Source: Kiloniellaceae bacterium (GTDB lineage Bacteria > Pseudomonadota > Alphaproteobacteria > Kiloniellales > J153). Taken from it: a stretch of 48,903 bases of DNA. Position 1 is the stretch's first letter. Every line of letters starts with the position of its first letter. The position numbers and the translations under genes were made by a program. The notes below the pieces were generated by a model. That model made no database searches and was not told the DNA's origin. It saw only the letters and a list, made by a program, of their open reading frames with translations. Shown in pieces: positions 1 to 48,903 of the stretch. The DNA is taken from NCBI GenBank assembly GCA_021776055.1, contig JAJFGP010000011.1, forward strand, positions 1-48,903, written 5' to 3'.

Positions 1-358
1 GCCGTGGATAGCGGGAGAGCAGCCCACCGAGCCGTGGCACCAGTGCGTGATTGACGACGCTGGGCACCGCCGTCAACCGAACCACTCCGGCCGCATCCTT
101 GTCCGCGCCTGAAAGTTCCGCCGCCAACGCCTGCGCCTCGGCCTCAATCCGCTCGGCCCGGACAACCGCGATACGGCCCGCATCGGTGGCAACCAAGCGC
201 CCCTCGATGCGATCGAAGAGCCGGACCCCGGTTATCCGTTCGATCCCCGCCAACCGGCGCGTCACCGTGGTCTGGTCGACCCGTAGCCGCCTGGCCGCGG
301 CAGAGAGGGTGCCAGACCGCGAAATCGCCAAGACGTAACGCAAATCGTTCCAGTCCAT
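1..358 (-). CDS. LysR-family transcriptional regulator, N-terminal part (truncated at window edge)
   Basis: Minus-strand reading MDWNDLRYVLAISRSGTLSAAARRLRVDQTTVTRRLAGIERITGVRLFDR, a LysR HTH signature; runs off the window start. Confidence 0.85.
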   Translation of the reverse strand, partial: MDWNDLRYVLAISRSGTLSAAARRLRVDQTTVTRRLAGIERITGVRLFDRIEGRLVATDAGRIAVVRAERIEAEAQALAAELSGADKDAAGVVRLTAVPSVVNHALVPRLGGLLSRYPR

Positions 359-371
359 ACTCCGGCCTCTG

Positions 372-433
372 CATTCTTGCGGATCATATTAGCATATCTT
401 CGGATCGTTTCAGCATTTCTGCGGTGCAATAAG
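372..433. repeat. Three imperfect ~21-bp tandem units in the LysR/TauE intergenic region
   Basis: CATTCTTGCGGATCATATTAG / CATATCTTCGGATCGTTTCAG / CATTTCTGCGGTGCAATAAG read directly. Confidence 0.5.
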
Positions 434-452
434 AAGGCATTGGATCTCACAC

Positions 453-1238
453 TTGCCGGAGAACCGGATGCCGAGCAATTTTTGGGCGCTTATCGACATG
501 ATCGATAGTCGGTTGCTGTGGGCCGCCGGGGCGGCGGTCTTGGCCGGCTCGGTGCGCGGATTCTCTGGCTTCGGCGCCGCCATGATCTTCGTACCTCTGG
601 CCAGCGCCATCTACGAACCGAAGGCGGCCGTGATCCTGCTATTTCTTGTGGATGCGACGGTCACCGTGCCGATGCTCATCCCAGCTTTCCGAATATGCTC
701 CTGGCGCGAGGTCGCGCCTCTGGCCATCGGCGCCACCGTGACCGTCCCGCTTGGCGTCTATATCCTGACCGTTGCCCGGCCGGACCTGCTGCGCTGGGTC
801 ATCGCGGTGGCGATCCTCGCGGCCGTCTCCGCATTGGCGTGCGGTTGGCGACTCCGGCGCGTACCCAATGTGCCCGGCACCTTGGCCATCGGCGGCGCCG
901 CTGGCCTTACCGGCGGCATGGCCAGCCTCTCCGGGCCGCCCATTGTCCTGTTCTGGCTGGGCGGCCAATCGGACGCGCCCGTTGTTCGCGCCAACATCAT
1001 TGCTTTCTTCGGCCTGACCACCGTCGTCATTGGAGTTAGCTACTGGTTGAACGGCCTCTTCACCGAGGGCCTTCTGGTGCGTGCCCTGGCTCTGATGCCG
1101 ATCTATGCCTTGGCGTTGTGGGCCGGGGCAACCGGCTTTCGCATCGCCCCGAGCCCCCTTTACCGGCGGGCCGCGTTGTTGATCTGTGCAGTTGCAGCGG
1201 TGCTGGCGCTGCCTGCCTGGGATGGGCTGTTACGGTAG
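453..1238 (+). CDS. TauE/SafE-family sulfite exporter-like membrane protein
   Basis: 261-aa ORF (start may be 468); AVLAGSVRGFSGFGAAMIFVPL and GLTGGMASLSGPPIVLFWL motifs. Confidence 0.8.
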   Translation: MPENRMPSNFWALIDMIDSRLLWAAGAAVLAGSVRGFSGFGAAMIFVPLASAIYEPKAAVILLFLVDATVTVPMLIPAFRICSWREVAPLAIGATVTVPLGVYILTVARPDLLRWVIAVAILAAVSALACGWRLRRVPNVPGTLAIGGAAGLTGGMASLSGPPIVLFWLGGQSDAPVVRANIIAFFGLTTVVIGVSYWLNGLFTEGLLVRALALMPIYALALWAGATGFRIAPSPLYRRAALLICAVAAVLALPAWDGLLR

Positions 1239-1410
1239 CGTGACCGGGCGATTTCGCTTCGTTGACAGCCGGGCCGGCAAGCACTTATTGTGCGACTGCG
1301 AAATGACGGGGGAAACGGCGCCGCGGCGGCGGAAAGGTTGGTTTGCGCCTTTTCCGGCCTAGGCCCTTCTCAAAACGGGCGATTTTCAAGACAGGCAGGA
1401 CAGGTTTGCG

Positions 1411-2160
1411 ATGAAGGTTCTGGTACCGGTCAAGCGCGTCATCGACGCGAACGTCAAGGTTCGGGTCAAGGCGGATCAGACGGGCGTCGAGCTGACCAAT
1501 GTGAAGATGGCCATGAACCCTTTCTGCGAGATCGCCGTCGAGGAGGCGGTGCGCATGAAAGAGGCTGGCACCGCGACCGAGGTCATCGTCGTCTCCGCCG
1601 GCGCGCAGCAGGCGCAAGAGACCATCCGCACCGGCTTGGCCATGGGCGCCGACCGCGGCATCCTGATCCTAAGCGAGGCGTCGCTGGAGCCCTTGGCAGT
1701 TGCCAAGCTGCTCAAGGCCGTGGTGGAAAAAGAATCCGCCGATATGGTCCTCATGGGCAAGCAAGCCATCGACGGCGACAACAACCAGACCGGACAGATG
1801 CTCGCCGCCCTGCTGGGCTGGCCGCAGGGCACCTTCGTCTCCAAGATCGAGAAGGCGGACGGCGGCCTGAAGGTTACCCGCGAGGTGGACGGTGGGCTGG
1901 AGAACGTGGCCCTGAAGCTGCCGGCGGTGGTGACCGTGGACTTGCGCCTCAACCAGCCGCGCTATGCCTCCTTGCCCAATATCATGAAGGCGAAAAAGAA
2001 GCAGATCGACACGATGACCCCCGAGGATCTCGGTGTCGATGCCAGCCCGCGCCTGACCGTGCTCAAGGTCGTCGAGCCGCCGGCGCGCAAGGCCGGGGTC
2101 AAGGTGGCCGACGTGGCCGAGCTAATCGATAAGCTGAAAAACGAGGCGAAGGTCATCTGA
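1411..2160 (+). CDS. etfB: Electron transfer flavoprotein subunit beta
   Basis: [20 protein letters not shown]...[18 protein letters not shown]; directly followed by etfA. Confidence 0.95.
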
Positions 2161-3092
2161 TGTCCATTCTCATCGTCGCCGAACACGATAACACCAGCCT
2201 GAAGCCGGCCACCCTGAACGCTGTTACGGCGGCCGGCCAACTGGGCGGGGATATCGCCGTGCTGGTCGCCGGGGCCGACTGTTCCGCCGCCGCCCAGGCC
2301 GCCGCGAAAGTCGCGGGTGTCGCCAAGGTGCTGTGCGCCGATGCGCCTGAATACGCCCACGATCTAGCGGAAAACCTGGCACCGCTCATCGTCAAGTTGG
2401 CCACGGGCTATACCCACGTGCTGGCCCCCGCCACGACCTTCGGCAAGAACGTGATGCCGCGCACCGCGGCCTTGCTCGATGTGCAGCAAATCTCCGAAAT
2501 CAGCGGCATCGAAAGCCCGGATACTTTCGTCCGCCCCATCTATGCCGGCAACGCCATGGCGACCGTGCAGTCGGGCGATCCGATCAAGGTCATCACCGTA
2601 CGCACCACCGCTTTCGATCCGGCGGCAGCCGAGGGCGGCTCGGCCCCGGTCGAAGCCGTGGAGGCCACCGGCGATACCGGCCTGGCAAGTTTCCTGGGCC
2701 AGGAGTTGACCAAGTCCGAGCGGCCGGAACTGACCACCGCCGGCATTGTCATCTCCGGCGGGCGCGGCATGCAGAGCGGCGAAAACTTCGCCATGATCGA
2801 GCGCATCGCCGACAAGCTGAACGCCGCCGTGGGCGCCAGCCGCGCCGCGGTGGACGCAGGGTACGTACCCAACGATTATCAAGTTGGCCAAACCGGTAAA
2901 GTCGTTGCCCCCGATCTCTATATTGCCGTCGGCATTTCCGGCGCCATTCAACATCTGGCCGGCATGAAAGATTCCAAAGTCATCGTGGCGATCAACAAGG
3001 ACGAAGAGGCGCCTATCTTCCAGGTCGCCGACTACGGCTTGGTCGCCGATTTATTCCAGGCTCTGCCCGACTTGGAAAAGGCGCTCGGCTAG
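2160..3092 (+). CDS. etfA: Electron transfer flavoprotein subunit alpha
   Basis: FAD-binding tail [58 protein letters not shown]. Confidence 0.96.
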
Positions 3093-3132
3093 GCGCTGTC
3101 CACCAAGCACACGGCACAACGGTTCAAGGCTC

Positions 3133-4047
3133 ATGTCCGAAACAGCACCCGCCGGCAACGGCGATATCGACATCGACATCAAGTGTATCGGCGTCATCGG
3201 CGCCGGCCAGATGGGCGGCGGCATCGCCCACGTCTGCGCCTTGGGCGGCTATGACGTGCGCCTGTCGGATGTGGGGGACGAACAGCTTGATAAAGCCCTG
3301 AAAACCATCGCCCGCAACATGGACCGGCAGATCGGCCACGGCAGCATCAGCGAGGCGGACAAGACCGCGGCGCTGGCCCATATCACCACGAGCACCGATT
3401 TCGCCAAATTCGCCGACTGCGACATGGTCATCGAATCGGCCACGGAGAACGAGGAGATCAAGCGGGAGATCCTCAAAACCCTGTGCCCGCATCTGAAACC
3501 CGAAGCGATCCTCTGCTCCAACACCTCGTCGATCTCGATTACGCGCCTGGCCGCCGTGACCGACCGGCCGGGCCGCTTCATGGGCATGCACTTCATGAAC
3601 CCGGTGCCGCTGATGAAGCTGGTGGAGCTGATTCGCGGCATCGCGACCGAGGAACCGACGTTCCAGGCCATTCGCGATCTCGCCGCCAAGCTGGGCAAGA
3701 CCTCGGCAACGTCGGAAGATTTCCCGGCCTTCATCGTCAATCGCATCCTGCTGCCGATGATCAACGAGGCTGTCTATACGCTCTATGAAGGCGTCGGCTC
3801 GGTCAGTTCGATCGACACGGCCATGAAGCTGGGCGCCAACCATCCCATGGGGCCGTTGGAACTGGCCGACTTCATTGGCCTGGATACCTGCCTGGCCGTC
3901 ATGCACGTACTCTACGACGGCCTGGCCGATTCCAAATACCGGCCGTGTCCGCTGTTGGTCAAATACGTCGAAGCCGGCTGGCTAGGCCGTAAGGCCGGCC
4001 GAGGTTTCTACGACTACTCCGGCGAAACCCCCGTCCCCACTCGCTAG
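3133..4047 (+). CDS. 3-hydroxybutyryl-CoA dehydrogenase
   Basis: GVIGAGQMGGGIAHVCA Rossmann motif; FMGMHFMNPVPLMKLVELIRG; GPLELADFIGLDTCLAVM. Confidence 0.92.
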   Translation: MSETAPAGNGDIDIDIKCIGVIGAGQMGGGIAHVCALGGYDVRLSDVGDEQLDKALKTIARNMDRQIGHGSISEADKTAALAHITTSTDFAKFADCDMVIESATENEEIKREILKTLCPHLKPEAILCSNTSSISITRLAAVTDRPGRFMGMHFMNPVPLMKLVELIRGIATEEPTFQAIRDLAAKLGKTSATSEDFPAFIVNRILLPMINEAVYTLYEGVGSVSSIDTAMKLGANHPMGPLELADFIGLDTCLAVMHVLYDGLADSKYRPCPLLVKYVEAGWLGRKAGRGFYDYSGETPVPTR

Positions 4048-4649
4048 TTTTTCGCCGCGTTTTGCTTGTCCGTTTGCAGGCGTTCCGCCAGATAGTAGCG
4101 CACGAGGGCTAACGCCTCGGGCGAGTCCCATTCCGCCGATCCTTGCAACGCGCCGACGATGCGGCTGTCCCTATCGATTACGAACGTGGTGGGTAGGCCC
4201 GTGACGCCGAAGGCCTTGGCCAAGATACTTTTGGGGTCCAGATAGAGTCCTAGGTCTTTGAGACCAAGCTGTTCGGCGAAGGGCTCGACAACGCCGGCAC
4301 CGCCACGATCGAGGGAAACCGCAACGATCGCCAGGCCGTCATCGACCAGTTTCGCCTGCAGGCGGTCGAGGGAGGGCATCTCGCGCACGCACGGCGCGCA
4401 CCAGGTGGCCCAGAAATTGAGCAGCACGATCTGCCCGGCGAAATCGGCCAACCGCACACGGCCGCCGGCCAGGTCTCCGAAGACTTCCAGCGGCGCTGGC
4501 ACCGGCGGGTCCAACAGGGTAAAGTTATGGGTGAATTCCCCCGCAAGGGGCGGCGCTTCCTTGCCCGGCGCTGAACCAGGGGCGGCCGTAAGCAGGACCC
4601 CAGCGACGAGGCTGACGACTACGGCCGTTAGGGCTTTTTTTTGGATCAT
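4044..4649 (-). CDS. TlpA-like thioredoxin-fold disulfide reductase, exported
   Basis: N-terminal hydrophobic signal; [22 protein letters not shown] redox motif. Confidence 0.88.
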
Positions 4650-4671
4650 GGCACCGGCAACCGTTCAAAAC

Positions 4672-6102
4672 ATGAGCACAAAAACAAACAAATCGTCTGA
4701 CCGGGACCCGCAGCCCAACGCCCCAGCTAATACCATGTGGGGCGGCCGCTTTGCTGTCGGCCCCGACGCGGCGATGGCGCATATCAATGCCTCGATCGAT
4801 TTCGACCGCCGGCTCTATGCCCAGGACATCGCCGCCTCCAAGGCGCACGGCGAGATGCTGGTGCGCCAGGGGATCGTCTCGGCCCAGGATGGCAAAGCCA
4901 TCCTCTCCGGTCTAGACACGATTCTGCGAGAGATCGAGGCCGGCGACTTTACCTTTGACGCGGCGCTCGAGGACATCCACATGAATGTGGAGGCGCGGCT
5001 GCGGGCGCTGATCGGCGAGGCCGCCGGGCGCCTACACACGGCGCGCTCGCGCAACGACCAGGTGGCCACCGATTTCCGCCTCTGGCTGCGCGAGACGATC
5101 GATGCCCTGGACGGCCAGCTACGCGACCTGCAGGCCGCCTTGATCGACCAAGCGGAGGCACATGCGGCGACGGTGATGCCCGGCTATACACACCTGCAAC
5201 CGGCCCAGCCGGTGACTTTGGGCCATCATCTGCTGGCCTATGTGGAGATGTTCGGCCGCGACCGGGGCCGGCTCGCGGATTGCCGCACCCGCCTCAACGA
5301 ATGTCCGCTGGGCGCGGCGGCGCTCGCCGGCACCTCGTTTCCCATCGACCGGGCGGCGACCGCCAAGGCTCTGGGCTTCGACCGGCCAACAGCCAATTCT
5401 ATCGATGCCGTCTCGGACCGGGATTTCGCCCTGGAATTCTTAAGCACCGGGGCCATCCTGGCCGTGCACCTGTCGCGCCTGGCCGAAGAGATTGTGATCT
5501 GGTGCACCGACCGCTTCGCCTTCGTAGCCCTGTCGGATGCCTTCTCGACCGGCAGCTCGATCATGCCGCAAAAACGCAATCCAGACGCAGCCGAGTTGGT
5601 GCGTGGCAAATGCGGCCGGGTGATCGGATCGCTCAATACCCTGCTGGTGGTGATGAAGGGATTGCCGCTGGCCTATGGCAAGGACATGCAGGAAGACAAG
5701 GAGCCGGTCTTCGACGCTGCCGATACCCTGACCCTGTGCTTGGCCGCAAGCACCGGCATGTTGCGCGATTTGCGCCCCGATGTGGACGCCTTGCGCGCCG
5801 CCACCGCCGGCGGTTTCCTGACCGCAACCGATCTGGCCGACTGGCTGGTGCGCGTCCTCGGCCTGCCGTTCCGCGAGGCGCACCATGCGACCGGCGCCAT
5901 CGTGCAGCGGGCCGTCAAACGCAACTGCCTGCTGGCGGAACTGCCCCTTGCCGACATGCAAGAGATCGAGCCGCGCATTACCAAAGACGTCTACGACGTG
6001 CTATCGGTCGAGAAAGCGGTCGAAAGCCGCAACAGCCTGGGCGGCACCGCGCCAGTTCAGGTAAAAGCCGCCGTTGCCGCGGCACGGGAGCGATTCCTGT
6101 GA
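4672..6102 (+). CDS. argH: Argininosuccinate lyase
   Basis: MWGGRF N-terminus and [20 protein letters not shown] signature; start chosen inside the longer 4258 ORF. Confidence 0.95.
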
Positions 6103-6371
6103 GTCGTCTACGCCACACCGCACTGTTGGTTGTCGCCGTTGCCTTAGCGGCAACGCTTGCCGCCTGTGGCAAGAAGGCCAACCTTGAACCGCCCGACGAC
6201 ACAAAGGCGACCTACACATACCCGCAGCAGTACCCGACTCCCGAATCGGTTCTGCCCGACGAGACAGAGAGCAGCAAGGCGCAGGAGCGCCCGCCGCCGC
6301 ACGCGGGCGGCCTATCGCCATTTCCGACGGGTCGCAGAACCACCACCTACCAATCGGGGGCGCCGCAATGA
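6099..6371 (+). CDS. lptM: Small LPS translocon-maturation lipoprotein, LptM/YifL-like
   Basis: GTG start overlapping the argH stop; [32 protein letters not shown] lipobox; sits between argH and lysA. Confidence 0.75.
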
Positions 6372-7717
6372 CCGCCTTTAGCTATCGCACCGGCGCGCTG
6401 CACGCCGAAGCGGTGCCCATGGAGGCATTGGCAGAGGCGGTCGGAACCCCGTTCTATTGTTACGCCGCGACCGCCATCGAGACCGCCTACACCGACTTTG
6501 CCGGCGCCTTGTCGGGCCTGCCGGCCACCGTGTGCTACGCGCTCAAGGCCAACGGCAACCTGGCGGTCGTGCGCACTTTGGCGCGCTTGGGTGCCGGGGC
6601 CGACGTGGTCTCCGGCGGCGAATTGCAGATCGCCCTGGCGGCCGGCGTGCCGACGGAAAAAATCGTCTTTGCCGGTGTCGGCAAGACCGCCGCCGAGATG
6701 GCCGCCGGCTTGGACGCCGGCATCTTGCAATTCAATGTTGAATCCTTGCCCGAGCTGGAGCTTTTGTCGCAGGTCGCGCAGGACAAGGGGTTGCGGGCGC
6801 CGGTCGCTCTGCGCATCAATCCAGACGTGGATGCACGCACCCACAAGAACATCTCCACCGGCAAGGCGGAGAACAAATTCGGCATCGATCTGGACCAAGT
6901 ACCGGCGGTCATCGAACGCGCCGCCGCCCTGCCGGGACTGTCGGTCGAGGGGTTGGCCGTCCATATCGGCTCGCAACTGACCGAGACCGCTCCCTATCGG
7001 GCGGCGTTCACCCGCCTGATCGATCTGTATCGCAGTCTGCGCACCGCCGGTTTGCCCTTGCGCCGGTTGGATTTCGGCGGCGGCCTGGGGATTACCTATC
7101 GCGATGAAACGCCACCGGATATGGCTGCCTATGCCAACCTGGTGCGCGAGCTGACAACTGGCCTGGAGGCGGACCTGGTTTTCGAGCCCGGTCGCCGTCT
7201 GGTCGGCAACGCCGGCATTTTGGTTACCCGCGTTCTCTACGTAAAGGATGGCGCTGAGCGGCGCTTTGTTATCGTCGATGCAGGTATGAACGATCTGATC
7301 CGGCCGCCACTCTATGACGCCTGGCATGAGATCGTGCCGGTGCGCGAGCCGGCGGCCAATGTGGATTGGGCGCCCGTCGATGTGGTCGGCCCGGTCTGCG
7401 AATCCACCGACACGTTCGCCCGCCAACGCTCTCTGCCGCCGCTGGCCAGTGGCGATCTGGTCGCCTTCCGCTCGACAGGCGCGTATAGCGCGGTCATGGC
7501 ATCCAGCTATAACTGCCGGCCGCCGGCGCCCGAGGTATTGGTGCGCGGAAGCGAATTCGCCGTGGTCCGGCCCCGGCCGGATGTCGCCGAAATCATCGCC
7601 CGCGATACCCTGCCCATGTGGCTGGAGCCGGCCGACGGTGCCGGTGAACCCATTGGCGAGCCCATCGTTGTCGCCGGCAAGGCCGCGCTCGGCGCGCGGG
7701 GGCGGAGCGCACGGTGA
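6368..7717 (+). CDS. lysA: Diaminopimelate decarboxylase
   Basis: YALKANGNLAVVRTLARLGAGADVVSGGEL; HIGSQLT; CESTDTFARQR; FRSTGAYSAVMASSYN. Confidence 0.95.
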   Translation: MTAFSYRTGALHAEAVPMEALAEAVGTPFYCYAATAIETAYTDFAGALSGLPATVCYALKANGNLAVVRTLARLGAGADVVSGGELQIALAAGVPTEKIVFAGVGKTAAEMAAGLDAGILQFNVESLPELELLSQVAQDKGLRAPVALRINPDVDARTHKNISTGKAENKFGIDLDQVPAVIERAAALPGLSVEGLAVHIGSQLTETAPYRAAFTRLIDLYRSLRTAGLPLRRLDFGGGLGITYRDETPPDMAAYANLVRELTTGLEADLVFEPGRRLVGNAGILVTRVLYVKDGAERRFVIVDAGMNDLIRPPLYDAWHEIVPVREPAANVDWAPVDVVGPVCESTDTFARQRSLPPLASGDLVAFRSTGAYSAVMASSYNCRPPAPEVLVRGSEFAVVRPRPDVAEIIARDTLPMWLEPADGAGEPIGEPIVVAGKAALGARGRSAR

Positions 7718-10155
7718 GCCGGGAGCCGACAACCTCTGCGGCACCACCGCGGCGGCTGTCTCTGCTCGTTGTTCTCGCTCGGGCCGCACTGATTTGGGAA
7801 CGATTTTGGCCGGCCGCTTGGCCCGCGGTCGGCGTCATCGGCCTGTTCATCGCTGTCGCCTTGTTCGATATTCTGCCTGTTCTCCCAGGTTGGCTGCACA
7901 GCCTGGCGCTCGCCGCCTTCGCTGTCGCCGCGGCGGCGTCTCTCTATCTGGCAATTTCGCGTCTGCGCTGGCCCACGCGGCAGCAAGCACGCCGCCGCCT
8001 GGAACGGGATAGCGGCCTCGCCCACCGCCCGCTCGAAATGTTGGAGGATTCGCCGGCAGCAGGGACCGGTGACCACGATTCCATGCGCCTATGGGCATTG
8101 CACCGAGAGCGCGTTCGGGCACAGATCGCGCGCCTGCGCCTGCGGCTGCCCCGCGCCGGCCTGGCAACGGTCGATCCCGTGGCATTGCGCGCCGCCTTGG
8201 GTCTCGTGCTCGTCGTTGCCTTGGTTGCCGGTCGCCACGACTGGCCGGAGCGGCTGGGCCGCGCCGTGTGGCCGGATTTGGCCGTCTTCGCCGCGGCACC
8301 GCTGGCCAGCCTCGATGTCTGGGTGAACCCGCCGGCCTATACAAGGCTGCCGCCCTTGTTCCTGAACGCCACCGCGGGCAAGCAAGAGCCACTGACGATC
8401 GCCACGGGCAGTACGGTTCTGGCCCAGGTTCAGGGCGGGCGCGGTGTTCCGGCGCTGCTGGTCGGCGACGATCAGGTCGATTTTTCCAGCATCGCGGCGG
8501 ATTCCTACAAGATCAGCACGGAGGTTGCATCCGGTGACCGCTTAGCGGTGACGCAGGACGATACCGTCCTAGCGGAGTGGCCGCTGATCCTGGTGCCCGA
8601 CGAGGCTCCGAAGATCGAATTCCTGGCCCCGCCGGCGCGCAGCGAACGCGCCGCCCTGCGGCTCGATTACAGCGCCCAGGACGACTATGGCCTAGCATCG
8701 GTTCTGGCGCGGATCCAGCGCCTTGACGATACGAACGTGCCGCCACTGGACGTCGAATTGGCATTGCCCGGGGCCGAGCTGAAGCAAGCCGACGGCACCA
8801 GCTACCACGATCTAACACCGCACCCGTGGGCCGGTTTGGCGGTGACCATCCAGCTCGTCGCCGAGGATGGCATCGGTCAGCAAGGGACAAGCGATGCGGT
8901 GCGCACCGTCCTGCCGGAACGCATCTTCAATCACCCGGTCGCCCGGGCGCTGGTGGAGTTGCGCAAACAACTCACTCTCAACCCGCAAGGGCGCCTGCCG
9001 GTGGCGCGTGCGCTGAGCGATATCTACGAGCAGCCGGACCACTACTTCAACGACACGACCGTCGCGCTGGCGCTGCGTTCGGCCGAGCGGCGGCTGATTC
9101 ACGACTCGGCGCCAAGCGCCGTACCGCAGGTGCAGCAGCTTCTCTGGGATACCGCCCTGCAGATCGAAGAAGGTGATCTGGCGGTCGCCGAGCGCGACCT
9201 GCGCGAGGTTCAGAAGGCGTTGATGGAAGCTCTGGCGCGCGGCGCCGACGACGCCGAGATCGAACAATTGATGGACGAGTTACAGCAGGCGTTGGAACGT
9301 TTTCTCGAAGCCCTGGCCGAGCAAATGCGCGACCAACTCGCGGGCGGCGCCGAACCTCAACCGCTGTCCCCCGACACCCAGATCTTGCCCAGCGACGAGC
9401 TGCAGCGAATGATCGACCAGGCCCGGGAAATGGCGCGCAGCGGCGCCCGCGATGCGGCGCGGGACTTGCTCGCGCAGTTGCAAAACATGCTGGAAAACCT
9501 GCGCGCCAGCCCCTTCTCCCCCGGCCTCAACGACAATGACCGCAACGCCTTCAAGATGTTGCAGGACATGGAATCGCTTATGCGCGAGCAGCAGGAGTTG
9601 CTTGACCGCAGCTATCAACGGTCACTGAAACGTGGCCCAAACGATGGCAGCCAGTCATCGGAATCGCAAAAAAATAGCGAGGATGCGCAAAACCAGGACA
9701 AGTTGCGCCGGCAGCTTGGCGAAATGATGCGCCGCCTGGGCGAGGCATTGGGAGAGATCCCGCGGCCTCTGGGCCGGGCCGAGCAATCCATGCGCGACGC
9801 CCGAGACGCCTTGCAGGGCGGCCGGCCCGACGATGCGGTGCCCCCGCAAACCCGCGCCATGGACCAGTTGCAACAGGGTATGCAGAGCATGGCCGAACAG
9901 TTCATGGAGCAAATGGGGCAAGCCGCCGAGCGCAATTCGGGTCAACTCGGCGTTCGCCCTGGTAACGGTCAAGACCCGCTCGGGCGCCGGCCGGGAAGCT
10001 CCGGTATCGAGGCTTTGGAAGGCGTCGAGATCCCCGATCGCATGGAGCTTCGCCGCGCCCGTGAGATCCTCGACGAGTTACGCCGCCGTCGCGGCGACCG
10101 GGATCGCCCGGCGCTGGAGCTGGACTACATCGACAGATTGTTGCGGCAGTTTTAA
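7714..10155 (+). CDS. TIGR02302/DUF4175-family membrane protein
   Basis: 813 aa, N-terminal TM helices, long Gln/Glu/Met-rich C-terminal half, located after lysA. Confidence 0.75.
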   Translation: MSREPTTSAAPPRRLSLLVVLARAALIWERFWPAAWPAVGVIGLFIAVALFDILPVLPGWLHSLALAAFAVAAAASLYLAISRLRWPTRQQARRRLERDSGLAHRPLEMLEDSPAAGTGDHDSMRLWALHRERVRAQIARLRLRLPRAGLATVDPVALRAALGLVLVVALVAGRHDWPERLGRAVWPDLAVFAAAPLASLDVWVNPPAYTRLPPLFLNATAGKQEPLTIATGSTVLAQVQGGRGVPALLVGDDQVDFSSIAADSYKISTEVASGDRLAVTQDDTVLAEWPLILVPDEAPKIEFLAPPARSERAALRLDYSAQDDYGLASVLARIQRLDDTNVPPLDVELALPGAELKQADGTSYHDLTPHPWAGLAVTIQLVAEDGIGQQGTSDAVRTVLPERIFNHPVARALVELRKQLTLNPQGRLPVARALSDIYEQPDHYFNDTTVALALRSAERRLIHDSAPSAVPQVQQLLWDTALQIEEGDLAVAERDLREVQKALMEALARGADDAEIEQLMDELQQALERFLEALAEQMRDQLAGGAEPQPLSPDTQILPSDELQRMIDQAREMARSGARDAARDLLAQLQNMLENLRASPFSPGLNDNDRNAFKMLQDMESLMREQQELLDRSYQRSLKRGPNDGSQSSESQKNSEDAQNQDKLRRQLGEMMRRLGEALGEIPRPLGRAEQSMRDARDALQGGRPDDAVPPQTRAMDQLQQGMQSMAEQFMEQMGQAAERNSGQLGVRPGNGQDPLGRRPGSSGIEALEGVEIPDRMELRRAREILDELRRRRGDRDRPALELDYIDRLLRQF

Positions 10156-10185
10156 CGAACGGCGTGTCCGCCTACGTTACCCTGT

Positions 10186-10542
10186 TCAGGCCAGAGCTGC
10201 TTCCGCCTGGTGACAAATCTGCTCCAGGGTAAAGGGCTTCAAGACGATGTCGAAAACGATTTCGTCGAGGTTATGGGCCCGCTGCTGTTCAGCTGTATAG
10301 CCGGTCATCAAGAGAATCCGCAGACTCGGATGATCTCTCGCAACCTTCAAAGCCAGGCCGATACCATCCAACTCGGGCATGACGATGTCGGTGATCAATA
10401 GATCGTAGTTGGTGCCACCCAGGGCCTCTAGGGCCTGCAAGCCGTCATCGACCGGGGTAACGGTATGCCCGGCATGCGTCAAAGCGCGGGTAACAAAGCT
10501 TTGCACCGCCGGGTCGTCCTCGGCGACGAGTATTCGTGCCAT
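10186..10542 (-). CDS. cpdR: Single-domain response regulator, CpdR-like
   Basis: Receiver-only protein; MARILVAEDDPAVQSFVTRAL...DLLITDIVMPELDGIGLAL...ARDHPSLRILLMTGYTAEQQRAHNLDEIVFDIVLKPFTL. Confidence 0.82.
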   Translation of the reverse strand: MARILVAEDDPAVQSFVTRALTHAGHTVTPVDDGLQALEALGGTNYDLLITDIVMPELDGIGLALKVARDHPSLRILLMTGYTAEQQRAHNLDEIVFDIVLKPFTLEQICHQAEAALA

Positions 10543-10606
10543 TGCTTTATGTATCTCCTCGTGCGGCAGGCGTTGTCGCCCACCCGCGATGGTGTGCGCA
10601 GGGTAC

Positions 10607-10622
10607 TTAACGCCCGGTTAAC
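10607..10622. promoter_or_regulatory. Candidate CtrA box upstream of cpdR
   Basis: TTAA-CGCCCGG-TTAAC, exact TTAA-N7-TTAAC. Confidence 0.65.
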
Positions 10623-10725
10623 GCAGGGCCAGCCAACACCCCAAGTAATAAATGTATTTCAGAGAAAATCTAATGTAATCAAGGAAATTACCAATAATTT
10701 TATCTTAATTTTACTTACTCTATTA

Positions 10726-10753
10726 TTGACATATTCTTAAGTCATGTTAAACT
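10726..10753 (+). promoter_or_regulatory. Candidate sigma70-type promoter for the DUF2336 gene
   Basis: TTGACA-N16-TAAACT in an AT-rich stretch about 50 bp before the ATG. Confidence 0.45.
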
Positions 10754-10761
10754 CTCATTAA
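10746..10761 (-). promoter_or_regulatory. Candidate CtrA box upstream of the DUF2336 gene, overlapping the -10
   Basis: Plus strand GTTAAACTCTCATTAA; minus strand TTAA-TGAGAGT-TTAAC. Confidence 0.6.
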
Positions 10762-10800
10762 GCTTCACCGATCTTTGCCAATAAACGAGAGCGCATCATC

Positions 10801-12030
10801 ATGGCCGTCAGCAAGGAAACGCCGCCGCACCTGTCGCACGCCAGCGTCGCGCGTTTGCGCCGCGATCCTTCGCGCAGTGCCCGGGCGGAGACGGCGGCTG
10901 GGGTGGCTGCCGTCTTCGCCCGTGGCGGCCTAACCGATCAAGAGCGGCGCTATGCGATCGAGATCATCGAACATTTTGCCGGCGACGTGGAACGCCAGGT
11001 GCGCGAGGCTCTGTGCGAGCACGTTAAGCACTGCCCGTTCCTGCCGAACGGTATTGCCATGACTTTGGCCCGCGATGTGGAGTCCGTCGCGTTGCCGATC
11101 ATCCGCTATTCCGAGGTTCTGACCGACGACGATCTTATCACTATCGTGCGGGAAGAAAGCACGGCCAAGCAGTTCACGATCGCCGGCCGCGCGCAGGTCA
11201 GCACGCCCGTCGCCGATGCTCTGGTCGATACCCGTAAAAAGAACGTGGTCGGCGCGCTGCTTGGCAACAAGAGCGCAGACATCGGCGAGGCCGCCTACGT
11301 TAAGGTCGCCAGCGATTTTGCCGAAGACCATGATATTCACACCTTACTTGTCGGCAGACCGACACTGCCGGCGAGTGTGTCCGCGCGTCTCATCACCTGT
11401 GTATCGGATGTTCTGCGTGAGCGGTTGGTCGAACGTCATGGGTTTCCGCAGGTTCTCGCCGACGAAATCGCCATGCACGGGCGCGACCGCGCCGTCTCCG
11501 AGACCGTCACGCCGGATACATCACGCGACGAGGTGGAGCGCCTGCTTGACGCCCTACGCGCGACCCATGGCCTCAGCCCGACGTTCCTTCTGCGGGCGTT
11601 GAGCAAGGGTGATCTCGCCTTCTTCGAATCCAGCCTCTCGACCATCGCTCGTCTGCCGCAAGATAACGTCGCTCAGTTGATTCGCGACCGAGGTTCGCGC
11701 GGGTTTCAATCTCTCTACGCCCGCGCCGGGCTGCCCCCACAACTCTTCGCGGCCTTCCGCACGGCCATGGATGTGGTCCTCGATGTGCGCGCGGAGCGGC
11801 CGCACGGATGGACGGACGAGGACACCAAGCGCATCGTCAGCGGCCTGGTGCGAAGCTACGATGATGTCTGCCCGGAAAACATCGAGAACGTCTTGGGCCG
11901 CCTTGCCCGGCGTGCCGCCACGCCCGTGCTCACCGCGAATCGGACCGGCACCAATCCGACTGGCGCCTACAATCGGCGGCGGGACGATCTGCCGGCCATC
12001 GAGATGGCGGCTGCGCCCCTCCTCGCGTAA
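10801..12030 (+). CDS. DUF2336 domain-containing protein
   Basis: 409 aa; helical repeat content and LVDTRKKNVVGALLGNKSADIGEAAY characteristic of alphaproteobacterial DUF2336. Confidence 0.7.
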   Translation: MAVSKETPPHLSHASVARLRRDPSRSARAETAAGVAAVFARGGLTDQERRYAIEIIEHFAGDVERQVREALCEHVKHCPFLPNGIAMTLARDVESVALPIIRYSEVLTDDDLITIVREESTAKQFTIAGRAQVSTPVADALVDTRKKNVVGALLGNKSADIGEAAYVKVASDFAEDHDIHTLLVGRPTLPASVSARLITCVSDVLRERLVERHGFPQVLADEIAMHGRDRAVSETVTPDTSRDEVERLLDALRATHGLSPTFLLRALSKGDLAFFESSLSTIARLPQDNVAQLIRDRGSRGFQSLYARAGLPPQLFAAFRTAMDVVLDVRAERPHGWTDEDTKRIVSGLVRSYDDVCPENIENVLGRLARRAATPVLTANRTGTNPTGAYNRRRDDLPAIEMAAAPLLA

Positions 12031-12062
12031 CTCTTATGCGGCAATTTAACCGCCGTGAGCTC

Positions 12063-12758
12063 TCACGGCGTGATCACGAAATCGATTAGGATACGGCCTT
12101 CCCGCGGTGGGTTTTTGGCCGTCGTCTCGAAATTCGTCGTGCCACCGGGCGGCAGGGTCGTCGCGGACGCCGCAAAGGTCCAGTTCTCGACCTCGTCTCC
12201 CTTTGAATCGATGATGCTGGCACGCAATAGCGGTACGGATTGCGGTTCGCTGGTTACGTTGGAGACCAGCCCCTCGACAGCCACAACCTGCTCACCATCA
12301 ACGAGGCGGCGGGCCGTTTTCACATCGCGAAGTTCCAGCGGCACGCCCACCGGTGGAGGTGCTAGCCCCGCCATCTGATAGAGCGGTGCCGCCGCGGGCA
12401 CCAGCGCCAGCACCTGCTCCCGCCCGAAATAGAGACCGGCGGCCAAGCCGCCAATGACGGCCAGGAACAGGAGCCAGCCAAGAATCAGTGACGAGCGGCC
12501 GCTGCTGGCCTCCTTATGGCGCGGCGGCTTGGGGCCGCGCCGACGGGCCCGCTTCTCCGGTATTTCCGGCGGTTCGGGCACGGCCGACTCTTGAGCAGCC
12601 TCGGGTGGCGACTCGGCGACGACCGGCGCGGCTTCGTTTTCCGCACCTTGGTGCCAGTTATGACCACAGCTGCCGCAGCGCACCTGGCGCCCGCTAGGGC
12701 CAAGTTGCTCAGTTTCGACAACAAACGTGGTCGCACATGATGGACAGGTCAGGTTCAT
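12063..12758 (-). CDS. MJ0042 zinc-ribbon / DUF3426 protein
   Basis: N-terminal MNLTCPSCATTFVVETEQLGPSGRQVRCGSCGHNW, TM helix, C-terminal DUF3426-like region; upstream of ftsE. Confidence 0.85.
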   Translation of the reverse strand: MNLTCPSCATTFVVETEQLGPSGRQVRCGSCGHNWHQGAENEAAPVVAESPPEAAQESAVPEPPEIPEKRARRRGPKPPRHKEASSGRSSLILGWLLFLAVIGGLAAGLYFGREQVLALVPAAAPLYQMAGLAPPPVGVPLELRDVKTARRLVDGEQVVAVEGLVSNVTSEPQSVPLLRASIIDSKGDEVENWTFAASATTLPPGGTTNFETTAKNPPREGRILIDFVITP

Positions 12759-12935
12759 CCTGCGAAAGCTTACCCCCCCCTGCCTGATTTCCCTGCGATA
12801 TCCTTATATGGACGGGTCGGAGGCAACGCAAGGCGCCTGCGGCAGCGAGCAAAGCACCTGCTGTGTAAGCTTTACGAGACAAAGGGCGCTGTGTCATTCT
12901 CGCCGCCAACCGCTTTCGGAAGGAATATCTAGGTT

Positions 12936-13652
12936 TTGGTGCGTTTTGAGGACGTCTCTCTGCGCTACGGGGCGGGCCCAGAGATCTTGCGCCACGTTGA
13001 TTTCCACCTGGAGCCGGGCTCGTTTCATTTCATGGCCGGGCCCAGCGGCGCCGGCAAGTCATCGCTGCTCAAGCTCATGTACCTGGCGCAACGGCCAAGC
13101 GACGGCGGCATCCAGATGTTCGGGCGCGATGTAGCCGGTCTGTCGCGTGGCGACGCGGCCCTTATGCGGCGGCGAATCGGGGTCGTCTTCCAGGATTTTC
13201 GCCTGCTCGACCATTTGAGCGCCCTGGAGAACGTGGCCCTGCCCTTGCGTATCGGCGGCCAGCGGGCCGACAAAGTGCGCAAGCACGTTGCCGAGCTGTT
13301 GGCCTGGGTCGGCTTGGCGGACCACTTGCACGCCCTGCCGCAAACCCTTTCGGGCGGACAGCAGCAACGGGTAGCCATTGCCCGTGCGGTGGTTGCCCGA
13401 CCGAATTTATTGCTCGCCGACGAGCCAACCGGGAACGTCGACGACAGGATTGCCGTGCGCCTGCTCTACCTATTCGAGGAGCTCAATAAGCTAGGGACGA
13501 CGGTCGTCATCGCCACCCACAATGAAACCCTGGTATCGCGCTTTTCGCACCCGGTGCTCCGGCTTACCGCCGGCGAGATCAAGCTCTCCCGGTCACCCGC
13601 CATGTCGCCCGCCATGACCGGCAGCCGGCCGACCAAGGGAAGTGCCGCATAA
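12936..13652 (+). CDS. ftsE: Cell-division ATP-binding protein FtsE
   Basis: GPSGAGKSSLLKLMYLAQRPSDG Walker A, LSGGQQQRVAIARAVV, followed by ftsX; TTG start, or GTG 12939. Confidence 0.93.
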   Translation: MVRFEDVSLRYGAGPEILRHVDFHLEPGSFHFMAGPSGAGKSSLLKLMYLAQRPSDGGIQMFGRDVAGLSRGDAALMRRRIGVVFQDFRLLDHLSALENVALPLRIGGQRADKVRKHVAELLAWVGLADHLHALPQTLSGGQQQRVAIARAVVARPNLLLADEPTGNVDDRIAVRLLYLFEELNKLGTTVVIATHNETLVSRFSHPVLRLTAGEIKLSRSPAMSPAMTGSRPTKGSAA

Positions 13653-13653
13653 C

Positions 13654-14529
13654 ATGTTGCTGCGCCGCACCGACTTGCCGCTTGATCGTGACGCCTCCGG
13701 GCGCTTTCTGCCGTGGCTGGTGGCGGTGATGGTGTATCTGGCCGCCCTCGCCCTGATCTGCGCCATTGGCGCGAACAAGGTGGTCACCCGTTGGGATCAG
13801 GGCCTCGCCGGCCGCATGACCGTCCAGGTTCCGACCAGCGAAGAGGAGGGCGACGATCGCGCCGATGAAGTTCTCGCGGCCCTGCAGGCTATCCCGGGCG
13901 TGCGCAGCGCCGAGACACTTGGCACCGAGGAAATCGCCCGGCTGCTCGAGCCGTGGCTGGGAACCGGGGCCGCTTATCAAGATCTGCCTATGCCGACGCT
14001 GATCGCCGTTCGTATAGACCGCGCAGCGCCACCGGATATGACCCAAATGCGCCGCCGGCTAACCCAGATCGCCCCCGGCACCGTGCTCGATGACCACCAG
14101 AGCTGGCTGGGCAAGTTACTTGACCTGGCGCGGTCGGTGCAGCTTGTTGCCGCCCTTGTGGTCGGCCTGGTCGGCGCCTCGGCGGTGACCATGGTGATCT
14201 TTGCAACCCGCATGGGGTTATCCGTGCACGGCCGGGTGATCGAGCTGTTGCACCTGGTCGGCGCTCAGGATTCTTACGTTGCCAGTCAATTCCAGGCACA
14301 CGCCTTGCGGCTTGCCTTGCGCGGTGGTGTTCTTGGCCTATTGATGGCCGTTCTCACGGTGCTGCTGGTCGCTAATCTGTTGGGGCAGAGCGATGCCGTT
14401 GCGTTACCCGATCTGTCACTGCTGCCTATCGAATGGTCGCTGCTGCCGTTACTCCCTCTGGTTGTCGCGCTGATCGCCATGGTAACCGCGCGACTGACGG
14501 TGCTACGCACTCTCGGCCGGATGCCCTAG
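13654..14529 (+). CDS. ftsX: Cell-division protein FtsX
   Basis: Four-TM permease, VTMVIFATRMGLSVHGRVIELLHLVGAQDSYVASQFQ; start overlaps the ftsE end. Confidence 0.9.
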   Translation: MLLRRTDLPLDRDASGRFLPWLVAVMVYLAALALICAIGANKVVTRWDQGLAGRMTVQVPTSEEEGDDRADEVLAALQAIPGVRSAETLGTEEIARLLEPWLGTGAAYQDLPMPTLIAVRIDRAAPPDMTQMRRRLTQIAPGTVLDDHQSWLGKLLDLARSVQLVAALVVGLVGASAVTMVIFATRMGLSVHGRVIELLHLVGAQDSYVASQFQAHALRLALRGGVLGLLMAVLTVLLVANLLGQSDAVALPDLSLLPIEWSLLPLLPLVVALIAMVTARLTVLRTLGRMP

Positions 14530-14534
14530 CGCCG

Positions 14535-15164
14535 ATGACCGGTCAGGCCAAAGACGCTCGACGCCCGCGAAACCGGCGCCTGTTATGGGGCTTCGCTGTT
14601 TTTGTCGGGTTGGCGTTCGCTGCCTGGCTGGCGGGCTTGGCCTGGTTTACATCGATGCTGCCGACCAGCGTAGAGGATGCGACCCGACCCGCGGATGCCA
14701 TTGTCGTGCTGACCGGTGGCAGCGGGCGCATTTCGGCAGGCCTGGATCTCCTCGCCGCGGGCCGAGCGCGGAAACTATTCATCTCCGGTGTCGGTCCGGC
14801 CGTCGACGTGCAGGAGTTGTTGCGCGTATCGCAACGGCCGGCGGCGGAGCTCGAATGCTGCGTCGCCCTGGGCCACCAAGCGGGCAGCACCCTGGGCAAC
14901 GCTGTCGAGACCGCCGGCTGGATGCAAGACAACGGCCTGCATTCGTTGCGCCTGGTGACCGCCGCCTATCACATGCCGCGCAGCCTGCTCCATTTTCGCC
15001 GCGCCATGCCGGATATCGACATCATTCCGCATCCCGTCTTTTCCGAAAATTTCCGCCAAGACGATTGGTGGCGCTGGCCCGGCAGTGCCAATTTGATCGT
15101 CACCGAATACAGCAAGTATCTGGTCGCGCTGGTCTACGACCGCCGCGCCAATGAGCCAAGATGA
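14535..15164 (+). CDS. YdcF/ElyC-family protein (DUF218)
   Basis: AIVVLTGGSGRISAGLDLLAAGRARKLFISG and RLVTAAYHMPRSLLHFRRAMP. Confidence 0.85.
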   Translation: MTGQAKDARRPRNRRLLWGFAVFVGLAFAAWLAGLAWFTSMLPTSVEDATRPADAIVVLTGGSGRISAGLDLLAAGRARKLFISGVGPAVDVQELLRVSQRPAAELECCVALGHQAGSTLGNAVETAGWMQDNGLHSLRLVTAAYHMPRSLLHFRRAMPDIDIIPHPVFSENFRQDDWWRWPGSANLIVTEYSKYLVALVYDRRANEPR

Positions 15165-15880
15165 TCGGCCTGCGATCAGCAGTTTTCACCGTTCTATTCG
15201 TGATTTGGACAGCGATCGTCCTCATCGCCTGTTTGCCGATTCTGACATCCAAAGCGATCATCCGAGCGGGGCGTATCTGGGCCCGAGTATCGCTGGCCAT
15301 GCTGCGAGGGATATGCGGCCTGGATCACGAGATTCGCGGCCTGGCCAATTTGCCGTCGGGCCCATGCATGATCGCGGCCAAGCACCAGTCGGCCTGGGAT
15401 ACGTTGATCTTTCCGCTGCTCGTCGATGGGCCGGGTTATGTCTACAAGCGCGAGCTGCGGATGATTCCGCTGTTCGGCTGGTACCTGACGCAAGCCGGCT
15501 GCATCCCCATCGACCGCGCCGGCGGCCCCAAGGCACTGCGTCGCATGATCGAGCACGCCCGCCGCTCGTTGGAACAAGGGCGCACGATCATCATCTTCCC
15601 CGAGGGCACGCGTGTGGCCCCCGGCGCCCGGCATCCCTATCATCCGGGGGTCGCCGCGCTGTATCGCCAACTGAACGTCCCGGTGGTGCCGGTCGCGGTG
15701 AACTCCGGCTCGTTCTGGGGCCGGCGCGCGCTCGCCAAGCGACCAGGGCACATCGTTCTCGAGTTTCTGCCGCCGATTCCACCGGGACAGGATCGCCGGG
15801 AATTCTCCGCCGAATTGGAGCGGCGCATAGAAGAGGCCAGCAACGCCTTGTTGGCGGAGGTCCGCGAGACCTGTGGATAA
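15161..15880 (+). CDS. plsC: 1-acyl-sn-glycerol-3-phosphate acyltransferase
   Basis: KHQSAWDT (HX4D) and IIFPEGTRVAPG motifs. Confidence 0.9.
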   Translation: MIGLRSAVFTVLFVIWTAIVLIACLPILTSKAIIRAGRIWARVSLAMLRGICGLDHEIRGLANLPSGPCMIAAKHQSAWDTLIFPLLVDGPGYVYKRELRMIPLFGWYLTQAGCIPIDRAGGPKALRRMIEHARRSLEQGRTIIIFPEGTRVAPGARHPYHPGVAALYRQLNVPVVPVAVNSGSFWGRRALAKRPGHIVLEFLPPIPPGQDRREFSAELERRIEEASNALLAEVRETCG

Positions 15881-16091
15881 GGCTGTGGGCGCATCGGCGG
15901 CGCGCTGACACGCCTGCTACGCCGGGCCTTGGTGCCCCGCCACAGATAACAAACAAACCAAGAACATGCGCTTGACCGGGAGCCAAGTCGACCATATCTT
16001 GAACGATACGACACACTGAAATCGCGAGATTTCGCGGCCTTCCGGCTCGCCGCCAGGGCAGCATCGGGGCCACAACCGGAGCTATGCACCG

Positions 16092-18395
16092 ATGCCGCCG
16101 GTCAGCGCCATTTCACAGCAGATATGGGACATGAAATACCGCCTGAAGACGGCGGCCGGCGTGCCTGTGGACAAAACCGTCGAAGATAGCTGGCGCCGGG
16201 TGGCCAAGGCTCTTGCCCAGGCGGAAACAACACCGGTCCGCTGGCAAAAACAATTCTACAAAGCTTTGGAAAATTTCACCTTCCTGCCCGCCGGGCGGAT
16301 CCTGGCGGGTGCCGGAACCGACCGCAACGTGACCCTATTCAACTGCTTCGTCATGGGCACCGTTCCCGACGATATGACTGGTATTTTCGACCAGCTGAAG
16401 GAAGCGGCGCTAACCCTGCAGCAGGGCGGCGGCATCGGTTACGACTTCTCCACCCTGCGCCCGAAGGGGGCGCCAGTGAAGGGCGTCGGCGCGGATGCCT
16501 CCGGCCCGCTTAGCTTCATGGACGTGTGGGATGCGATGTGCCGCACCATCATGAGCGCCGGGCACCGGCGCGGCGCCATGATGGCCACCCTGCGCTGCGA
16601 TCATCCGGATATCGAAGCCTTCATCGAGGCGAAATGGGAGCCGGACCGCCTGCGCATGTTCAACCTGTCGGTGTTGGTCACCGATGCCTTCATTCAAGCG
16701 GTGCGCGAGGATGCACCTTGGGAGCTAACCTTCGGCGATACCACCTATCGGGTGGTTGAGGCGCGCGCCCTGTGGGACAAGATCATGCGCGCTACCTACG
16801 CTACCGCCGAACCCGGCGTAATCTTCGTCGACCGGGTCAACCGGCGCAACAACCTCTGGTACTGCGAAGAAATTCACGCGACCAATCCGTGCGGCGAACA
16901 GCCCCTGCCGCCCTACGGCGCCTGCCTGCTCGGCTCGATCAATCTGGCGGCGCTGGTGAACGACCCGTTCGAGACGTCGGCAACGCTCGACCTGGACCGC
17001 CTGCGTGAGTTGGTACCCACCGCGGTGCGCATGCTCGATAATGCCATCGACGTCTCGCGCTTTCCCTTGCCGCAACAACGTCACGAGGCCCAGGCCAAGC
17101 GGCGCATCGGCCTGGGCATCACCGGCCTGGCCGATGCCCTGATCATGTGCGGGGCGCGCTATGGCAGCGCCGAAGCCGTCGAGCTTTGCGAAACCTGGCT
17201 GGCGGCGCTGCGCCGCAGCGCCTATCTGGCTTCGGTTGAGATCGCCAAGGAAAAGGGTGCCTTCCCGCTGTACGACCAGGAACCCTACCTGAAGGGCGAA
17301 AGCATCCGCGCGCTCGACGCCGACGTGCGCGAGGCGATTGCCGCGCATGGCATCCGCAATGCCCTGGTGACCTCGGTCGCGCCCACCGGCACCATCTCGC
17401 TGCTGGCCGACAACGTTTCCTCGGGTCTGGAGCCGGTCTTCAGCTTCCAGCACACCCGCCAGGTTTTGATGCCCGACGGCAACCGCGAGCCGCAGGAAGT
17501 TTCCGACTATGCCTACCGCCTGTTCCACCGCCTGCGTGGCGAGGACGCCGCCTTGCCGGCAGCCTTCGTCGATGCCCAGACCCTGGAGCCGGCGGCGCAC
17601 GTGGTGATGCAGGCAACGGTACAGAAATACATCGACAGTTCCGTCTCCAAGACCATCAACCTGCCAGCCGATATATCGTTGGCGGATTTCAAGGACGTCT
17701 ACATGCAGGCCTACGACATGGACTGCAAGGGCTGCACCACCTACCGGCCGAACGCGATCACCGGCGCCGTCCTCGAGGCGCCGGCACAGCCGGAAGAGGC
17801 ATCGCTACAGGCCGAGGCACCCCCAAGCGAGACTAACGATAATCGCGAGACCGGCGACGTGGTCTATATGAGCCAACCGTTGGACCGCCCCGCGACCCTG
17901 CCCGGCCGCACCTACAAGCTACGCTGGCCGGAGAGCGAGCATGCCATCTACATCACCATCAACGACGTGGTGCGCGACAATCGCCGCCGGCCGTTCGAGA
18001 TTTTCATCAACTCGAAAAATATGGAGCACTACGCCTGGACCCTGGCGCTTACCCGCATGATCAGCGCCGTGTTCCGCCGCGGTGGCGATGTTTCCTTTGT
18101 GGTGGAGGAGTTGAAGGCGGTCTTCGACCCGCGCGGCGGCGCCTGGCTGGGCGGCACGTATGTGCCCTCCCTTCTGGCCGCCATCGGCGCCGTTATCGAG
18201 CGGCACATGATCGACATCGGCTTCCTGCAGGGGCAAGCGGAAAGCGCCGAGGAGCGGGAAGCGCGGGTCGCCAACGCCGGCGGTGCTCGGATGCCGCAGC
18301 GGCCCCGGCAGTGCCCGAAGTGCGGCGCCGCCAGCCTGGTCCGTCAGGAAGGTTGCGAGCTGTGCACCTCGTGCGGCCATTCTACGTGTCTGTGA
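16092..18395 (+). CDS. nrdJ: Vitamin B12-dependent (class II) ribonucleotide reductase
   Basis: FLPAGRILAGAGTDRNVTLFNCFVMG; ATNPCGEQPLPPYGACLLGSINLAALV; C-terminal CPKCGAASLVRQEGCELCTSCGHSTC. Confidence 0.93.
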   Translation: MPPVSAISQQIWDMKYRLKTAAGVPVDKTVEDSWRRVAKALAQAETTPVRWQKQFYKALENFTFLPAGRILAGAGTDRNVTLFNCFVMGTVPDDMTGIFDQLKEAALTLQQGGGIGYDFSTLRPKGAPVKGVGADASGPLSFMDVWDAMCRTIMSAGHRRGAMMATLRCDHPDIEAFIEAKWEPDRLRMFNLSVLVTDAFIQAVREDAPWELTFGDTTYRVVEARALWDKIMRATYATAEPGVIFVDRVNRRNNLWYCEEIHATNPCGEQPLPPYGACLLGSINLAALVNDPFETSATLDLDRLRELVPTAVRMLDNAIDVSRFPLPQQRHEAQAKRRIGLGITGLADALIMCGARYGSAEAVELCETWLAALRRSAYLASVEIAKEKGAFPLYDQEPYLKGESIRALDADVREAIAAHGIRNALVTSVAPTGTISLLADNVSSGLEPVFSFQHTRQVLMPDGNREPQEVSDYAYRLFHRLRGEDAALPAAFVDAQTLEPAAHVVMQATVQKYIDSSVSKTINLPADISLADFKDVYMQAYDMDCKGCTTYRPNAITGAVLEAPAQPEEASLQAEAPPSETNDNRETGDVVYMSQPLDRPATLPGRTYKLRWPESEHAIYITINDVVRDNRRRPFEIFINSKNMEHYAWTLALTRMISAVFRRGGDVSFVVEELKAVFDPRGGAWLGGTYVPSLLAAIGAVIERHMIDIGFLQGQAESAEEREARVANAGGARMPQRPRQCPKCGAASLVRQEGCELCTSCGHSTCL

Positions 18396-19026
18396 CGGGC
18401 GATCGCGCCGCGACCAACCGCTGCAGGCGTTCCAGCGGCTGGTCGCGCAGACCCAGCGCGTGCAAGTGGCGCACGGTGTTTTCCAGATAATCCAGGCACG
18501 GTCCGCTGCTCCCCGTGCCCTGAAGAATGAGTTCGACGATTCGCTCCGGCGACAGGTGGCCGGCGTATTGTTCGTGGTCGGTATCGACGATAAAGGTTGC
18601 CGCGCGAACCGGTCCCTCGGCCGTGCGGATGCGCACCCATTTCGGCAGATAAACGGCGGTGACCATCTCCCGCTCGTACAGGTAATCCATGGTTTCCGCC
18701 GCCTCGGCCGCCGGCACCCGGTACGCCAACCCGGCGCACGACCCACCCCGGTCGAGGCCGAGAACCAAGCCTGGCCGGCTGCGCGTCCCGCGATAGATAT
18801 GCGAGTAGACGCAGAAGTGCCGGTGGTAACCGTGCAGCCGTCCGGGCCGCACCTCCAGGTGCGGAAAGCCCGGATGCCACATGAGCGAACCGTACCCGAA
18901 GACCCAGAAATCCTCGCCCGTTGTCGGCTGCAGGCGCGTCGTCTGTTTGGATGGTCGTTGACTGGACACACGGCATTTTATCGCTTGGCCGCCGCCCGGC
19001 CAAGGCAAGCGACACATGAGCGTCAT
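18382..19026 (-). CDS. Gamma-glutamylcyclotransferase, ChaC-like
   Basis: WVFGYGSLMWHPGFPHLEVRPGRLHGYHRHFCVYS; start ambiguous within a longer ORF. Confidence 0.88.
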   Translation of the reverse strand: MTLMCRLPWPGGGQAIKCRVSSQRPSKQTTRLQPTTGEDFWVFGYGSLMWHPGFPHLEVRPGRLHGYHRHFCVYSHIYRGTRSRPGLVLGLDRGGSCAGLAYRVPAAEAAETMDYLYEREMVTAVYLPKWVRIRTAEGPVRAATFIVDTDHEQYAGHLSPERIVELILQGTGSSGPCLDYLENTVRHLHALGLRDQPLERLQRLVAARSPVTDT

Positions 19027-19069
19027 CGGACTATGATCGCCACTCGCAAAATCAAACAGAAGGTCCTCG

Positions 19070-20077
19070 ATGGGCAAACGAAAGATCGCCCTCACCGCCG
19101 CCGCCATGGTGGTTCTTACGGTTGCCGCCTTGGCCATCTATTGGCTCTGGGCAGCCGGACAGGTGCGGACGGCAATCGCCCAGTGGGCCGAGACGCAGCG
19201 CGCCGAGGGCTACGACATCACCTACGCGGGTCCAGAGGTGCGCGGGTTTCCGATTCGCCTGGCCGTCCGCCTGGATGATCCACGCATCGCCGCACCGCAC
19301 GGTTGGCGCTGGTCCGGGGCCGCCATCGCCGGCGAGGCGGCGTTTTGGCAACCCCTGTTGCTGCGCCTTACTCTGCCACGCCAACAGGACCTTGTGGCGA
19401 TCTGGCGCGGGCACGAGCGCACCCTGCAATTGGACGCGGCGCGCGCCGACGGCATGGTCCGCTTCGATACGCGCGGCCAGGCGGTAACGGCAACGATGGA
19501 CATGGCCGATGTGACGGTACGGGAAGCGTCCGGGGGAAGCTTGCGCGCCAGCCGCCTGCATCATGAGGTAACGCGGCCGCCGAATGGCGACTCTCGCATG
19601 CAGGTCCGTGGCGAAATCGACGATCTTATCTTGCCTGAAGCGCCATCGCCGTTTCCCGAGACCGTCGAGCACCTGGCTTACCGTGCCGATCTGATCGGCG
19701 AGATACCGTCCGGTGAGCCGGCGGCGGCGCTGGCCGCCTGGCGCGATGCCGGCGGGTTGCTGGAAGTAAGCGATCTTTCGCTCACCTGGGGACCATTGGC
19801 TGTACGCGCCGACGGCACCGCCGCGTTGGACGAATTGTTACGGCCGCAAGGCGCCTTCTCGGCCCGCATCGCCGGTCTGCCGGAAATGCTCGACGCGCTG
19901 GTCGCACAAGGAGCGATGAAACCCGGCGCCGCCGCCGCGCTTAGGCTTGCCGTCCTGACTTTGGCCGACGGGCGCGACCCGAACGGGCGGCCGATTGTCC
20001 GCCTGCCGGTGACTTTGCAAGACGGGCGCGTTTTCCTTGGCCCGGCGCCTTTAGCCCGACTCGATCCGGTTCTCTAG
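19070..20077 (+). CDS. DUF2125 domain-containing protein
   Basis: N-terminal TM anchor; GYDITYAGPEVRGFPIRLAVRLDDPRIAAP; DGRVFLGPAPLARLDPVL C-terminus. Confidence 0.8.
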   Translation: MGKRKIALTAAAMVVLTVAALAIYWLWAAGQVRTAIAQWAETQRAEGYDITYAGPEVRGFPIRLAVRLDDPRIAAPHGWRWSGAAIAGEAAFWQPLLLRLTLPRQQDLVAIWRGHERTLQLDAARADGMVRFDTRGQAVTATMDMADVTVREASGGSLRASRLHHEVTRPPNGDSRMQVRGEIDDLILPEAPSPFPETVEHLAYRADLIGEIPSGEPAAALAAWRDAGGLLEVSDLSLTWGPLAVRADGTAALDELLRPQGAFSARIAGLPEMLDALVAQGAMKPGAAAALRLAVLTLADGRDPNGRPIVRLPVTLQDGRVFLGPAPLARLDPVL

Positions 20078-20981
20078 CATCGAAAGTGCCCGCTTGCTGC
20101 GCATCGATGATGCTCTGCCGCAACTCGCGGGTGCGCCGGAATAGGGCTTCCAGCTTGTCCCCCTCGCCCCAACGAATGGCCCGCTGCAGGGCCGTCAGAT
20201 CCTCGCTGAAGCGCTGCAGCATCTCGAGCACGGCCTCGCGGTTGTATAGGAAAATATCGCGCCACATGATCGGGTCGGAGGCGGCGATGCGGGTGAAGTC
20301 GCGAAAGCCGCCGGCGGAATACTTGGCCACCTCGGCGCGCAGGGATTCCTCCACATCGCCGGCGGTGGCGACAATCGTATAGGCGATCAAATGCGGCAGA
20401 TGCGAGGTGATACCCAGCACCCGGTCGTGGTGATGGGCATCCATAATCTCGATCATGGCGCCGCAGCGGCGCCACAGCTCGGCGACCCGTTCGACCGCCG
20501 CCGCATCGGTACCCGGCGGCGGCGTCAGGATGCACCAGCGGCCTTCAAAAAGCTCGGCAAAGCCGGAGGCCGGCCCGGAATGTTCGGTGCCGGCAATCGG
20601 GTGGCCCGGCACGAAGTGCACGCCCTCGGGCAGGTAGGGTCCGACGTCGCGGATCACCGACTGCTTCACCGAGCCCACGTCGGAAAGAATGGCTCCGGCC
20701 CGCAGCGCCGGAGCAATTGCCTGTGCCAGGGCATCGTAGGTGCCGACCGGCGTACACAAGAGCACCAGATCGGCACCACGCACCGCCGCGGCGGGCGTGG
20801 TATGCAGGCTATCGACCAAGCCCAGCTTGCGGACCGTCGCCCGGCTCGCCTTCGACCGGACGCTGCCGGCGATGTGCTCGGCCAACCGTTCGCGCCGCAT
20901 GACACGCGCCAGGGACGATCCGATCAAGCCCAGACCGATCAGCGCCACGCGGCCGAAAAGCGGCTTTCTAGCCGCGCTCAT
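19941..20981 (-). CDS. Prephenate/arogenate dehydrogenase
   Basis: VALIGLGLIGSSLARVM; VGSVKQSVI; PGHPIAGTEHSGPASGFAELFEGRWCILTP. Confidence 0.92.
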   Translation of the reverse strand: MSAARKPLFGRVALIGLGLIGSSLARVMRRERLAEHIAGSVRSKASRATVRKLGLVDSLHTTPAAAVRGADLVLLCTPVGTYDALAQAIAPALRAGAILSDVGSVKQSVIRDVGPYLPEGVHFVPGHPIAGTEHSGPASGFAELFEGRWCILTPPPGTDAAAVERVAELWRRCGAMIEIMDAHHHDRVLGITSHLPHLIAYTIVATAGDVEESLRAEVAKYSAGGFRDFTRIAASDPIMWRDIFLYNREAVLEMLQRFSEDLTALQRAIRWGEGDKLEALFRRTRELRQSIIDAQQAGTFDAREPDRVGLKAPGQGKRARLAKSPAGGQSAARSGRARRPKSGRQA

Positions 20982-22087
20982 GCGCCGATCCGGACGATAC
21001 CGTCGGCCATGAACCGGGTCAGCGTCCCGGCGACATCGCGCGTTTCGCCCTCGTCGCCGATGGTGATGCGCAGGCACTCCGGCAGGCCATACGACGTCAT
21101 GTCGCGGACCAGAATACCGTTCTCTTTCAGATAGCGCAGGGCCGCCGGGGCCGCGTGCGCCGTATCCGCGGGAAAATGCACCAGAAGAAAATTGCCGACG
21201 CTCGGATAAGCGTGCAGGCCTACACCTGCCATCTCCTGCGTCAACCAATCCCGCCAGCGGGCATTGTGCCGCCGCGACCGGTCCACATGCGCGCGGTCAC
21301 TCAGCGCCGCAACACCGGCAGCCAACGCCGGCCGGCAGACGTTGAAGGGGCCGCGTATCCGGTTCAACACATCGGCCACCGCCGCCGGACAATAAGCCCA
21401 GCCCAGGCGCAGCGCCGCCAGTCCGTGAATCTTGGAGAATGTCCGGGTCATGACCACGTTGTCGAATTCATCCACGAGAGCCGCACCGGAGTCGTAGTCG
21501 TCGACGGTAACGTATTCGGCATAGGCCGCATCGATGACCAGAAGGACGTGCTTGGGCAGGCCGGCCCGCAAGTGGCGCATCGCATCGCCATCCAAATAGC
21601 TGCCTGTCGGATTGTTCGGATTGGCGAGAAAAACCATCCGCGTTTGGGTTCCGGCGCGGGCAAGTATCGCGTCCACATCCGCCGTCAGGTCCCGCTCCGG
21701 CACGGCAACCGGCGTTGCCCCCACGGACTTCGCCGAGATGGCATACATTAAAAAGCCGTGCGCGCTGTGCAGCACCTCGTCGCCAGGGCCAGCATAGGCG
21801 CGCACCAGTAGAGAGATCAATTCGTCCGAGCCGGCGCCGCAGACGATGCGGGTTGCATCCAGACTTTCCGCCTCGGCGATGGCCGCCCGCAAGGCCGCGG
21901 CGGCGCCGTCCGGGTAGCGATGCAAATCGTCGCGCACGGCGGCGAAGGCGGCGGCGGCACGCGTGCCGGGGCCCAGAGGGTTCTCGTTCGACGCGAGCCG
22001 AACCGTGCGATCTCGGCCAGGCGCTACCGATTCGCCGCCCACATAGGGAGAGATGTCGAGAATGCCGGGACGCGGGGTTACACTCAC
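20978..22087 (-). CDS. hisC: Histidinol-phosphate aminotransferase
   Basis: RLASNENPLGPG; FLANPNNPTGSYL; TRTFSKIHGLAALRLGW. Confidence 0.94.
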   Translation of the reverse strand: MSVTPRPGILDISPYVGGESVAPGRDRTVRLASNENPLGPGTRAAAAFAAVRDDLHRYPDGAAAALRAAIAEAESLDATRIVCGAGSDELISLLVRAYAGPGDEVLHSAHGFLMYAISAKSVGATPVAVPERDLTADVDAILARAGTQTRMVFLANPNNPTGSYLDGDAMRHLRAGLPKHVLLVIDAAYAEYVTVDDYDSGAALVDEFDNVVMTRTFSKIHGLAALRLGWAYCPAAVADVLNRIRGPFNVCRPALAAGVAALSDRAHVDRSRRHNARWRDWLTQEMAGVGLHAYPSVGNFLLVHFPADTAHAAPAALRYLKENGILVRDMTSYGLPECLRITIGDEGETRDVAGTLTRFMADGIVRIGA

Positions 22088-22965
22088 CGTTTGGCCCCGC
22101 TGCCGGCTCCCCCCGCCATCTCCTCAAGGGACAAAGGTACGGCAAAACCACCGACGGCCCAGGCATGTGCCAAGCGCCCCTCGGACAACTCCAGGAGCTG
22201 GGCTAGGCGCTCATCGTCAGCCGCCACAAAGCCTTCGACCTCAACCAGGTGCAAAGACCGGCCACCCTCGTCGCAAGCCTGTATATCCAGTGCACCCAGG
22301 CCGCTGGCGGTCAAGATTTCCATAAGTTGGCTGCGCGAGATGACCTCGCCCGTTTCGACGGTCAAATAGCTGTGGTCGCGATCGGTCGGCTCGGGTGCCG
22401 CCAGCCCTATGGCCAAGGCTTCCGGACCATCGCCGCGCGGTGCATCGAGCACGGCAAAGGGCAAGCGGGCGACGATGCGCGGCAGCTCGCCGCCGTCGCG
22501 CGCCAGATTGCGCCACCAAGGTTCGGTCTCGTCGCCATGCGGTACCGGCAGAACACCCACGCTGGCCTTGCCATCGCTCACGGCTTCAAGAACCTGGGCG
22601 GCCGACCGGAACGCGGTCATGGGTGTACGCCAGCCAAAATGGTCGCGCGCCAAGTTGCGATAGCCAAAGGTGCCTTCCGGCGCGTACACGGCAACCGCCA
22701 GCGGCCCTTGCAAGGCGGTGTTGGCGGAAAAGATCTCGCGCCAAATCCGCACGATCAACGCCCTGGGCAGCGCACCCTTGTGACGGGCGATAAGCCGGCG
22801 CAGCACCGTTGCCTCGCGGCCGGGGCGCATATGCCCGGCGCCGTTTTTCAGCGCCCCGATCTTGCCGGCAACGTCGGTGCGTTGCATGAGCAGATCGTGG
22901 ACTTGGTCGTCGATATCGTCGATCTGCCGGCGCAGCCGGGCCAATGACTTGTCTTCGCCATGCAT
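22084..22965 (-). CDS. Chorismate mutase (AroQ-type N-terminal domain) with C-terminal extension
   Basis: LARLRRQIDDIDDQVHDLLMQRTDVAGKIGALK...REATVLRRLIARHKG; adjacent to hisC and tyrC. Confidence 0.85.
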   Translation of the reverse strand: MHGEDKSLARLRRQIDDIDDQVHDLLMQRTDVAGKIGALKNGAGHMRPGREATVLRRLIARHKGALPRALIVRIWREIFSANTALQGPLAVAVYAPEGTFGYRNLARDHFGWRTPMTAFRSAAQVLEAVSDGKASVGVLPVPHGDETEPWWRNLARDGGELPRIVARLPFAVLDAPRGDGPEALAIGLAAPEPTDRDHSYLTVETGEVISRSQLMEILTASGLGALDIQACDEGGRSLHLVEVEGFVAADDERLAQLLELSEGRLAHAWAVGGFAVPLSLEEMAGGAGSGAKR

Positions 22966-23077
22966 AAGGGGCGATTACTCCCGCGGAAAAGAGCGAATAC
23001 AGATAGTCCGTGGCCCCGGCAAAAGCAAAGAAAACCTGGCGAATTGGCCAACGGCCCCAGCGATCACGGAATCGGTG

Positions 23078-23824
23078 TTAGTCGAAGTTCCGTCGCGAGG
23101 CGGGCCGGGCGGCCTGCGGGAAGGGCACGACGATGGGCCGGGCAAAGCGGCGGCGAACCGGGCGCTGACTGGCGGCGTAGAGCTGTTTGCCTGCCTCCAG
23201 AACCACGACGCCGGAAAAAGTCGGGAACCAGCGGCTTCCGATCCGCTCCCACGCGGGGGCCGAGCGCAGCAGGGTGCGCGAGCGCATCGGCGGCATGAAG
23301 AGCGCGCGGGCACTGCGTGTCGGTGTGAACATATTGTCGCGCAACAGGCGAGATAGTTGCGTCTTGCTATAGGGATGCCCCCAGCCCAGCGGCGTCCGCT
23401 CCATCCGCGCCCAGATGCCGCGGCGATTGGGCGCCACCACCATCAACCGCCCGCCGCTGGTCAAAACGCGCCAAACTTCGCGCAGCATATCGCGCTGATA
23501 CTCACCGCTTTCGATGGCATGCACCAAAAGAACCCGGTCCACCGAGCAATCGGGCAGCGGCAACTCGGTCTCGTCGACCAGCGATGTTAGGCTTTGCCCA
23601 TCCGGCCAGCGGATGACCCCTTGCGCGGCCGGCATGAATGCCAAGACCCGCTCCGCCTCGGGCACGAACTGGCGTAAGTAAGGAGTGGCATAGCCGAGGC
23701 CCAGCACCGCCTGCCCCGCGACATCGGGCCACAGGGAACGGATGGCACGGCGCACCATGCGCCGGGCGGTTTCGCCTAGGCGCGATTCATAGAAATCTCT
23801 GAGGTCGACGACGTCATGCCACAT
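23078..23824 (-). CDS. Class I SAM-dependent methyltransferase
   Basis: VLGLGYATPYL; LLVHAIESGEYQRDMLREVWRVLTSGGRLMVVAPNR. Confidence 0.85.
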   Translation of the reverse strand: MWHDVVDLRDFYESRLGETARRMVRRAIRSLWPDVAGQAVLGLGYATPYLRQFVPEAERVLAFMPAAQGVIRWPDGQSLTSLVDETELPLPDCSVDRVLLVHAIESGEYQRDMLREVWRVLTSGGRLMVVAPNRRGIWARMERTPLGWGHPYSKTQLSRLLRDNMFTPTRSARALFMPPMRSRTLLRSAPAWERIGSRWFPTFSGVVVLEAGKQLYAASQRPVRRRFARPIVVPFPQAARPASRRNFD

Positions 23825-23965
23825 CGTGGGTGCAATCCTAGCATAGGCTGGTTAACAATGAGCAAGCCGCATAGGCGGCGCCAAGAGAGGCCTTCTAGGC
23901 ACCATTTCTGGATGCTAGATTAACGCCGCGTCCAGTTCGGGCACGTTTTTTCGAGGATCACCCCC

Positions 23966-24565
23966 ATGCAACTCTGTTACTCCGCAACCTCCCCCTATGT
24001 GCGTAAAGTCTTGGTCACCGCCATCGAGCGGGGCTTGGACAAGCAGATCGAGCGCATCTCCGCCAATACGGCCGACCCAAGCAATGATAATCCGCTGGCC
24101 AAAGTCCCGGCGCTGATCATGGATGACGGCGAGGGTCTCTATGATTCGCCGGTCATCTGCGAATACCTGGACAGCCTGCATCAGAAGGCAAAGCTATTCC
24201 CGGCCGAGGGTCCGGCGCGCTGGCGGGCCCTGCGCCAGCAGGGCCTGTGCGATGGCATTCTGGACGCCGCCATCCTGCGCATGCTGGAATCCAAGCGCCG
24301 GCCCGAGGCCTTGCGTTGGCCCGATTGGATCGCCCTTCATAGCGGCAAAGTCAGCCGCGCCGTCGACCGTCTGGAGGCAGAGGTCGCGCACCTGGAAGGC
24401 TCGTTGACGATTGGCCAGATCGCCGTCGGCTGCACGCTGGGGTATCTGGATTTCCGCTTTGGCCACGAAGATTGGCGACCGGCACATCCAAAACTCGCAG
24501 CCTGGCACACCGAATTTGCGAAGCGCCCGTCCATGTTGGAAACCGCGCCCAAGGACCCCACTTAA
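23966..24565 (+). CDS. Glutathione S-transferase family protein
   Basis: MQLCYSATSPYVRKVLVTAIE...NPLAKVPALIMDDGEGLYDSPVICEYLD. Confidence 0.9.
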   Translation: MQLCYSATSPYVRKVLVTAIERGLDKQIERISANTADPSNDNPLAKVPALIMDDGEGLYDSPVICEYLDSLHQKAKLFPAEGPARWRALRQQGLCDGILDAAILRMLESKRRPEALRWPDWIALHSGKVSRAVDRLEAEVAHLEGSLTIGQIAVGCTLGYLDFRFGHEDWRPAHPKLAAWHTEFAKRPSMLETAPKDPT

Positions 24566-24597
24566 GCCGCATCCCTATCCTTCCGCGGGAGATTGCC

Positions 24598-25185
24598 ATG
24601 CTCGACGTTATCCGCCGCACGATCCCACTAGTTTTGACGGTTGCCCTATTGCTCACTCTGGCATCAAATGCCCAGGCGCAACAACTGGCGCAGGCCGAGG
24701 AAGGGGGCTTCGAGCAAAACGAAATTCTGCAAAAGGCTGGCGAATTCTTCGGCTCAACCACCGAGGGCCTGGCCAAGGCGGTCGAAAAGGTCTTCGCCGA
24801 GCAGGGCAAACCGAACGCCTACGTAACCGGCGAGGAGATCAGCGGCGCCGTCGGTATCGGCGTCCGCTATGGCGAGGGAATGTTGAACCGAAAGGCCGGC
24901 GCCGGCACGAAGGTCTTCTGGCAGGGCCCATCTATCGGCTTCGACTTCGGTGGCAATGCCTCGAAGGTCTTTGTCCTTATCTATCACCTACCGGATACGG
25001 AATCGCTGTTTCAGCGATTCCCAGGGGTGGACGGTAGTTTTTATTTCGTCGCCGGTGTCGGGGTCAATTACCAGCAAAGCGGTGATATCATCCTAGCACC
25101 CATCCGCACCGGCGTCGGTCTGCGCGCCGGCGCGAGTGTCGGCTACATGCACTATACAAAAGAGCATTCTTGGATTCCGCTCTAG
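24598..25185 (+). CDS. DUF1134 / EipA-like envelope protein
   Basis: Signal peptide, then NAYVTGEEISGAVGIGVRYGEGMLNRK...GFDFGGNASKVFVLIYHL. Confidence 0.82.
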   Translation: MLDVIRRTIPLVLTVALLLTLASNAQAQQLAQAEEGGFEQNEILQKAGEFFGSTTEGLAKAVEKVFAEQGKPNAYVTGEEISGAVGIGVRYGEGMLNRKAGAGTKVFWQGPSIGFDFGGNASKVFVLIYHLPDTESLFQRFPGVDGSFYFVAGVGVNYQQSGDIILAPIRTGVGLRAGASVGYMHYTKEHSWIPL

Positions 25186-25216
25186 CGGGAAACACTACAG
25201 AAAACGGATTCGGACC

Positions 25217-25939
25217 ATGAAGATTTCTGACTTCGCGGCCCTAACCTTCGATTGCTATGGAACGTTGATCGATTGGGAAACCGGTATTTCCGAGGCCCTG
25301 GGCGCTTGGGCCAGGAGCCGTGGCATTGGCGCCGAAGCGGCCGACCTACTTGCGACGTTCGGCGCGTTCGAGGCCAAGCACCAGACGGCAACGCCCGATG
25401 CCCTCTATCCGGAAATCCTCGCGGCGGCTTTGCGCGACATCGGTGCCCAGTTCGGCGCCGAGCCGACCACGGCAGAGCAAATCGCCTTTGGCCGCTCGGT
25501 GCAAGATTGGCCCGCCTTTCCGGATAGCGCCGAGGCTTTGGCGTACCTGAAGCGTTACTACAAGCTGGTGATCGTCTCGAACATCGACCGGGAATCGTTC
25601 CGCCTGAGCAATGTGAAACTGGAGGTCGAGTTCGATCATATTATCACGGCGCAGGATGTCGGTTCCTACAAGCCGGCGCCGGGTCATTTCACGCGCATGC
25701 TCGCGGATATGGAGGAGATGGGAGTCGGCAAGGACCAGATTTTGCACACCGCACAAGGTCTGTTCCACGACCACGTACCGGCGAAAGAGCTCGGCCTGAC
25801 CACCATGTGGATCAACCGTCGCGCCAAAACCGAAGGCTGGAGTGCCGCACCAACGCAAAACGCCCAGGTCAAGCCGGACTTCGAAGTGCCGAGCATGGCC
25901 GCCATGGTCGAACTGCACCAACAGGAGTTGGCAAGCTAG
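25217..25939 (+). CDS. Haloacid dehalogenase type II (HAD superfamily)
   Basis: ALTFDCYGTLIDWETGI; IVSNIDRESF; ILHTAQGLFHDHVPAKELGLTTMWINR. Confidence 0.9.
   Translation: MKISDFAALTFDCYGTLIDWETGISEALGAWARSRGIGAEAADLLATFGAFEAKHQTATPDALYPEILAAALRDIGAQFGAEPTTAEQIAFGRSVQDWPAFPDSAEALAYLKRYYKLVIVSNIDRESFRLSNVKLEVEFDHIITAQDVGSYKPAPGHFTRMLADMEEMGVGKDQILHTAQGLFHDHVPAKELGLTTMWINRRAKTEGWSAAPTQNAQVKPDFEVPSMAAMVELHQQELAS
25891..25939 (+). repeat. Copy A of a 49-bp direct repeat (3' end of the HAD CDS)
   Basis: 44/49 identical to 26989..27037, same reading frame and stop. Confidence 0.9.
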
Positions 25940-26011
25940 TTCCGGCCGCCCGTTCAACACGCATCCGTGATCTCGCCAAGAAAATTCAGATAACTCGGAA
26001 TAAAGCTGACG

Positions 26012-26051
26012 CTCCCGTGTCCATACTCCCATCAGCAACCTTTCACGGGAG
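26012..26051 (+). promoter_or_regulatory. Candidate 5'UTR hairpin covering the Shine-Dalgarno of the cytochrome P460 gene
   Basis: CTCCCGTG (26012-26019) and CACGGGAG (26044-26051) are exact reverse complements; GGGAG is the likely SD. Confidence 0.5.
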
Positions 26052-26059
26052 TTCACTTT

Positions 26060-26596
26060 ATGAAGAAGCAGGTTTTGCCGGCACTCGCGGGCGCCCTAAT
26101 GACAACGGCTCTTGGCGTAGCGGCCACCGGCGGACTCGCTCAGGCGGCAGGCGATCGTCCACCCCCTGCCCCGAATGGCATAGAGCTGCCAAGCAACTAC
26201 AAAGACTGGCGTGTTATCGCCCCATCTCACCGCCCCGACCATGGGGATGGGAGCATCCGGGTTATTCTGGGCAACGACGCTGCGATCAAGGCAGCCCGGA
26301 AAGGCCAAACGAATCCCTGGCCTGACGGGGCCGTCCTGGCGAAATTGGTCTGGTGGGATCGGGCGGACGAGAACTGGGAACCGGCAACTGTGCCCGGAGA
26401 ATTCGTCCACGCGGAATTCATGATCAAAGATTCGCAAAAATACGCGGAGACAGGCGGATGGGGCTATGCGCGATGGCTCGGCCTAGAGCAGAAGCCCTAC
26501 GGGGAGGATGCGGATTTCGCCCAGGAGTGTGTCGCCTGCCACACGCCTGTCGCGTCCCGCGATTATGTGTTCACCACGCCGGCAACCCTGCCGTAA
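26060..26596 (+). CDS. Cytochrome P460 family protein, exported
   Basis: Signal peptide; YKDWRVIAPSHRPDHGDGSIRVILGNDAA; c-heme motif CVACH near the C-terminus. Confidence 0.82.
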   Translation: MKKQVLPALAGALMTTALGVAATGGLAQAAGDRPPPAPNGIELPSNYKDWRVIAPSHRPDHGDGSIRVILGNDAAIKAARKGQTNPWPDGAVLAKLVWWDRADENWEPATVPGEFVHAEFMIKDSQKYAETGGWGYARWLGLEQKPYGEDADFAQECVACHTPVASRDYVFTTPATLP

Positions 26597-26617
26597 CTCG
26601 CTAGGATCAAATCCATC

Positions 26618-27037
26618 ATGCGTTTGGCGGTCGCATACGCCTCGGGAAGTCTTGGCGGGTTCGTCACAGCTCTTTTCATTTGGTTGCTTGGTGATATAGG
26701 CGTCACTTCAGCGGCCGGCGTTGCGATCGCTCCGGCGCTTACGCCTGCTTGGCTGTATTCACGGGCCGTCTGGGGTGGTCTTTGGGGATTCACATTCCTT
26801 TTGCCATTCCTCGCGCATCAGAGGTGGTGGGTCAGAGCCTTGGTCTTCAGCCTTGGCCCCACCCTTTCCACGTGGCTCATCATCCTGCCGGTCCAAGCTG
26901 ACGCAGGCGTTTTCGGTCTTGGACTCGGATTTCTCACGCCCGTCTTCGTTGCTGTCTTCAACGCGGTCTGGGCGCTCACAACAGGGGCAAGCATGGCCGC
27001 TGTGGTCGAACTGCACCAACAGGAGTTGGCGGGCTAG
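26618..27037 (+). CDS. Small multi-TM membrane protein whose C-terminus is a copied HAD-protein tail
   Basis: 139 aa, several TM segments; ends ASMAAVVELHQQELAG vs HAD end PSMAAMVELHQQELAS. Confidence 0.65.
   Translation: MRLAVAYASGSLGGFVTALFIWLLGDIGVTSAAGVAIAPALTPAWLYSRAVWGGLWGFTFLLPFLAHQRWWVRALVFSLGPTLSTWLIILPVQADAGVFGLGLGFLTPVFVAVFNAVWALTTGASMAAVVELHQQELAG
26989..27037 (+). repeat. Copy B of the 49-bp direct repeat (tail of the membrane-protein CDS)
   Basis: 44/49 identical to 25891..25939; all five differences are transitions. Confidence 0.9.
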
Positions 27038-27055
27038 CCCCTTCCAACCCGCCTC

Positions 27056-27154
27056 GTCATCCCGGACGGCCCATAGGGCCGATCCGGGATCCATCTCTCA
27101 AGCCACGCGGAAACTTGGACCCCGGCTCTCCGCTCACGCTACGGCCAGGATGAC
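27056..27154. repeat. Palindromic REP/MITE-like dispersed-repeat candidate
   Basis: Terminal inverted GTCATCC...GGATGAC; internal hairpin ATCCCGGA-C-GGCCC-ATA-GGGCC-GA-TCCGGGAT (27059-27090). Confidence 0.6.
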
Positions 27155-27173
27155 AGTTTAGAGTCGCGCCCGT

Positions 27174-27899
27174 TCAGGTCATGTACTGACCGCCGTTGGC
27201 GGTCAATGTCGAGCCGGTAATGAAGCCGGCCTCTTCGCTTGCCAGAAAGGTGACACAGCGCGCCACCTCCTCCGGCTCGCCCAGGCGACCGACCGGGATG
27301 TGTGGCAGAATCTTGCTTTTGATGACCTCTTCCGGGACAGCGCGCACCATCTCGGTGGCGATATAGCCGGGGGCGACCGCATTCACCGTGATGCCCTTGG
27401 CCGCATTCTCCTGCGCCACCGCCTTGGTAAAACCGAACACACCCGCCTTGGCCGCGGAATAGTTGGCCTGGCCGATCTGGCCTTTCTGGCCGTTGATCGA
27501 AGCAATCGAGATCACCCGGCCAAAGCCGCGCGCGCGCATGCCTTCGATCACGTTGCGGGTCATGTTGAAGATCGAGTCCAGGTTGGTCGCGATCACCGCC
27601 CGCCAGTTTTCCGGAGACATCCGGTGCAGCGTTCCGTCGCGGGTAATACCGGCGTTGTTCACCAGGATATCGACCGGCCCCAGGTCTGCCTCGACCTGAG
27701 CAACCCCGGCCTGGCAGGCCGCAAAATCACCGACGTCCCACTTATAGACAGCAATTCCGGTCTCGGCCTTGAAGGCCTCTGCCGCCACGTCATTGCCGCC
27801 GTAGGTCGCGGCAACGGTGCAGCCTGCGTCCCTAAGGCCGACCGCAATTGCGGCACCAATGCCGCGGGTGCCGCCGGTCACGAGTGCGATACGTGCCAT
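27174..27899 (-). CDS. phaB: Acetoacetyl-CoA reductase
   Basis: ALVTGGTRGIGAAIAVGL; SINGQKGQIGQANYSAAKAG; adjacent to phaA. Confidence 0.93.
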   Translation of the reverse strand: MARIALVTGGTRGIGAAIAVGLRDAGCTVAATYGGNDVAAEAFKAETGIAVYKWDVGDFAACQAGVAQVEADLGPVDILVNNAGITRDGTLHRMSPENWRAVIATNLDSIFNMTRNVIEGMRARGFGRVISIASINGQKGQIGQANYSAAKAGVFGFTKAVAQENAAKGITVNAVAPGYIATEMVRAVPEEVIKSKILPHIPVGRLGEPEEVARCVTFLASEEAGFITGSTLTANGGQYMT

Positions 27900-27942
27900 A
27901 AGCCGTTCCCTCCCTGTTAACGCGTTTTTTTGCGTTCATTTT

Positions 27943-29118
27943 TTAGCCGCGTTCAACACACATGGCGATGCCCATGCCGCCGCCGATGCACAGGGTAGCC
28001 AGACCCTTCTTGGCGTCCCGCTTGGCCATTTCGTGCAGCAGAGTTACCAGCACCCGGGCGCCCGAGGCGCCGATCGGATGGCCGATGGCAATCGCCCCGC
28101 CATTGACGTTCACCTTCGCCGTATCCCAGCCAAGGTCCTTGTTGACCGCCAAGGCCTGCGCGGCAAACGCCTCGTTGGCCTCGATCAAATCCAGATCGCC
28201 CGCCGACCAGCCGGCCAGGTCCAGGGCCTTGCGGCTGGATGGAATTGGCCCGGTGCCCATGATCGCCGGATCGACGCCGCAAGTTGCCCACGAGACGATG
28301 CGCGCCAGCGGTGTTATGCCGCGTTTCGCCGCCGCATCCGCGGTCATGAGAACCACCGCCGCGGCGCCGTCGTTGATGCCGCTGGCGTTGCCCGCGGTTA
28401 CCGTCCCGTCCTTCTCGAAAGCAGGGCGCAGCTTGGCCAGACTTTCCGCCGTGGTGCCGTGCTTGGGGTACTCGTCTACGTCCACGGTCACCGAGCCCTT
28501 GCGTGTCTCGATGACGACCGGCGCGATTTCGTCGGCAAAGCGGCCGTCTTTTTGCGCCGCCTCCGCCTTCTGCTGGGATGCCGCAGCGAAGGCGTCCTGC
28601 TCGACCCGAGTAAGTTGCCATTTCTTGGCCACGTTCTCGGCGGTGTTGCCCATGTGGTAGCCGTTGAAGGCATCCCACAGGCCGTCCTTGATCATCGAGT
28701 CGATGAAGTTGACGTCACCCATCTTTGTACCGTTGCGCAAATGCGCCACGTGCGGTGCCTGGCTCATGCTCTCTTGCCCGCCGGCCACCACGATCTGCGA
28801 GTCGCCGACCTTGATCGCCTGATAGCCAAGGGCCACGGTGCGCAAGCCCGACCCGCAAAGCTGGTTCACTTGATAGGCCGTCTTCTCCACCGGAATACCG
28901 GCCGCTATGGCGGCCTGCCGGGCTGGATTCTGGCCCGTCCCGGCGATCAGAATCTGCCCAAGAACGGCCTCATCGACCTCGTTCGGCTCCACCTTGGCAC
29001 GCTGCAACGCTTCCTTGATGGCAACGGTCCCCAGGAACGAGGCAGCGACACCGGATAATCCGCCGTTAAATGCGCCGACGGGCGTGCGCGCTGCACCTGC
29101 GATGACGACTTCGGTCAT
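27943..29118 (-). CDS. phaA: Acetyl-CoA C-acetyltransferase
   Basis: [75 protein letters not shown]. Confidence 0.95.
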
Positions 29119-29159
29119 GACTGCGCTTCTCCTTGAATTCTCCAGCCGCCTTGCAAACA

Positions 29160-29185
29160 GTTAGCCGATGCCGGTTAGCCGATGC
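29160..29185. repeat. 12-bp perfect direct repeat (period 14) upstream of phaA
   Basis: GTTAGCCGATGC at 29160-29171 and 29174-29185. Confidence 0.7.
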
Positions 29186-29252
29186 TGCGGCGCAAAAGAT
29201 GTCCCCAACGTATAGCCACCTGCAACCCATGGGGGCAAGGGACAACACGGTC

Positions 29253-30524
29253 TTAGTTGGCATCGGCGCCGCGCGCCATGAGCCATGTCAAAAGGGGTTG
29301 CCAGACCAAATCGGCCGCGCGGCCGCCGACGACCATGCCGATATGGCCGGCCGCCGGGCGCAGAATTTCGGTATTCGGGATGGCCTCGCACAAAGCCAAT
29401 GCCGACGCCGGCGGCACGATACGGTCGCCGGACGGAATGATACCGAGACTGGGCAGCTCGAGGCGCGCCGGATCGACCGCCTTACCGGCAACGCGCCAGT
29501 GCCCGGTGGCCGGCGTATTCTCGCCGTACCAGCCGGCCAGGCATTCGCGCGCAACCGGAGCGGCCAGCGGAACCCCATCGTTCAGCCAATCCTCCAGGGC
29601 GACAAATGCCTTGGCCTTGCGGTGTGCCGGGTCGAGGCGCGCGAAGGCCAGGAACTTGCGCACCACCAGTTGCGGGTCGAGACCGGCAAAGAGCGCCTGG
29701 ATGACGTCCACCGGCAGCTCACCCAGGGTATCGAGGAGCGGTGAAAGCAGGGTTGCCGCCGATGCCGCCTGGGCACTCTGCGCCCCGGCATCGGCATGGA
29801 AGTCCCAGGGTGTGGCCAGCAACGCCAGGCCAGAAAGATCGGCGCGCCGGCGCAGCGCCAAGGCGAGCGCCAGCAAGCCACCCATGCAATACCCGAGCAC
29901 CACCGGCCGTTGCCCGGTCGCCGCCAGCACCGCATCGAGCGCCGATTCCAGGCGCCCGGCGATATAGTCAGTCAGGGTAAAGCGTCGCTCTTCCGCGCCC
30001 GGCCGGTCCCAATCCACCAGATAGGGGCGCACGCCCTTGTCGGCGAGCCACCGCAGCAGGCTTGTCTCCGCCGTCAGGTCCAACACATAGGCGCGGTTGA
30101 TGAGAGACGGGACGACGAGAACCGGCGGGCCGGCGGCGCCCGTTTTGCCGGATGCCAACGCGCCATAGTCGAGCAGCCGAGTCGTCCCCTCGCGCCAGAC
30201 GTCCGGTGCGGGCGGTAAATCGCGGCGATAGGGGTGCTGGCGATAGGCCGAGATACCGTCGAGCAGCGCCTTATGGCGCTCGCTGATCTGCTGATCGAGT
30301 ATCGTCGCCGCGGTTTCAGGTTCGAGTTTTGCGAGGCTTGCTTGCAGAGCGTCGGCCGCTTGGCGCAGGTCCGCCTTCCAGGGCAGCGATCCGTTTCTCA
30401 AGAGCGGTAAGGCGGCGCGCGAGCTTGTCCACGTCAGCGCCGCCACCGCCAGATGCAGCCCCAGGGGCCGCGGACCCGGCCGCTTGGGGGTGTCCGGATC
30501 GCGCTGCGGTGCGGCTTTGGGCAT
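29253..30524 (-). CDS. PhaC-like alpha/beta hydrolase (Cys-nucleophile PHA synthase-like)
   Basis: GYCMGG (GxCxG box), SGDRIVPP, AAGHIGMVVGG; next to phaA/phaB and phaR. Confidence 0.8.
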   Translation of the reverse strand: MPKAAPQRDPDTPKRPGPRPLGLHLAVAALTWTSSRAALPLLRNGSLPWKADLRQAADALQASLAKLEPETAATILDQQISERHKALLDGISAYRQHPYRRDLPPAPDVWREGTTRLLDYGALASGKTGAAGPPVLVVPSLINRAYVLDLTAETSLLRWLADKGVRPYLVDWDRPGAEERRFTLTDYIAGRLESALDAVLAATGQRPVVLGYCMGGLLALALALRRRADLSGLALLATPWDFHADAGAQSAQAASAATLLSPLLDTLGELPVDVIQALFAGLDPQLVVRKFLAFARLDPAHRKAKAFVALEDWLNDGVPLAAPVARECLAGWYGENTPATGHWRVAGKAVDPARLELPSLGIIPSGDRIVPPASALALCEAIPNTEILRPAAGHIGMVVGGRAADLVWQPLLTWLMARGADAN

Positions 30525-30750
30525 CGGCGGTTGCCTCTCCCTGGGTTGCCGGTGTCTGCATGGACGGGACCAAACCAGCCATCAAACCGGCCCAGGCGGC
30601 CGGCGTTGCCGTGCCGGCCAAGCCCATGCCGGTCATAACCTGCTGCAAGGCCCGGGCGAAGTCCTGGTCCGTGGCCAGCGCCGACATCTGGTCCTGCCAT
30701 AGGTCCAGATACCGTCTTGCCAGCTCGTCCGCATCCGCCTGCTCCGCCAT
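30316..30750 (-). CDS. Small PhaE-like / PHA synthase-associated protein
   Basis: MAEQADADELARRYLDLWQDQMSALATDQDFARALQQVMTGMG and C-terminal coiled-coil DKLARRLTALEKRIAALE; upstream of and overlapping phaC-like. Confidence 0.6.
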   Translation of the reverse strand: MAEQADADELARRYLDLWQDQMSALATDQDFARALQQVMTGMGLAGTATPAAWAGLMAGLVPSMQTPATQGEATADAQSRTAARSGHPQAAGSAAPGAASGGGGADVDKLARRLTALEKRIAALEGGPAPSGRRSASKPRKTRT

Positions 30751-30832
30751 CGCTGGGAAGTATACCGGCGCCTCCCGGCCCTGACTAGGGTGCCCCGCAT
30801 GGTCCAAGCCTCCCCAGGGCTCAAATCAACGA

Positions 30833-30861
30833 TACGACTATTGCCAAGCGTACGACTATTG
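30833..30861. repeat. 11-bp direct repeat, 18-bp period, in the phaR/PhaE-like divergent region
   Basis: TACGACTATTG at 30833-30843 and 30851-30861. Confidence 0.7.
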
Positions 30862-30983
30862 ATTGACAGTCCTTGCCGCATCGCAGCACAATTGGCGTAC
30901 GCAGTGCAGCAAGATGCGGCCGGACCCGGGGACTTGCCTCGGCAACCGACGTACTTTCCCGGAGGCAGCGAAAGGCACGGCAC

Positions 30984-31619
30984 GTGGTGGGCAAGAAGAA
31001 CAACGACGAAGGCCAACCGACCGTCATCAAGAAATATGCCAATCGCCGATTGTACAATACGGCGACCAGCAGTTACGTCACCCTGGATCATCTCTGCCAG
31101 ATGGTGCAAGAGGGCATCGATTTCGTGGTCTACGACGCCAAGAGCGGGGATGATATCACCCGCTCGGTGCTCACCCAGATCATTGTCGAGGAAGAAGGCA
31201 AGGGGCAGAACCTACTGCCCATCAAGTTCCTGCGTCAGATCATCGGCCTCTATGGCGATTCCATGCAATGGATGGTGCCGCGCTATCTCGATCACATGAT
31301 GGAATCGTTCTCTCAGAACCAGGAACGCATGCGCCAATCCATGCAGGAATCATTCGGGGGTATGTTCCCCTTCGGTAAGTTCGAGGAGATGGGCAAACAG
31401 AACATGACCATCTTCGAAAACGCCATGAAGATGTTCACGCCATTCGAAAATGAGTCGGGAGGCGATACCGGACCCGGCCAGGAAGCCCAGCCTGCGGCAG
31501 CGCCGAATAGCAGCAGTAAGGCCGCGCCCGAGGCCGATACCCTGGACCGCCTCAAAGCCCAAGTCGACCTGCTACAGCAGCAACTCGAAACAATCAGCAA
31601 GACCAAGTCGAAAGATTAG
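30984..31619 (+). CDS. phaR: Polyhydroxyalkanoate synthesis repressor PhaR
   Basis: VIKKYANRRLYNTATSSYVTLDHLCQMVQEGIDFVVYDAKSGDDITRSVLTQIIVEEE; GTG start inferred. Confidence 0.93.
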   Translation: MVGKKNNDEGQPTVIKKYANRRLYNTATSSYVTLDHLCQMVQEGIDFVVYDAKSGDDITRSVLTQIIVEEEGKGQNLLPIKFLRQIIGLYGDSMQWMVPRYLDHMMESFSQNQERMRQSMQESFGGMFPFGKFEEMGKQNMTIFENAMKMFTPFENESGGDTGPGQEAQPAAAPNSSSKAAPEADTLDRLKAQVDLLQQQLETISKTKSKD

Positions 31620-33367
31620 ATCGTTGCCGGTTGGCGCCTGCCGCTTGGGGCCGCCGCGAAGCGCGGCAAGGGTAGTGGCATGATCGTCTGCCGCCGCCAG
31701 GCGGGAGTGAGTTCGGGCTTGCCGAAGAAATATCCCTGAAGCAGATCGACACCCTCGTTGGCGAGGATCGCGGCTTCCTCATTGGTCTCCACGCACTCCG
31801 CGACCGTGACCAGGTTGAAGACCTGCGCGAGGCTGAGAAGATTGCGGATGAAAAGCTGGTTCTCGGTGCTGTGCGCCAAGTCGCGCACAAACGAGCCATC
31901 GATCTTGACCACATCGACGGTCAGCGCCTTGAGGTGGCGGAAGGTGGTGTAACCCGCGCCGAAGTCGTCCAAGGCCACCTCGCAGCCTAGATTTCGTAGG
32001 ACCGAGACGAAGCGCGCCGAGTCGTCGATGTCGAACAGGGCGGCAGTCTCGGTAATCTCAACGATCATGCGGTTGGCCAGATCGCGGCGACCCTTCAACT
32101 GCGCGATGAGGGCACGCAGCCAGCCACGGTCAGCGGCGGTAACCCCGGAGATGTTGAATGCCAACGTCACCTCCGGATGCTCCTCCAAGTCACGGACAAC
32201 CAGTTCCAAGGCGCGCCGGTCAATGGCGCGCATAAGGCCCAGGCGCTCGACCACCGGAATGAAACGGCCGGCCGCGATCACGCTGCCGTCCCGCGCTATC
32301 ATGCGCAGCAGGCATTCGTAGTAACGCACCTCGTGGGTAAGCGCATCGACCACGGGTTGATAGGCAAAGACGAGGCGATCCTCTTTTAGCGCCTCCGTAA
32401 CCTGCTCGCCCAACTCCATGTTGGCGCGGTGGTTGAGACGTTGTTCCTCGGACATCTCGAAGGGCTTCACACAATCGCGCCCCGAGGACTTTGCCTTCAA
32501 CAGCGCAGCCTCGGCATTGATGATGACATCGAAGCTTGTCCGCGCCTGGTCCGGGAAGTGAACCGAGCCGATGGACAAGGTGACATGCACGCTATTGGTA
32601 TCGATGACGATTGGGGTTTGCCGCATTGCCTCGACGATACGTTCACCGATCATGGCCGTGTCGTCGGGCGAACAGAAGGCAAGCACAACACCAAAGCGGT
32701 CGGAACCGAGGCGGCCAATAACGTCGGTGGTGCGCAGACACTGATCCAAACGGCGCGCTACCTCGACCAGAACGCGGTCGCCGGCGGCACTGCCATACGC
32801 CGTGTTGATGCGGTCCAACTGATCGATACCAACCGCCAGGAAAGCTCCCGGGGGGCCGTAGCGCAGACTGTAGGCAAGCGCATAGTCGAGCGCCTCGCGC
32901 AGGCGCAACTTGTTGTAGTGCCCGGTCAACTCGTCATAATTGGCCAGATGCTCGAGACGGGTTTCGTTCTGCTTGCGTTGGGTAACCAGCCGCAGCATTC
33001 CGGATAGGCGAACCGGTGTCCCACCCGGTGATATCTCAACAGTTCCGCGATCGTGCACCCAGCGAAACTCACCGTCGCTTGCCCGGATCCGATACTCGCA
33101 ATCATACCCCATGGTCCCGGCAAAATGCTCGGAGAGGGCTTGCATGCGTGCCGGCAGGTCTTCTGGATTAATACGGCTATGAAAGCGATCGCCGCTGCGT
33201 GGTACGGTCGCCGAACTGAGGCCCAAAAAGTCGGCTGCCCGCCCGACCCAATCTATGCGGTCGGTCGCCAAGTCCCAGCTGTAGACAAGATCACCGGATC
33301 CGTCCACGGCGGCGCGCAAGCGCTCAAGCTCGGCCAAGCTCTCGTCTCGAGAGATAGATTGAAGCAC
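31616..33367 (-). CDS. PAS-GGDEF-EAL protein (degenerate GGDEF, near-complete EAL)
   Basis: PAS-like N-terminus; LGSDRF in place of GGDEF; ECLLR in place of EALLR; DDFGAGYTTFRHLKAL, VKIDGSFV, VAECVET, QGYFFGKP. Confidence 0.9.
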   Translation of the reverse strand: MLQSISRDESLAELERLRAAVDGSGDLVYSWDLATDRIDWVGRAADFLGLSSATVPRSGDRFHSRINPEDLPARMQALSEHFAGTMGYDCEYRIRASDGEFRWVHDRGTVEISPGGTPVRLSGMLRLVTQRKQNETRLEHLANYDELTGHYNKLRLREALDYALAYSLRYGPPGAFLAVGIDQLDRINTAYGSAAGDRVLVEVARRLDQCLRTTDVIGRLGSDRFGVVLAFCSPDDTAMIGERIVEAMRQTPIVIDTNSVHVTLSIGSVHFPDQARTSFDVIINAEAALLKAKSSGRDCVKPFEMSEEQRLNHRANMELGEQVTEALKEDRLVFAYQPVVDALTHEVRYYECLLRMIARDGSVIAAGRFIPVVERLGLMRAIDRRALELVVRDLEEHPEVTLAFNISGVTAADRGWLRALIAQLKGRRDLANRMIVEITETAALFDIDDSARFVSVLRNLGCEVALDDFGAGYTTFRHLKALTVDVVKIDGSFVRDLAHSTENQLFIRNLLSLAQVFNLVTVAECVETNEEAAILANEGVDLLQGYFFGKPELTPAWRRQTIMPLPLPRFAAAPSGRRQPATI

Positions 33368-33740
33368 GGGCGATCACTCCTACCTGAAGCGTTCGTCTAT
33401 CGCCGGAAAATCAACGGGGTGAACTACCGCTACGACCGCTCCTACTGGAATGCGGGCCTAGCGGCACCCGTTGGCCGGTACACAGGTTCTAGGGTAAGCT
33501 TCGTCTCACTAAGAATTTATGAATAAAGACAAATGTGACAGTTGTTATGGTTAATTTTAAACTATTCAACTAGTACATATATAGCTCGATATTGAATATT
33601 ATCATCGGTTTTTATTGTTAATATAACGTATTAATAGAGTTTAATTTTGCGATCCACCTACAATTCAAACAATTTATATTGCATTTGCCAGAAATTTGCG
33701 TCACAATTCGTTTCTTCTCCGAATCAATTACACTGGGTTC

Positions 33741-34181
33741 ATGGCCAGTTTATCTTCGCCTCTCGTCTTACCGGCAGGCTCCGCGATTCGGCTACCATCG
33801 CCGCCGCAGTCGGTATCCGGTCACGCCTTCGAGGTGCGCCCGATCCCAGGCGTGGCTCCGCCACAGCCCCTGCGAGCGGAATCGCAAGCACGCCAATCGC
33901 GCGAAGACCTTACCGAGGATCGAGGGCGGGCGCGGCGCGCCGACCAGGGAGCTTTTGGCCAATCGCGGCCCCGACAAAGCGCGACACAATCCTTCGCGCC
34001 AACCGATTTCGCCTCCAGTCAGTTCTTGGCGCAGATTTTCGGCCAAGACCATGGGCCGGCCGGAAACGTCGTGGCCCTGCACCGCAATGGTGCGACTTTG
34101 AGCAGCGATGCCTATCGACGGGCCGGCGGTGAACCGGTCATCTACAGTGAGCAACCTCAGATTCTACGGATCGCTGTTTGA
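33741..34181 (+). CDS. Hypothetical protein, 146 aa
   Basis: ORF after an AT-rich intergenic region; codon choice consistent with coding; no family recognised. Confidence 0.55.
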   Translation: MASLSSPLVLPAGSAIRLPSPPQSVSGHAFEVRPIPGVAPPQPLRAESQARQSREDLTEDRGRARRADQGAFGQSRPRQSATQSFAPTDFASSQFLAQIFGQDHGPAGNVVALHRNGATLSSDAYRRAGGEPVIYSEQPQILRIAV

Positions 34182-34402
34182 CGGTTACACCGCGTATTCT
34201 TCCGCAGCAGCGCCTGCTTCTAGAGCTGCTCCTAGCCTCCGGCCATATTGCCGTGCCTAGCGATGCGCGGGGAACGATTTTATGGCGGACCTTAGAGGAA
34301 TGCCGCCAAGCGCGCTGGATTACCGTGGCCGAGGTCAGCCCCGATTTCTTCAACATTGGGATCACCAGGGCCGGCCGCATCGCCGTCAAGGACGGCAGCT
34401 AG
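34178..34402 (+). CDS. Small hypothetical protein, 74 aa
   Basis: TTG start overlaps the previous stop (ttga). Confidence 0.5.
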   Translation: MTVTPRILPQQRLLLELLLASGHIAVPSDARGTILWRTLEECRQARWITVAEVSPDFFNIGITRAGRIAVKDGS

Positions 34403-34409
34403 CTTTCCA

Positions 34410-35399
34410 CTAGGGGCGCGGCTCTGTGCGCAGCTCGCGCAAGGTGAAGGAATCGGCGTGGATATCGGCAAGATCGACACCCGCTAGATAGGCTTGCCGC
34501 TGCGCCCCCGTCACCATAGGTGGACAACCGCATAGGAAAAGGCGCCAGCCACCAAGATCCGCATGATCGGCGAAGGCCGCCGCCTCGGCACGTTGCGGGC
34601 GACACCCCGATATGTCCGGGGAGCCGGATAGGCACGGCGTGTAGTGGAAATTCGCGTGCGCCGTGGCCATTGCCACCAACTCGTCGCGCAGATACAGGCC
34701 CTCGGCGTGGCGGCTGCCGTGATAGAGATGGATCGGGCCACTGTGACCAACCGCCAACGCCGCGCGCGCAATCCCATACAAAGGCGCAAGCCCGGTCCCG
34801 TTACCCACGAGAAGCAGAGGTTGCTCCGGCCGCCCCGGCACATAGAAGCAGGCGCCATTCGGTCCCTGAAAGTCGACCTCCGCGCCCGGCTTTAGATCGT
34901 CCGATATCCAGGTGCTCATGGCACCACCCGTGTGCCGTTTAACATGGACCTCAAGGGCCGCATCTTGGCCCGGAACGCTAGCCAGGGAATAGCTACGCGA
35001 TAGGCCGTCGGCACGGCGAACATTGATAAACTGGCCGGCGGAATAGTCGATAGGTTCGGCGGGCTGCAAACGCAGCCGCCAAACCAGCGGGGCCAATGGC
35101 TCGTTTTCCAGGACCCGGGCCCGCGCATAAATCGCCCCTTCATCGGGCAACGAAACCGTCAGCGGACTCTGAGGCCGGCAACAACAGGCCAAGAAGTAGC
35201 CTTGTCGGCGCAAGGTTTCGCGCAGGGGTGCCTGCGCCTCAGGCGGGACCAAGCCATCCAAGCCGCGGAGCACGCACGTCAAGCATTGGCCCACGCGACA
35301 GGAATGGGGCAGCGCGACGCCTTGCCGCAACAAGGCATCGAGCACCGTTTCCGACTCCCGGCACTCGTATTCAACGCCCCGAAAGGCGATCGCCGCCAT
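34410..35399 (-). CDS. 2Fe-2S ferredoxin / FAD-NAD(P) oxidoreductase
   Basis: CRVGQCLTC with a downstream Cys for the [2Fe-2S] cluster; SRSYSLAS FAD motif; LLVGNGTGLAPLYGIA; LFLCGCPPMV. Confidence 0.9.
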   Translation of the reverse strand: MAAIAFRGVEYECRESETVLDALLRQGVALPHSCRVGQCLTCVLRGLDGLVPPEAQAPLRETLRRQGYFLACCCRPQSPLTVSLPDEGAIYARARVLENEPLAPLVWRLRLQPAEPIDYSAGQFINVRRADGLSRSYSLASVPGQDAALEVHVKRHTGGAMSTWISDDLKPGAEVDFQGPNGACFYVPGRPEQPLLLVGNGTGLAPLYGIARAALAVGHSGPIHLYHGSRHAEGLYLRDELVAMATAHANFHYTPCLSGSPDISGCRPQRAEAAAFADHADLGGWRLFLCGCPPMVTGAQRQAYLAGVDLADIHADSFTLRELRTEPRP

Positions 35400-35430
35400 A
35401 ACCGTGCAGCGCTAGCGCCGGACCGTAACC

Positions 35431-35805
35431 CTAGGCGTTGAGCACGTCGTTCCGGGTGCCGGCGGCTATGCCCATGATCTCCTGCGCCACATCGGCGGCA
35501 ACCCCAAGCTCGGTCAAGGTCGCTTGAAGATGGCCGGCAACCGCATCGAAATGGCTGCCATCGAGGCCCTGAGCAACCAGGGGTGCGTGCGCCGTGCGCA
35601 GATCCTTGCCCGAATAGTGATTAGGGCCACCGAAGACGACCGTCAGGAACGACTTCTGCTTGGCCCGCTGCTCGTCCATATCGACGTCGTCGAAAAAATT
35701 GTTGATCTTCGGATCGGCTAAAACCTTGCGGTAGAACAAATCCACGGCCGCTTCCACCGCAGCCGCACCGCCAACACGCTCAAAAAGACTGCCAGACATT
35801 CCCAC
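35431..35805 (-). CDS. Group 1 truncated hemoglobin
   Basis: SLFERVGGAAAVEAAVDLFYRKVLADPKINNFFDDVDMDEQRAKQKSFLTVVFGGPNHYSGKDLRTAHAPL. Confidence 0.92.
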   Translation of the reverse strand: MGMSGSLFERVGGAAAVEAAVDLFYRKVLADPKINNFFDDVDMDEQRAKQKSFLTVVFGGPNHYSGKDLRTAHAPLVAQGLDGSHFDAVAGHLQATLTELGVAADVAQEIMGIAAGTRNDVLNA

Positions 35806-35887
35806 TCTCCTCGTATGCGCCGGATAATCGCGCCGGACGCTGTTTCCGTAGAGAGTTGTGACAAATGCCGCCTAAGAAACGGTGAAT

Positions 35888-35917
35888 ATTATAGTGTTTA
35901 TCTACTTATGGTTGCAA
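35888..35917 (-). promoter_or_regulatory. Candidate sigma70-type promoter for trHb
   Basis: Minus strand TTGCAA-N18-TATAAT. Confidence 0.45.
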
Positions 35918-35966
35918 ATGCGTGTGTATGCATAATCCCCTGCCTCGGACCGCTTCGGATACATGC

Positions 35967-37310
35967 TCACACGTCCTCGACCGCTTGTACCAGCCACCTG
36001 GCGGTCCGCAGGAGGCGACCGTCGTTGCCGCGGCCAGCAATGAGCTGCGCCCCCATAGGGAGGCCGGCGGCGCCGCGTAGTATGGGTAGGGTCACCGCCG
36101 GCGCACCGCAATAGGTCCATAGCGTACTGAAGACGGGGCTACCGGTTGATTCCAGACCCAATGGGGCCTCGCCAGTCGCCGCCGGGGCAAGAATCGCATC
36201 GTAATCATAAAATATCTCATCAAGGCCAGTGTTGAGAACCTCGCGCCATTCGACGGCACGGTTATAGTCCACCGCGGTCGTCTTCCGGCCTTCCTCGATC
36301 AGCGCGCGAAGATTATCGCTGAGCTTGTCGCCGCCATTCTCGTGGAAAGAATGGAAGCTCTTGGCGATATCGGCGCACATGATCGTGCGATGCCATTGAA
36401 CCGCCTTCTCGAACGGCGACGGCAGATCAAGTACATCGCAGTTGTCGCCGAGAAGATCGGCCAATCCCTCGAGCGCCGCCTGAGTATCCTCGCTCGCCTG
36501 GTCCCACACGGGCGTCTTCACGAACGCCAGACTGGGGGTTGCCGGCGGCTCCTGCGCGGCGACCGCGACAATATTGCGGGCCCCTTGCGGGCGCATATCG
36601 GGGTCATTGGCATCGTACGCCATCAATGGCTCGGCCAGCAGCGCCAGATCCTCGGCGCAACGGGCAAAGACACCTATGTGGTCGAGGATACGCGATTGGC
36701 TCAAAACACCGTGCCGCGACATCGCCCCATGGGTCGGCTTGAAGCCATAGACGCCGCAATACGCGGCGGGCCGTATCACCGAGCCGTTGGTTTGGGAGCC
36801 CACCGATAGCGGCGTCATACCGGCGGCCACCGCCGCCGTGGAGCCGCTGGATGAGCCGCCGGGTGTGCGCTCCGGGTCGTGCGGGTTGCGGGTCTTGCCG
36901 GGGTGATAGGTGGCCAGCTCGGTGGTCACGGTCTTGCCCATGATCACGGCGCCGGCCTGGCGCAGCAATGCAACCACGGTCGCATCCTCGGTGGGCCGCC
37001 GCCCCGCGTGGAGAACGGTGCCGTTCTCGGTCGGCAAGTCCTTGGTATCGATAATGTCTTTAAGACCAACCGGCACACCGTGCAGCGGCCCCAGATCGAC
37101 GCCGGTGCGGTGCGCCTCGTCGGCTTGGCGCGCCTGTTCCAGCGCATAATCGGGATCCAGCGTTGCCCACGCCTGAACCGTCTCGTCCACCGCGTCACAG
37201 CGCTCCAGGCAGGCGCGCACCAAGGCTTCCGACGTGAACTCCCCGGCATGAATGCCGGCAACCGCCTCGACCGCGCTTAGATGCGCCAGGCTCTCTTGCG
37301 TTTCGCTCAT
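35967..37310 (-). CDS. Amidase (amidase-signature family)
   Basis: GPLHGVPVGLKDIIDTKDLPTENGT; PGGSSSGSTAAVAAGMTPLSVGSQTNGSVIRPAAYCGVYGFKPTHG. Confidence 0.93.
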   Translation of the reverse strand: MSETQESLAHLSAVEAVAGIHAGEFTSEALVRACLERCDAVDETVQAWATLDPDYALEQARQADEAHRTGVDLGPLHGVPVGLKDIIDTKDLPTENGTVLHAGRRPTEDATVVALLRQAGAVIMGKTVTTELATYHPGKTRNPHDPERTPGGSSSGSTAAVAAGMTPLSVGSQTNGSVIRPAAYCGVYGFKPTHGAMSRHGVLSQSRILDHIGVFARCAEDLALLAEPLMAYDANDPDMRPQGARNIVAVAAQEPPATPSLAFVKTPVWDQASEDTQAALEGLADLLGDNCDVLDLPSPFEKAVQWHRTIMCADIAKSFHSFHENGGDKLSDNLRALIEEGRKTTAVDYNRAVEWREVLNTGLDEIFYDYDAILAPAATGEAPLGLESTGSPVFSTLWTYCGAPAVTLPILRGAAGLPMGAQLIAGRGNDGRLLRTARWLVQAVEDV

Positions 37311-37370
37311 TTAAGGCCGTGCTCCCCTAAATATCCCTATCGAGTGTATCTGCGGCAACGCCACACCTTA

Positions 37371-38336
37371 TCACGCGACCCGGTCCCCCGGCTCGCGACC
37401 GGCAAAAACCGCGTCCAGATTGTCCAGGGCACGAAACCCCATGGCATCCCGTGTTTCGTGTGTCGCGCTGCCCAGGTGCGGCAGCATGAAGACATTGTCG
37501 AGACCTCGAAATTCGGGACGGATGTCAGGCTCGTTCTTAAACACATCGAGCCCGGCGGCGGCGAGTTTCCCCGTGCGTAAGGCTGCGATAAGGGCGTCCT
37601 CGTCCACGATCGCGCCACGCGCGGTGTTCACGACAATAGCCCCGTCCGGCAAAAGGGCAATGCGTTGGGCATTGAGCAGATCGTTGGTCTCGGGAGTCGC
37701 CGGACAATGCAACGAAAGGAAGTCGCAGTGCGGCAATAGATCTTCGATAGTTTCATGATAGATGCCATTCGCCGCCTGCTCGGCGGGTAGCCGCCGCCGG
37801 TTGTGGTAGTGCAACTGCATACCCAGGCCGCGCACCATGTGAGCGAAGGTGCGGCCCACCCGGCCCATGCCGATAAGGCCAAGGCGCTTGCCGGTCACCT
37901 GGGTGCCGAGCATGAAGGCCGGGCTCCAGGACTTCCAGGCGCCGGCCCGCACAAGGCGCTCGCCCTCGCCCGCCCGCCGGGCGGCGCCAAGCATGAGCAA
38001 CAAGGCAATCTCGGCAGTGGCGTCGGAAAGGACGTCCGGCGTATTCGTGACCACGATCCCGCGGCGCTTGGCGGCGGTCAGGTCCACGTGATCGACGCCT
38101 ACGGAAAAATTGGCAATTGCCCGTACACTTTTCGGCAAGCGCTCGATCGTCGCCGCATCCATCCGCTCCGTATGGCAGGCGAGCAGAGCATCCGCCCCCT
38201 CCAACCGGGCGATCAACTCGTCGGTAGCGTAGAGCCGGTCCTCGTCATTGAGCTGCGCCCGATAGTCACGAGCCAAGCGCGCCTCCACCGCTTCCGGCAG
38301 CTTGCGGCCAACGATGACAATAGGTTTTTGGCTCAT
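37371..38336 (-). CDS. D-2-hydroxyacid / D-glycerate dehydrogenase
   Basis: RLGLIGMGRVGRTFAHMVRGLGMQLHYHNRR; LSLHCPATPETNDLLN; VFKNEPDIRPEF. Confidence 0.9.
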   Translation of the reverse strand: MSQKPIVIVGRKLPEAVEARLARDYRAQLNDEDRLYATDELIARLEGADALLACHTERMDAATIERLPKSVRAIANFSVGVDHVDLTAAKRRGIVVTNTPDVLSDATAEIALLLMLGAARRAGEGERLVRAGAWKSWSPAFMLGTQVTGKRLGLIGMGRVGRTFAHMVRGLGMQLHYHNRRRLPAEQAANGIYHETIEDLLPHCDFLSLHCPATPETNDLLNAQRIALLPDGAIVVNTARGAIVDEDALIAALRTGKLAAAGLDVFKNEPDIRPEFRGLDNVFMLPHLGSATHETRDAMGFRALDNLDAVFAGREPGDRVA

Positions 38337-38556
38337 AGCAACCTCCCACAGTGTTCCGCCCCGGTGTTGTAGTATGCGACATTGACGGCAAGTTCAAATG
38401 GGACCGGCCGCGGCGGCGACGGCTGGGAACCTAATGACCGCGTCTCTAGAAGGGATATATAGCCCTTATTTTGCGGCGACTTACCGATGGCGAGGTGGCG
38501 ATTTTCGGAATTTTGCCCGATTTGGCCCGACACTTCGGCGCGAATGGCCATAACCG

Positions 38557-38578
38557 GTTTCCCGGCAGGTCGGGAAAC
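38557..38578. promoter_or_regulatory. Inverted repeat GTTTCCCG-N6-CGGGAAAC upstream of the TRAP operon
   Basis: Perfect 8-bp arms, 2 bp before a TTGCGA -35-like element. Confidence 0.55.
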
Positions 38579-38580
38579 TC

Positions 38581-38608
38581 TTGCGATTGCACTCATAAAA
38601 GCTAATAT
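38581..38608 (+). promoter_or_regulatory. Candidate sigma70-type promoter for the TRAP operon
   Basis: TTGCGA-N16-TAATAT. Confidence 0.4.
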
Positions 38609-38799
38609 TCGGGGAGCTGAGGCAACGGCCCGGTACCGCGTAGGTTGATGGGCATAAAAGAACAGCATGCCCTGCAGGGGGACGATCATCCAGGTTTTCA
38701 GCCTCGACATTCATGTGCATCGGCGGAAGCGGGCGCACTTGATTTTTATCGGTCTCGGGCAAGCGCCCGGATACAGAAATACCACTGGGAGGTATCAAA

Positions 38800-39933
38800 A
38801 TGCAGAATTCAAAAACCACACCCGTCAAAGCTGTCGACGTCAAGTCACGGCGTAAATTTCTAACGGCTGGTGCCACGGCTGCGGCCGGTGGCGCGGCGAT
38901 GGTGGCCATGCCGAATATCGCCACGGCCGCACCGGCAGTCCTGAAGGTTCAGGCCGCATGGGGCGGCGGCATTTTCCTTGAGAATGCCAAAAGCTATGTT
39001 GATCGTGTCCACGCCATGGCCGGTAAGGACCTGAAGATCGATCTTCTGTCGGTCAACTCGGTCGTCAAGACCAGCCAGATGCAGGATGCCGTTCACCGCG
39101 GCGTGCTCGATGGCGCGCATTACGTTCCCGCCTATTGGTATTCAAAGTCCAAGGCAGCGTCCCTGTTCGGCACCGGTCCTTGCTTCGGCTGGTCGGCGCA
39201 AGAACTATTGGGCTGGATTCACCATGGCGGCGGCATAGACCTATTCAATGAACTAATGGGCACCCTCGATCTTAATCTGGTCAGCTTCTTCAACAGCCCG
39301 ATGCCGGCGCAGCCGCTGGGCTGGTTCAAAGAGCAGATCAAGGACGTGTCCCAGTTGGAAGGCTTGAAATACCGCACCGTCGGTCTAGCGGCCGACGTTC
39401 TACTGGAAATGGGTATGTCCGTAGTTCAGCTTCCGGGCGGTGAAATTCAGCCGGCCATGAAGAGCGGCCTGATCGATGCCGCCGAGTTCAACAATCCGAC
39501 GTCGGATAAAGACTTCGGCATGCAGGACGTTTCCAAGCATTACCATCTGGCCAGTTTCCACCAATCGCAGGAAGCTTTCGAAATCACCTTTAACAAGAAG
39601 AAATTCAATTCTCTGTCAAAGGAACATCAAAACATCCTGCGCTATGCGTCGGAAGCCGAGAATTCGGACTTCTATTGGAACAACACCCTTCGCTATGCCG
39701 ATGACTTGATCAAGTTGAAGAACGATCACGGCGTCAATGTACACCGCACGCCGGACTCGGTCATGGCCGCTCAGCTGAAGGCGTGGGACGTTGTTGTCGA
39801 CCGGATTTCCAGTGAAGATCCGTTCTTCGCCAAGGTAGTTGCTTCGCAGAAGGCCTATGCCAAAAAGGTTATGGGTTACCTGCTTCTGAACCAGCCGGAT
39901 TACGGCTTGGCCTACAAGCACTACTTCGGCTGA
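38800..39933 (+). CDS. TRAP transporter substrate-binding protein (TakP-like, Tat signal)
   Basis: SRRKFLTAGATAAAGGAAM twin-Arg signal; followed by DctQ and DctM subunits. Confidence 0.9.
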   Translation: MQNSKTTPVKAVDVKSRRKFLTAGATAAAGGAAMVAMPNIATAAPAVLKVQAAWGGGIFLENAKSYVDRVHAMAGKDLKIDLLSVNSVVKTSQMQDAVHRGVLDGAHYVPAYWYSKSKAASLFGTGPCFGWSAQELLGWIHHGGGIDLFNELMGTLDLNLVSFFNSPMPAQPLGWFKEQIKDVSQLEGLKYRTVGLAADVLLEMGMSVVQLPGGEIQPAMKSGLIDAAEFNNPTSDKDFGMQDVSKHYHLASFHQSQEAFEITFNKKKFNSLSKEHQNILRYASEAENSDFYWNNTLRYADDLIKLKNDHGVNVHRTPDSVMAAQLKAWDVVVDRISSEDPFFAKVVASQKAYAKKVMGYLLLNQPDYGLAYKHYFG

Positions 39934-39938
39934 TACAG

Positions 39939-39971
39939 CTCTTACCTATCGGCGGAGCCGATAGGTAAGAG
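39939..39971 (+). ncRNA. Perfect 15-bp stem, 3-nt loop intercistronic hairpin
   Basis: CTCTTACCTATCGGC-GGA-GCCGATAGGTAAGAG. Confidence 0.75.
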
Positions 39972-39984
39972 ACGATACGTCAGG

Positions 39985-40011
39985 GAGGGACAGCCGATGA
40001 GGCTGTCCCTC
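39985..40011 (+). ncRNA. Second intercistronic hairpin, perfect 11-bp stem
   Basis: GAGGGACAGCC-GATGA-GGCTGTCCCTC; no T-tract. Confidence 0.7.
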
Positions 40012-40044
40012 ACCTAACCCACCCAATTCACGCACAGGTTCTCT

Positions 40045-40635
40045 ATGGCTGAAAACAAAGCCATGACATCGGTTATTCACTCCGTCGAAAGCTTGAATAT
40101 TTGGATCGGGCGCGCCTTTGGCTGGTGCATCCTGATTTTGACGCTTTCCGTCTCTTATGAAGTTTTCGTCCGTTATGTCCTCAACGCTCCCACGGTGTGG
40201 GCGTTCGACATGATGGTGCAGATGTATGGCGCGCTGTTCCTGATGGCCGGGCCATATGCCCTTGCCCAGGATGCCCATGTGCGGGCCGACGTGATTCACC
40301 GGCTGATCCCCGTCCGCTGGCAGGCGCGGATCGATTTCACTTTGTACATTTTGTTCTTTTTTCCCGGCATGCTCGCCCTGTTCTGGTTTGGTTGGGAAAT
40401 TGCTTCCGACTCCTGGCGTTATCTGGAGGTCAGTTGGAACAGCCCGGCCCGAATTCAAATTTATTTCTTCAAAACCCTGATCCCGGTGGCCGGTGGATTG
40501 CTGATCCTTCAAGGCATTTCGGAATGCATGCGGTGTCTTCTGGCCATGAAGACCGGTTCATGGTTGCCGCGCCTGGAAGACGCACGGGAAACTGAAGATA
40601 TATTGAGAGGCCAGGCTACGAAGTTTGAAGCCTGA
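40045..40635 (+). CDS. TRAP transporter small permease (DctQ-like)
   Basis: Four-TM protein between SBP and DctM; WIGRAFGWCILILTLSVSYEVFVRYVLNAPTVWAFDM. Confidence 0.9.
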   Translation: MAENKAMTSVIHSVESLNIWIGRAFGWCILILTLSVSYEVFVRYVLNAPTVWAFDMMVQMYGALFLMAGPYALAQDAHVRADVIHRLIPVRWQARIDFTLYILFFFPGMLALFWFGWEIASDSWRYLEVSWNSPARIQIYFFKTLIPVAGGLLILQGISECMRCLLAMKTGSWLPRLEDARETEDILRGQATKFEA

Positions 40636-40684
40636 TAGCCCTTAATCCCTTTTTTTTCAATTTTGAGACGGAACTCCCGGTAGG

Positions 40685-42052
40685 ATGACAGACCCCCAAG
40701 TCGCTCTTTTAATGTTGTCCCTTTTCATCGTGGTGGTGCTGCTCGGGTTTCCGGTGGCCTTCACGCTGCTCGCCATGGGCGTGGGGTTTGGCTACTACGC
40801 CTACTACGAGGCGGGCAGCATCGAGACGCTCGCCGATGTGTTCAACAACAAGATTTTCTACCTGCTGAATCAGAACACCTATTCGGTGATGGAGAACGAC
40901 ACGCTGGTCGCCATCCCGCTGTTTCTGTTCATGGGCTATGTGGTCGAGCGCGCGAATATCGTCAACAAGCTGTTTTACGCGCTGCAAATGGCGGCGCGTA
41001 ACTTGCCGGGGTCCATGGCAATCGCGGCGTTGATCACCTGTACCGTGTTTTCCACCGCCAGCGGCATTGTCGGCGCGGTGGTGACCCTGATGGGCCTATT
41101 GGCGTTCCCCGCCATGGCCAAGGCCAATTATGAAAAAAGCTTCGCTGCCGGGGTCATTTGTGCTGGCGGCACGCTTGGCATCTTGATCCCGCCGTCCATC
41201 ATGCTGATCGTCTATGCGGCAATTGCCGAGCTGTCGCCCTTGAGGCTCTACGCGGCGGCCGTGTTCCCGGGACTCATCCTGGCCGGGTCATATATCGTCT
41301 ATGTCATCATTCGGGTTTTTCTGAACCCGTCGATCGCGCCCAAACCGCGCGACGAGGATGTCCCGCCAAAGCGCGTCGTTTACCTTCAACTGCTGACATC
41401 CTTCGTGCCGTTGACCGCGCTCATCCTGCTGGTGCTTGGATCGATTTTGGGCGGCTTGGCGACCCCGGCGGAAGCGGCCGCCATGGGCGCCCTGGGCGGG
41501 CTCGTCCTAGCGGCCCTGTATCGTTCTCTTAATTGGGAGATGCTCAAGCAATCCGTCTATCTGACGGCCAAAGCCACCGCCATGGTCTGCTGGCTGTTTG
41601 TCGGATCATGGACCTTTGCCTCGGTTTTCTCTTACCTGGGCGGGCACGAGATTATCGAGCATTTCTTCCTGGGCCTCGATCTCGCCCCATGGCAATTCCT
41701 AATCCTGGTGCAAATCATCATCTTTGTTCTGGGCTGGCCGCTGGAATGGTCGGAGATATTGATTATCTTCGTGCCGATTTTCCTGCCCATGCTGCCCACT
41801 TTTGATGTTAACCCCTACTTCTTCGCCATGTTGGTCGCGCTGAACCTGCAGACGTCGTTCCTCACGCCACCGATGGCCATGTCGGCCTATTACCTGAAGG
41901 GGGTGTTGGGAAAAGCGATTGAACTGATGCAGATTTTCAAGGGCCTTATGCCTTATCTCGGCATCGTTATTGCTGTCATGGTCCTGATGTACCAGTTCCC
42001 GGGTATAGCCCTGTGGCTGCCCGACGCCCTGTTTGGCAAGTATATTCCCTGA
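40685..42052 (+). CDS. TRAP transporter large permease (DctM-like)
   Basis: AVVTLMGLLAFPAMAKANYEKSFAAGVICAGGTLGILIPPSIMLIVYAAIAE. Confidence 0.94.
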   Translation: MTDPQVALLMLSLFIVVVLLGFPVAFTLLAMGVGFGYYAYYEAGSIETLADVFNNKIFYLLNQNTYSVMENDTLVAIPLFLFMGYVVERANIVNKLFYALQMAARNLPGSMAIAALITCTVFSTASGIVGAVVTLMGLLAFPAMAKANYEKSFAAGVICAGGTLGILIPPSIMLIVYAAIAELSPLRLYAAAVFPGLILAGSYIVYVIIRVFLNPSIAPKPRDEDVPPKRVVYLQLLTSFVPLTALILLVLGSILGGLATPAEAAAMGALGGLVLAALYRSLNWEMLKQSVYLTAKATAMVCWLFVGSWTFASVFSYLGGHEIIEHFFLGLDLAPWQFLILVQIIIFVLGWPLEWSEILIIFVPIFLPMLPTFDVNPYFFAMLVALNLQTSFLTPPMAMSAYYLKGVLGKAIELMQIFKGLMPYLGIVIAVMVLMYQFPGIALWLPDALFGKYIP

Positions 42053-42065
42053 TAGGCTGGATAAT

Positions 42066-42251
42066 ATGGTCGCTAAAATTTCCGGATTAATTGGATTGGC
42101 GTTGGTCGCCGTATTCGTTCTTGGCTTGGCGGAAAGTATTTCTTCCGGCTTTGCCGGCTTTTGGGGTGGCCTGCCATTCTGGGTCATCTGTCTGTTTGTT
42201 CTGCCGCTTATCGTCTACGACTATTGGGACACCTGCCTACGCAAGAAATAA
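42066..42251 (+). CDS. Small two-TM membrane protein at the end of the TRAP operon
   Basis: 61 aa MVAKISGLIGLALVAVFVLGLAESISSGFAGFWGGLPFWVICLFVLPLIVYDYWDTCLRKK; 13 bp after dctM. Confidence 0.6.
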   Translation: MVAKISGLIGLALVAVFVLGLAESISSGFAGFWGGLPFWVICLFVLPLIVYDYWDTCLRKK

Positions 42252-42260
42252 CCTCTTCCA

Positions 42261-42285
42261 CGCCGCGCCCGTCGTCGGCGCGGCG
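42261..42285. terminator. Hairpin between convergent TRAP operon and SRPBCC gene
   Basis: CGCCGCGCC-N7-GGCGCGGCG 9-bp perfect stem; no T-run, so terminator function uncertain. Confidence 0.4.
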
Positions 42286-42293
42286 GCCATTCC

Positions 42294-42680
42294 TCAAGAG
42301 TATTTCACACGTACGCCCTCGATCGCCTGGTCAAACAACGGGGCAATGCCATCTACCAAGCCATCAGGTTTGATGTCAGTGATCCAGATCAGCCGCGCTT
42401 TGTCACCATTCTCCACAACCTGCATCGAAGCACTGTGGAATTCAAAAGGAAACGGCGCGTCTGTGATCGTGTAGGCAACACGCTTGAGCTCGGAATCATT
42501 GCTGAGAATCTTCTCTTTGAGTTTCGAGCCATCAGCCATGGTGCAAAAGCGCTGATCGCCTTCCAGCCGGCATTCGGTGATCATCGGCATGAACTTTTGC
42601 ACCTCACCAACCCGGGTAATCATTGCCCAAAGATCGTCGGCCGACATCGGTAATTTGACCTCGCGATAGATCGTCGCCAT
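42294..42680 (-). CDS. SRPBCC-superfamily protein
   Basis: MATIYREVKLPMSADDLWAMITRVGEVQKFMPMI, typical START/SRPBCC opening. Confidence 0.75.
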   Translation of the reverse strand: MATIYREVKLPMSADDLWAMITRVGEVQKFMPMITECRLEGDQRFCTMADGSKLKEKILSNDSELKRVAYTITDAPFPFEFHSASMQVVENGDKARLIWITDIKPDGLVDGIAPLFDQAIEGVRVKYS

Positions 42681-42772
42681 GGCGTGCATGTCTCCCTAGT
42701 TTCTATTTCTATACGAATAACTAGATATTGCTTTACATAGTACTGTCAAGAGATACCATTGGTGCTGTACCA

Positions 42773-42787
42773 GACCGCCGGACGGTC
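42773..42787. promoter_or_regulatory. Candidate operator in the SRPBCC/TetR divergent region
   Basis: GACCG-N5-CGGTC inverted repeat just before the TetR start. Confidence 0.45.
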
Positions 42788-42807
42788 AGAGTTTGCGGAG
42801 AACCATT

Positions 42808-43401
42808 TTGCCCCGATCCAAGGGATACGACCCCAACGTTGCGCGGGACCGCGCCCTGGGCGCGTTTTGGAAGCATGGGTATCGAGCAACATCCGTGGGC
42901 GATCTTGAGAAGGCGATGGGGGTCAACAGATTCGCCATCCAGACCTTCTTTGGCGGCAAAGAGGCGCTGTATGAATCTTGCCTGGATGCGTACCTCACGG
43001 GCACCGAGGATGACTACTTTACGGGCATCCGGTCGGGTGGCCTCACGGCCATCGAGAGTTTTTTCCGCATGCTCTCAACACCAAGTGAGGTATTGCCCGA
43101 GGCGGCCTGGGGTTGCCTGCTCGTCAACAGTTTGTCCGAGCGGGCAGACCCCGGTGCGCCGCGAGTGCGCCGGCAAACCAAGCGATATCTGAAGGGCCTC
43201 AAGAAAGCCTTTCAGGGCGCCCTGCAGACGGCGACACGTGATGGCGAACTCAGATTAGGCCTCAACCACGAGGAGTGCGCCGATTTTCTGGTCTCGCTGG
43301 TCCTCGGCATACACCTCGTGAATCGGAGCGCGGGCAGCGTGGCCGCGTCGGATCCAGTGGCGGCCGTCTTGCGCGACGTCCTTGCTTCGTGGCGGGCCTA
43401 G
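42808..43401 (+). CDS. TetR/AcrR-family transcriptional regulator
   Basis: DRALGAFWKHGYRATSVGDLEKAMGVNRFAIQTFFGGKEALYE; TTG start with upstream GGAG. Confidence 0.87.
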   Translation: MPRSKGYDPNVARDRALGAFWKHGYRATSVGDLEKAMGVNRFAIQTFFGGKEALYESCLDAYLTGTEDDYFTGIRSGGLTAIESFFRMLSTPSEVLPEAAWGCLLVNSLSERADPGAPRVRRQTKRYLKGLKKAFQGALQTATRDGELRLGLNHEECADFLVSLVLGIHLVNRSAGSVAASDPVAAVLRDVLASWRA

Positions 43402-43835
43402 GCCCCGGCGAACCGGCTTTTTAGGCTTTCCAGACCCGCCGCCACTAACTCGCTGACCATACCCGGCAGTTGGTCCGCAACCTCGGGGTCCGGATCGAAG
43501 GATGCGGACCACTCGATAAACGTCGTATCGCTGTCCGTGATCGGCCGCAAGCGCACGGTGCCCTCGTAATTCTTCATGGGCATGGGCGACTCGGTGATGG
43601 CGTAGGAGTATGTGTGCTCCGTATCCGAGCGGGCCGTCTGCTTCTCCAGGAGCTGCGCACCGTCTTCCAACGTGCACTGCCGGATCGAACCGACCTGGTC
43701 GGCAGCCGGACCGGCCTCGATCTTGGTCGACTTAACCGCCGGGTGAAAGACGTAGATGCGGGCATAGTCGCCGGCTACCTGCCAGACATCTGCGACGGGC
43801 GCAGGGATGACAGCGCTTTGATAGATTTTAGCCAT
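43398..43835 (-). CDS. SRPBCC-superfamily protein
   Basis: MAKIYQSAVIPAPVADVWQVAGDYARIYVFHPAV...FIEWSASFDPDPE. Confidence 0.85.
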   Translation of the reverse strand: MAKIYQSAVIPAPVADVWQVAGDYARIYVFHPAVKSTKIEAGPAADQVGSIRQCTLEDGAQLLEKQTARSDTEHTYSYAITESPMPMKNYEGTVRLRPITDSDTTFIEWSASFDPDPEVADQLPGMVSELVAAGLESLKSRFAGA

Positions 43836-43871
43836 GGGTTTCTCCTTAGATTAAAGGTTTGGGAAGACTGT

Positions 43872-43889
43872 ATGGAACGAACATTCCGG
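43872..43889. promoter_or_regulatory. TetR operator candidate, copy 2, upstream of SRPBCC 43398..43835
   Basis: ATGGAACGAACATTCCGG, 15/18 identical to 44523..44540. Confidence 0.6.
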
Positions 43890-43905
43890 ATACCGGCAAA
43901 AAAAT

Positions 43906-44487
43906 TTACGCCAATAAGGTCGCCGCCTGTCCGGCTACCGATTTCAGGAGCGCTTTCTCGGGCCGGCTGCGCGCCAGCACGCGCAAGCCCGTCATCAGCG
44001 CGAGCAGGCCACGTGCTACCGCCGCCGCGTCCACATGCGCTGGGATCTCTTCGGCCGCCTGCCCGGCGCGGATCATCCGGCGAAAGAATTCTTCCGTCTT
44101 CGACAACCCGTGCGCCACGATGTCCGCGACCTCGCCGTCGTGAGCCGATAATTCGACAGATGTGTTGACCAGGAAGCAACCGTTTTGGCCATTGACCCCC
44201 AAAGACGCAACCACGGCCGTATCAAAGAGAGCTAGTATGGCCCCGCGCGGCGTGTAATCCCGCTCAAGCTCGGCGAAGTAGTTTGTCCGGCAAACCGCGT
44301 CATAGTGGCGCAACGCACTTAGAAATAAGTCGTGCTTGTCGCCATAGGTCGCATAGAGGCTGCTCCGGTTGACACCCATGCGTTCAACCAAATCCTGCAT
44401 CGACGTCGCCTCATAGCCCTGCGACCAGAACACGTGCATGGCACGCTCCAGGCCGTCCTTCACGTCAAACTGCTTTTCCCAAGGCAT
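43906..44487 (-). CDS. TetR/AcrR-family transcriptional regulator
   Basis: LERAMHVFWSQGYEATSMQDLVERMGVNRSSLYATYGDKHDLFLSALRHY. Confidence 0.93.
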   Translation of the reverse strand: MPWEKQFDVKDGLERAMHVFWSQGYEATSMQDLVERMGVNRSSLYATYGDKHDLFLSALRHYDAVCRTNYFAELERDYTPRGAILALFDTAVVASLGVNGQNGCFLVNTSVELSAHDGEVADIVAHGLSKTEEFFRRMIRAGQAAEEIPAHVDAAAVARGLLALMTGLRVLARSRPEKALLKSVAGQAATLLA

Positions 44488-44522
44488 GGGCCGTATCTAC
44501 CTCCACACCCATATTGGCATAC

Positions 44523-44540
44523 ATGGAACGATCATTCCAT
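44523..44540. promoter_or_regulatory. TetR operator candidate, copy 1, upstream of the TetR gene
   Basis: ATGGAACGATCATTCCAT, near-perfect palindrome. Confidence 0.65.
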
Positions 44541-44622
44541 AAAATAATATCGGCGCCCTGGGGCATCAGGCTGCTCGCGAAACGGGCAACGGTAGTCTAG
44601 ATTGCGGGATATACGCACGTCC

Positions 44623-44640
44623 GGGCGCGCCGGCGCGCCC
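44623..44640. promoter_or_regulatory. 18-bp perfect palindrome upstream of the TauE gene
   Basis: GGGCGCGCCGGCGCGCCC equals its own reverse complement. Confidence 0.6.
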
Positions 44641-44658
44641 ATCAAAAGAGTCCCCCCG

Positions 44659-45579
44659 ATGGAAATCTATCTGCCGATCGCCGGCGTTTCAGAGAATCTG
44701 CTGCTCATCCTTGGCCTGGGTGGGGTGGTCGGTCTGCTCTCGGGCATGTTCGGGATCGGCGGCGGGTTTCTTTTAACGCCGTTTCTCATGTACATCGGCA
44801 TACCGCCGCCAGTGGCCGTCGCTTCGGCCGCCAATCAGGTGGTCGGTGCCAGCGTTTCCGGCTGCCTCGCACATTGGCAGCGCCGAAACGTGGATGTGAA
44901 GATGGGGCTCATCCTGCTGATGGGCGGGCTGACCGGCTCGTCCGCCGGCGTCTGGTTATTTCAATTGCTGCGCACGGCAGGACAGATCGATCTGACGATC
45001 TCGCTGTCCTATGTGCTGCTGTTGGGGGCCATGGGCACCCTGATGCTGGTCGACGGTCTGCGCCTGTATTTCAAACGCCGCGGCGGCAAGGCGTCGGTGC
45101 GAAACCGCGGCGCGAACCGGCACACTTGGATACACCGCCTACCGCTCAAAGTTCGGTTCCGCCGCTCCGGCCTGTACATCAGCGCGTTGGTGCCGGCCGG
45201 TGTGGGCTTTCTGGTTGGGGTGCTTTCGGCCGTGATGGGTGTGGGCGGCGGCTTCGTCATGGTGCCGGCGATGATCTATCTGATCGGCATGCCGACCTCG
45301 GTGGTCGTCGGCACCTCTCTCTTCCAGATCATTTTTGTTAGCGCCAACGTCACCTTTCTACAGTCAGTCACCAATCAAACGGTGGATGCGCCCCTAGCGC
45401 TTCTTTTGCTGGTCGGCGGCACCATGGGCGCACAGGTCGGCACCCGCATAGGCGCCAAGCTGCGAGTCGACGAGTTGCGCATTCTACTGGCGGTGATGGT
45501 TCTGTTGATGAGCCTCAAGGTTTTTGTCGACCTCACCGTTTCACCGGCTGATATCTATTCGCTGGACGGCACCATCTAG
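44659..45579 (+). CDS. TauE/SafE-family sulfite exporter-like membrane protein
   Basis: GGVVGLLSGMFGIGGGFLLTPFLMYIGIPPPVAVASAANQVVGASVSG; second half LVGVLSAVMGVGGGFVMVPAMIYLIGMPTSVVVGTSLFQ. Confidence 0.92.
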   Translation: MEIYLPIAGVSENLLLILGLGGVVGLLSGMFGIGGGFLLTPFLMYIGIPPPVAVASAANQVVGASVSGCLAHWQRRNVDVKMGLILLMGGLTGSSAGVWLFQLLRTAGQIDLTISLSYVLLLGAMGTLMLVDGLRLYFKRRGGKASVRNRGANRHTWIHRLPLKVRFRRSGLYISALVPAGVGFLVGVLSAVMGVGGGFVMVPAMIYLIGMPTSVVVGTSLFQIIFVSANVTFLQSVTNQTVDAPLALLLLVGGTMGAQVGTRIGAKLRVDELRILLAVMVLLMSLKVFVDLTVSPADIYSLDGTI

Positions 45580-45596
45580 GGTTGCGCGCCGACGTT

Positions 45597-46136
45597 CTAG
45601 GCTGCGCCTACCTTCTGGCCGAGGGCCTGTGCCAACGGGCCATAACCATGCTGCGCGATCATCGGGCCGGATTTCTTGAAGATCTGGGATGACCCTTCGA
45701 TTCCGAAGCCATCCACCAGGCGATTCATGAAGGCAAACAGGGAGATGACATTTATCACGTCCTCGACCGCCTGGTCCGACCAGCCGGCGGCCCGCACGGC
45801 ATCGATATCGGTTTGACCAACTGCCCCGGGAGTCTGGGTCAATTTGTGCGCGAGTTCCAGAATGGGGCGCATGCGCGGTGAGTCCTGCGCCGACGCCACC
45901 GCCGCCTCATCCGCCCCCAGACCGTTTAGGACGGCTTGGTGCGAGCCGATGCAGTAACGGCAATCGTTGAGCCCGGAGACATAAAGGGCGATGGTCTCGC
46001 GCTCCACCCGCGAGAGATCCGAGTCCCCGCTCATCACACCAGCGATGAATTGGGTGAACGGGTGATACCGTTTGGGGTCCCGCATAAAGACATCGGCAAC
46101 CGACTGGAAATCTTGAGAATGCAGTGAGAAGGGCAT
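45597..46136 (-). CDS. Carboxymuconolactone decarboxylase/AhpD-like peroxidase-related protein
   Basis: LSRVERETIALYVSGLNDCRYCIGSHQAVLNGLG with CxxC/H motif. Confidence 0.88.
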   Translation of the reverse strand: MPFSLHSQDFQSVADVFMRDPKRYHPFTQFIAGVMSGDSDLSRVERETIALYVSGLNDCRYCIGSHQAVLNGLGADEAAVASAQDSPRMRPILELAHKLTQTPGAVGQTDIDAVRAAGWSDQAVEDVINVISLFAFMNRLVDGFGIEGSSQIFKKSGPMIAQHGYGPLAQALGQKVGAA

Positions 46137-46158
46137 ATCCTATTCCTCTAATAAAACG

Positions 46159-46176
46159 TTACGGATCGTTTCGTAA
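46159..46176. promoter_or_regulatory. Candidate operator between AhpD-like and TetR genes
   Basis: TTACG-GATCGTTT-CGTAA inverted repeat. Confidence 0.55.
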
Positions 46177-46218
46177 TATAATCAGCCGATGGCGATTTGC
46201 AAATGAATTCAGTGAGCA

Positions 46219-46818
46219 ATGGAAACGCCCGAAGACACCGATAGGGGCCGCAAACCCGGCCGGCCACGCAGCGCTGAATCGCAACGGGCCATCCTCGAGG
46301 CAACGAGTCGCCTGCTGGATTCGATGCCGGTGCGCGCCCTGACCATTGAGGGGGTGGCCAAGGCGGCGGGTGTTGGCAAGCCAACCATCTACCGCTGGTG
46401 GGATTCCAAATGTGCCCTGGTGATGGATGTCTTTCTCGCCAAGACAGCGGCGCAGGTTCCCATTAAAGAGACCGGCCCGGTCGTTGCCGCGCTGAGCGAA
46501 CACGTCCTGCGGGTCATTGCCATGCTGCGCGGCCGCGCCGGCCAGATCGTCGCCGAGATCGTCGGCGAAGGACAAGCGGAGCCACACATCCTGGAAGAGT
46601 TCCGGGAGCGTTTCTTCCTGCGGCTGCTGGCCCCCGCCAGGGCCACCATAGAGCGTGGCAAGCAGACCGGCGAACTGCCTCCCGATCTGGATACCGACCT
46701 GGCAATGGACCTGATCTATGGACCGATTTACTATCGGCTGCTGGTCGGCCACCAACCGCTGGACAAGCCCTTCGCCCGCTCCCTCGCCGCACGCGTCGCC
46801 ACGACATTGCAGACCTAG
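46219..46818 (+). CDS. TetR/AcrR-family transcriptional regulator
   Basis: GRPRSAESQRAILEATSRLLDSMPVRALTIEGVAKAAGVGKPTIYRWWDSKCALVMDVF. Confidence 0.93.
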   Translation: METPEDTDRGRKPGRPRSAESQRAILEATSRLLDSMPVRALTIEGVAKAAGVGKPTIYRWWDSKCALVMDVFLAKTAAQVPIKETGPVVAALSEHVLRVIAMLRGRAGQIVAEIVGEGQAEPHILEEFRERFFLRLLAPARATIERGKQTGELPPDLDTDLAMDLIYGPIYYRLLVGHQPLDKPFARSLAARVATTLQT

Positions 46819-46879
46819 GGCCCATAAAGTCGAGAGCCCGCCTTTCCACCGCCAAAAGAATTTCTCCTGGAGGACCCCC

Positions 46880-47191
46880 ATGGTCACCTGTTTTCTCAAA
46901 TACGTCATCGATGCGAACAAGATCGCGGAGTTCGAGCACTACGGGAAACTTTGGATAACTCTGGTCGACAGGCTGGGTGGGCAGCACCATGGCTACCTGC
47001 TGCCCAGCGAGGGGGCGAATAATATCGCCTATGCGTTCTTCACCTTCCCGTCCCTGGCCGCCTATGAAGACTATCGGACGAGAAGCTTCAAGGATCCGGA
47101 TTGTCAGAAGGCGTTCAAATACGCGCAAGACACCGGCTGTATCTTGAGCTACGAGCGCAGCTTCCTACGCCCGGTCTTCGCCGGCGCGTGA
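46880..47191 (+). CDS. NIPSNAP-family protein
   Basis: MVTCFLKYVIDANKIAEFEHYGKLWITLVDRLGGQHHGYLLPSEGANNIAYAFFTFPSLAAYEDYR; upstream ggagg. Confidence 0.85.
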   Translation: MVTCFLKYVIDANKIAEFEHYGKLWITLVDRLGGQHHGYLLPSEGANNIAYAFFTFPSLAAYEDYRTRSFKDPDCQKAFKYAQDTGCILSYERSFLRPVFAGA

Positions 47192-47413
47192 GGCTGCTTG
47201 GCCAGACACTTCGGGAACATATTCCAAGATATCGCCCGGCTGACAGTCCAGGTATCGGCAGATCGCCTCCAAGGTGGAGAAGCGGATAGCCCGGGCCTTG
47301 CCGGTTTTCAGGATGGAAAGGTTCTGAACCGTAATGCCGACCGCCTCGGCAAGGTCCTTAAGTCGGCACTTTCGCTTCGCAAGAACAACATCCACGTTGA
47401 CGACAATGGGCAT
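47165..47413 (-). CDS. Small XRE-family HTH regulator (YozG-like)
   Basis: VVNVDVVLAKRKCRLKDLAEAVGITVQNLSILKTGKARAIRFSTLEAICRYLDCQPGDILEY; next to DUF2975. Confidence 0.9.
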   Translation of the reverse strand: MPIVVNVDVVLAKRKCRLKDLAEAVGITVQNLSILKTGKARAIRFSTLEAICRYLDCQPGDILEYVPEVSGQAASRAGEDRA

Positions 47414-47425
47414 GCAGCCGGCTCC

Positions 47426-47950
47426 CTAGATCACAAGGCTGTCCTGTTCTTTTAGCTCGCGGCCTAGGTCCATGACCCGGGCAATGAGAACGATGAACAA
47501 GCCGATGGTCAGAATCGCAACGTCGAATCCAAGCGAGATATGTCGCTGGCTGATGTCGAAAACCGTCAGGACGGGACCGGTCAATAGTGATTGAACGGCC
47601 CCCGCGATATCCACGCCCACCAACGCCCAACCGATTTTGCGAATCGCCCAGACATTAGCCGCGGAGAAAATGATTCCGTCCCGGTAGAGACGCAAAAGCT
47701 CGTAGAGAAACCAGAACGCCAGCATGTAAGCCGCGGGCTTGATCGAGGCGACAGCGACAACGGCCAGGAGGGCTGTACCGGTTATCCGATCCGTATCGAG
47801 GGGAATGCTCGGCGGCACCCTCAGCAAATCAACCCAGGCGCCCATACCGACCGCCAAGGTGACGGCAACCGGAGTAAGAACCAATAGGGCAAGAACCAGC
47901 AACTGCAAGTTTCGGCTGGTGATCGCGAGCCTATCCATAAGCCCATCCAT
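47426..47950 (-). CDS. DUF2975 domain-containing membrane protein
   Basis: Four TM segments, YRDGIIFSAANVWAIRKIGWALVGVDI; strong SD AGGAGGTGG before the ATG. Confidence 0.82.
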   Translation of the reverse strand: MDGLMDRLAITSRNLQLLVLALLVLTPVAVTLAVGMGAWVDLLRVPPSIPLDTDRITGTALLAVVAVASIKPAAYMLAFWFLYELLRLYRDGIIFSAANVWAIRKIGWALVGVDIAGAVQSLLTGPVLTVFDISQRHISLGFDVAILTIGLFIVLIARVMDLGRELKEQDSLVI

Positions 47951-48074
47951 AAGTTTCTCCACCTCCTGGTATCTCCAATCCCCATGGCCGAGGCCACAGG
48001 CCTCTTGCACTCCTCTCTTATCGCCCCGGCCCATCGTCGTCAACATTTTTATCAACCATTTTTTATTGTTTATC

Positions 48075-48088
48075 GATCATTTTTGATC
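48075..48088. promoter_or_regulatory. Small inverted repeat in the DUF2975/MipA divergent region
   Basis: GATCA-TTTT-TGATC. Confidence 0.4.
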
Positions 48089-48131
48089 TATAGACGGCAC
48101 CTCAATTTTTCACCAAGCAGAGGAAATCAGT

Positions 48132-48903
48132 ATGAAACCGCGTATTGCCATGGTCGCCGTCGTCGCCGGTCTGATGACCGCATACCCATTCCACGCCGCC
48201 TTGGCGGACGACAGCGCCGATACCGGCGGACACGTGAGCCTCGGCTTCGGCCCGCCGGGGCCTGCCGCCGTGGAAGGATACGTCGGCCTGGGGGCCGGAA
48301 TTTTCCCAGTGTACGAAGGCGCCGACGAACTTGGCGCCACGGTCCAGCCATTGGCGGATATCAGGTATCCGGGGCTTTTCTTCCTCAAGGGGGCAAGCGT
48401 GAACCCCAGTGACGGTCAGGCCAGCGCCGGTCTGACCATCCTCAATCTCACCTACGCCAAGGGATCCGATACCAAAGCCCGGTTGTCGCTGGGCCCCCTG
48501 GTCCGTTATCGCGGTGGCCGCGATGAGGGCGACAGTGATGCCCTCTCAGGCCTGGGCGACATCGACGGCAGCGTCGAGGTCGGTGGTTTCCTGGAGGCCA
48601 GCGCCGGGCCCTTGTCGGCGGAGATATCCGTGGCCCAGGATGTCGGGGGCGGGCACGATGGCCTTCTGGTCGCCTTCGGCACCAAGTACACCGTGCCCAT
48701 GAGCGACCGGCTGACCATCACGGGCGGCCTGTCTACGAGTTGGGCCGATGCCGACTACACTCAGACCTACTTCGGCATCTCGAGCGCACAGACCAGCCGA
48801 AGCGGCTTGGCGACCTTCGACGGCGGCAGCGGCTTTAAAGACGTAGGGCTTCAGATCGAGGCCTCGTATGCCGTATCGGACAACTGGGCCCTCAATGGGC
48901 AAG
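48132..48903 (+). CDS. MipA/OmpV-family outer membrane protein, truncated at window end
   Basis: Signal peptide; GLGAGIFPVYEGADELGATVQPLADIRYPGLFFLKG; SLGPLVRYRGGRDEGDSDALSGLGDIDGSVEVGGF. Confidence 0.85.
   Translation, partial: MKPRIAMVAVVAGLMTAYPFHAALADDSADTGGHVSLGFGPPGPAAVEGYVGLGAGIFPVYEGADELGATVQPLADIRYPGLFFLKGASVNPSDGQASAGLTILNLTYAKGSDTKARLSLGPLVRYRGGRDEGDSDALSGLGDIDGSVEVGGFLEASAGPLSAEISVAQDVGGGHDGLLVAFGTKYTVPMSDRLTITGGLSTSWADADYTQTYFGISSAQTSRSGLATFDGGSGFKDVGLQIEASYAVSDNWALNGQ

Follow-up and report, generated by a model that had tools for sequence, protein, structure and literature searches.

The 258-bp region between cpdR and a divergent gene for a DUF2336 protein in an uncultured Kiloniellaceae alphaproteobacterium (positions 10543-10800 of the window, i.e. 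the whole 48,903-base stretch of DNA analysed) raises the question of whether CtrA governs both genes and, if so, with which sign. TTAA-N7-TTAAC is the full-site consensus of CtrA, and two exact copies (box 1 and box 2; Table 1) lie in this region. The initial annotation had taken them to mean that CtrA feeds back on cpdR and drives the DUF2336 gene. The reading that we favour from sequence comparison, with a probability of about 60 %, is that box 1 activates cpdR and that box 2 is not an activating site for the DUF2336 gene.

Both 16-mers were recovered at the positions first reported for them, and the reported upstream distances were right to within about 1 base: 64 bp separate box 1 from the ATG of cpdR (10542, - strand) and 39 bp separate box 2 from the ATG of the DUF2336 gene (10801). 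The coordinates of the TTGACA-N16-TAAACT promoter overlapping box 2 were likewise confirmed. The third TTAA is present, but its gap to box 2 is 5 bp rather than the 6 bp originally given; the stretch that it opens (10737-10752) is itself a full site with 1 mismatch. Boxes 1 and 2 are the sole exact TTAA-N7-TTAAC sequences in the whole window, and a scan of the window at spacings of 3-12 returned a single further match, at N9.

Table 1. Features of the cpdR/DUF2336 locus (window coordinates)
Feature	Position	Strand or orientation	Evidence or remark
cpdR, 118-aa single-domain response regulator	10186..10542	-	PF00072 81.6 bits; NCBIfam CpdR best match
Predicted cpdR -10, CACCAT	10589..10594	-	11 nt downstream of box 1
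Box 1, exact CtrA-type full site, TTAACGCCCGGTTAAC	10607..10622	quasi-palindromic, oriented to cpdR	pattern match
DUF2336 -35, TTGACA	10726..10731	+	TTGAC kept in 7/7 syntenic genomes
Third TTAA half-site	10737..10740		within the DUF2336 -35/-10 spacer; 5 bp ahead of box 2
Box 2, exact CtrA-type full site, TTAATGAGAGTTTAAC	10746..10761	-	pattern match
DUF2336 -10, TAAACT	10748..10753	+	16-bp spacer after the -35; inside box 2
DUF2336 protein, 409 aa, divergent SpbR paralogue	10801..12030	+	PF10098 211 bits; NCBIfam SpbR 340.8 bits
ZitP-like protein: zinc_ribbon_5 (residues 1-35), TM and DUF3426	12063..12758	-	ZitP architecture (PMC5182063)

Dinucleotide-preserving shuffles of the 258-bp region gave a probability of 0.007 for at least one box and of at most 1e-4 for at least two. 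When the region was shuffled by part, the GC-rich part with box 1 returned P=1e-4 and the AT-rich part with box 2 P=0.0075; box 1 is less expected by chance than box 2. Across the 3.72-Mb genome, TTAA-N7-TTAAC gave 35 matches at 28 places, against 6 matches for the reversed pattern and 4 matches, at 3 places, for the N6 spacing. The N7 count is far above both controls, so spacing matters and AT content fails to explain the count. Of the 28 places, 27 fall between predicted genes. The N7 pattern also exceeds the reversed-pattern control in Kiloniellaceae relatives; in genus g8, however, that control was not below the true pattern, so the reversal measure is not universal and we preferred the spacing control for this reason. 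A -10-like NANNNT stands 10-11 nt after the box at 21/28 boxes of this genome, whereas other offset pairs mostly gave 3-8, with 16 and 11 for the overlapping pairs and 10 for one other.

Contig C122 of the genome encodes a CtrA that is 70 % identical to its Caulobacter counterpart across residues 1-224. The RcdA (DUF1465), ChpT (HPTransfase) and PopZ (DUF2497) families and ClpX are encoded as well. Pfam domains found downstream of boxes include ClpX, FtsZ, MotA, TadE, Tad, bactofilin, lytic transglycosylase, GGDEF and those of response-regulator/HDOD proteins, and we class these genes as a predicted CtrA-like regulon. Another regulator with a similar motif might bind the TTAA pairs instead, as the genome encodes other OmpR-type regulators (28-37 % identity to CtrA). 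We regard this as highly unlikely given that one gene only reaches orthologue-level identity to CtrA, that the box geometry is that of CtrA promoters and that the targets fit CtrA-type functions (cpdR and a tandem SpbR pair, besides clpX and the FtsZ-family, MotA-family, TadE/Tad, bactofilin and GGDEF genes). The exact box at clpX lies 170 bp upstream (contig C64 segment, 1501-1516) and is without the usual -10 offset; CtrA control of the ClpX protease itself is a possibility. No box within 1 mismatch was found upstream of rcdA in this genome, and ctrA has a single 1-mismatch site only.

The cpdR product scores 105.6 bits on the NCBIfam CpdR model, below a cut-off of 180 that is tuned to Brucella, and is ~60-85 % identical to order-wide orthologues. 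On its short single receiver domain, its best match and these orthologues, we assign it as a CpdR orthologue. Box 1 is retained with it: in 7 syntenic family genomes, a box with at most 1 mismatch lies ~50-90 bp before cpdR while the spacer bases have changed. Comparison of orthologous upstream regions bears this out more widely, with a box of at most 1 mismatch in 33/35 and an exact one in 23/35 (12/22 dereplicated). Exact boxes at other spacings before the same 35 genes numbered 6 for N6, 4 for N8 and 0 for the rest tested. The box also precedes cpdR where cpdR does not adjoin a DUF2336 gene, and NANNNT stands at offset 10-11 after 16 of the 19 dereplicated cpdR boxes. In the window, the 5' base of box 1 lies at ~-39 relative to the predicted cpdR start (~10582), and the CtrA box of the activated ctrA P2 promoter of Caulobacter is at -39 (PMC4287350). 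Taken together, the conservation of box 1, a -10 at the activating offset and the -39 geometry lead us to read cpdR as CtrA-activated, and box 1 is very probably a CtrA site with that effect. The proposed feedback of CtrA on cpdR thus stands: CtrA is present, the box is kept in and out of synteny, and its geometry is that of activation.

Phosphorylated CtrA would be recruited by box 1 to a CtrA-class promoter (-10 CACCAT) and would activate cpdR. In Caulobacter, CpdR primes ClpXP to degrade CtrA, and the same step here would close a delayed negative feedback. The sequences with their conservation, spacing specificity and geometry, and the presence of CtrA and its partners, are what we observe; binding, regulatory sign, feedback and phase we infer. 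Known systems differ on this link: CtrA activates cpdR in Caulobacter, while in Sinorhizobium meliloti its binding to the cpdR1 promoter had no effect that could be measured (PMC4433202), and cpdR, rcdA, popA and clpXP are not regulated by CtrA in Hyphomonas (PMC7200025). A 2010 survey reported CpdR as absent from Magnetospirillum and Rhodospirillum (PMC2877005). The locus resembles the Caulobacter loop in which CtrA acts on cpdR (with rcdA, clpP, sciP and divK; PMC4433202) in its activator-geometry box and its CtrA-antagonising product. It differs in that the Kiloniellaceae cpdR has an SpbR paralogue as its divergent neighbour, that rcdA has no such box and that the sites are predicted. As CtrA control of cpdR is already known in Caulobacter, the present case is a further member of a known loop.

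The DUF2336 protein had been described as of unknown function, an account to be amended in that it has a known relative, the Caulobacter pole protein SpbR, of which it is a divergent paralogue. SpbR enters the open literature searched through PMC12700997 only, which cites Wang & Bowman 2019 on proteolytic degradation and pole development; DUF2336 and COG5330 were not mentioned in that literature. Compared with the Caulobacter SpbR of that citation, the window protein belongs to the same DUF2336 family and matches the SpbR equivalog profile (NF052659) over its full length, but its score (341 bits) falls under the cut-off of 400. On contig C73, two genes in tandem fit better (471 and 474) and are likely the SpbR equivalents of this genome. 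In a tree, the clade of the window DUF2336 protein (15 rows, SH-aLRT 100) is split from the SpbR-like rows. We treat it, on profile score, as an SpbR-like paralogue rather than SpbR proper. Its structural model is all-helical (pLDDT 81), and a Foldseek search with it returned no PDB match at E<=0.001. Weak sequence matches of the protein to TAL repeats were discounted as repeat-like noise.

Each C73 gene has its own exact, correctly phased box, and the distances to the predicted ORF starts are 54 and 61 bp. These boxes lie at 1996-2011 and 3291-3306 of C73:17000-24000 and differ in spacer sequence. Among 40 further DUF2336 genes of the order and class, drawn from the match list mostly by rank after a few boxes had been noticed and including related species, 31 are preceded by an exact N7 box, in most cases at a distance of 85-135 bp; over the remaining spacings between 3 and 12, the same upstream regions gave 1 box in all, at N6. 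NANNNT follows at offset 10-11 in 24/26 SpbR boxes. Caulobacterales-like loci have a 1-mismatch N7 site in 30/37 cases, against at most 13 at other spacings, and the first DUF2336 set, dereplicated at 70 % identity, gave 12/54 at N7 against 0-1 elsewhere. Neighbouring genes of DUF2336 loci also show some excess of exact N7 boxes (15/146); only at 1 mismatch do DUF2336 upstream regions separate from those of neighbours (66 % vs. 37 %). This neighbour comparison is not clean, and we take the spacing control as the better one. SpbR-type DUF2336 thus looks like a core CtrA target, predicted from its upstream boxes, and the open literature searched apparently contains no description of it as such.

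Box 2 is placed differently from these boxes. The DUF2336 gene has a predicted sigma70-type promoter, both elements of which (-35 and -10) can be made out in 7/7 syntenic genomes, and box 2 spans the -10 and the predicted start (~10760), from ~-13 to +2, with no NANNNT -10 at offset 10-11 and hence without the activating geometry. CtrA sites located in the -10 region are repressive in Caulobacter, as at ctrA P1 and P3 (PMC4287350; PMC6180460); the predicted place of the 5' base of box 2 (~-13) is like that of P3 (-14; PMC4287350), the target here being a DUF2336 gene. Among the 7 syntenic genomes, this place holds an exact N7 box in 2, TTAA-N6-TTAAC in 3, a 1-mismatch TTTA-N7-TTAAC in one and no site in one (G004). 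The exact form is limited to the two members of the genus, in which 9/9 half-site bases are kept; the 5' leader around box 2 is equally conserved, so this conservation is not site-specific.

On this evidence, the suggestion that CtrA drives the DUF2336 gene through box 2 is not supported: the box covers the sigma70 -10 and start, lacks an activating -10 and is inexact beyond the genus. Activation of both genes, one from each box, could draw on the presence of an exact box on either side, on the activating boxes that precede most SpbR-type DUF2336 genes and on five relatives with TTAA-N7-TTGAC over the -35 of this gene. It is nevertheless improbable in view of the position of box 2 and of the window clade outside Caulobacterales, in which exact N7 boxes are no commoner upstream of DUF2336 genes than N6 or N8 (2, 3 and 2 of 26, respectively). 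The -35 pair was seen in the five other syntenic genomes, and in the genus of the window it has decayed to TTAC/TTAT-N7-TTGAC (window 10715-10730, +); in those five relatives it might point to a site of activation.

The alternative of a non-functional box 2 has to be taken seriously, although on balance we think it rather unlikely that box 1 alone is functional and that box 2 arose incidentally, from an AT-rich -10 followed by a chance TTAA. In its favour, most of the left TTAA comes from TAAACT, the chance of a box in the AT-rich part would rise above the shuffled value once the -10 is given, exact N7 is not retained beyond the genus, and G004 has no site there. Set against this are the exact box in both genus members with its half-sites intact and the persistence, at the same place, of the N6 form in three same-family genomes and of TTTA-N7-TTAAC in one; in some species, sites with N6 spacing are functional (PMC6180460). 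We consider it fairly probable that box 2 is a CtrA site and, provided that it is one, likely that its effect is repression, which we prefer over activation owing to its place on the -10 and start, the missing activating -10 and the confinement of exact N7 to the genus.

With repression at box 2, the intergenic region would be a two-way CtrA-controlled switch for cpdR and the DUF2336 gene. CtrA on box 2 would repress the latter, and the SpbR paralogue would be produced in the absence of CtrA, in a phase opposite to that of cpdR and of the two true SpbR genes of the genome. The Caulobacter flgB/fliO pair (PMC6180460) is comparable in that both are divergent pairs under CtrA with opposite sign (predicted here); flgB/fliO, however, share one CtrA site, whereas the two boxes here are separate, 123 bp apart.

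The gene order DUF4175 - cpdR (-) / DUF2336 (+) - zitP-like (-) - ftsE (+) recurs in the syntenic genomes to the extent that their contigs cover it. The zitP-like gene adjoins the DUF2336 gene upstream of ftsE/ftsX, an order kept in Kiloniellaceae. Caulobacter ZitP and CpdR both bind PopZ (PMC5182063, PMC11519897), and by analogy this cluster may bring together clients of the pole hub. The named relatives that share the gene pair comprise Kiloniellaceae metagenome assemblies and one 'Alphaproteobacteria bacterium'. In two genomes of the same family (G002 and G005), we found no close cpdR (best matches ~40 %) and no linked DUF2336 gene; the locus was either lost as a whole or falls into gaps of these assemblies.

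The broadest version of these proposals, which we put forward tentatively and consider doubtful as a whole, is that SpbR-type DUF2336 genes form a core, unlisted part of the CtrA regulon across Alphaproteobacteria, that the Kiloniellaceae paralogue adjoining cpdR is CtrA-repressed so that the paralogues would have opposite phases, and that cpdR, the SpbR-like gene and the zitP-like gene would make up a likely PopZ-client cluster. At the level of the locus, the CtrA-CpdR negative feedback would extend to Kiloniellales and relatives. DUF2336 gains a regulatory identity, in that an activating CtrA-type box stands before most of the SpbR-type members examined, and these genes are predicted cell-cycle outputs. 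This conserved CtrA-box family of SpbR-type DUF2336 genes would be a wider and more interesting point than the cpdR loop itself.
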